From the IMG/VR virus record IMGVR_UViG_3300047551_000818, positions 1-34,933 of that record: 34,933 nucleotides of DNA; one strand, written 5' to 3'. This document shows positions 1 through 34,933 of this stretch, one piece after another; position 1 is the first letter of the stretch; every line of letters starts with the position of its first letter. The position numbers and the translations under genes are program-made. Origin of the DNA: a virus. Under the pieces are notes generated by a model. The model was not told the DNA's origin. It worked only from the letters and a program-made list of their open reading frames with translations, and made no database searches.

Positions 1-366
1 GAACTTCTCTCCTGTTGACAGCACATGGTACGGGCGCATCCACGACGGAATAGAGTTGAATCCCACCGCACTCAACCGCTCCCGTGCGTCCGCAGCGGAC
101 TCAAAGTGGGAACACACTGCTTTGGTTGGATCCCAAACCGGATCCACTGGTGTGCCCCACTGCCGCAGCAGAGACGATTTGCCTGTGCCTGACGGTCCCA
201 CAATGAGTCCGATTCCAAACCGTGACGGCACTGTTCCCGTTTGCGGAACGGTAAAAGTGCTGTGCCCGTCAAACGCGTAGTCAAACGCAGCAGACAGTTC
301 ACGAACAGTGTCGTCAACGGTTACGGAACACGATAGAGTCTGTGGGGTTTCGTCAAACAGGGGCAC
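1..366 (-). CDS. ABC-class P-loop ATPase, partial (N-terminal 122 residues)
   Basis: Open reading frame running off the left edge, read by hand because it has no ATG and no stop inside the window. It starts at GTG 366-364, preceded by AAGGA with a 7-nt spacer; that site overlaps the TAA of the speD-like gene upstream. A Walker A motif GPSGTGKS lies at residues 57-64 and an ABC-signature-like LSTGE at about 116-120, after a WMRPY stretch. The short spacing between these motifs recalls the stand-alone ABC ATPases that are sometimes fused to a GNAT acetyltransferase domain, but the C-terminal half (Walker B and any partner domain) is outside the window. No membrane segment is visible, so a soluble ATPase is more likely than a transporter. 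The family is well supported; the function is unknown. Confidence 0.75.
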   Translation of the reverse strand, partial: MPLFDETPQTLSCSVTVDDTVRELSAAFDYAFDGHSTFTVPQTGTVPSRFGIGLIVGPSGTGKSSLLRQWGTPVDPVWDPTKAVCSHFESAADARERLSAVGFNSIPSWMRPYHVLSTGEKF

Positions 367-376
367 AGGTAATTCC

Positions 377-772
377 TTACTCGGTTCCGTACAGAGTACC
401 GCGCTCAAAGAAGCGTTCTTCACAGCCCTCAAAACCAAAGCACTCATGGGCAAAGTGCTTGATGATGTTTGGATCAAACTCCTTGCACGAATACACATCA
501 AGGGTAATGAAGTGCGTTGGTTCAATAGAGTGAATCTGAATTCCGCTCTCAATGAGTGGAACCCATCCGCTCACGCCTGCCTTCTCGGGGTAGATTTCCG
601 CTCCGTTCTTGTCTCGCGGCGCGTGGATCACCACAGGGGGAGCCATGCGGGTCATGCCGATGCGATCCACCAACTGCTCAAGAAAGCGATAGGTGAGTTC
701 CATGTCGTCTGCCACTCCTGCGCGGCAACCGTACATATCAATGAAATACGAGTATCCAAATGGCTTGTTCAT
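377..772 (-). CDS. speD: S-adenosylmethionine decarboxylase proenzyme-like protein (SpeD)
   Basis: 131-residue protein resembling the short prokaryotic SAM decarboxylase, a pyruvoyl enzyme that makes decarboxylated SAM for spermidine synthesis. The fold-specific YGC sits at residues 14-16 and GVSGW at 66-70. The Glu-Ser self-cleavage site is at 75-76, with His81 and Cys96 at the spacing of the known Ser63/His68/Cys83 triad (5 and 15 residues). The His that usually follows the cleavage Ser is Gly here. I chose ATG 772 because AGAGGA lies 8 nt upstream and the codon overlaps the TGA of the HNH gene as ATGA; the longer frame extends into that gene. SpeD is a recurrent auxiliary gene in marine T4-like phages. 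No spermidine synthase is seen nearby, so the product may feed host enzymes. Confidence 0.8.
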   Translation of the reverse strand: MNKPFGYSYFIDMYGCRAGVADDMELTYRFLEQLVDRIGMTRMAPPVVIHAPRDKNGAEIYPEKAGVSGWVPLIESGIQIHSIEPTHFITLDVYSCKEFDPNIIKHFAHECFGFEGCEERFFERGTLYGTE

Positions 773-1488
773 GTGAAAAAATCCTCTAGTGTGGGCTTGC
801 CCTTCAGTGGCTTGCCTGAAATCATCGCGTCCAAATCGTCTTCGCTCAATCCTAGTCCTTCCGCAAGTTGGCGCACAAACTCCCATGCGCGTTCGGGACT
901 GACCCGCTCACTATACAGGCGAAAGTGTTCGGGTGCAAGTGCAATCGCTTCGGGAAGCAGTTTATCTCTTTTTGAAATGTTCTCTGTACTCTCAAGTATC
1001 CTCAAATTCACGGGGTGATGAAGACCACCGTGAGCGAGAGGAAGAATGTGATCTATGTGATATGCTCGTCCTGTCTCTCTTTCAAGTTCTTGACGAACGC
1101 GCTCTAACACAAGCAATTTTTCTTTTTCTTTGGAGGTCAAAGTGACTTGTGCGTTTTTCTTTTTGGCTCTTCTTCTTCTATAATGTTGTTTAATCAATTC
1201 AGGATTGCGTTCACCCCAAGCCTTCCTTGATGTCGCGCACCGCTCACGATTGCGTTCACGCCAAGCCTTGGTCGTTGCCGCTTTTCGCTCACGATTGCGT
1301 TCATCCCAAGCCTTGGTCGTTGCCGCTTTTCGCTCACGATTGCGTTCACCCCAAGCCTTGGTCGTTGCCAATTTTCTTTCACGATTGCGTTCAGCCCAAG
1401 CCTTGTTCTTTGCCAATTTTCTTTCACGATTGCGCTCATACCAAGCCTTGTGTGCTGCCTTCTTCTTTTCGGGATCTTTCCACGGCAT
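769..1488 (-). CDS. HNH endonuclease with N-terminal 15-residue repeats
   Basis: 239-residue protein. Residues 14-103 consist of six copies of a 15-residue basic unit, KAWxERNRERKxATT, with the last copy degenerate. A classical HNH core follows: HIDH at 144-147, HGG at 153-155, Asn161 and a basic KRDK stretch near 175. HNH cores of this type cut DNA through a beta-beta-alpha metal site, and the Arg/Lys-rich repeats probably form helices that grip DNA. It is likely a free-standing homing-type nuclease. Its start lies 4 bp after the lysozyme stop and its stop overlaps the speD start. No obvious intron accompanies it. Confidence 0.85.
   Translation of the reverse strand: MPWKDPEKKKAAHKAWYERNRERKLAKNKAWAERNRERKLATTKAWGERNRERKAATTKAWDERNRERKAATTKAWRERNRERCATSRKAWGERNPELIKQHYRRRRAKKKNAQVTLTSKEKEKLLVLERVRQELERETGRAYHIDHILPLAHGGLHHPVNLRILESTENISKRDKLLPEAIALAPEHFRLYSERVSPERAWEFVRQLAEGLGLSEDDLDAMISGKPLKGKPTLEDFFT
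1204..1449 (-). repeat. In-frame 45-bp tandem repeats inside the HNH gene (about six copies)
   Basis: Six head-to-tail units of 45 bp, each encoding one KAWxERNRER repeat. The middle copies are nearly identical at DNA level and the edge copies have diverged. The period is a multiple of three, so a change in copy number keeps the frame. Confidence 0.9.
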
Positions 1489-1491
1489 ACC

Positions 1492-1878
1492 TCACCCCCG
1501 CATCGCTTTCACAATCTTCTTCCAATACTTGGCAGTCCCACTACGCAGATGCCCCTTCGGACCACCGTTGTGGATACGCGCCAACTGCTCAAGCGTCGCG
1601 CCCTTCGGAGCGTACCGTGCCCAGTACGCACGAACAACCTTTTCCGAGTACGCCTTGTCCATGCAGTCCTTGTACTCACCACCGATTGAAGGGTCAAACT
1701 CCACGGCATCGTGCCAGTAAGTTTCCCAAATTTGGTAGGGTCCAATGGCTTTGCCGCCGTCGCCCACAAGGGTCTTGCCCCGACCCGACTCCACGGTGTA
1801 CATGGCGTCCAGTAGAGCAGTAGTGTCCACGGTGGGGGGAACGCAGGTCAGAAACAGTGAGAGAATCACACCAAGCAT
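1492..1878 (-). CDS. Exported i-type-lysozyme-like cell-wall hydrolase (endolysin candidate)
   Basis: 128 residues. Residues 1-11 form a hydrophobic segment that looks like a signal or signal-anchor. The rest resembles the invertebrate-type lysozyme/destabilase fold: VESG with Glu30 as probable catalytic acid, Asp40 in GDGG, GPYQI at 46-50, a YW pair, and ARIHNGGP close to the C-terminus. The likely role is cutting the glycan backbone of peptidoglycan at lysis. The export signal suggests a holin-independent or SAR-type release. The start is ATG 1878 with AAAGGT 9 nt upstream, and it overlaps the UVDE gene by 13 bp. A lytic transglycosylase is the alternative; the IHNGGP motif favours the lysozyme reading. 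Confidence 0.7.
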   Translation of the reverse strand: MLGVILSLFLTCVPPTVDTTALLDAMYTVESGRGKTLVGDGGKAIGPYQIWETYWHDAVEFDPSIGGEYKDCMDKAYSEKVVRAYWARYAPKGATLEQLARIHNGGPKGHLRSGTAKYWKKIVKAMRG

Positions 1879-2795
1879 GGGGAGTGTACCTTTCTGTACT
1901 CAAGTAGTGCCAAATCTTTGGCTTTGGCTTCAACCATTACATCGTACTGCACTGTATCCGACAGGGCAGGCATCTTCTCCCGAATGTAGTCCGAGTGGGC
2001 TTGAGGTCGTGCGTTGGGCTTGGACTCCGAGTAGTGAACCTTCGGAATCTCGCAGAACCCGTCCCATGTGCTGAACGCCATAGCAGCGGCATCGCGCAGG
2101 GACTCCTGTTGGCAGAAACGGTGGTGGTGAATGTCCAACACCAGTTTAATGGTGCAGTGCTTTGCCACTTCCTTGAACAGTTCCGTCATGCTCCACATTG
2201 TGGGCTTGTCGTCGTTCTCAAGGGTGAGCCGTCGCTTGATTGCAGACGGCAGCGCACAGAATCTGTGTAGGAACCGTCCTGCGGTGGAGTGCTTGTCGCC
2301 GTACACGCCGCCCATGTGGATGTTGATGGCAAACTCGTCGCCGTAGCCCAACAGGTCACCGATGAGCGAGTGCATTTCCAAGCACTGCACACTCTTTGCA
2401 ACGGTGTCCGCGTCAGGCGAGGCAAGGCAAGTGTACGGACCAGGATGGCACGACAGGCGCATACCGTGTGCCTTTGCAAACGCACCGGCGGCTGCAAGGC
2501 TGCTGCGGATGGACTCCGCGTGGGCAGGCTGCAAACAGTCCATGCTGTAGCGGAGCGTGGGGTGATCCATGAACGGGAACATACCGCTGCCGATACGGAA
2601 AAAGTAGATTCCGTTTTCGGCATTCCACTGGAGAATGGGCAGCAGATCCGCAGCGTTTCGCGCACCCAGTTCACCCACACGCTCAAGCGAAAATCTGTCC
2701 ATACGCAGGGTACGGTCGGTGAAAAGCCGATCCTTCGCCTTGCGTCCCGCGCACAGGGACAGGTTTTGACAAGCGTAGCCGAGGTGTCGGATCAT
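1866..2795 (-). CDS. uvsE: UV-damage endonuclease (UVDE/UvsE family)
   Basis: 309-residue TIM-barrel-type endonuclease that nicks DNA 5' of UV photoproducts in a metal-dependent way. Family landmarks in order: RHLGYACQNLSL at the N-terminus, NGIYFFRIGS near residue 61, SCHPG near 115, INIHMGGVYGDK near 158, LTLENDD near 190, and the metal-ligand stretch DIHHHR near 220. Length matches bacterial UVDE. It provides an alternative to T4 DenV for repairing sunlight damage, as expected for a phage of surface water. It begins at ATG 2795 after a short gap holding a CTTGACA element. Key His, Asp and Glu positions appear intact. Confidence 0.9.
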   Translation of the reverse strand: MIRHLGYACQNLSLCAGRKAKDRLFTDRTLRMDRFSLERVGELGARNAADLLPILQWNAENGIYFFRIGSGMFPFMDHPTLRYSMDCLQPAHAESIRSSLAAAGAFAKAHGMRLSCHPGPYTCLASPDADTVAKSVQCLEMHSLIGDLLGYGDEFAINIHMGGVYGDKHSTAGRFLHRFCALPSAIKRRLTLENDDKPTMWSMTELFKEVAKHCTIKLVLDIHHHRFCQQESLRDAAAMAFSTWDGFCEIPKVHYSESKPNARPQAHSDYIREKMPALSDTVQYDVMVEAKAKDLALLEYRKVHSPCLV

Positions 2796-2801
2796 GGTGT
2801 A

Positions 2802-2829
2802 AGTCTACCGGGAACGGGGAGGGTGTCAA
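2802..2829 (-). promoter_or_regulatory. Candidate sigma70-like promoter before uvsE
   Basis: On the minus strand, TTGACA (2829-2824), a 16-bp spacer, then TAGACT (2807-2802). The -10 ends only 6 nt before the ATG, so if it is used the transcript would be almost leaderless. The same TTGACA-16-TARACT layout occurs before uvsY. Confidence 0.4.
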
Positions 2830-2841
2830 GTTTCAAAAATT

Positions 2842-3471
2842 TCAATCCGCCTGTTTTGTCCCATAATAATAGTCGTCTGTGTCTTCGGTGACCCATTTGG
2901 GATAATTTTCAACGGTCCACGTGTGGGTGTTCAATTTTCGGTTGATCACTAGTCCAGACTTTACTGTAAAGGACGGATCCCGCACCAGTATGCGGTTGTT
3001 TGGCTGTATGGCGTAGTTGCCGTTGTCCAATTTTATGAAGTGTCCGCACTTGTGCTGACCTGGTGCTTCAGAGAATCCGGTGTCCAAAGTATTGGAGTCT
3101 CCACCCACCCAGTCAATAGTGAACAGGTACTCACCGCCGTACACCACCCCCCTGCGAGAAGTGTACTGCATCCGCTTGTTACGCAGCACGGAGAACACCG
3201 TGACCGTAGCCGTGTACGAGAAGCAGTCCCACAGTACCAGTTCGTCCAAGGGCATGGGTTCCGCGTCTGGCTTCCAACAGAACGCCGACACAGGCATACG
3301 CCACCACACTCCACCGTCCTCCATAAGGAAGTGGAACAGGGGAACACGGGACGGAATGGAGGTGAACCCGAAAACCAAACACGGGAACATCGTGCCGTGG
3401 GAGTCTTCCAAGTTCCGCAAGTACTCCCCCCGTACATAACACTCTAGTGGGGGAATATTGAGGTTGCTCAT
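2842..3471 (-). CDS. Conserved phage protein of unknown function
   Basis: 209-residue soluble protein that I cannot assign. It is rich in aromatic residues (Trp, Tyr, Phe), has no long hydrophobic helix and no nucleotide-binding motif, and looks all-beta by composition. Its ATG overlaps the TGA of the DUF1599-like gene as ATGA, so it is translated together with that gene and the dUTPase. Codon use resembles the neighbours, which supports it as a real gene. A role near nucleotide metabolism is only guilt by association. Confidence 0.7.
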   Translation of the reverse strand: MSNLNIPPLECYVRGEYLRNLEDSHGTMFPCLVFGFTSIPSRVPLFHFLMEDGGVWWRMPVSAFCWKPDAEPMPLDELVLWDCFSYTATVTVFSVLRNKRMQYTSRRGVVYGGEYLFTIDWVGGDSNTLDTGFSEAPGQHKCGHFIKLDNGNYAIQPNNRILVRDPSFTVKSGLVINRKLNTHTWTVENYPKWVTEDTDDYYYGTKQAD

Positions 3472-3803
3472 GGGTTGGCGTTCTTTTCCTTTTCCTTGTC
3501 GGACAGGTACGCAGCAAGCAGCACCATGTAGTTGATTACATCAACACAGGTGTCCTTGAAAGACTCGTCCTTGATGTGCATCTTGCCTGCACGAACAAAG
3601 GACGACAGGCGACTCATCTTGTCAGTGAGGCGCACCATGAAGCCCTGCTCCGTTTTGCAGATGCCCATTGCTTCCACGCGGGTAAAATTGGCAAACGGCT
3701 CAATGCCTTCGTTGCCTGCGTAGTCGCGGTTCTTCAGGCTCATCAAGTCACGAGCCTCTTTGCACAAATCAGAATGAAATCCCAACAGTTCATCACGCGT
3801 CAT
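3468..3803 (-). CDS. DUF1599 / nucleotide-modification-associated-domain-like protein
   Basis: 111 residues from ATG 3803, chosen because AGGAG lies 7 nt upstream and the dUTPase stop is just before it; a longer frame would run inside the dUTPase gene. The pattern KNRDYAGN, then PFANF, VRLTDKMSRL, and a final acidic helix (DTCVDVINYMVLLAAY) matches the small all-alpha family labelled DUF1599 or Nmad1, found in phages near dUTPase and base-modification genes. The fold is thought to be related to MazG-type or all-alpha NTP pyrophosphohydrolases, so a role in handling a dNTP is plausible. The exact substrate is unknown. Confidence 0.7.
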   Translation of the reverse strand: MTRDELLGFHSDLCKEARDLMSLKNRDYAGNEGIEPFANFTRVEAMGICKTEQGFMVRLTDKMSRLSSFVRAGKMHIKDESFKDTCVDVINYMVLLAAYLSDKEKEKNANP

Positions 3804-3804
3804 A

Positions 3805-4311
3805 TTAAACTCCTGTGCTACCAAATCCTCCTGCCCGATCCGTTTTCTGTGTGGGTCGGGTAGGTGTTTCCACGATTTCGTAGTGGGCACACTGCACCAG
3901 TTCACCTTGGGCAATACGCTCACCGTGCTTTAACTGCACTGCAACCCCTGAAGCGTTGTACAGGGGAACAAACAGTTCCTCCACGTAGTCTGCGTCAACC
4001 ACTCCCTCTGCGTTGATAAGGGTTAGCCCCTGCTTCAGCGACACTCCTGAACGGGGGTGAATCCGCACAGAGTACCCTTGGGGAATGTCTAGCACTAGCC
4101 CTGTGGGTACAAGCACTCGTTCACCTGGTTCTACACGGATGCCCACGCAGAACTCATCCGCAGTGAATGTGCTCTTCTCGTTCCACTTGTTGTACATGGT
4201 GAGCGTTTGGCTCTTCAGATACGCTTGCAGATCAAAGCAAGCAGAGGCTGCGGTCTGTACTTGGGGAACTGCTACATCGTCACGCAAACGGTAAAACTTT
4301 AGTGTGTTCAT
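3805..4311 (-). CDS. dut: dUTPase (deoxyuridine 5'-triphosphate nucleotidohydrolase)
   Basis: 168-residue trimeric-type dUTPase that converts dUTP to dUMP plus pyrophosphate, keeping uracil out of phage DNA and supplying dUMP for dTMP. Conserved motifs appear in order: ASACFDL (motif 1), HPRSGVSLKQG (motif 2), INAEGVVDADY (motif 3, with the catalytic Asp), GERIAQ (motif 4) and the C-terminal DRAGGFGSTG (motif 5). I prefer ATG 4311; an in-frame TTG at 4329 is possible. A GGAG lies 12 nt upstream. Together with the dCMP deaminase at 26689 it makes a dUMP supply route. Confidence 0.93.
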   Translation of the reverse strand: MNTLKFYRLRDDVAVPQVQTAASACFDLQAYLKSQTLTMYNKWNEKSTFTADEFCVGIRVEPGERVLVPTGLVLDIPQGYSVRIHPRSGVSLKQGLTLINAEGVVDADYVEELFVPLYNASGVAVQLKHGERIAQGELVQCAHYEIVETPTRPTQKTDRAGGFGSTGV

Positions 4312-4339
4312 GCCGAAAAGGTACTCCAAAAGATGCGGT

Positions 4340-4352
4340 TGTCAAGTGTCAA
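4340..4352 (-). promoter_or_regulatory. Doubled TTGACA element before dut
   Basis: Two TTGACA hexamers in tandem on the minus strand (4352-4347 and 4345-4340), 29 to 41 nt before the dut ATG. The second has only a poor -10 (TACCTT) at 16 bp. They overlap the 3' end of the small basic ORF. Early-promoter candidate, weaker than those at uvsE and uvsY. Confidence 0.3.
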
Positions 4353-4563
4353 TCTTCAACAAGTGGTGGTTTTTAACCTTCCGTAAAATCACTCCCTCGT
4401 CCACAGACACGCGATTAAGAAACGAGACTCGTCTGCGGCGCAGCACCACTCCCTTGCCGTTGCCTTTGGGACTAACCCTATGCTCTGTATTTTTCGTAAC
4501 CAGTTTTCGGTTTCTGCACTTTGGCGTAACCTTGTGGCTACGGTTTAGCACCTTTGCTCTCAT
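4342..4563 (-). CDS. Small basic protein of unknown function
   Basis: 73 residues, very rich in Lys and Arg (for example VVLRRRR near the middle), with no hydrophobic segment. Its ATG 4563 overlaps the TGA of the upstream structural gene as ATGA, which argues for a translated gene, but the composition is unlike its neighbours and I recognise no family. If real, a nucleic-acid-binding or inhibitor peptide is possible; otherwise the 230 bp are a spacer. Confidence 0.45.
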   Translation of the reverse strand: MRAKVLNRSHKVTPKCRNRKLVTKNTEHRVSPKGNGKGVVLRRRRVSFLNRVSVDEGVILRKVKNHHLLKIDT

Positions 4564-4988
4564 CGTGTGCCCTTGGGCTGTACATCAAACCGACCGTACA
4601 GAACTTCGTCTGTGGTGCTGCCCTTTGTAATGTCCAAGGAGTACCACCACTTGCCCTGTGGAATGTAGCCCATTGTGGTAGCGTCCGCAGTGATACGGAT
4701 TCCGCCAGTAAGTGCGCCTGCTGTTTCGCCTGCGTTAAGGGTAATACCACCCGCCCCACTTATTCCACCAGCAGCAGCAGTCCACCCTCCAGTGACTCCG
4801 CCACCAGTCACTCCCGAAACGGTGATTTCAAGGTACTTGGTGTCGGACTTTGGATCCGGACGCACGTGAAACCGAGCAGTGTATCCGGTAAGGTCTACTC
4901 CGTTCCCGTTTTCGTCCTGATACTCCACGTGAAACTGGAATGTGGAGTGTCTTTGGGTTGGAATGTCGTAGTAGCCAGGTGATGCCAT
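4560..4988 (-). CDS. Probable virion-associated beta-sandwich protein
   Basis: 142 residues. The N-terminal half (HSTFQFHVEYQDENG followed by DLTGYTARFHVR) has the look of Ig-like or BppU-type N-terminal domains found in phage neck, baseplate or fibre proteins. The middle is a Gly/Thr/Ala-rich stretch (about residues 58-95) and the end returns to beta-strand-like sequence (KWWYSLDITKG). A perfect T4-late-promoter octamer TATAAATA lies 26 nt upstream and GAGGAG precedes ATG 4988 by 6 nt, so late structural expression is likely. Exact location in the virion is unknown. Confidence 0.6.
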   Translation of the reverse strand: MASPGYYDIPTQRHSTFQFHVEYQDENGNGVDLTGYTARFHVRPDPKSDTKYLEITVSGVTGGGVTGGWTAAAGGISGAGGITLNAGETAGALTGGIRITADATTMGYIPQGKWWYSLDITKGSTTDEVLYGRFDVQPKGTR

Positions 4989-6226
4989 TACTTTCTCCTC
5001 TTTTTGTCTTTCTTATTTATAGAAGTCAGACCCGTGAGAAGTGACTGTGTAGGCTGCAAGTTTATGACAGGAACACTGGGTGCTTTTTGCTGTGCCTGTG
5101 GCATTTGCTGACCAGTCTGTGCAAGCCGTTCCTTGTACGCTGCAAAGTTCTTGGATACGCGATCTGCTTCAGATTGGGGCAGTTTACCGTCTCGCAGGAG
5201 TTTATCACACGCATACGCGCCCAATTGGTAATTGTGAACGTAGAAGGCAGTTGATCCCAGTTCGTCCAGTGCCATCCACTCGTAGATGTTGTTGTCAATA
5301 AACAGAATGTCGTGCTGTGGATACGGGATTGTAGCCGCTTCCTTTGCAAACAGATACGCAGCGCGTGGGCGACCGTTCATCCGCAGGAATCGCGCAATAG
5401 CGTGTAGTGGCTCTGCACGACACGGACGGTAGTCGTAAGCGTCCAAGAACTTCTGCTGAACCACCGTCCACGGCGACTCCTTTTGGATTTCGCACAGGGC
5501 TACACGGAACAGGGAGTAGTAGCACTCTTCTTCCCATCCACCCATCTCTACACGCTTGTAGTACGCTTCAATAGCCTTGTCCCACTGCTGTGAGTCAAAG
5601 TACGACTGTGCCAAATAGAACTGGTAACGGGTGTTTGTGGGATCGGTCTTTAGTGCTTCAAGCAGCAGTTCTGCGTCCTTGGAGTACTTTTCCACGGGGG
5701 TCACATTACCGTTTCGTTCCTGTCCAAGGGTACGGGCTTCAAGGAAGTAGTCGCCGTCAATCTTTGCTTGGGTAAGATTGGGCTTGTCGCAGTGCGCGTA
5801 CTCGTGCAGCACACCAACGTACTTCCAACCAATTCCCGTCTTGAAGATTTGGTTGCGCCACCACACACAGTTGTCGCGTCCGCACTTCAGAGCGTAAGCG
5901 TCGTGGGTCATGTTTTTGCCGTTGGGGAACTTGAAGTTGCCAACAACTCGGTCATCGGCGTCGATCATCCACGCGTAGTCAGCCTTGCCATCGCACAGGG
6001 AAAGGGCTTCGGTGCGGTTGTGACCAAAGTTCTGCCACGGGCTTTCAATGAGTTCACCAGGGATTCCCTTTTCGGCAAAGTACCGTTTGATGTACTCTTG
6101 TGTGCCGTCCGTGGAGCCTGTGTCCACGATCACCCAGTAGTCAATGTGGGGATGAACAGAGTCCAAGCACTCATGCAGGATCTTCGTTTCGTTCTTGACG
6201 ATCATAGAGAGGCATACTGTAGACAT
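4988..6226 (-). CDS. Family 2 glycosyltransferase with C-terminal TPR-like helices
   Basis: 412 residues. The GT-A domain occupies about 1-170: SMIVKNE at 7-13, VDTGSTDGT at 34-42 and DADDR at 89-93, the last being the metal/nucleotide DXD region. From about 180 to 330 the sequence is helical and TPR-like (KYSKDAELLLEALKTDPTN and similar). The last 50 residues are Gln/Pro-rich and end in a Lys cluster. It transfers sugar from a nucleotide donor to an unknown acceptor, perhaps a virion protein, since it is transcribed next to the structural gene at 4560 and preceded by a CATAAATA late-type element. The stop overlaps the next ATG as TAATG. Confidence 0.88.
   Translation of the reverse strand: MSTVCLSMIVKNETKILHECLDSVHPHIDYWVIVDTGSTDGTQEYIKRYFAEKGIPGELIESPWQNFGHNRTEALSLCDGKADYAWMIDADDRVVGNFKFPNGKNMTHDAYALKCGRDNCVWWRNQIFKTGIGWKYVGVLHEYAHCDKPNLTQAKIDGDYFLEARTLGQERNGNVTPVEKYSKDAELLLEALKTDPTNTRYQFYLAQSYFDSQQWDKAIEAYYKRVEMGGWEEECYYSLFRVALCEIQKESPWTVVQQKFLDAYDYRPCRAEPLHAIARFLRMNGRPRAAYLFAKEAATIPYPQHDILFIDNNIYEWMALDELGSTAFYVHNYQLGAYACDKLLRDGKLPQSEADRVSKNFAAYKERLAQTGQQMPQAQQKAPSVPVINLQPTQSLLTGLTSINKKDKKRRK
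5014..5021 (-). promoter_or_regulatory. T4-type late promoter (TATAAATA)
   Basis: Perfect match on the minus strand to the TATAAATA octamer read by the gp55 late sigma factor, which this phage encodes at 23703. It is 26 nt before the ATG at 4988, leaving room for a short leader with GAGGAG. Confidence 0.65.
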
Positions 6227-6245
6227 TCACGATCTCCTTGTACGG

Positions 6246-7139
6246 TTATTTATGCTCGGCAATCCAGTCTTCAAGACGAACTTGTGCAGTCCATCCCAAA
6301 ACATCTGTAGCCTTTGACGAGTCTGCAAGACTGATTCTTGATTCGGCAAGACGAGGAGGAACAAAAACAGTTTCTCCACCCATGAGTTTTGCCACTTCAT
6401 TAATAGAGTAACTGCTGCCAGTACCTATGTTGTACACCTCTCCCCACGGAAGAGTTTTTGCGGTCGCTGCCAATATATTTGCGTTCACAACATCTCCAAC
6501 ATAAGTGAAATCACGCCGCTGTTCACCGTCACCCACAATTGTCATTGGTTCTCCTGCGGCTCTTTGACGCAAGAAAATACCAATAACGGGAGCATACTGT
6601 CCACGAATGGGCTGACGTTCACCATAGACATTGAAATATCTGAATGTCACGGTTTCCATTCCGTAAAGCCGTGCGTACATTTTGCAAATACTCTCTCCCG
6701 AAACCTTGCTTACTGAATACGGATTCAGGCAGTCTGTTGGTGCGGTTTCTAGTAGGGGTGGAGTGTTGGCAAGCCCATAAGCAGCCGATGTGGAGGAATA
6801 CACCACACGCTTTACGCCACACACCCGTGCACACTCAAGAACCGTAGCCGTGCCAATGATATTGTTCTCAAAAGCCTTCAGCGGGTCTTCAATACTTGGC
6901 TGTATACGAGCATCGGCAGCAAGATGAAACACCGCATCTTGTCCTTCGTACAGTTTGCGAACCATTGTGTAGTCGCGCACATCGTACTTGTAGTTCCGTG
7001 CGTGTTCGTTCCAATAGAACTGTTCGTTGGAATCTGCTGATTCGTTGTCAATCACTGTAACGGTGTGTCCATCCTCAATCAGACGATCTACAAGAGTGGA
7101 TCCAATGAATCCTGCTCCACCTGTTACAAGTGCTTTCAT
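6246..7139 (-). CDS. NAD-dependent sugar epimerase/dehydratase (extended SDR)
   Basis: 297 residues of the UDP-glucose 4-epimerase-like SDR family. The NAD-binding glycine motif TGGAGFIG is at 6-13, HLAAD near 72, SST at 115-117 and the catalytic YSVSK at 141-145. A later RYFNVYGERQP and GDGEQRRDFTYVGDV are typical of GalE/WbpP-type enzymes. It interconverts or tailors an NDP-sugar in the cytoplasm. Position at the end of the glycan cassette suggests it acts on a donor used by the flanking glycosyltransferases. The exact substrate cannot be read from sequence. Confidence 0.9.
   Translation of the reverse strand: MKALVTGGAGFIGSTLVDRLIEDGHTVTVIDNESADSNEQFYWNEHARNYKYDVRDYTMVRKLYEGQDAVFHLAADARIQPSIEDPLKAFENNIIGTATVLECARVCGVKRVVYSSTSAAYGLANTPPLLETAPTDCLNPYSVSKVSGESICKMYARLYGMETVTFRYFNVYGERQPIRGQYAPVIGIFLRQRAAGEPMTIVGDGEQRRDFTYVGDVVNANILAATAKTLPWGEVYNIGTGSSYSINEVAKLMGGETVFVPPRLAESRISLADSSKATDVLGWTAQVRLEDWIAEHK
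6247..6254 (-). promoter_or_regulatory. Late-promoter-like octamer (CATAAATA)
   Basis: One mismatch to TATAAATA, minus strand, 21 nt before the glycosyltransferase ATG at 6226. It sits over the epimerase stop codon. A GGAG site lies between it and the ATG. Confidence 0.45.
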
Positions 7140-7157
7140 GTTTGTCTCCGATGTACC

Positions 7158-7754
7158 TTATTCCACCACAGAAAAAGCCATGATCCCGCCACGAACATGG
7201 GGAGCATCAAAAATCAGTTCGTATTTGTCGGTGTTCTGCAAGGCGTGTTCTCGTATCCAATTGCACTTTCTAGCCCGTGTATCATCCAAAACCACAATGC
7301 TTGAACGAGAAACCAATTTCAAAAACTCACTTTTGGTGCTGAACTCTCCACCGTCAAGTATCAGTAAATCAATATTCGTTGGAAGATCCTCGACTACATT
7401 TGGGCAAGTTGCCATACCGTCAACATCTTCTTTGAACCAGACTTTTTCCTGATCAGAAAGATCAGAAGAATCCATTTCAGATTCGTCAACAACTCTCCCG
7501 TGAACAAGAGAAGCCCACTCGGGAAGGCGGTCTTTCCATGCTCCACAGGCATTTTCATACATCTGCGGATTGGACTCAAGCGAAACAAACTTGATGTCGG
7601 TCTTTTCGGACTCCAAAAATCCCTGAATCACACAGTCCGTGCTGCCCATTCCGTCCCATGTTCCTATTTCTACAACTGTTTTGATTTTAGGATGTGTCTT
7701 GCAGATTTCTCTCAAGAAGTTTCCCAACCAACTATCAAGTGTAATCTGTCCCAT
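7158..7754 (-). CDS. Class I methyltransferase-like protein
   Basis: 198 residues. The stretch VVEIGTWDGMGST near residue 27 is the glycine-rich SAM-binding motif I. FVSLESNPQMYENA gives the acidic residue after strand 2, and IDLLILDGGEF plus IVVLDDT resemble the later motifs of FkbM/TylF-like O-methyltransferases. I use ATG 7754 with AAAGAG 5 nt upstream; a GTG at 7760 overlaps the previous stop but lies too close to that site. It likely decorates a sugar or lipid-linked glycan. Confidence 0.7.
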   Translation of the reverse strand: MGQITLDSWLGNFLREICKTHPKIKTVVEIGTWDGMGSTDCVIQGFLESEKTDIKFVSLESNPQMYENACGAWKDRLPEWASLVHGRVVDESEMDSSDLSDQEKVWFKEDVDGMATCPNVVEDLPTNIDLLILDGGEFSTKSEFLKLVSRSSIVVLDDTRARKCNWIREHALQNTDKYELIFDAPHVRGGIMAFSVVE

Positions 7755-7756
7755 GA

Positions 7757-8593
7757 TCACTCTTTAAACTTTCTACCCCACCAAGAGGCTAGCAATTTTG
7801 AATAATTCCAGTTGACGCTCATAATTCTATCGTACTCTGTATGTAGTTTATCTTCCGTAATCTCACTCCAATCGTCAACGAAAAGAATCGGGAGATCAGT
7901 GAAGTTTCGATGTGCAGCAAGTCTCTTGACCACAGGAATTGTTCGACAATAAAGAGACTCCCACAATCTATGGGTGTCTATGCCATTTCCTCTGGGGCAA
8001 ACACAAAATTTGTGGTCAACAAGTTCGTTCAAGTATCCATGTATATCCGCAAGATTGCTTGACTGTTTGGCAATGGTAGTACCCCTGCAAGACTCGGACA
8101 GGGACTTCATCTTTTCCAAAACTATTTCTCGTTCCGAAGGATAGGTTGAAGTTCTGAAGTTCACATACAACAATTTGGATCTGTTGTTTTTTGTATTCAG
8201 ATTCTTGAGATCGTTTGCTTTTGGAGTAGCAGGGCAGTACGGAGGTCCAAGACCTAATGGTATGGGAATAGCATCCTCCCGTTGGCTAGTTGTGTTTGAT
8301 CCAAAAACCCTTTTCACACACGACGGCTTCTTTGACATAAGAAAATCATCTAATTCGTAATCGCTATGTTGTGTGACCACGGAGATATTAGGACAACCAT
8401 CGGAGAGTAATGAAAAGAACTCTAGCAGGAAGTCTGTCTTGACAAACCAAACATCTCCCTCTTCAAGCACTCGGTCAAAAGACAAATCGTAGGCTGTTGG
8501 TCTGAATGACTTGTTGCAATATCGCTTGAACGCCATACCACTAACAGCATCATCGTAGATATCTTCAGAAAAATTTAATGAGGTAGAGTTCAT
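7757..8593 (-). CDS. Exostosin-like glycosyltransferase
   Basis: 278 residues from ATG 8593, which follows the previous stop directly (TGATTATG); a longer frame would run into the upstream gene. The C-terminal motif CPRGNGIDTHRLWES followed by GTIPVV-like sequence (RTIPVV) is the signature of exostosin/GT47-type transferases, which bind the nucleotide-sugar phosphate there. GLGPP and a YVNFRTSTYPSER segment precede it. It probably adds one residue of the phage-directed glycan. More AT-rich than the replication genes by eye, as is the whole cassette. Confidence 0.72.
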   Translation of the reverse strand: MNSTSLNFSEDIYDDAVSGMAFKRYCNKSFRPTAYDLSFDRVLEEGDVWFVKTDFLLEFFSLLSDGCPNISVVTQHSDYELDDFLMSKKPSCVKRVFGSNTTSQREDAIPIPLGLGPPYCPATPKANDLKNLNTKNNRSKLLYVNFRTSTYPSEREIVLEKMKSLSESCRGTTIAKQSSNLADIHGYLNELVDHKFCVCPRGNGIDTHRLWESLYCRTIPVVKRLAAHRNFTDLPILFVDDWSEITEDKLHTEYDRIMSVNWNYSKLLASWWGRKFKE

Positions 8594-8595
8594 AA

Positions 8596-9315
8596 TCAGT
8601 ATCGAACTAAAGACCAGTTTCCGTTTGGATTGATTTGTGGAGGCGTAGGAGTAGATGCGTGTACAAATCCACGGCGTGCATTCAAACACTGTGCAAGATG
8701 AACCACGGAACTGTCTATTCCGTGAAACTCTTCTGCTCCTTCTATAACACCACACCAATCAAGAAGATTGTTTGTCACCTTATCCACTGTAATCACACGC
8801 AATCCACGACTATCAACGACCATCTGTTGGAACTTTCCAACGGACGAAAGGTCGTGTACTACGATATACGGTTCAGATCCCAACGACAATTTCTGCCGAA
8901 GAGCCTCTTCACGATGAGGATTTCTCAAAATCTTGAATGAACTCCATCTTTCCGAAAAAGGCAAACCAATGGAATCGTAAAATGAAACATCCCAATCTGT
9001 TCTAGTTTTTTCAAATCCAGAACGGACAATTTTTCTTGCATGAGCAACCTGACTCAAATGCGGAACATCAGCATCAGACTGAACTGGAATACAGACTATC
9101 CGACAATCATCCATGTACATGGAACGGACAGTTTCAAAATTGTGCGCCTTGACTGGTAGAAACAGAAACTGAGGATTTTCTATCCTCAATACGCTTCTAA
9201 CCAAACCATTGCACACGATATGATCCCCCAACCCCATATGGTGATACACAAAAATTGTATCAAGAGCAAATCTGTACTGCTGCTGAAATGTCGTGTTATT
9301 GTGGTAGTTCATCAT
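8596..9315 (-). CDS. GT9/heptosyltransferase-like glycosyltransferase
   Basis: 239 residues; two adjacent ATG codons at 9315 and 9312 are both possible. The N-terminal HHMGLGDHIVCNGLVRS is the GLGDxI loop of GT9-like (heptosyltransferase) and related GT-B enzymes, and the C-terminal half has the donor-site pattern EGAEEFHGIDSSVVHLAQC. It is shorter than LPS heptosyltransferases (about 320-350). It starts inside the end of the HAD phosphatase gene (20-bp overlap). GT9 enzymes use ADP-heptose, which links it to the HldE-like kinase and nucleotidyltransferase in the same cassette; its true donor is unknown. Confidence 0.65.
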   Translation of the reverse strand: MMNYHNNTTFQQQYRFALDTIFVYHHMGLGDHIVCNGLVRSVLRIENPQFLFLPVKAHNFETVRSMYMDDCRIVCIPVQSDADVPHLSQVAHARKIVRSGFEKTRTDWDVSFYDSIGLPFSERWSSFKILRNPHREEALRQKLSLGSEPYIVVHDLSSVGKFQQMVVDSRGLRVITVDKVTNNLLDWCGVIEGAEEFHGIDSSVVHLAQCLNARRGFVHASTPTPPQINPNGNWSLVRY

Positions 9316-9640
9316 TGAAAAAATCTATGTCGTTTATTCCCTTGTCGTCAATATAAAAATCTGCATAGGGTTTTCCTAGAACCAAGCGATGGAATTTGGC
9401 TCCCCATCTAGTCAGTTGCTGTTTGGTGACTTCATAGCACTCTTCGTATGCTATCGCGGTATTGTCTTTAGATCGACCCATCCCTCTAGCAGTGAAATAG
9501 ATAATAGTATTTCCATCAGCGTAGAGTCGATTGATGTGTTCTATTCTGGTGGAATACGGTGTTGCAGTTGAATAATCGTAACCATGACCCTCGGTTTTGG
9601 TACAAATAGTTCCGTCTATATCAATAACATATGTCTTCAT
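9296..9640 (-). CDS. HAD-family sugar phosphatase-like protein
   Basis: 114 residues with a minimal HAD core: DIDGT at 7-11 (nucleophile and acid Asp), FTARG in the middle (motif II Thr), and LGKPYADFYIDDKG at the end (Lys and the metal-binding Asp pair). Such small HAD proteins sit in capsule/LPS clusters and next to HldE-type kinases, where GmhB removes the second phosphate of a sugar bisphosphate. The start is ATG 9640 with GGAGG 5 nt upstream; ATG 9643 is an in-frame alternative. The first ATGs overlap the transaldolase TGA. Confidence 0.75.
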   Translation of the reverse strand: MKTYVIDIDGTICTKTEGHGYDYSTATPYSTRIEHINRLYADGNTIIYFTARGMGRSKDNTAIAYEECYEVTKQQLTRWGAKFHRLVLGKPYADFYIDDKGINDIDFFNDELPQ

Positions 9641-10311
9641 CATCCCCTCCAAGCCTTAAAGTCTTCAAGGAACTTGTTTACCGAAGAAGTGGTCTGTGGG
9701 TGTTGTGCCATAGACTTGATCACAGATAGACTAGTTGTTGCTATGTTTGCTCCATTTTCCCATGAATCAGACACATCAAGAGCAGATCGGATACTTCCTG
9801 CAATAATCTTTGTGTCGTAATTGTTTTCGGTCAAGAAGCGAGTTGTTCGGTTCAAAACCTTGTTGGGATCGCCTCCAATGTCGCGCAGTCTTGCGTAGAA
9901 CAAAGAAACATACTTTGCTCCTGCTGCCGCAGCCATCTGCAATTGTTGCTCTGTGTAGCAGCAAGTACAATTTACCTTGACTCCCAAACAAGACACTTCC
10001 TTGATTACCTTGAGTTCGGTGACACCAACAGGAATTTTAATGTGGAGCATCTTGCATAGAGGAGAAAGAGTTTCATTCAAAGCCAAAGCCTGGTCAACCA
10101 TCTCATTCTTTTCTGTTGCAAAAATTTCAACACTCAAAGACAGGCGTTCCTTTCCACAGTACTCTGCCAAACGCTTGAGCAGAGAGTCAAAGTCACCTTT
10201 TGGTTCTTTGGAGATGATCGTCGGATTTGTTGTCACTCCACCAATCACGCCCATTTGGTTTGCTTCTACGATCTCATCAAGATTTGCAGTATCAATGAAC
10301 AGTTTTCTCAT
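9640..10311 (-). CDS. talC: TalC/FSA-type transaldolase
   Basis: 223 residues, the size of the small transaldolase/fructose-6-phosphate aldolase group. LFIDTAN at the N-terminus, GVTTNPTII near 25-33, the Schiff-base Lys92 in HIKIPV, and VSLFYARLRDIGGD later are diagnostic. It transfers a dihydroxyacetone unit between sugar phosphates and so links hexose and heptulose phosphates with the pentose phosphate pool. The start at ATG 10311 has GAGGAG 7 nt upstream. Cyanophages carry talC as a metabolic gene, but here it lies inside a sugar-nucleotide cassette, suggesting precursor supply. Confidence 0.9.
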   Translation of the reverse strand: MRKLFIDTANLDEIVEANQMGVIGGVTTNPTIISKEPKGDFDSLLKRLAEYCGKERLSLSVEIFATEKNEMVDQALALNETLSPLCKMLHIKIPVGVTELKVIKEVSCLGVKVNCTCCYTEQQLQMAAAAGAKYVSLFYARLRDIGGDPNKVLNRTTRFLTENNYDTKIIAGSIRSALDVSDSWENGANIATTSLSVIKSMAQHPQTTSSVNKFLEDFKAWRG

Positions 10312-10312
10312 G

Positions 10313-10723
10313 TCAGTTCTCCTCAAAGATGTACTTCGTACCGTCTTCAACAATGTTAGAGTCCAAATCATTATCCTTGTCCGACCATTCAATAATAATG
10401 GTGTCCTCTAAAGCCATTCTCATGTGCATCAAACCCTTCGGGATATGGATTGTGTCTCCTGCCGAAAGTATTACAGACTGGTTCTTTGCTCTTCCTATTC
10501 TCATACCAACCTTCAATTTTCCTGAAAGAACATAGTACCACTCTTCTTTTTCAACATGGTACTCCATGCTGCTCTGTGTGCCCTTACGCATAAAAATATG
10601 CTTGAGAACAAACTTATCATTTGCCTCAATAGTTGTGATGCTCCCCCAATACTTTTCAAGGGTTGAAATTGGTTTCTGTACGGGAGGTAATTCTTGTCTT
10701 CCGAATTTTGGTTCATTGCCCAT
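10313..10723 (-). CDS. Cupin protein, mannose-6-phosphate isomerase type II-like
   Basis: 136 residues from ATG 10723 (AAGGAA 7 nt upstream). A single cupin barrel: MEYHVEKEEWYYVLSGKLKV gives motif 1 (His and Glu metal ligands) and AGDTIHIPKGLMHM motif 2. It resembles the C-terminal cupin domain of type II phosphomannose isomerases and sugar-modifying cupins such as WxcM. A role as isomerase or epimerase on a sugar phosphate is plausible in this cassette. The final IIEWSDKDNDLDSN stretch matches the end of that domain. Confidence 0.75.
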   Translation of the reverse strand: MGNEPKFGRQELPPVQKPISTLEKYWGSITTIEANDKFVLKHIFMRKGTQSSMEYHVEKEEWYYVLSGKLKVGMRIGRAKNQSVILSAGDTIHIPKGLMHMRMALEDTIIIEWSDKDNDLDSNIVEDGTKYIFEEN

Positions 10724-11402
10724 AGTATTTGTTCCTTCCGTTCTTTCTTTCAAAGTGTTTCTTGAACAAGAGCATAGATTCGTCTTGAGTTTGACAAACA
10801 CCCAATAGTTTAGTGTAGAAAGCCATTTCAGCAATCTCTTCAAGAACAATCGCTGCTTCCAAAGCCCTCTTTGGTGAATCAGAGAAAGTCAAACATCCGT
10901 GAAACGGTATAAGTATAGCAGGACAACACACAGGGTTCAAGTCTCGTTCAGAGAAATAGCGCACAATTGTTCGTCCAAGACTGTTTTCGTAGTCGTCCAA
11001 GTCACTGTCAAGAAGTGGATCACAGATTGGCACAAAGCCATCAAAATAATCTGCATGAGTAGTGCCCAATAGTGGTATTGGTTTGTTTGCTTGTGCCCAT
11101 GCAGTAGCAAATTTTGAGTGGGTGTGTATTACAGACTGTATCTGTGGGAAAGCGCGATACATCTGAAGATGAATTTGTTGGTCTACTGATGGCTTTTTTC
11201 CAGACATCAAAGTGCCATCAATAACACGCACAACCGAAACATCATCAGTAGTCAGGCTTTCAAAAGGAATACCGGAAGGCTTAATAGCCACAAATTTGCC
11301 GCATTGTGACAGAACACTGGCATTACCCCATGTAAGTTTAACCAATCCATTAAGAGGCAAAGCCTTGTTTAGTTCAACGCAGCAAGACAAAGAATCATTC
11401 AC
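10713..11402 (-). CDS. L-ribulose-5-phosphate 4-epimerase-like protein (AraD family, class II aldolase fold)
   Basis: 229 residues, the usual AraD length. TWGNAS at 24-29, KPSG at 41-44, the zinc site HTHS at 93-96, TTHADYF after it, a further His in the FHGC stretch, and the characteristic C-terminal KYYGQ all match AraD rather than fuculose aldolase. AraD interconverts L-ribulose 5-phosphate and D-xylulose 5-phosphate by retro-aldol chemistry. The start is GTG 11402 with AAGGAG about 10 nt upstream. It overlaps the kinase and cupin genes by a few bases, so these genes are co-translated. Confidence 0.87.
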   Translation of the reverse strand: MNDSLSCCVELNKALPLNGLVKLTWGNASVLSQCGKFVAIKPSGIPFESLTTDDVSVVRVIDGTLMSGKKPSVDQQIHLQMYRAFPQIQSVIHTHSKFATAWAQANKPIPLLGTTHADYFDGFVPICDPLLDSDLDDYENSLGRTIVRYFSERDLNPVCCPAILIPFHGCLTFSDSPKRALEAAIVLEEIAEMAFYTKLLGVCQTQDESMLLFKKHFERKNGRNKYYGQ

Positions 11403-12225
11403 GATTGATCATCTCCTTCAATGAACACGGTGTGCGATCTGTAAGAGAAAGGTACAAAGAAGCAAATCGGTTTGCAAACTCTCCGTTCTCCGTGCAGACA
11501 TAAGCAGCACAGAAAGCATCGCCTGCACCGATTACATTTTCTGTCCGAACGGGAAATCCTTTGTGTTCAGTCACAGTACCGTCAGCCAATACAGTTCTAC
11601 TCCCTCGTTCTGCTAGTGTAACCACAGCAGTAGGAAAGCAAACATTGCAGCACGAACTTTCTTTCTCATTCATAATAGCGCAATCAAACCCCACATACCT
11701 GTTCATGTTTGATCCACGATCAGACATTTGAGATGACACGAATTTAGTACCTTCAAATGCCATACAGTTCTTAACAAGGGAATCAGTGACAAAACCACAC
11801 CGATAGTCACACAACAAAATTGCATCATATTCACCTACACAAATATCTTCGTGTGAAATTCCTGCGTTTCCACAGTCATTAATCTGAAGGTATTTGTAGG
11901 TTGAGCCTCCACGCGAAACCCAATATCTGCATTTTATGTTATCTCTTCCGTTTGCACAAGAAATAGTTTCAACCCCAAAGTCTTGATCTAGAGACTGAAT
12001 CAAATCAGAATCAGATAGTGCAGTCATAAAGGTGCATTTACAACCAAGCAAACCTATTAATTTTGCAACATTAGCGGCTCCACCAAGAGACTTGGTGTCA
12101 TGCAAAAAATTTGTCTTTAGTGTGGGTGACTCCAAAGATAAACCAACAGCGTCAAGGAATATGTCCTTGTCAATTATTGTGTCACCAACAACAAGCACTC
12201 GTTTGTTCTTTAAGTTTTGTCGCAA
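11395..12225 (-). CDS. PfkB-family sugar kinase resembling the HldE kinase domain
   Basis: 276 residues. RVLVVGDTIIDKD at 9-21, SLGGAANVAKL near 47-56 and the catalytic GAGDAF at 233-238 define a PfkB/ribokinase-type kinase. The spacing and the GGAAN motif are closest to the N-terminal kinase domain of HldE (RfaE), which phosphorylates C1 of heptose 7-phosphate. The nucleotidyltransferase half of HldE is missing here and is instead fused to the isomerase gene just upstream. The start is TTG 12225 with AAGGA 8 nt upstream; it overlaps that gene by 16 bp. Confidence 0.85.
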   Translation of the reverse strand: MRQNLKNKRVLVVGDTIIDKDIFLDAVGLSLESPTLKTNFLHDTKSLGGAANVAKLIGLLGCKCTFMTALSDSDLIQSLDQDFGVETISCANGRDNIKCRYWVSRGGSTYKYLQINDCGNAGISHEDICVGEYDAILLCDYRCGFVTDSLVKNCMAFEGTKFVSSQMSDRGSNMNRYVGFDCAIMNEKESSCCNVCFPTAVVTLAERGSRTVLADGTVTEHKGFPVRTENVIGAGDAFCAAYVCTENGEFANRFASLYLSLTDRTPCSLKEMINRE

Positions 12226-13070
12226 GTAGAAAGTCCTTGTATTTTCTTCATCACATTGGTAGTGGAGTACTCTCCCACCAATGGGTACACCTTGACTTCT
12301 ATTCTGCTCGGGATTTCGTCTCGCTGACGAACTTCATCTGCGGTCCACTCCGAACCCTTGACAATCACATCAGGACACAGATCATCATACATGGATTTCA
12401 ACTCTTCTGCTGTATTGAAAATAAGAACTTCATCCACATAAGAAATTGCTTCAAGAAGTCTCTTTCTATCAGTTTCTGAATTGACAGGACGATTTTCACC
12501 CTTCAATTTGCGAACCCGTTCGTCAGAGTCTATAGCAACGATGAGTCTATCTCCTTGTGTTTTTGAAAACTTCAACAATTCTATGTGACCCTTATGGAGA
12601 ACATCAAAAACTCCGTTAGTCATAACCAATCCATGATGAGTGTCAATTCTTTCTACTCTCTTTACATGACGCCTTTCTCCCCACTCATTGTTTAGCCACA
12701 TACGGCTCATGGCAATCATGTCTTCGATATTTGATATCCATGATCCCATACACAGAACATTTGAATTGTTATGTTCTCTTGATTTCACAGCAGTTAGTTC
12801 GTTGTGTGCCAAAACAGCACGCACTCCGTGTATTCGATTTGCAACTATGCTCATCCCAACGCCTGTTCCGCAAATCAATATCCCGCGATCTGCCTCTTTA
12901 TTTGAGATGATTGTTGAAAGTTGTGAGGCATAATCCACGTAATCAACACTGCTTCTAGAGTCATATGGTCCCAAGTCTACAACCGAGTAACCACACTCTT
13001 TTAGGTGTTGTTTTAGTTCTTTCTTTGCATCGACTCCGTTGTGATCAGCAGCAATAACGATTGAAGTCAT
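12210..13070 (-). CDS. Fusion of RpiB-type isomerase and HldE/RfaE C-terminal-type nucleotidyltransferase
   Basis: 286 residues with two domains. Residues 1-130 are RpiB/LacAB-like: AADHNG at 7-12, VDYVDYA, Cys67 in CGTGVGMS and His100 in EHNNSN, the same 33-residue spacing as the catalytic Cys and His of RpiB. Residues 147-286 are a cytidylyltransferase-like domain: TNGVFD at 151-156, HKGH at 159-162, RPVN at 194-197, VKGSEW and a C-terminal STTN, as in the HldE nucleotidyltransferase half. The first half would isomerise an aldose/ketose 5-phosphate and the second would attach a nucleotide to a sugar 1-phosphate. No frameshift is visible at the junction. Confidence 0.9.
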   Translation of the reverse strand: MTSIVIAADHNGVDAKKELKQHLKECGYSVVDLGPYDSRSSVDYVDYASQLSTIISNKEADRGILICGTGVGMSIVANRIHGVRAVLAHNELTAVKSREHNNSNVLCMGSWISNIEDMIAMSRMWLNNEWGERRHVKRVERIDTHHGLVMTNGVFDVLHKGHIELLKFSKTQGDRLIVAIDSDERVRKLKGENRPVNSETDRKRLLEAISYVDEVLIFNTAEELKSMYDDLCPDVIVKGSEWTADEVRQRDEIPSRIEVKVYPLVGEYSTTNVMKKIQGLSTCDKT

Positions 13071-13759
13071 TTCACATCTCCAAGAAGATCAACATCGCTC
13101 TGACTGTTATACTTGTCGTGTTCATCAAATACTTGACCGATGAACCACACACCGCCGTTGCTGTCCCCACGGGAAGCACCAATTGGGAACGGTGATTTTT
13201 GAAAGAAGGGATCGTGAACACACACACTCAACTCTCCTGTATTAACCTTTTCCCAAACCCACTTCCACAAGAAAGCCTGGTCTTGTCCCTTGTCTGATGT
13301 TGGCGTAAATGCTTCCATTGCATAAGATATTCCCTTTAGTTTTCCGCCTTTAACTCCCCACATACCACCGAGCAGAGGCACACCGTGATATGGGTGGTCA
13401 CGCATAACATGGAGATCCGCACCACTTGCAATCCAGTCCTCTACTGCCAACCGCTCTCTTTCAGACAAACGAGAATCAGTGTCTCGGGAGATCATGTACT
13501 CCACACTATCTTCTCCAGCAGGGATAAATCGGTGAAACATACCACGGCTGTCCGCAGTATTGTAATCTCCTTCTACTGGTCGTATGATTACGTTCGGACG
13601 AGATTTCAATTCTTTGACGATATCTGATGGAACAGAATTCCAACAGTAAAACAGACAAGTCCAATCAGGAAATAACTTCGCTGCCAAGTCAGCGTTTTTA
13701 ATTGCTCCTATGGTATACTGTGGCTTTTCGCCCCATAAACTGTACGAGATTACCTTCAT
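13067..13759 (-). CDS. Putative glycosyltransferase-like protein with DxD motif
   Basis: 230 residues from ATG 13759, with AGGA 6 nt upstream; a TTG two codons earlier is less likely. ISRDTDSR at 90-97 looks like the DxD of GT-A enzymes, and HVMRDHPYHGVPLLGGMWG is a conserved block seen in uncharacterised proteins of viral and capsule clusters. There is no transmembrane segment. Its stop overlaps the ATG of the RpiB-nucleotidyltransferase fusion (ATGA). The donor and acceptor are unknown. Confidence 0.65.
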   Translation of the reverse strand: MKVISYSLWGEKPQYTIGAIKNADLAAKLFPDWTCLFYCWNSVPSDIVKELKSRPNVIIRPVEGDYNTADSRGMFHRFIPAGEDSVEYMISRDTDSRLSERERLAVEDWIASGADLHVMRDHPYHGVPLLGGMWGVKGGKLKGISYAMEAFTPTSDKGQDQAFLWKWVWEKVNTGELSVCVHDPFFQKSPFPIGASRGDSNGGVWFIGQVFDEHDKYNSQSDVDLLGDVK

Positions 13760-13761
13760 GC

Positions 13762-14400
13762 TCAATCCTGTGGAACTAAAGAAGTAGTCGTACTAGAGTT
13801 GTAAATGTAACCGTGCAGAGCATCCTGAATGTGATACTCGGTTTGTACTTTTGGATATAGTCGCAACAGCCAGTCAATGTCCTCTGCATAAGACTGACCA
13901 TTTTCACCGATCATTAGATTAAACTGTTCACTCTGTGCAATTTCGCGCCGCCAAACGCACATATGATACGGAGGACGCTTTATGTCACCAAGGAAACCGT
14001 CCTCGTCGCGCCACAAGTGACCGTGAGGATTACCGATACCGAACTCTACATTCATGGGTTCACCGTTGATGCTGCACCACTGGTTGAACGAGATACAGTC
14101 AACTCCATCGTACTCGTCAATGGCTGTGAGGATCTTACTCATGTACTCCTTGCTAACCGCATCATCGTCGTCCAAGAACGCAATATACTTGCCACGGGCT
14201 GCGCGGAGAAGATCATTACGCTTTTCTGAAATACTCTTGGAACGGTTGTCCAGTAGAACAAGAATCTCTACTGCCTTGCCTTGACCTGTTGCGTCCGCTT
14301 GCTCCTGCAACTGCTTCATTGCTGCCATGAGCGATTCATTACGAGACGGAATAGACAGGATCAGAACACTAAACTTGATTTCACTTGCTGGCACTGGCAT
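13762..14400 (-). CDS. Family 2 glycosyltransferase
   Basis: 212 residues from ATG 14400, chosen for the GGAGGAA site 7 nt before it; it overlaps the upstream gene by 20 bp. FSVLILSIPSRNE opens the GT-A fold, EKRNDLLRAARGKYIAFLDDDD gives the donor-binding region with the DxD (LDDDD near residue 85), and EDIDWLLRLYPK near the end is the usual catalytic-base region of GT2 enzymes. A single domain without membrane helices. Confidence 0.85.
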   Translation of the reverse strand: MPVPASEIKFSVLILSIPSRNESLMAAMKQLQEQADATGQGKAVEILVLLDNRSKSISEKRNDLLRAARGKYIAFLDDDDAVSKEYMSKILTAIDEYDGVDCISFNQWCSINGEPMNVEFGIGNPHGHLWRDEDGFLGDIKRPPYHMCVWRREIAQSEQFNLMIGENGQSYAEDIDWLLRLYPKVQTEYHIQDALHGYIYNSSTTTSLVPQD

Positions 14401-15085
14401 TGAACATTTCCTCCATGTCGAAATTACGTTCCTTGCGACGCTTGTACACTTCACCGTCCACACCGTACATTTCTGCGTTCTCGTTACGGGCGTGGAGGGT
14501 ATCCCACGGCTCACTCGTCCACTGGTGCTGAATAATGCAGATGTCACAACGGCGCAGTTTGCCCAGTGCTGCACATACCTGGGTCTGCTCGTTGTCGCAG
14601 TACAGGGACTTGTATTCTGGATTGTAAATGTATCCAAACTTCTTGTACAGCGGGAACCCCATGACCGTAAGGGTCATCAGGGGATCTTCCTTTGGACGCA
14701 GCCCGTCCCAAAACTTGATTGCTCCGTCAAAGTCAGGAAATGACTGTTCAAATGCGGCAAAGATGTAGTCATCGTAGCCCATGACCACAGGAACCATGTC
14801 GTCCGAGGCTAGCATGAGAACATCGCCGTCTTCTCCTTCAAGGTTCGCGTTGCACGCCTCAATCTTGCTCTTGGAATGCCCGTAGCACCACCTGATGTTC
14901 GCGTTCATGGCACGGGTAGTAAGCCACTCTTCCATTTGCGGATTGTTCATGGTGGGATCGTCCAAATCCATGCTGACCACAAAACGCACATCGTGCCGTC
15001 CACCAAGGAAGGTCAGGTATCGACTGAATACAGACTTAAATTTTTCGGGACGGTTACGAGTAGGGAACTTGATCACTAGTTTCAT
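14381..15085 (-). CDS. GT2-like glycosyltransferase
   Basis: 234 residues from ATG 15085 (GGAG 6 nt upstream). MKLVIKFPTRNRPEKF is the start of a GT-A domain, SMDLDDPTM carries the first Asp cluster, and LMLASDDMVPV the DxD-like SDD. An HQWTSEPWDTLH stretch near the C-terminus could be the acceptor side. Proteins of this kind are common in T4-like marine phages, usually annotated only as glycosyltransferase or hypothetical. Confidence 0.7.
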   Translation of the reverse strand: MKLVIKFPTRNRPEKFKSVFSRYLTFLGGRHDVRFVVSMDLDDPTMNNPQMEEWLTTRAMNANIRWCYGHSKSKIEACNANLEGEDGDVLMLASDDMVPVVMGYDDYIFAAFEQSFPDFDGAIKFWDGLRPKEDPLMTLTVMGFPLYKKFGYIYNPEYKSLYCDNEQTQVCAALGKLRRCDICIIQHQWTSEPWDTLHARNENAEMYGVDGEVYKRRKERNFDMEEMFNASASK

Positions 15086-15096
15086 TGTATTCTCCT

Positions 15097-15870
15097 TCAC
15101 TTGGACAGAACTAAAATTCCACAACCATTCCACCATCCGTATTTATTTCCTCTTCCATCTATACTCATGGTGTTGTTGTTTAGGGGCATACCCACATGAA
15201 ACAAAACTTTGAGGTTTAGATCATTGATAGCATCGAGTGTCTGCTTTCTCAATCTACTTCCAGAGTCACCGTTTGGATTTGGTGTGTTACTAAACCAATC
15301 GTCTACGATGAACACAAATTGATCTGACATTGACTCGTAGAAATGAGTAAGTGAGCGATATACATTTCTATCGTCACCTCCGTCATTTCCTCCATCACAG
15401 AAATACACATCTACTCCACTTATGCCATGATCTGATGGAACAACATCAAAACAATCTTTGTTAATGACTACAGGGGGTCTATCCTTTATAAAGAAGTTCC
15501 AGTTCTTGTGAAATTGTCGCTCTGTTTCTCCGTTATTGCCCCATTCAGACCAGTTGTCGATCAGCCAGTGTTTTTGCACATGACCATTGTTGTACAAAGC
15601 AGATATGGCGGTAGAACCAGTCCAACATCCAACTTCAAGATAGGATTGAACATCAGGACTACTCATCAAATTATTGATGAAGTTTCTATACATCATACCA
15701 GACATACCTTGCATGGATAGTATAGACGGTTCCAATCTGGTATTGTAGTAGTGCTGCTCTAGACTGTCCTCATCAACGAAAATAATCTGTTTATTTTCGG
15801 GTTGATCTGTGCCAGTCAGATTGTTTAACGCAGAACGAACAGCAAGAACGAGTTTATCACCTTTGGTCAT
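15097..15870 (-). CDS. Class I SAM-dependent methyltransferase-like protein
   Basis: 257 residues. YLEVGCWTGSTAISALYNN near 78-96 is SAM-binding motif I, HWLIDNWSEW motif II, VDVYFCDGGND a TylF-like acidic motif, and FIVDDWF a further acidic strand. It resembles TylF/macrocin-type O-methyltransferases acting on sugars. ATG 15870 has AAAGGA about 8 nt upstream. It is the first gene of the glycan cassette after regA, separated from it by only 15 bp. Confidence 0.68.
   Translation of the reverse strand: MTKGDKLVLAVRSALNNLTGTDQPENKQIIFVDEDSLEQHYYNTRLEPSILSMQGMSGMMYRNFINNLMSSPDVQSYLEVGCWTGSTAISALYNNGHVQKHWLIDNWSEWGNNGETERQFHKNWNFFIKDRPPVVINKDCFDVVPSDHGISGVDVYFCDGGNDGGDDRNVYRSLTHFYESMSDQFVFIVDDWFSNTPNPNGDSGSRLRKQTLDAINDLNLKVLFHVGMPLNNNTMSIDGRGNKYGWWNGCGILVLSK
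15140..15147 (-). promoter_or_regulatory. Late-promoter-like octamer (AATAAATA)
   Basis: One mismatch to TATAAATA on the minus strand, inside the 3' end of the methyltransferase gene and 55 nt before the GT2-like ATG at 15085. It may be chance in AT-rich coding sequence. Confidence 0.25.
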
Positions 15871-15885
15871 TACGAATATTTCCTT

Positions 15886-16320
15886 TCACTCTTTGGGTCT
15901 TGAGCCTTTGCTCTTCCCTATGTGGTATTTAGGGCACAGTTCCCAGTCTCCCTTTTCTTTGTGGGGAAGGATCTTTATTTTGCTGATGGGAACCTTGTTT
16001 ACTACCTTCTCTTTGTCCACAATCGCAAGCAGCCCCCACTCTTCAAGCAGTCCCGCAATGGTGTTACGGCGGCTCAAGTCTTCAGGGGTGATGGATGTGG
16101 GCAGATCGTCAAGTGCAAACATCTCCTTGAAGTGGACAATGTAGTACTTGCCCTTCTTGTGCAGAATGTGGCACGACTGCCACAGTTTCTTTTCAGTCTT
16201 GGAAGACACGCCGATTCGCGTAAGCGTTTCCCGTATCTTCAAAAAATCGTCAGGCTTTGTTAATGTCACCTCTAGTAGGTCTGACGGCTCTAGCGTGACG
16301 TAGCGTTCTTCTTGTTCCAT
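15886..16320 (-). CDS. regA: RegA translational repressor of early genes
   Basis: 144 residues, close match to T4 RegA: KPDDFLKIRETLTRIG, QSCHILHKKGKYYIVHFKEMF and RRNTIAGLLEEWGL line up over most of the protein. RegA binds start regions of early phage mRNAs and blocks ribosome entry. It has an extra 15 or so residues at the N-terminus compared with T4 (MEQEERYVTLEPSDLLEV before the usual start). In T4, regA follows 62 and is followed by gene 43; here the first position is kept and the second is replaced by the glycan cassette. Confidence 0.95.
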   Translation of the reverse strand: MEQEERYVTLEPSDLLEVTLTKPDDFLKIRETLTRIGVSSKTEKKLWQSCHILHKKGKYYIVHFKEMFALDDLPTSITPEDLSRRNTIAGLLEEWGLLAIVDKEKVVNKVPISKIKILPHKEKGDWELCPKYHIGKSKGSRPKE

Positions 16321-16360
16321 GCTGTGCTCACTCCCTGTGAATTTTGAACAGACACGGAAC

Positions 16361-16368
16361 TATTTAGT
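16361..16368 (-). promoter_or_regulatory. Late-promoter-like octamer before regA (ACTAAATA)
   Basis: Minus-strand ACTAAATA in the 48-bp gap between genes 62 and regA, sharing the TAAATA core of the late element. The identical octamer occurs at 32038-32045 before the gp68-like gene. Confidence 0.3.
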
Positions 16369-16761
16369 CTATTTGCCCTTTCCACCCTTTCGCGTTTGCT
16401 CCAGGATCCACTCCACTTCGGCTTCACTCAACACAACCAGTGCTTCCCGTGCCTTACGGGACGAAAACCCGTAGTACTCAACCAAAGCGGCTACACGGGC
16501 GTCCTCCTCCCGTTTCAACCACTTGGAGAACCGTTTGCGGGGACGCACTGCACCCCGCAGGAAGTCAAAGTGCATTTTTGAATCCAAGTGGGGGCGGGTG
16601 TTCATCTCGTTCGCGGCGAACAGCGTGTCGGGGAAATACGACAGGCATCGGGTCACCACAAACGGGGGGTATGACTGCTTGGTGTACGACTCGCTCTCGT
16701 CCAAGAGCGGTTCCTTGTTCACATTGATGGCATTCAAATAATCAGTCAGTTGGTAGGTCAT
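16369..16761 (-). CDS. 62: Clamp-loader small subunit (gp62)
   Basis: 130 residues, shorter than T4 gp62 (187) as in other marine T4-like phages. DYLNAINVNKEPLLDE, FVVTRCLSYFPDTLFAANEMN and FDFLRGAVRPRKRFSKWLK match that family. With gp44 it forms the complex that loads the gp45 clamp on DNA. The C-terminal part is basic and ends in GGKGK. Its ATG overlaps the stop of the inserted endonuclease as ATGA, where the gene 44 stop would normally be. Confidence 0.85.
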   Translation of the reverse strand: MTYQLTDYLNAINVNKEPLLDESESYTKQSYPPFVVTRCLSYFPDTLFAANEMNTRPHLDSKMHFDFLRGAVRPRKRFSKWLKREEDARVAALVEYYGFSSRKAREALVVLSEAEVEWILEQTRKGGKGK

Positions 16762-17159
16762 ACAGATTCCTGAAGAAATTCATCAAGTACACCCTTGAAC
16801 TTGCACTGCACGATCTTCTCAACGCATTCCTGTTTCACAATATCATCACAGTTATTGAATCCGTAGTTCTCAAACCGTGTACTGATACAGATATTGTCGG
16901 GAGTGTAATCTTTATTGTTGTCCAACCTATCCAAACTTGGTGCTAAAGGATAGTGTTTCCTAAAAACATCATTAGGATCAATAGGAATACCCAACCACTT
17001 GCTCTTTCCCTTTTGCTGTATGAAAACTCTCTCAACATCTTTCCAAGTAATAGTAAACTCTTTCACTCTGCGATTTATGCCCACCTTTTGATGCTTTTTG
17101 TTCCACCCATTTTGTGCGCCTTTAGCATTAGAAAGAATCAGCCTATAAGGGTTTCTCAC
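16758..17159 (-). CDS. HNH-type endonuclease inserted between genes 44 and 62
   Basis: 133 residues. The central pattern IPIDPND...YPLAPSLDRLDNNKDYTPDNI is typical of small phage HNH-type nucleases that carry SxDRxDxxKxYTxxN. The start is taken at GTG 17159, which overlaps the gene 44 TGA (GTGA) and has GGAG 11 nt before it; an in-frame GTG at 17171 is possible. It is more AT-rich and Lys/Asn-rich than genes 44 and 62. Its last 15 residues begin with CKFK, the same four residues that end gp44, because of the 14-bp repeat. Free-standing homing endonuclease is the best reading. Confidence 0.72.
   Translation of the reverse strand: MRNPYRLILSNAKGAQNGWNKKHQKVGINRRVKEFTITWKDVERVFIQQKGKSKWLGIPIDPNDVFRKHYPLAPSLDRLDNNKDYTPDNICISTRFENYGFNNCDDIVKQECVEKIVQCKFKGVLDEFLQESV
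16794..16807. repeat. 14-bp direct repeat, copy 2 (near 3' end of the inserted endonuclease)
   Basis: Plus-strand CTTGAACTTGCACT, identical to 17159-17172 and 365 bp from it in the same orientation. It marks the far boundary of the inserted endonuclease block. Confidence 0.85.
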
Positions 17160-18109
17160 TTGAACTTGCACTCCATCATCAACTGAACCATGCAGGCAGT
17201 CAGGTTGATTTCTGCGTCTGCCACAAACGCCGCCTTGTACTGGTAGTCCGCAAGAATAAGAATGGCTTGGGGAATGGATCCACTTTCAAGGTTCTCGTAC
17301 AGCCCGTCGTACACCGCACGGAACACCCTAGACTGGTCGTTGTCAAGATTCTCCACAACCCACTTGCGAACCCCTGCAAAGTCCTTGCCCTTCATGGACT
17401 TAACCAAGCCCTTGATCTGCAAGTCACCAAGGGTCTGTAGGATGCCCACATCAATCTTGCCCGACGCTGCGTACCTCTGCAATTCATTCAAGGTACGGCG
17501 GAAGTCAGGGAAGTGCTTGGACACCAGTTGAGCAACCACCTTTTGGTCGTACTCCACTCCCTCGGACTTGAGAATTTGCTCTGCCCGCTTCAGGAACTGC
17601 GTTGCCATCTGCGGCTTTTCCTTTTGCGGAATCCTAAAGTCAATACAGGTGCATCGGGAGTGCAGCGGCTCAATCACCCTGTTCTTGAAATTACAAGTCA
17701 GAATGAAGCGGCAGTTTGCAGCAAACTCCTCAATAAAGCCACGGAGCGCGGGTTGCGTGGACTGGGCGTTAGAGTAGTCAAATTCGTCTAGGATGACTAC
17801 CTTCTTCACGCCTTCGGTAAGACTGACCGTGGACGCAAACTGCCGTATCTTCGTGCGGAGGGTGTCAATGTTTCCGTCCTCCGAGCAGTTTACCATGATC
17901 CAGTCACAACCAAGGTCGTTGCATAGTGCCTTGGCTACCGATGTCTTGCCTACCCCTGCTCCTCCCGAAAGGAGCAGGTTCTGCGCTTCCCCGCGCTCCA
18001 CCATCTGGGCGAACGCTTCTGCCGTTTCAGTGGGCAGAATACATTCACCAACACTCTGTGGTCGATACTTCTCACACCACAGACCTTTCACCGCTTCGTT
18101 CGTAGTCAC
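17156..18109 (-). CDS. 44: Clamp-loader large subunit, AAA+ ATPase (gp44)
   Basis: 317 residues from GTG 18109, which has GAGG 7 nt upstream; TTG 18115 is the alternative. EKYRPQSVGECILP at the N-terminus, Walker A GGAGVGKT at 49-56, Walker B VVILDEFD, and the arginine-finger SRC motif (LHSRCTC) are all present. It ends in ECKFK, at the same place as T4 gp44 ends (T4 total 319), so the inserted gene next door does not truncate the AAA+ core or collar domain. It loads the sliding clamp with gp62. Confidence 0.95.
   Translation of the reverse strand: MTTNEAVKGLWCEKYRPQSVGECILPTETAEAFAQMVERGEAQNLLLSGGAGVGKTSVAKALCNDLGCDWIMVNCSEDGNIDTLRTKIRQFASTVSLTEGVKKVVILDEFDYSNAQSTQPALRGFIEEFAANCRFILTCNFKNRVIEPLHSRCTCIDFRIPQKEKPQMATQFLKRAEQILKSEGVEYDQKVVAQLVSKHFPDFRRTLNELQRYAASGKIDVGILQTLGDLQIKGLVKSMKGKDFAGVRKWVVENLDNDQSRVFRAVYDGLYENLESGSIPQAILILADYQYKAAFVADAEINLTACMVQLMMECKFK
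17159..17172. repeat. 14-bp direct repeat, copy 1 (3' end of gene 44)
   Basis: Plus-strand CTTGAACTTGCACT covering the last codons of gene 44 (ECKFK). Identical to 16794-16807. Confidence 0.85.
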
Positions 18110-18111
18110 GA

Positions 18112-18822
18112 TCAAGCCTCGTAAGAGGAGTCTCCGTTCAGGGCAATCCAGTACGTCAGGGGTTCATTCTTGTTTGTAAAGCAACTCACAATCTTTTGGG
18201 AAATGGAAACACGATAATCGCCTTGAAGAATCTTGAGATTGTCAACATCAAAGATGAACTCAAAGGTTGCACCCGATGTGTTGTCACCAACCTCAAGCGA
18301 ATAGAAGTTGCTTGTGGTGTCGCTCTTGTCCACCACGGCTAGTTCAATCTTGCTGCCGTCTTCAGACGAACGCACACAAAGGTGCTGAACCTGAAGCACA
18401 GACGCGGCTTTCATTACTTCCGCAAAATCCTTTGCCTTCAGGTCAAACTCCACCACCGCAGTAGGCATGGTGATGCGCTTGTTTGTGGAAGTCACGAGAT
18501 TTTGTGCACAGTAGTAATACCGCACACTGGATCCCCCGCTCTTCACCGTGACAAAGTTCTCGTCAAAGATAAAGTCAGGATCCTTGAACAGACTCACCGT
18601 GCCAAGAAACTTGTTCAAGTCCCAAATGGCAAACTGGCGAGGGAAAGTCTCGTCCACACGGGCTTCGGCAAGAATGTTCTTCGTGGACGAAAGGGTAGTC
18701 AGCAGATTACCCTCGTTCACTAGAATTCCTGAATTGATGGTCGAGAAGTTCTTGAGGATGTCCAAGGTTCGCTTGGAAATCTTCACTCCGGTTTCACTCT
18801 TCGTCTTCATAGTCATAGTCAT
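18112..18822 (-). CDS. 45: Sliding clamp / DNA polymerase processivity factor (gp45)
   Basis: 236 residues; T4 gp45 is 228. ISKRTLDILKNFSTINSGI matches the T4 N-terminus, and FAIWDLNKFLGTVSLF and FEFIFDVDNLKILQGDYRVSIS match the two-domain clamp fold. It encircles DNA as a trimer, tethers the polymerase, and in T4 also activates late transcription with gp55 and gp33. I chose ATG 18822 because AAAGGA lies 8 nt before it; ATG codons at 18816 and 18810 follow in frame. It overlaps the small upstream gene by 29 bp. Confidence 0.93.
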   Translation of the reverse strand: MTMTMKTKSETGVKISKRTLDILKNFSTINSGILVNEGNLLTTLSSTKNILAEARVDETFPRQFAIWDLNKFLGTVSLFKDPDFIFDENFVTVKSGGSSVRYYYCAQNLVTSTNKRITMPTAVVEFDLKAKDFAEVMKAASVLQVQHLCVRSSEDGSKIELAVVDKSDTTSNFYSLEVGDNTSGATFEFIFDVDNLKILQGDYRVSISQKIVSCFTNKNEPLTYWIALNGDSSYEA

Positions 18823-18979
18823 CACGCAGATCCTTTCTTCCTGCATTTAAATCGTCCACAATGTCTTTCAGGTGCTTCTTTTCCTCTGAACGACGCGCAC
18901 TCTTGTGCTTTCTTTCAACACTCTTCCACGCCTTCTTTGCGCGAGTGTCTGTTTCCGATCTCCATTCTTTGTTACTCAT
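18794..18979 (-). CDS. Small highly charged protein of unknown function
   Basis: 61 residues, about half of them charged: a basic first half (WKSVERKHKSARRSEEKKH) and an acidic tail (DDYDYEDEE). ATG 18979 overlaps the rnh stop as TGATG and has GGAG 7 nt upstream, which supports translation. Position between rnh and 45 suggests a replication accessory, but I recognise no family. Confidence 0.65.
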   Translation of the reverse strand: MSNKEWRSETDTRAKKAWKSVERKHKSARRSEEKKHLKDIVDDLNAGRKDLRDDYDYEDEE

Positions 18980-19827
18980 CAGAAGTCTCCAATGTCCTCC
19001 ATAAGGTTGCGAAGCCCGTTCTCTATCATGTAGTCGAGAATCTTACCTCTGCTAGGGGTAAAGGGCATATTCCATTCGTGTTCGATTTTTTCAACCTGCT
19101 TGGACGGCAAGTTAAGCAAATCAATCAGCGTCTCGTTGCGATTCCACGCAATCCGATACTTTTCCTGAACGTGTCCGTTCTCGCGGATGAACTCCATTAG
19201 TTCCTTCATACGCTTTCCCGTGAGAGGGTGCTGACGCTTGCCGTCTGTGACAAGACAATCGTCGTCTGAAAGAATGTTCGGAACACCGTCCGACGAGTCG
19301 CCCTTGATAATGTGTTCCATCAAGAACTGCTTGGGATTCTCTACTTCCACAAATTTCTTTTGTAGCGGCGAGTACTGTGCCACCCCAGGAAAGATGTGGA
19401 GTTGAGAGAAGTCCTTGTCTCCGCTCAAGATGAGTACCTTTTCGGTTTGGTAGTACCGCTTTGCAAGGTACGCAATAATGTCGTCCGCTTCGCACCCGCT
19501 CACAGCAATGGTGCGATACGGAAACACTTCCTTGATTTCGTCGCGCACGGTGTTCAGGATACGGTAGAACTCGTCCCACTTGGCTTGATCGTCCTTGCGA
19601 GTCTGACGGCGATTGGCTTTGTACAACGGAAAGAATTCGCGCCGCCACGACTGTCCCGAGTCATTACAGATCACCAGTTCACCGTACTCACGATGAAACT
19701 TCTTGCGATAAGTTCGGTACGTGTTCAGCACTATGTGCCGCACCAAACGCTCATCAATCTGTCCAACGTCTCGCTCTTGTGCAAAGATGGAGGACATGAG
19801 TACCTGCGAGTTGTCAACTAGAATCAT
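18979..19827 (-). CDS. rnh: RNase H / 5'-3' exonuclease of the FEN family (T4 Rnh)
   Basis: 282 residues from ATG 19827, which overlaps the upstream TGA as ATGA. Metal-binding motifs in order: MILVDNSQ, CNDSGQSWRREFFPLYKANR, SGCEADDIIAYLAK and LILSGDKDFSQL, then KGDSSDGVPN at the helix-hairpin-helix region. In T4 this enzyme removes RNA primers and short DNA from lagging-strand fragments. Length is close to T4 Rnh (305). Its place beside 46/47 and 45/44 fits the T4-like replication order. Confidence 0.92.
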   Translation of the reverse strand: MILVDNSQVLMSSIFAQERDVGQIDERLVRHIVLNTYRTYRKKFHREYGELVICNDSGQSWRREFFPLYKANRRQTRKDDQAKWDEFYRILNTVRDEIKEVFPYRTIAVSGCEADDIIAYLAKRYYQTEKVLILSGDKDFSQLHIFPGVAQYSPLQKKFVEVENPKQFLMEHIIKGDSSDGVPNILSDDDCLVTDGKRQHPLTGKRMKELMEFIRENGHVQEKYRIAWNRNETLIDLLNLPSKQVEKIEHEWNMPFTPSRGKILDYMIENGLRNLMEDIGDF

Positions 19828-20933
19828 TGCTGTACCTGTAGAATGAGGCAGTGCTTGTTGATACGACCGTTTGCCTCTGCGGTCTTTGTTTTCACACCAT
19901 TCAAATACCGAACCGCTGCGGAGAAAGTCTTGCGGCATCCACCTTCGTTCATCAGGAACTCTTGTGGCTTACGCACGGTTTTCTCAAACGACTTGCCTGT
20001 GTCCCAACCGTAGACAGTAGACCCCTTCACGTGGAGTCCTGCCTTTGGTTCCACCGCTACAAACACGGTTGCCTTGTTGTTCTTGGTGTTGAACACAATG
20101 AGTCCTTGTGAACCAATCATACTAGCAGGCGGCACAGAAGCAACTCCAAACTGGTCACTTTTGGGCATAAACTTTAGCCCACGAACTTGGTGCTCCGGTG
20201 GCTTGACTTTGCGCTTCCGAGGCTTCCGTACTTGCTTCAGCAGCCCCATTCGGTCACGCATTATTTGAACAGCGGATTCAAATACTCCAACCGCTTGCTT
20301 CAGGTGCTTTGGTTTGAAATATGAGTACCCCTCCACTAGATCAGGGTCTGTCTCGTCCAGTGCTGCCCGTAGATCCACAGCCGTCCGCAGCAGGCGGTCA
20401 CGAATCACCGCAGCGATGGGTCCGGTCATTTCCGTGTTACGCACCCACCGCGTTAGGGGTTCTTCCTTTGCCTTGCCTGAAGTAATTGTGTTAACGGTGT
20501 CGTCAATCACAGGCTCTAGAACCGTCAGGAGGGCGTTTGCCTTTGCCTGAATCCGTTCCTGCACATTGGGTCGGTCTGCCCCCTCGGAAGCCGCTGGCGT
20601 TGCTTCCCTAGCCTCTGCTAGCAGTTCCCCCATCCACTTGTCCATCTGCTCCTGCTGGGCAGGGGAGAACGGGAAACCACGGCTGTGGAGACGGCAATAC
20701 GGAGCCAGTATCCGTAGGGTAGACTTGCTGCCTCGGTGACACACCCGTGCCCCGTCCTTGTCCCCTCGGGTTTTAAGATATTCGGCAACCCACTCCTTTG
20801 CCTGTGGGAACTTGAAATTTTCCCTGTACCAGTACAAGCACTTGTCCAGTACAGAATCCAATTCCTCGCGGGTGGAGTCGGTAGGGAACAGAGGTTCGGA
20901 CAGGAGGCGTTGCCGTGACGATTGACGAGTCAT
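19824..20933 (-). CDS. Conserved phage protein of unknown function in the replication block
   Basis: 369 residues from ATG 20933, overlapping the gp46 stop as ATGA; an ATG three codons earlier is possible and neither has a clear ribosome site. A helical N-terminal region holds TREELDSVLDKCLYWYRENF, the middle is acidic and helical, and a basic stretch KPRKRKVKPPEHQ (about 240) precedes a C-terminal domain with repeated Thr/Lys and GWDTGKSFEKTVRKPQEFL. I do not recognise it. The basic linker suggests DNA or RNA contact. Located between 46 and rnh, it is probably expressed with the replication proteins. Confidence 0.75.
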   Translation of the reverse strand: MTRQSSRQRLLSEPLFPTDSTREELDSVLDKCLYWYRENFKFPQAKEWVAEYLKTRGDKDGARVCHRGSKSTLRILAPYCRLHSRGFPFSPAQQEQMDKWMGELLAEAREATPAASEGADRPNVQERIQAKANALLTVLEPVIDDTVNTITSGKAKEEPLTRWVRNTEMTGPIAAVIRDRLLRTAVDLRAALDETDPDLVEGYSYFKPKHLKQAVGVFESAVQIMRDRMGLLKQVRKPRKRKVKPPEHQVRGLKFMPKSDQFGVASVPPASMIGSQGLIVFNTKNNKATVFVAVEPKAGLHVKGSTVYGWDTGKSFEKTVRKPQEFLMNEGGCRKTFSAAVRYLNGVKTKTAEANGRINKHCLILQVQQ

Positions 20934-22648
20934 GGTGAGCATAGTTTGCTGAAGTTGTTGACCTTCTTGTATACTAGCACATTTGGGAACTTGTCAAGCA
21001 GTTGGTCTGATTTATGGCTGATGATGAATATGTTGTTTGACTTGCCCATCCCTTGGAGTATTTTAATTACTTCTTCCGTGCCCATGCCGTCAAGGGAAGA
21101 ATCAAATACTTCGTCAAGAATAAGCAGATTGGTGTTTGCGCTATTTTTCATTCGGGCAATGTCACGCCACGCAAGCAGCAGGCTAACGTCTATACGCAAT
21201 TTTTCACCCTCACTAAAGTTGTCGTAGGAGAACTCGTCGCGGTAACGGCTCTTGATTACTTCAGTGAAATCCTCCGTCAGGGTGAACTGGGCAAAGAAGT
21301 CCATTGTGACAAGGTACTTGTTAATGATTTTGTTTAGCGCAGGAATGTATTTACGAATAATCTTGCGCTTGATTCCGCTGTCCTTTAACAGGACTGACGC
21401 TACATCCATTGTGTGTGCAGACTCCACCAGTCCCTTGCGATCACCTTCAAGTGCCTTGTGCTGTGTTTGTAGTTCTTCAAGAGCAGCAGTTTCGGTAGCC
21501 ACGCTACGCTTCTCGCTCTCGGTTTTTGCAATCAGATCAGCCAATCGCTTGATGTAACCCTTACACGCAACAATTTCAGAGTCCACACCACCCATCTCAC
21601 TCTTTGCAGACTCTATCTGTTGCACCACTTCGGTGTTCTGCTTTACCACTGCCTTCGTGGAATCAATCATGGCAGCAATCTTGTCGATGCCCTCCTGCAA
21701 CTCCACCTGACGGACTTTCTTCTTTCCAATCATTTCATCACGGAACTCGTGGGCTAGTCCACTACGGCACACCGGACACTCTTCGTTGTCGTGGTAGAAG
21801 CCTTCTTCTTCCTTTGCTTTACGCATAGCCGTCTCCATGCTTTTACGCACAGACAGCATTTGGGTGAGACTGTCCCTCTGCTTGTCTGCGGATTCTACAC
21901 TCTGCGAAAGCGCAGCAATCTGCTCCTGTAGAGACACCTTCTTCTCCAGCAGGCTTGCCAGTTCGGTCTTGTCTTCCTCCAGTTTCTTGGAGTACGAATC
22001 TATTTGCTCGTCTGCCTTCTTCTGAATCATGTCAACAACATTTTGCTTGTTGACGATGTTCACATTCAGCATCTTTAGTTCGCTCTCTATTTCACGGATC
22101 CGTTCCTTGGTTTCAAGAATTCGGCTCTTCAGGATCTCGTTCATCTTGGAGAACACATCAATGTCCAGTAGGTTTTCCACCACGGTTCGGCGGTCTGCTG
22201 CGGACAAGCGCATAAACGGCACGTAGTTCGTGGACCCAAGAATCACTACCTGACAGAATGTCTTGTAGTTCATCTTCAGGATTTGTGTTTCCAAAATTGT
22301 TTGGTAATCCTTTACCGTTGCAGTCTGATCCACGGGCTTGCCGTCACGCTCAATGGTAAACACCTTTGGTGACATTCCACGGGTCACCTTGTACGAGTTG
22401 CCGTTGGTGTGAAATTCAATTTCCACCATGCAGTCCTTGCCGTTGATGGAGTTCACCAACTGGGGCAGATTGATATTGCGGAACGGCTTGCCGTACAGAA
22501 CAAAGGTGAGGGCGTCCAACATGGTGGTCTTGCCTGCACCGTTTTCTCCACACACAAGAGTAGTGGAGTGCTTGTCCAACTGCACTTCAGTGAAGTGGTT
22601 GCCTGTACTCAACAGATTTTTCCAACGAATTTTTGTGAATGTGATCAT
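20930..22648 (-). CDS. 46: Recombination endonuclease large subunit, SbcC/Rad50-like (gp46)
   Basis: 572 residues; T4 gp46 is 560. Walker A GENGAGKT at 34-41, a Q-loop region (CQVVILGS), two long coiled-coil arms, a zinc hook CPVCRSG near residue 290 at their apex, ABC signature FSEGEKLRID, and Walker B LLILDEVFDSSLDG. With gp47 it resects double-strand ends to start the recombination-dependent replication typical of T4-like phages. The start ATG 22648 overlaps the gp47 stop (ATGA). Confidence 0.95.
   Translation of the reverse strand: MITFTKIRWKNLLSTGNHFTEVQLDKHSTTLVCGENGAGKTTMLDALTFVLYGKPFRNINLPQLVNSINGKDCMVEIEFHTNGNSYKVTRGMSPKVFTIERDGKPVDQTATVKDYQTILETQILKMNYKTFCQVVILGSTNYVPFMRLSAADRRTVVENLLDIDVFSKMNEILKSRILETKERIREIESELKMLNVNIVNKQNVVDMIQKKADEQIDSYSKKLEEDKTELASLLEKKVSLQEQIAALSQSVESADKQRDSLTQMLSVRKSMETAMRKAKEEEGFYHDNEECPVCRSGLAHEFRDEMIGKKKVRQVELQEGIDKIAAMIDSTKAVVKQNTEVVQQIESAKSEMGGVDSEIVACKGYIKRLADLIAKTESEKRSVATETAALEELQTQHKALEGDRKGLVESAHTMDVASVLLKDSGIKRKIIRKYIPALNKIINKYLVTMDFFAQFTLTEDFTEVIKSRYRDEFSYDNFSEGEKLRIDVSLLLAWRDIARMKNSANTNLLILDEVFDSSLDGMGTEEVIKILQGMGKSNNIFIISHKSDQLLDKFPNVLVYKKVNNFSKLCSP
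20968..20997 (-). promoter_or_regulatory. Candidate internal promoter at the end of gene 46
   Basis: Minus-strand TTGACA (20997-20992), 18-bp spacer, TATACA (20973-20968), inside the last codons of gene 46 and about 35 nt before the next ATG. It would allow separate expression of the unknown gene, rnh and 45. Long spacer and coding location lower confidence. Confidence 0.3.
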
Positions 22649-23706
22649 ACTTTGGCGTTTTGGTTCAGCGATTCCACATACAGTTCTCGCACAAGATCCT
22701 TCAGAGCCTGGGAATTGCTCAAGGAGTCCATGCCGTCGATTTCCTTGTTGATTGTTGCAAGGGTGTCCTCTGCAAGATCAACGGTATCAGTTTCGGACTG
22801 ATTGTCAATAGTAACAGAGTCAATAATGGTGACTCCCTCGGGCTGCATGGTGTACAGGGAGTCTACAAACTTCTCAAACAGATACGGCTTGGTCTTCTTC
22901 TCAACCACCACACGAACATAGTGTCCCCGCACCCGATCTTCAGGAACAGTAAGAACCTCTGTCTGCTCCAGTGCGGAATCGTCGTAAGTAATCTTTGTAA
23001 AGATGTTGTAGGGGTTCACTACAAACTCTAGCGCACCGCTCTCGGTGTCCAAAATATGGAAACCCTTCTTCTCTCCGTAGTCAGACATGGTGATCTGATA
23101 CGGACACCCCAAATAGTGGATGTTGTCCTTGCTGTGGCGAGTGTGGAAGTGTCCCGTGTACACTGCCTTGAATCGCGCAAACGGGTCTGCCTTCATTCCG
23201 CCTTGGAAGGTGGAGTTACGCATGACTTGGAATCCGTCCAGTTCCAAATGCCCACACAGAATATCTGCTTCACAGGTCCGCACAAAGTCCATAGACTCTG
23301 CTTCGTTTTCTTTGTTGATCCACGGCAGCATGGCAATCTTCATGGACCCAAATTGGAGAACCGTTGGCTTTTCGTAAACCGTGAACGCGTTGTAGAACAG
23401 TTCCCGTGGTGAGTTTACATCGCTGCGGTTCTTGTAGAAGATGTCGTGGTTGCCCAAGATGCAGTGCATCTCTAAACCGCTGTCGTGCAACTCCTGAATG
23501 AACCCCGTGCGTACAGCGTTGAGTGTTGCAAAGTTCACAAACTTGCGGCGATCCAAAAAATCACCCAAGTGAATGACAGTAGTGATTCCCTCTGCTTGCA
23601 GACGAGGAAAGAACACCCGCTTGTAGAAACGCATAAAGTGTTCAAGGAACACTGGTGAGTCGGATCGCGCACCAAAGTGCGTGTCCGCTAGAATTGCAAT
23701 TTTCAC
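22645..23706 (-). CDS. 47: Recombination endonuclease small subunit, SbcD/Mre11-like (gp47)
   Basis: 353 residues, starting with GTG 23706 that overlaps the gp55 stop (GTGA). Calcineurin-type phosphoesterase motifs: LADTHFGA at 5-12, HLGDFLDRR, ILGNHDIF, CGHLELDG and TGHFHTRH. T4 gp47 is 339 residues. The C-terminal helices after about 290 presumably bind the gp46 coiled-coil base. It is the nuclease half of the gp46-gp47 complex. Confidence 0.95.
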   Translation of the reverse strand: MKIAILADTHFGARSDSPVFLEHFMRFYKRVFFPRLQAEGITTVIHLGDFLDRRKFVNFATLNAVRTGFIQELHDSGLEMHCILGNHDIFYKNRSDVNSPRELFYNAFTVYEKPTVLQFGSMKIAMLPWINKENEAESMDFVRTCEADILCGHLELDGFQVMRNSTFQGGMKADPFARFKAVYTGHFHTRHSKDNIHYLGCPYQITMSDYGEKKGFHILDTESGALEFVVNPYNIFTKITYDDSALEQTEVLTVPEDRVRGHYVRVVVEKKTKPYLFEKFVDSLYTMQPEGVTIIDSVTIDNQSETDTVDLAEDTLATINKEIDGMDSLSNSQALKDLVRELYVESLNQNAKV

Positions 23707-24323
23707 TTCTTGCCTTTCGCCTTCTTCTTTGCTGTAACCTTTGGCTTTGCCTTGGTCTTTGGCTTTGCCTTTACTTCTTTCTTTGGCTTTTTCTTGCCGC
23801 GCTTGGGCTTCTCTTCGGGAACAGGCTTGTCTTCCTTCTTTTCAAAGTTGTTGATGTCTGTTTCCGTGAGGTGTACAGCATTGGTTTCAAACCCATCGCC
23901 CACCTTCAAGTAGTTGTCTCGTACCCACTTCTTTAGTTGTGAGTCTACATTGCTCATTTCAATCTTCTTCAGTTTAATGTACGCCTGCTTCTTCTCCTTC
24001 TGTATACGACGGAGGAAAGCGTAGTAGATTATTTGAGTAAAGTACGAGAACGGATTCGTGGACTTCTTCGGATCAAAGTTGTAAGCGTACATCATGCAGT
24101 TCTCAATACCGTCAGATATCATCTCGTCACGGTACGGATAGTTTATGAAATTGGGCTTACGGGACAGGTGTTCCGCAATCTTCATAAAGCACTCACCAAT
24201 ATACGAAGTAATTGGTGGTTGGGGAGTGCCCAATTTCTTGGATTCATCGTACTGCTTTTTCCACACACTCATCTCTTGGAAGAACAGGTCATTGTCTATG
24301 TAATGTTCACGTTTCTTTGCCAT
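23703..24323 (-). CDS. 55: Late-transcription sigma factor (gp55) with Lys-rich tail
   Basis: 206 residues; T4 gp55 is 185. EMISDGIENCMMYAYNFDP and PFSYFTQIIYYAFLRRIQKEK are the region 2-like core that binds RNA polymerase and the TATAAATA element. Residues 161-206 form a Lys/Pro-rich tail (KPKRGKKKPKKEVKAKPK and on), replacing the short C-terminal clamp-binding end known in T4. AAGGAA precedes ATG 24323. Late-type octamers at 5014, 6247 and 31043 are its likely targets. Confidence 0.9.
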   Translation of the reverse strand: MAKKREHYIDNDLFFQEMSVWKKQYDESKKLGTPQPPITSYIGECFMKIAEHLSRKPNFINYPYRDEMISDGIENCMMYAYNFDPKKSTNPFSYFTQIIYYAFLRRIQKEKKQAYIKLKKIEMSNVDSQLKKWVRDNYLKVGDGFETNAVHLTETDINNFEKKEDKPVPEEKPKRGKKKPKKEVKAKPKTKAKPKVTAKKKAKGKK

Positions 24324-24336
24324 TGGTTCCTTTCAT

Positions 24337-24364
24337 ACTGTACACGATCACTCTTTTGAGTCAA
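24337..24364 (-). promoter_or_regulatory. Candidate promoter before gene 55
   Basis: Minus-strand TTGACT (24364-24359), 16-bp spacer, TACAGT (24342-24337), in the 24-bp gap between the LSm-like gene and 55 plus the end of the former. The predicted start would fall very near the ribosome site, so this is tentative. Confidence 0.3.
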
Positions 24365-25190
24365 GCCCGTCTGTCTTTTTTTCTTCGCCAGGATCAAGAT
24401 AGTCCTTGGCAAAGGGCGACCAATCGCCTGCCTTATTTCCAAACTTTGGATCTTTCTTTTGATCGTCGTTAGGCTCTTTCCACTCGTTCTTGGAAATGCG
24501 TTCACGACGGCTAGGTGTTTGTGGTGCGCGTCTAGGCTTGCGCTCTTCTTCCATCTCTTCCAACACATCATCAATAAATTCACCTGTAATGAAGTCTTGA
24601 ACGGCTTCTTGCAGGTAGTCCATGAAACCGGAGTTTATCCACTCTTCCATGATGTTGCGAGGGATTCCTAGAGAGAACACAATATTTCCGTTGGGAATAA
24701 GAGGGTTAGCAGGCAGAGTTTCCCCGCCGCCTTTCTCCTTGTACTCCTTCATCATCTTGTCAATCTCGTCCTCTATTTCTTGCCGTTCTTCCTCCGTGAG
24801 GGAATACGGATTTTTTGCAGGAGTCTTTGGTAGAGGCGGATCAACAGACTTTTGCTCGTCGTGAAGAGGCAGTTGTGGTGTGTCGATCTTGTCTTCCATT
24901 TCAATCTGCCGCGAGTACAGGGAGCAGATTTCAGGAGACGGATCAAAATCCACAAGCACAAAATCCTGCGGAATCTCTGCGTTCAGAGAGTTTGTGCAGC
25001 CCAACCAATCAGTAAAATAGGTGACCTGTCTACGCGCTCCAGTAAAGGGATCGGCTTGAACAGCGTTCACTACACGCATGGGGCGTTGCAGTTTGATCTT
25101 GTCCTTGCTCTTGCCAGCATAAGTCGCAACAATCTCTTCGCCGCTGCGTAACTTGAATACTCGCAAGACTGACTTCTTTCGTGATCTCAT
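24348..25190 (-). CDS. Conserved phage protein with an N-terminal LSm-like segment
   Basis: 280 residues. The first 60 or so (VFKLRSGEEIVATYAGKSKDKIKLQRP) read like an Sm/LSm small-beta-barrel strand pattern: a G-E-x-hydrophobic turn, then charged strands. The middle is Pro- and acid-rich and probably disordered. A second conserved block holds GNIVFSLGIPRNIMEEWINSGFMDYL, and the end is again charged and low-complexity. Proteins of this layout accompany uvsW and 55 in marine T4-like phages. RNA binding is possible from the LSm resemblance but untested. Its ATG overlaps the uvsW stop. Confidence 0.65.
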   Translation of the reverse strand: MRSRKKSVLRVFKLRSGEEIVATYAGKSKDKIKLQRPMRVVNAVQADPFTGARRQVTYFTDWLGCTNSLNAEIPQDFVLVDFDPSPEICSLYSRQIEMEDKIDTPQLPLHDEQKSVDPPLPKTPAKNPYSLTEEERQEIEDEIDKMMKEYKEKGGGETLPANPLIPNGNIVFSLGIPRNIMEEWINSGFMDYLQEAVQDFITGEFIDDVLEEMEEERKPRRAPQTPSRRERISKNEWKEPNDDQKKDPKFGNKAGDWSPFAKDYLDPGEEKKTDGLDSKE

Positions 25191-26689
25191 GCGCTTTCTC
25201 CTAAACTGATTTTGACCAGCCTGTGATCAAAACCTTCGGATTTGTATATTTGCAAACGCTCGTTCATGTGGCGTAGTGTGTGGTTCTTCCACGACTTCCA
25301 CGAAAGGTCGTCTCCAATATCGTAAAGACGGGCTGTGCCCTTGTCCTTATGGGTACGCAACTGCCTACCAATGCTCTGCAAGACGCGAATTCGTGATTTG
25401 GACGGGGAAGCAAAAATGATGTTGTTCAGCCTCCTTATAGAAATACCCGTACTGAATGTTCCATACGAAGCAATAATGATGGCATCATTTTCGCTTTCCA
25501 CGATCTTGCGGATGTCTTCTCGTTCAGAGGCTTCAGTGCCGCCGTGAACAAAGAAGACTTTACGCTCGGGTGGAACGCTTTCAGTCACCATTGTATTTAG
25601 CACTTTGCCGTGACCTTCAACAAATTGAAATAACACAAGGGTGTTGCCCTTGAGCCTTTTGCACAGGTCTATGATGAACTGGTTTCTGCGTGGTGATGAT
25701 ATAAGCCACTTGATCTCGTCTTCGTACTTTGCCCGTTTGATGAGTTCCTTGTCACAATCGGGATACTGTAGCATCAAACAGTCAATACGCAAGTCAGAGA
25801 GTATACTTTGTTCCATAAGCGTCTTTGTCTTTGTGACTTCATACGCTTTACCGAACAGCCCCTCAAGCACCAATTTGTGAGTCTGTGTGCCGTCCAGTGT
25901 GCCTGTGGTTCCCACACGGAAGGGACAAGTCTTTAGTTTGCCCATTACCGCAGTGAGCGACTTGGACTTGAACAAGTGTGCTTCGTCTCCTACAACTGCA
26001 CCGTACTGTTGAAAGTACTTTTCGTTTTGGTTGTAGATAGACTGCCATGTGGAGATCACAACCCGCTTCGCTGTCCCCTTGTCTGCGCCCGCAAGAATCT
26101 TGTGGCAGTTGCGCTGTGCGTCCCATCCGTTCTCACTGGAGTAGTCCTCAAAATCAGAGAACATCTGCTCTACAAGCGAAACTGTTGGCACTACAATCAG
26201 CACCTTCTTGTCCTTTGGAATCTTGTCCAAGTAGTAGCGAACAAGGCTGTAGATGATAAGGCTTTTACCGCTACCCGTGGGCGACAGGAGCAAGCATCGC
26301 TCGGATTCCATAGCGTGTAGAACAGCATTGATTTGGTGTTCGTGTGCAATGGCTTTCTTGCCGTTCACGTGAACATTCAGGTGGTCTTCAATCAGCCCCT
26401 TCACCGCAGCAGGGGTGGTCTTGAATCCGTTTGTGGCAGGCAGAGTAATGCTGTAGTTACGCTCCTCTGCAAATTTACGAATGTAGTCTGTGAGTCCTGC
26501 GTATATCTGTTGGGTATGGATGTTGTACAGATGGATCTCGCCGTTCCACATACGAGAACGGTAAGCAGGCATGAACTTGTAACCAGGAACCTTGAAAGTG
26601 AAATAGTCAGACAGTTCGCGGGCAACACCACGGTCGCAGTTTACCCTAACGTAAACAGAGTCTACTATGCTCACATCCAAGTCAACCAT
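25187..26689 (-). CDS. uvsW: UvsW-type SF2 DNA/RNA helicase
   Basis: 500 residues; T4 UvsW is 503. Helicase motifs in order: LLLSPTGSGKS (I), VVPTVSLVEQM (Ia), GDEAHLF (II), GTTGTLDG (III), LVLFQFVEGHGKVL (IV), SYGTFSTGISI (V) and QSIGRQLR (VI). The N-terminal domain (NCDRGVARELSDYFTFKVPG) matches the T4 protein. UvsW unwinds R-loops, branches Holliday junctions and switches off origin initiation late in infection. ATG 26689 overlaps the previous stop (TAATG). Confidence 0.94.
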   Translation of the reverse strand: MVDLDVSIVDSVYVRVNCDRGVARELSDYFTFKVPGYKFMPAYRSRMWNGEIHLYNIHTQQIYAGLTDYIRKFAEERNYSITLPATNGFKTTPAAVKGLIEDHLNVHVNGKKAIAHEHQINAVLHAMESERCLLLSPTGSGKSLIIYSLVRYYLDKIPKDKKVLIVVPTVSLVEQMFSDFEDYSSENGWDAQRNCHKILAGADKGTAKRVVISTWQSIYNQNEKYFQQYGAVVGDEAHLFKSKSLTAVMGKLKTCPFRVGTTGTLDGTQTHKLVLEGLFGKAYEVTKTKTLMEQSILSDLRIDCLMLQYPDCDKELIKRAKYEDEIKWLISSPRRNQFIIDLCKRLKGNTLVLFQFVEGHGKVLNTMVTESVPPERKVFFVHGGTEASEREDIRKIVESENDAIIIASYGTFSTGISIRRLNNIIFASPSKSRIRVLQSIGRQLRTHKDKGTARLYDIGDDLSWKSWKNHTLRHMNERLQIYKSEGFDHRLVKISLGESA

Positions 26690-27243
26690 TAGCCCATCTC
26701 CTCACCGTTTACAGTTTCACCACCGAACCGTATAGAGTATTTAGGAGACAGTTTTCCTTTCCATCCTATCACAGGCACACCAACAGCCTTCAGCATGGAT
26801 ATGCCTTCGGTAACAGACTCTTGCCACTTTGGTGGTGTGCGCCGCACCAGTTCGTGAAGTGTAACCACTCTGCCTATGCCAAACTGTATTGCAGTTCGTG
26901 AACACTCCGAACAGATTGCCCAAGTGGTGTACAGTGTGAGTCCTCCGGTGTGGAGTTTGTTCATTAGTGCTTGGTATATTACCCGTCGCTCGGCGTGTTC
27001 AGTGCAGTGATTTTTCAGATCATGGCAATGCGGGTATCCTGCCTTTTGCAGACGGGTAGGTACATCGTTCCAGTTTTTAAGTAGAACCCCTGATCCACCC
27101 GGAATAACCAGCAGCGCACCCACTTGTGTAGACGGATCGGTGGAGTGAGAACACGCAAGCGTAAACGCTTCTTGGAGGTACATCTTGTCTACCCACCAAG
27201 TGTCCCGGTCTTCTTGCAACAGATCAGCAGGATTACTGTCCAT
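26689..27243 (-). CDS. cd: dCMP deaminase
   Basis: 184 residues from ATG 27243 (T4 Cd is 193). The N-terminal DKMYLQEAFTLACSHSTDPSTQVGAL is typical of deoxycytidylate deaminases. The zinc site is HAE in CTEHAERRVIYQAL plus CSEC in WAICSECSRTAIQFGI; the usual Pro before the first Cys is Ile here. It turns dCMP into dUMP for thymidylate synthesis, complementing the dUTPase. A GGAG lies 11 nt before the start, and the gene overlaps uvsY by 11 bp. Confidence 0.88.
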   Translation of the reverse strand: MDSNPADLLQEDRDTWWVDKMYLQEAFTLACSHSTDPSTQVGALLVIPGGSGVLLKNWNDVPTRLQKAGYPHCHDLKNHCTEHAERRVIYQALMNKLHTGGLTLYTTWAICSECSRTAIQFGIGRVVTLHELVRRTPPKWQESVTEGISMLKAVGVPVIGWKGKLSPKYSIRFGGETVNGEEMG

Positions 27244-27667
27244 TGGTGAATCGTCTCCACTCAATAGCGTTTCGTATTTTCCAGTGGCGGCTGTTCAGTT
27301 CCTTGATTACTTCTTCAAGCAGAGAAATCTTCTCCTTTTGAAACTGCACGCGCTGCCGTGCTTTAATGATATCGTCATCGGAATCTAGGTAAATGTCAAT
27401 GTCCTGCCGCAGCACCTTCAACTGAAACGGTTCTAGCCCCCGTTCGCGCAGTTCTTCGTCAGACATCTTTCCAGTGTAGTACTCCCACTTCACCTTTACC
27501 GTCTTTGCAAGATCGCCCTCGTACTTGGACATGAGCAGTCGCTCGTCAAACAAGAAGTTCAGGTACTTGCTGTGTAATTGGGGTATACGCAAGGACTCTG
27601 TGTCCAGTGCGGTTTCGTCCAGTCCCATGTCTTTCAGCAGTTCGTTGCGAATATCGTCAAGAGTCAT
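27233..27667 (-). CDS. uvsY: UvsY recombination mediator
   Basis: 144 residues (T4 UvsY 137). LDDIRNELLKDMGLDETAL, PQLHSKYLNFLFDERLL, KWEYYTGKMSDEEL and the final SRHWKIRNAIEWRRF follow the T4 pattern. UvsY loads the UvsX recombinase onto gp32-coated single strands. ATG 27667 has GGAGG 5 nt upstream, better than the ATG four codons earlier. It is the first gene of the replication block and is preceded by a good TTGACA element. Confidence 0.88.
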   Translation of the reverse strand: MTLDDIRNELLKDMGLDETALDTESLRIPQLHSKYLNFLFDERLLMSKYEGDLAKTVKVKWEYYTGKMSDEELRERGLEPFQLKVLRQDIDIYLDSDDDIIKARQRVQFQKEKISLLEEVIKELNSRHWKIRNAIEWRRFTNGQ

Positions 27668-27684
27668 AGCGACCTCCATGACGA

Positions 27685-27712
27685 AGTTTATCCGTATCGC
27701 TGCTTATGTCAA
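27685..27712 (-). promoter_or_regulatory. Candidate early promoter before uvsY
   Basis: Minus-strand TTGACA (27712-27707), 16-bp spacer, TAAACT (27690-27685), in the 60-bp gap between the tail-tube-like gene and uvsY. A start about 7 nt further would give a short leader containing GGAGG. It sits at the border of the structural and replication modules, where a new transcript is needed after the gp23 terminator. Confidence 0.5.
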
Positions 27713-27727
27713 GTCCGTTTTTCTATT

Positions 27728-28255
27728 TTACAGTCGCTCAACGCTGAACGAGCGGTACGAGAAGGTGCAATTTACAACAAACGGATCTGGTTCACTGATG
27801 CTGGAAGTAAAGTCTATTCCTGTAAGATTGCGCGGGAACAAGCCCTCAAAGGTGACGTTGAGTTTAGGTTGCTTTGCGCTGTTTAGAATAATCAGATTAG
27901 CCGTGGATAGGTGGGTGTTCACTGGGCGGAATTCAGTGTAGTTCTCCACGTTGGTGGTGGAGCGCATCCAGTTTTTTATTTCAAGCCAGTTTGACAGCCC
28001 TTCGTCCACAATGAATGAAATAGACAGTTCATCAAACTCCAGTTTGCCGGGAAACTTGATGGGCGTGAACGGGGTAGGCATTACGACTTCTGACAGGTTC
28101 AGACCAGGCAGATTGGCAGACTGGCAAAAGTACACCACATTAGGAATCCGCGCAAGCGTAAACCTGAAATAGGTGGGCAGCAGCGGGTTTACGCTTTCAG
28201 GATATCTGTTTAAGATATCAGTAGGGATGTCTGTAAAAGTGTAGTTTAGTGCCAT
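27728..28255 (-). CDS. Tail-tube-fold protein (T4 gp19/gp54-like paralog)
   Basis: 175 residues. CQSANLPGLNLSEV, PTPFTPIKFPGKLEFDELSISFIVDEGLSNW and a C-terminal LNVTFEGLFPRNLTGIDF match the beta-barrel of T4 gp19 and its baseplate relatives gp54 and gp48. The window also has a standard gp19 at 33923, so this is a second member of the fold: perhaps a tube-capping or baseplate-tube protein. It lies directly after the gp23 terminator and has no strong ribosome site (only ACTGGT before ATG 28255). Confidence 0.65.
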   Translation of the reverse strand: MALNYTFTDIPTDILNRYPESVNPLLPTYFRFTLARIPNVVYFCQSANLPGLNLSEVVMPTPFTPIKFPGKLEFDELSISFIVDEGLSNWLEIKNWMRSTTNVENYTEFRPVNTHLSTANLIILNSAKQPKLNVTFEGLFPRNLTGIDFTSSISEPDPFVVNCTFSYRSFSVERL

Positions 28256-28264
28256 ACCAGTATG

Positions 28265-28298
28265 TAGAAAAGAAAAGGGGAGGCTTTCGCCTCCCCTT
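28265..28298 (-). terminator. Intrinsic terminator after gene 23
   Basis: Perfect 10-bp stem (28298-28289 with 28284-28275) closed by a GAAA tetraloop on the minus strand, followed by TTTTCTTTTC. Located 33 bp after the major capsid gene stop, as for T4 gene 23. Confidence 0.92.
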
Positions 28299-28330
28299 CC
28301 CCGAAAGTAACTCTGACAGAGTAGAGTCTA

Positions 28331-29773
28331 TTACGATGCGACGCCGTGGAGGTTGTCCACGCGGAAGATGCGGTAGTAGCGGTTGCTACGGGTGTTAAGG
28401 TGACCCAAACCAGCGTTTGCACCTTCAGCGAAGGGGTTAGCAACCATGCCGTAGCGGGTCTTGAACGCCATCTTCGGTTGGAAGGTGGAGGTGTCAACTG
28501 CACGCATCATCTGTAGTGGAACATATGGGCAGTAGAACATACCGGCATCGTAGGGCGAAGTACCCTTGTAACCTACGCAGACAAAGTTTGCGCTGGTTCC
28601 TGTGGTGTCAACATAGGGGTCAATGTAGACCTTGATCTTGCCGTTAAGCGTACCTGCGAAGGTGTTGCCGGTATCGTCCACATCAAGGCTGACATTCAGC
28701 GCGGGGCTGATGTTCAGGAAGCCACCCATTGCGAGGGCTGAAGCAACATCTGCCGAGCAGATGATGAAGTTGCCCTTGCCACGGCGGGTATCCTTGGCGA
28801 TCTGGTTGCACTCACGCTCAATCTGGAACATTAGACCACGGAACTTTTCCGCGCTCCAACGACCATCCGAGTCCTGAATAAGGTCATACACACCACCGTA
28901 CTTGTCCGAGGCGGCAGTGGTTAGACCACCAACAACGGTCTTGTAGTACAGGTCGCTCTGCTGTGCGCCGAGACGAGCGGTACGATACACGGTGCGAACG
29001 ACTTCGCGGTTGATTTCAGCCAAGATTTCGGTGGACAGAATGTTAGCGAGTTCTGTCTCCGCGTCAAGACCGTGAACAGCCTTGAGGTCTTGGGCGAGTT
29101 CTACCGAGTACGAAGCAGCAAGAGCGCGGGTGTTAGCCTGCACTGCAACGCGCTCAATGCTGAAGCCCATTTCGTTGGGAGTAAGTCCTTCGCCAACGGA
29201 GGTCTTCATACCAACGCCTTGGGTCAGACCGCTGCCGTTTGATCCGGTTGGATCACCAAAGACAGCCGAGTTCAGGAATGGATCAACAAAGCCGAAGTTG
29301 CCACCGAGTTGTCCGGTTGCACCACGAGCAAGACCACCACCGGTGTGACCACTGAAGGCTGGTGCAGCAGTAGCACCCGAGAACGCAGGGTCAGCCTCGT
29401 TGAACATGGCTTCTGCGCCTGTATTACCGTACTTCGCACGCATGGCAAAGATGAGTCCCGTGGGAGCAGTCATTGCCTGAACGCCGCAGATGTCGTATGC
29501 CATGAGGTTTGGCATGGCACGACGAACCAACTGGATAAGAATGGGGTCGTAACCCTTGATGTTGCCTTCGCCGCCAACAACAGGCGACATACCGCCGCCA
29601 ACACTGTTGCCGTTCTCAAGAAGCATCTGCTCCTTGATTGCCTTCTCTTGGTTTTCCAAGAGGGTGGCAATGGTGGCACGCTTGTGAGCGTCAGCGATGG
29701 GGGTTAGATCGCTGTGATCTAGGACAGGCTTCCACTTGCGGAGTGCCTGCTCGGTTAGAAACTTGTTTTCCAT
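28331..29773 (-). CDS. 23: Major capsid protein (gp23)
   Basis: 480 residues of the T4 gp23 HK97-fold family (T4 521). LTEQALRKWKPVLDH at the N-terminus, YDICGVQAMTAPTGLIFAMR, FRGLMFQIERECNQIAKDTRRGKGNFIICS and PFAEGANAGLGHLNTRSNRYYRIFRV at the C-terminus are conserved blocks. The N-terminal 60 or so residues form the prohead delta domain that gp21 removes; the exact site is not certain by eye. AAGGAG lies before ATG 29773. I saw no TATAAATA in its 43-bp leader. Confidence 0.96.
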   Translation of the reverse strand: MENKFLTEQALRKWKPVLDHSDLTPIADAHKRATIATLLENQEKAIKEQMLLENGNSVGGGMSPVVGGEGNIKGYDPILIQLVRRAMPNLMAYDICGVQAMTAPTGLIFAMRAKYGNTGAEAMFNEADPAFSGATAAPAFSGHTGGGLARGATGQLGGNFGFVDPFLNSAVFGDPTGSNGSGLTQGVGMKTSVGEGLTPNEMGFSIERVAVQANTRALAASYSVELAQDLKAVHGLDAETELANILSTEILAEINREVVRTVYRTARLGAQQSDLYYKTVVGGLTTAASDKYGGVYDLIQDSDGRWSAEKFRGLMFQIERECNQIAKDTRRGKGNFIICSADVASALAMGGFLNISPALNVSLDVDDTGNTFAGTLNGKIKVYIDPYVDTTGTSANFVCVGYKGTSPYDAGMFYCPYVPLQMMRAVDTSTFQPKMAFKTRYGMVANPFAEGANAGLGHLNTRSNRYYRIFRVDNLHGVAS

Positions 29774-29816
29774 GTGTACTCTTCTCCTTTTTTAAAAACA
29801 GTCTGTGGTGACTGGA

Positions 29817-31022
29817 TTAGACTTGCGACTTGCTCATTGACCGGAGGTACGCCTCCATGAGCGGGGACAATTCCTCTGAAGCGTCCTCAACCGATTCCGA
29901 AATTTCTTCGGCAGCGGGCGAGGAACCCTCCGTAACAGATCCGATAGTCTCAATGTTCTCTCGGAGAACACCAAGTTTCTCGGCAAACTGATCGACAGTT
30001 TCAAACTCAACATCCTCTGCGAGTCTGCGGAGTTTTTCTACTTCGGTATCAGTTAGACCTTCTGCGATTTCGCGGAAAACGATTTCGCACTTTAGTTGTT
30101 CAATCTCTTCAGCCAAACCAATGTTCTTTTGGACCTGCTGCGACAGTTCTTCGTTGAGAGTGCTGTTTTCGTTTAGAGCCTCATCAAAGAGATCCGTCTT
30201 GTCTTCTGGAACAGTAATGTACGATTCGTTGAACAGGTTGCGGAGGTTGCCGATAAAGTCTTCGGCAATCTCGGTGCGTAGACCGCTCTCAACAGCGAGA
30301 CGGTTCTCCTGCATCCACTCCTCGACCACATAAGCGAGGTAGTCATCAATACGCTCAATTAGTTCTTCAGTAACAGCAGCAGTGTGCTCTTCTAGAAGAG
30401 TTTCGTACTGACCCTGAAGGCTTTCTTCAACCTGACGAACGCGCTCATTAAGGTGAGCCTCAAAGACGGTTGCAGCCTGCGACTTGAACTCTTCCGAGAG
30501 TTCACTGCCGCTGAACAGTGCGTCAATGTCTTCCTTCTTCATGGACGGCTTTTCAACCTTGCCGTTAGCGTCGCTCTTCTTGGCTTTGATGGTAGCCATG
30601 TTCTTGCCGCTAGCGTCGCCGGTTGGTTCAGCGATCTGTGCAGTCTTGCCGTTGGCAGTCTTGTACATCTTGTCGCTGGCGTAGTCCGAGACGGCTTCTT
30701 CCATCTTCTTCTTGAACTTGGCTTTAAGGAAAGCAGGCATCTTGCCCTTCTTGCCCTTGCCTTCGTCCTCCTCTTCTTCCTCTTCTTCCTCTTCTTCCTC
30801 TTCTTCGTCCTCGTCCTCGTCCTCGTCCTTGGCTTCGTCAATGGCTTCTTCGTCAAGGACTTCTTCCTCGACTACATCAAAGCCTTCGCCGTCTTCACCG
30901 TCCTCAACGATGTTCTCGTCCTCGTCGCCAGGACCAGGACCAACGTCCTTGGCATCTTCTGCCATGAAGGATTCGCCTAGAACAACCTTTCGGATTACAT
31001 CTTCTATCTTGTCGTTTGCCAT
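29817..31022 (-). CDS. 22: Prohead core scaffold protein (gp22)
   Basis: 401 residues, longer than T4 gp22 (269). Residues 21-90 are strongly acidic with a Glu run of about 13 (near 73-85), followed by a basic GKGKKGK switch. The conserved scaffold block is YLAYVVEEWMQENRLAVESG through FIGNLRNLFNESYITVPED, then coiled-coil helices to the end. It forms the inner core on which gp23 assembles and is degraded by gp21 afterwards. CATAAATA lies 21 nt before ATG 31022. Confidence 0.9.
   Translation of the reverse strand: MANDKIEDVIRKVVLGESFMAEDAKDVGPGPGDEDENIVEDGEDGEGFDVVEEEVLDEEAIDEAKDEDEDEDEEEEEEEEEEEEEDEGKGKKGKMPAFLKAKFKKKMEEAVSDYASDKMYKTANGKTAQIAEPTGDASGKNMATIKAKKSDANGKVEKPSMKKEDIDALFSGSELSEEFKSQAATVFEAHLNERVRQVEESLQGQYETLLEEHTAAVTEELIERIDDYLAYVVEEWMQENRLAVESGLRTEIAEDFIGNLRNLFNESYITVPEDKTDLFDEALNENSTLNEELSQQVQKNIGLAEEIEQLKCEIVFREIAEGLTDTEVEKLRRLAEDVEFETVDQFAEKLGVLRENIETIGSVTEGSSPAAEEISESVEDASEELSPLMEAYLRSMSKSQV
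30762..30827 (-). repeat. Acidic low-complexity tract in gene 22
   Basis: Purine-rich GAA/GAG/GAC codon run on the coding strand (plus strand TCTTCC and TCCTCG repeats). It encodes the poly-Asp/Glu stretch. Length may vary by slippage without loss of frame if whole codons change. Confidence 0.85.
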
Positions 31023-31042
31023 GACTGGATTCTCCTTGGTTC

Positions 31043-31050
31043 TATTTATG
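31043..31050 (-). promoter_or_regulatory. Late promoter before gene 22 (CATAAATA)
   Basis: One mismatch to TATAAATA, minus strand, in the 36-bp gap between genes 21 and 22 and 21 nt before the ATG, with AAGGAG in between. Confidence 0.55.
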
Positions 31051-31058
31051 TATCTCTG

Positions 31059-31700
31059 TTAGAGTCTTGAGATGAAGTCCTTGAATACGCGCAGTGCCTG
31101 CTCTTCCAACTTATGAGCAGGCGTCTTTTCTATTACTTTCTTGTACCCCTCAATTACCACTGGCTTGAGAACTCCGTTTTCCCAAACCCATTCCCGACCT
31201 TCCATGATGCCGTTGACGAAAGCGTTGGGAGCCGAGGGGTCAGCCACAACATCAACAGCGGCAAGCATGAAGTCTTCCTGTACAACATTCACCCCGTCCT
31301 GTTCCTTAAGGGAACCCATGCCACGGGAAGAAACGCCCAGTTTCACGCCCTCGTCAATCAGATTGCGGACAATCTTGCCGTATGGGGTGTCTAGAATCTT
31401 GGCTTTGCCGTACACATCGTTTCCCTCAAGGCGCAAGTCCTTGATAAGGTGAGAAACGCGCTCTAGGTTCACGGTTGGACCTTCAGGGTGACCCAGTTCG
31501 CCCATTGCGCGATTGGTCTTCACGTATTCCTTTTGATACCGATCCAGTTCCTTTTCCATCACCGAAATGGGGTACACGCGACCGTTGCGATTCTTCGCTT
31601 CAGCCTGCATGAACACGCCTTCAATAAAGTAGTGCTTCTGACCGTCTTTGGTTTCGGTCAGGATGTTGATGTCCTGTACTGTTTCGGTGATGAGTTTCAT
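31059..31700 (-). CDS. 21: Prohead core protease (gp21)
   Basis: 213 residues from ATG 31700 (T4 gp21 is 212); the start overlaps the previous stop as TAATG. FMQAEAKNRNGRVYP, MGELGHPEGPTVNLERVSH (with the catalytic His) and VKLGVSSRGMGSL (with the catalytic Ser) are the herpesvirus-assemblin-like protease motifs. It cleaves the scaffold, small core proteins and the gp23 N-terminus during head maturation. Confidence 0.94.
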   Translation of the reverse strand: MKLITETVQDINILTETKDGQKHYFIEGVFMQAEAKNRNGRVYPISVMEKELDRYQKEYVKTNRAMGELGHPEGPTVNLERVSHLIKDLRLEGNDVYGKAKILDTPYGKIVRNLIDEGVKLGVSSRGMGSLKEQDGVNVVQEDFMLAAVDVVADPSAPNAFVNGIMEGREWVWENGVLKPVVIEGYKKVIEKTPAHKLEEQALRVFKDFISRL

Positions 31701-32011
31701 TAGTCTTTCGCCTTCTTGTTGTACTGCTTCCAAGCGGTGGCGTACATCACACTCTTGCCCCGCTTGCCGTACTGCTTTGCAAACGAAGCCTTGGTCTTCT
31801 TGGAGCCTGTCATTTTCTCCATGCCTGGAGGCGAAACTTCGTCCAACTGCTCTCCGCCTTTAGGGGCATTGAACACCGCTTCACGCACAACTGCCTTTGC
31901 TTCTTCCATTGCCTGTCCTGCCTTGGTGTACAGAGCAGTGAACACGCCCTCTTTTGCAGCGGCGAAGTCCTTGGTTAGAAGTGCGCGGATAATGCTCTTG
32001 TTGATGTCCAT
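31700..32011 (-). CDS. 68: Small prohead core protein (gp68-like)
   Basis: 103 residues between the 59-residue gene and gp21, the position of gene 68 in T4. FAAAKEGVFTALYTKAGQAMEEAKAVVREAVF is helical like other prohead core proteins; the C-terminal half has PPGMEKMTGSKKTK and KQYGKRGKSVMYATAWKQY, a basic motif seen in several phage proteins. Assignment is by position and helix character, not by clear identity. AAAGGA is 7 nt before ATG 32011. Confidence 0.65.
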   Translation of the reverse strand: MDINKSIIRALLTKDFAAAKEGVFTALYTKAGQAMEEAKAVVREAVFNAPKGGEQLDEVSPPGMEKMTGSKKTKASFAKQYGKRGKSVMYATAWKQYNKKAKD

Positions 32012-32037
32012 GCGTGTCCTTTCGGTGCTGTACTGAT

Positions 32038-32045
32038 TATTTAGT
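32038..32045 (-). promoter_or_regulatory. Late-promoter-like octamer (ACTAAATA)
   Basis: Minus-strand ACTAAATA, sharing the TAAATA core, 27 nt before the gp68-like ATG and overlapping the stop of the 59-residue gene. Confidence 0.35.
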
Positions 32046-32220
32046 TATCGTCTGCGTTTGACTGGGTTTCTGTGTCTTCACCATTTGGAGAATCCCCCAA
32101 AATAGTGTTTGAAATAATCTGCCGTTCGCGCTCCAACCGCTCCCGCAGTTTGTCCTCAATGCTGCCGCGAATAGCGTCTCGGAATTCACTGTACGAAATA
32201 TCTAGTTCGTCTCGCTTCAT
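32041..32220 (-). CDS. 67: 59-residue protein at the gp67 position
   Basis: Read by hand: ATG 32220 to TAA 32041, starting MKRDELDISYSEFRDAIRGS, followed by a charged helix (DKLRERLERERQI) and an acidic, Asn-rich end. AAAGGT precedes the start by about 5 nt. It fills the gap between portal and the gp68-like gene where T4 gene 67 (prohead core, 80 residues) lies, and its charged helical composition fits. Homology cannot be proved by eye. Confidence 0.6.
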   Translation of the reverse strand: MKRDELDISYSEFRDAIRGSIEDKLRERLERERQIISNTILGDSPNGEDTETQSNADDN

Positions 32221-32230
32221 GGTGTACCTT

Positions 32231-33892
32231 TCAATCGTTTAAATCGTCTTCTTCCACTCCAGGAACTATCTCGCCAATGGTGACCTGTGGTGGCTCTACC
32301 CCAGTGTTTTCTGTTGGTGGGGCTGCGGCAGCAGGATCAGGCACTGCGCCCGCTTCAGGAGGTGGTGCTGCGCCTTCAGGAGCAGCAATTTCACCCTCTG
32401 CCTTTTCCTTTTCAATCTGCTTGTCCATCTGTTCAATGTCTTCGTCTGTTTGACGAAGAATGTGCTTGCGAACCCACTCACGGGAGAAGTACTTGCCCAC
32501 AAAATCCTCTGCGTCACGACACGCAAGCAGACGCTCCTTGAGCACTTCATTCTCTTTGAGTTCACTAAAGTGGGAGTCTTTCGCAAACTGGAAGCGCAGT
32601 TTGTCTTCAATCTTTTCCCACTCGTCTTCTCGGATGATGCCCTTCAAGATCAACTGAACCCGCAGCAACTCCAAGAACAGTTCAGAGAACTTCATACGGA
32701 GGCGTTCAATGAACTTGAAGAACTTTACTTCGTCGCGTGATATTTCTGAAGCCTTACCAAGATTGAAACCTGTGGACTCCTCAAGCCGCGAAGTAGGCAC
32801 GTTGAGTGATTGGAACAGTTTCTTTTGGAAGTACTTTACGTCGTCCATCTCGGACAGGTTCTGTCCGCCCTGTAGTGTGCTGATTTCCGTACCCTTGCCA
32901 CCCTCACGACGAGGCATCCAAAAGTCTTCAAGCATGGACAAGTGCTTGCGACCGTCTGCAACCTCACCTGTGTTGGGATCGTACATGAGTTTGTTGCGGT
33001 AACGGTTCATTAGCCCACGCACATACTCTTCTGCCTTCTGCTTGGGCAGATTACCAACGTCCACATAGAACACACGACGCTCGGGTGCGCGAGTAATACG
33101 GTAGATCACCACTGCGTCTTCAATCATACGCAACTGGTTTAGTGCTTTGATGGCTTTGTGAAGATAGCCAATCACCTTTTTACGATACGAGTCGTACAGC
33201 CCCGAGTGTATAAAGCAAATAGAATCAGGGCTGATTTTCAGTCCTTCCATGCTAACGGCTGCGGAGTTTGGCTCCTTGTCGTTGTACACGTAGAACTCTT
33301 CAACTGAACTCACCACTTGTATAGCAGTGGGTCGGTTGTTTTGGTCTTTGACTAAAGGCTTCTTTTTGACGCTGCGGATCTTTCGGATCTTTACAGGGTC
33401 AATAGGGCGCAACTCCAGTATGCCCTTTTTCTTGTTCTTCTCGTCAATAATGATGTGGTAGTACAGGCGGCTGTCAATGTACCACTTGCGGAAAATCTCG
33501 TAACCACGACGAGAAAAGTCCAGTAGGTCTAAAATTCCGTCAAACTCTTCCTCAATCTTGTCACGGATAGACTTGGAGAGTTTAATGTCGCCCGTATCAA
33601 TCTTTACGGTTTCCAGTGCGTCACCGTACACAATAGACTCGTTGCAGATGTCTGAAATGGCAGTTTCCACTTCAGGGTGGATTGCCATGTCTCGGTACTT
33701 GTGGATAAGATCAATGTCACTCTTGATTGTACCGTCAAAGTCAACAAACGCGCCGTAGTAGCCGCCCACTTCAATGGGCACTGCACCGTCGTCGTAATCA
33801 GGAGCAACAAACGAGGGCGACTTCCGCGCTTCTTCTTTGTCGGAAGTCGCCCCTGTTTTACCGATAGTGAATCCAAACAGATTGATTGGCAT
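32231..33892 (-). CDS. 20: Portal protein (gp20)
   Basis: 553 residues (T4 524). GGYYGAFVDFDGTIKSDIDLIHKYRDMA, HPEVETAISDICNE, RVFYVDVGNLPKQKAEEYVR, RGLMNRYRNKLMYDPNTGEV and EDFWMPRREGGKGTEISTLQGGQNL are hallmarks of the T4-like portal, including the segments used for cyanomyovirus gene 20 surveys. The C-terminal 60 residues are Pro/Ala/Glu-rich. It forms the 12-subunit ring for DNA packaging and tail joining. AGGA is 8-9 nt before ATG 33892. Confidence 0.96.
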   Translation of the reverse strand: MPINLFGFTIGKTGATSDKEEARKSPSFVAPDYDDGAVPIEVGGYYGAFVDFDGTIKSDIDLIHKYRDMAIHPEVETAISDICNESIVYGDALETVKIDTGDIKLSKSIRDKIEEEFDGILDLLDFSRRGYEIFRKWYIDSRLYYHIIIDEKNKKKGILELRPIDPVKIRKIRSVKKKPLVKDQNNRPTAIQVVSSVEEFYVYNDKEPNSAAVSMEGLKISPDSICFIHSGLYDSYRKKVIGYLHKAIKALNQLRMIEDAVVIYRITRAPERRVFYVDVGNLPKQKAEEYVRGLMNRYRNKLMYDPNTGEVADGRKHLSMLEDFWMPRREGGKGTEISTLQGGQNLSEMDDVKYFQKKLFQSLNVPTSRLEESTGFNLGKASEISRDEVKFFKFIERLRMKFSELFLELLRVQLILKGIIREDEWEKIEDKLRFQFAKDSHFSELKENEVLKERLLACRDAEDFVGKYFSREWVRKHILRQTDEDIEQMDKQIEKEKAEGEIAAPEGAAPPPEAGAVPDPAAAAPPTENTGVEPPQVTIGEIVPGVEEDDLND

Positions 33893-33922
33893 GAATATAG
33901 AATCCTGTCAAGAAGATTTGGA

Positions 33923-34534
33923 TCAGAAACCGCTGCCGATGTTGATGCCTGCCTGTTGTAGGAGAGCCTGGATGTTTTCCTGTCCGGTTCCTGTGGCAGC
34001 AACTGCTCCGCCTTCAGCGGCTTCCCACCAAGAATAGTTCAGAGTAACTGGGAATTCTGCAATCTGATCGTTGTTCTCGTATGACAGGTCAATGGTTCCC
34101 ACTTCACTGGGGAAGCAACCCACAAAGTTGTAGGTGCGAAGCGGTTCGCCGTCACGCTTCAACTGGGTCACCGACCAAGTGGGCATATACTGCATGAAGT
34201 TCACATCAGACACGTTTGAAACGTGGCTGTTGAATCGTGCACTCCAGAACTCAAAAGCCGAACGCAGTTTCAGATTTGCGTCTGAAATAATTGTCAGGCT
34301 CCAGTCTTGGAACGAGCGGTCGCCAGGAATCTTGATGCGGCGACCACGGTACGGTACTTCAATTGTACCCAATGAAGACGCAGGAATTTGCGCGGCTTTG
34401 CACAAGAAAGAAATGGCTCGTGTGTCCGAGAAACCAGGAATGGTTCCGTTCACCACGAACAGGTTTGTGCGTACACCACCGCCCGAGAAGGCGTTTACGA
34501 ACCCTGAAATATTGTTGGTTGGTTCTACAGGCAT
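33923..34534 (-). CDS. 19: Tail tube protein (gp19)
   Basis: 203 residues (T4 163). Conserved tube blocks: CKAAQIPASSLGTIEVPYRGRRIKIPGDRSF, FQDWSLTIISDANLKLRSAFEFW and the C-terminal YNFVGCFPSEVGTIDLSYENNDQIAEFPVTLNY. Residues after about 172 form an Ala/Gly/Gln-rich extension (GTGQENIQALLQQAG). It polymerises into the inner tube surrounded by the gp18 sheath. GGAG lies 5 nt before ATG 34534. Position between sheath and portal is as in T4. Confidence 0.93.
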   Translation of the reverse strand: MPVEPTNNISGFVNAFSGGGVRTNLFVVNGTIPGFSDTRAISFLCKAAQIPASSLGTIEVPYRGRRIKIPGDRSFQDWSLTIISDANLKLRSAFEFWSARFNSHVSNVSDVNFMQYMPTWSVTQLKRDGEPLRTYNFVGCFPSEVGTIDLSYENNDQIAEFPVTLNYSWWEAAEGGAVAATGTGQENIQALLQQAGINIGSGF

Positions 34535-34561
34535 GAGTACTCCTTATCTCTATCTATCTGT

Positions 34562-34933
34562 TCAGCCGCCAACTTCGTTGAAGTCCACACCAGTCTTCGT
34601 GGCGATGAAATTCAACTGGATGAAGTTGATGCTACGGGTGGGCTTGATGAAGATGTCAGCCACGAACTCGTTACGGTCGATTACCTCGCCCGTGTTGTTC
34701 GTTTCGTCGCAAACCACCTTGAAGTCGGTGATGCCGCGACGCTGCTGAACAGTCTTGAGGAAGGGCACAACAAGGTTCTTGAACTGTGCGCGAGTGAACG
34801 AATCGTTCTGCTCAAACAGGAAGAACTTGCTAGCCGTGGCAATTGCCTTCTCAAGAATGATGAACAAGCGACGGACATTGATGCGGTCAAAGGCTGAAGG
34901 CTTCGTCTGCATGGTCTTGTCACCAAACAGGAT
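34562..34933 (-). CDS. 18: Tail sheath protein, C-terminal part (gp18, partial)
   Basis: The frame runs off the right edge; 123 residues are visible beginning ILFGDKTMQTKPSAFDRINV. KPSAFDRINVRRLFIILEKAI and the final block with FIKPTRSINFIQLNFIATKTG are the most conserved part of contractile sheath proteins. The C-terminal arm links neighbouring sheath subunits. The internal ATG at 34912 is not the start. Confidence 0.93.
   Translation of the reverse strand: MLFGDKTMQTKPSAFDRINVRRLFIILEKAIATASKFFLFEQNDSFTRAQFKNLVVPFLKTVQQRRGITDFKVVCDETNNTGEVIDRNEFVADIFIKPTRSINFIQLNFIATKTGVDFNEVGG

Follow-up and report, generated by a model that had tools for sequence, protein, structure and literature searches.

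Among the closest described counterparts of the enzyme reported here is HldE (RfaE), in which a heptose-7-phosphate kinase and a heptose-1-phosphate adenylyltransferase, also two steps of a nucleotide-sugar route, are fused. Cyanophage NDP-sugar cassettes containing a PfkB kinase, a HIGH-type nucleotidyltransferase, a cupin and a HAD phosphatase have already been described (PMC7824862), and phage sugar cassettes are widespread, with few assigned a product. The window analyzed here is a viral fragment of 34,933 bases from IMG/VR with a T4-like gene content (judged by eye). It carries a gene for a 286-residue protein (positions 12210–13070 on the minus strand, as are the operon and sugar genes of the window given below) that combines an RpiB/LacAB-type isomerase domain and an HldE2/TagD-type nucleotidyltransferase domain in one frame. 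In contrast to HldE, the nucleotidyltransferase is joined to an isomerase and the kinase lies on its own gene. The general kind of system, a phage NDP-sugar cassette, is thus known, whereas for an RpiB-nucleotidyltransferase fusion we found no description in the open-access literature.

The original prediction that an RpiB-like isomerase and an HldE-type nucleotidyltransferase share one chain was borne out by Pfam, NCBIfam and the single open frame. The isomerase domain (residues 4–142, positions 12645–13061) matches LacAB_rpiB (PF02502) with an E-value of 2e-47 and 161 bits against a cut-off of 24.7, and it scores 140 bits with the NCBIfam RpiB model TIGR01120, above the curated cut-off of 138.65. 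A linker of residues 143–149 (12624–12644), defined as the gap between the two Pfam matches, leads to the nucleotidyltransferase domain (residues 150–282, positions 12225–12623), which matches CTP_transf_like (PF01467; E 7e-18, 65.6 bits against 21). Because its score of 126 bits with rfaE_dom_II (TIGR02199) is below the cut-off of 181.5, this domain is HldE2-like rather than a certified HldE2, with the caveat that a cyanophage nucleotidyltransferase (106 bits) and one from a second cassette on viral contig L028 (164 bits) likewise fall under that cut-off. An AlphaFold2 model of the fusion (mean pLDDT 83, pTM 0.50) matches RpiB structures over its first half and HldC/TagD-type nucleotidyltransferases over its second, with pLDDT below 50 at residues 134–144, a stretch that takes in the end of the isomerase domain. 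A search of viral structures returned no full-length two-domain match.

In IMG/VR, a gapped DNA pattern running from the EHN motif of RpiB to the HxGH motif of the nucleotidyltransferase retrieved 53 loci, each of which has the two domains in a single open frame; a second scan using the isomerase domain added 3 further viral contigs with the fusion. The linkers of fused homologues differ in length solely by multiples of three. An assembly chimera or frameshift at the junction is ruled out by these independent contigs and in-frame linkers, and the fusion is genuine and recurrent rather than a one-off, being present as a single open frame in 3 bacterial genomes and, besides the window, in at least 56 viral contigs. 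Several of the contigs are near-duplicates; clustering the full-length set, which includes the window, at 90% identity leaves 32 representatives, and the lowest pairwise identity among full-length fusions is about 47%. A single-protein search of viral contigs gave just one partial relative, and among GenBank phages and plasmids no relative covering 80% of the fusion query was found. Relatives of the window's capsid-protein gene occur on 9 of 47 fusion-bearing contigs. The bacterial carriers are two Acidobacteria (L056 and L087) and a Pelagibacteraceae single-cell genome (L057). At E<=1e-40 the fusion was detected in 1 of 396 genomes sampled from the phylum of L087 and in 1 of 397 sampled from the order of L057, in each case the source genome itself. 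It is rare in both samples, and overall its recurrence in viruses contrasts with its rarity in bacteria. In a tree built from 36 fusion sequences, bacterial copies are interspersed among viral ones, and the well-supported branches require a minimum of two changes. Median dN/dS in 57 close pairs was 0.04 for the isomerase and 0.12 for the nucleotidyltransferase domain, and the fusion is under purifying selection.

The fusion (F) is followed in the window by genes for an HldE domain-I-like PfkB kinase (K, 11395–12225; 59 bits, Pfam/NCBIfam), an AraD-type class II epimerase/aldolase (A, 10713–11402; Pfam/NCBIfam), a MannoseP_isomer-like cupin (C, ORF as listed 10313–10849, domain at residues 59–170), a TalC-type transaldolase (T, 9640–10392) and a HAD phosphatase (H, 9296–9652; phrog_1238, DxDGT motif). 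That the kinase would be a separate gene had been predicted correctly; its ORF overlaps the fusion. Of the 49 fused loci that have 4 kb or more of downstream sequence, the order is FKACTH in 30, FKACT in 6, FKCTH in 5, HFAKCT in 4, HFKACT in 2, and FAKCT and FA in 1 each, and 48 of the 49 keep kinase, cupin and transaldolase together. The Pelagibacter order is TFKCAH, and one Acidobacterium has FKCTH. AraD may be a non-essential step, since the operon lacks it at some loci (those with FKCTH, and L087, which has an AraD homologue elsewhere in its genome). Where present, it retains its metal ligands and the equivalents of Asp120 and Tyr229 of L-ribulose-5-phosphate 4-epimerase, which we take to be marks of 4-epimerases (38–39 of 39 homologues for metal and epimerase residues). 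The transaldolase has the Schiff-base Lys together with Glu and Phe, the residues that separate transaldolase from fructose-6-phosphate aldolase (32 of 32), and the phosphatases keep the catalytic Asp. Sigma-70-like promoter matches in the operon region were at chance level. Around these genes lie an ORF directly after the phosphatase that by eye is possibly a divergent glycosyltransferase (8596–9315; no Pfam match), an exostosin-type (GT47) glycosyltransferase (7757–8758; Pfam) and, upstream, a GT2-type glycosyltransferase (ORF as listed 13762–14637, domain in the C-terminal part). GT9 (heptosyltransferase-family) genes adjoin the operon in L057, L235 and the L008/L013/L014/L020/L021 group. 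The bacterial cupins (L056:2707-3507, L057:8383-9156 and L087:5836-6729; 257–297 residues) are longer than the viral ones and by eye appear to contain two cupin domains.

With RpiB (PDB 3he8 and 2vvr) the isomerase domain shares the fold and the catalytic set Cys67, Thr69, His100, Asn101, Asp9, His10, Arg134 and Arg138; Tyr44 is also conserved. Cys67, His100 and Asn101 are present in 36 of 36 fusions and Thr69 in 34 (Ser in 2), and the catalytic Cys, Thr, His and Asn are kept in all 53 fused proteins of the second viral scan. The domain differs from RpiB in its attached nucleotidyltransferase, in an invariant Asn11 and Pro35 and in Trp111 (codon 12738–12740). Two of the three phosphate-binding arginines of RpiB (113, 137 and 141 in trypanosomatid numbering) are retained as Arg134 and Arg138, and the third is Trp111. 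An alignment of the 36 fusions with 33 bacterial RpiBs shows Asn11, Pro35 and Trp111 in every fusion, whereas the RpiBs have Arg or Lys at position 111 (32 of 33), Ala or Gly at 11 and mostly Thr at 35. In RpiB the Arg113 position stabilizes the phosphate (PMC4882579); this position is also the sole site difference reported between the active sites of MtRpiB and LacAB (PMC3755991). LacAB galactose-6-phosphate isomerase (PDB 4lfk), of the same superfamily, also has no Arg113-type phosphate contact (PMC3755991), but it is a heteromer that uses Arg39 of LacB instead, and its sequence similarity to the fusion is low. The best LacA/LacB equivalog score is 93 bits against a cut-off of 234, and Pfam annotation of the operon gave no second LacAB-type subunit. 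Because the third phosphate-binding arginine is replaced by Trp in every fusion examined, ribose-5-phosphate is doubtful as the substrate. The domain, although RpiB-like, is probably something other than a ribose-5-phosphate isomerase, and while Cys67 and His100 had been identified correctly, the earlier label RpiB was to this extent overstated.

Transaldolases of phages have a known role in the pentose phosphate pathway, and the domain could in principle be a plain ribose-5-phosphate isomerase that boosts this pathway in the host for nucleotide synthesis, with the nucleotidyltransferase fused accidentally. The RpiB model score over the cut-off and the intact catalytic residues agree with such a role. 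We nevertheless regard it as highly improbable, given that the phosphate arginine is lost specifically in this subfamily and that the gene is strictly linked, within the operon, to sugar genes and those of the kinase and phosphatase. Trp111 was present in 53 of 53 fused proteins of the second viral scan, whereas the other viral RpiBs had Arg there (26 of 26) and had operon genes nearby in none of the 26 cases. Contig L235 encodes an unfused RpiB with Asn11, Pro35 and Trp111 that adjoins an AraD-type gene, kinase, transaldolase and cupin, so that this signature tracks the pathway and not merely the fusion. A fusion-type nucleotidyltransferase was not found on the L235 fragment, where the sole nucleotidyltransferase found belongs to a separate HAD-nucleotidyltransferase-kinase cassette. 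An ORF with a Cys-rich motif (L235:6438-7169), radical-SAM-like by eye and with no Pfam match, also adjoins the unfused operon.

The retained 4-epimerase residues of AraD and the RpiB fold of the isomerase would suit a pentose route with near-standard chemistry for each enzyme. AraD would convert D-xylulose-5-phosphate to L-ribulose-5-phosphate, the N-terminal domain would form an L-aldopentose-5-phosphate, and activation through the 1,5-bisphosphate and 1-phosphate would give an NDP-L-pentose, the transaldolase merely feeding the pentose phosphate pool. This scheme appears unlikely to us, as it sits poorly with the Trp at the third phosphate site in all fusions, with the loci that have no AraD and with a kinase and nucleotidyltransferase that are closest to heptose enzymes. 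DNA-modification pathways (RB69 arabinosyl-hmC and the Thanatos pentose) were also considered, and no link to the operon was found; the RB69 candidates include a KdsD-like sugar-isomerase protein.

The nucleotidyltransferase domain keeps the NGxFD and HxGH motifs, the latter at residues 159–162 as had been predicted (H159-K-G-H162, with H159xGH162 in 36 of 36 fusions). HldE/RfaE and HldC (PDB 5xf2) are the nearest family of both this domain and the neighboring kinase, but both proteins score below threshold, and the fusions have Glu241 and R248-x-R-D251 at positions that in stand-alone HldE2-like proteins are Asp (76 of 78) and mostly Val-Gly. The window kinase has the motif LSLESPTLK, and operon kinases generally have LSLESPT-type motifs (catalytic Asp in 45 of 45), where the second, heptose-type cassettes described next mostly have xPEAPVP. 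At the level of sequence, these differences in bit score and motif indicate divergence from the heptose enzymes and are not proof of a different product.

Viral contigs L028, L034 and L043 carry, beside the fusion operon, a second nucleotidyltransferase-kinase-cupin cassette. With the HldE domain models the second cassette of L028 scores 164 and 140 bits, compared with 70 bits for the kinase of its first cassette and 126 bits for the window nucleotidyltransferase. Because three viruses carry both cassettes, the product of the fusion operon probably differs from ADP-manno-heptose, and their coexistence suggests two products. This bears on the proposal that the isomerase replaces GmhA, converting sedoheptulose-7-phosphate to D-glycero-D-manno-heptose-7-phosphate, and that the operon makes ordinary ADP-heptose. 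Such a route would be served by the HldE-like kinase and nucleotidyltransferase, by a transaldolase able to supply sedoheptulose-7-phosphate and by the GT9 genes at several loci. We consider it quite improbable in view of the more HldE-like cassette in the same viruses, a counterpart of which occurs with an HldD-like epimerase in cyanophages P-SSM2 and P-TIM68. In addition, no HldD-like gene was recognized in the window, whose NAD-dependent sugar epimerase/dehydratase (6246–7139) is GalE/LegB-like, and the nucleotidyltransferase and kinase motifs are unlike those of heptose enzymes. The HldE-like character given in the original prediction stands with the qualification that the product is probably something other than ordinary ADP-heptose.

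The cassette of T4-like cyanophages P-SSM2, S-SSM7 and P-TIM68, outlined in PMC7824862, resembles the fusion operon in clustering a nucleotidyltransferase, PfkB kinase, HAD phosphatase and cupin among epimerases and glycosyltransferases. It differs in that the nucleotidyltransferase is unfused, an HldD-like epimerase is present in P-SSM2 and P-TIM68, and no RpiB, AraD or transaldolase is annotated in the cassette stretches. The cyanophage genes labeled phosphoheptose isomerase (L147:10101-10445, L144:11082-11417, L145:9745-10083 and L146:11958-12308) have an early DxD motif and resemble the HAD phosphatase rather than a SIS-domain isomerase; the same label is attached to phrog_1238. The heptose-type cassettes at L147:8989-11587 and L145:7465-10083 comprise an HldE-like kinase and nucleotidyltransferase, HAD phosphatase, HldD-like epimerase and cupin, with no annotated GmhA apart from the mislabeled phosphatase, and their cupin could be a GmhA replacement. 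This cupin (L147:10426-10782, L145:9314-9745) is annotated as a putative nucleotidyltransferase, which its Pfam cupin match contradicts, or as cysteine dioxygenase, which is unsupported here.

The fusion and its shared six-gene operon, found across dozens of viruses and a few bacteria, point to a virus-borne pathway to an activated sugar. We favor the reading, at a probability of roughly 0.6, that the fusion is bifunctional and belongs to a dedicated operon, carried by viruses, that makes one such sugar. Its two domains most likely perform isomerization and nucleotidylation in a single NDP-sugar route, and the operon content backs the earlier proposal that early and late steps reside on one chain. 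As also proposed earlier, this arrangement might channel intermediates or maintain stoichiometry. The reactions and the sequence in which they occur are inferred, as are the cupin's role and the product. The transaldolase, with host transketolase, would draw a ketose phosphate from the pentose phosphate pathway, and the AraD-type enzyme would set its stereochemistry. The N-terminal isomerase would then form the aldose phosphate, the separate PfkB kinase would phosphorylate C1, the HAD phosphatase would remove the terminal phosphate, and the C-terminal domain would transfer a nucleotide to the sugar-1-phosphate. The scheme leaves the cupin without a step, which weighs against it. Neighboring glycosyltransferases may pass the sugar to a surface glycan of host or virion.

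If the operon is dedicated in this way, the product is tentatively a heptose stereoisomer derived from sedoheptulose-7-phosphate, favored by the loss of the phosphate arginine, by the transaldolase and the HldE-like enzymes, and by the GT9 genes that adjoin several copies. A hexose or higher sugar is a possible second choice, and a pentose via L-ribulose-5-phosphate, favored by AraD and the RpiB fold, is rather unlikely. A longer-chain product that uses every enzyme is possible, and we have entertained, as a speculative proposal of low probability, a new NDP-sugar pathway whose product is a rare or higher sugar. The re-specialized isomerase and AraD would together yield an unusual sugar phosphate, either an aldose or a ketose, and the transaldolase would set its carbon chain or extend it, as far as an octulose phosphate. 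The cupin would then isomerize the sugar, and kinase, phosphatase and nucleotidyltransferase would activate it. Were this so, viruses would be equipped to synthesize a sugar that cells rarely make.

For the favored dedicated operon, the nearly constant company of the same enzymes and the Trp111 marker make the product testable using purified enzymes. Trp111 is a one-residue marker that separates members of the pathway from ordinary RpiBs and by which the pathway can be followed through metagenomes. The automatic labels RpiB, ADP-heptose synthase, phosphoheptose isomerase and cysteine dioxygenase are likely to mislead for genes of this operon. The region upstream of the Pelagibacter operon (L057:668-4981) encodes a GmhA-like SIS isomerase together with proteins that by eye resemble KdsB and HpcH, and it may represent a second rare-sugar pathway. 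Elsewhere in the window, an ORF at positions 769–1488 contains a repeated WxERNRERKxAxTKA unit followed by a C-terminal part that is HNH-like by eye.
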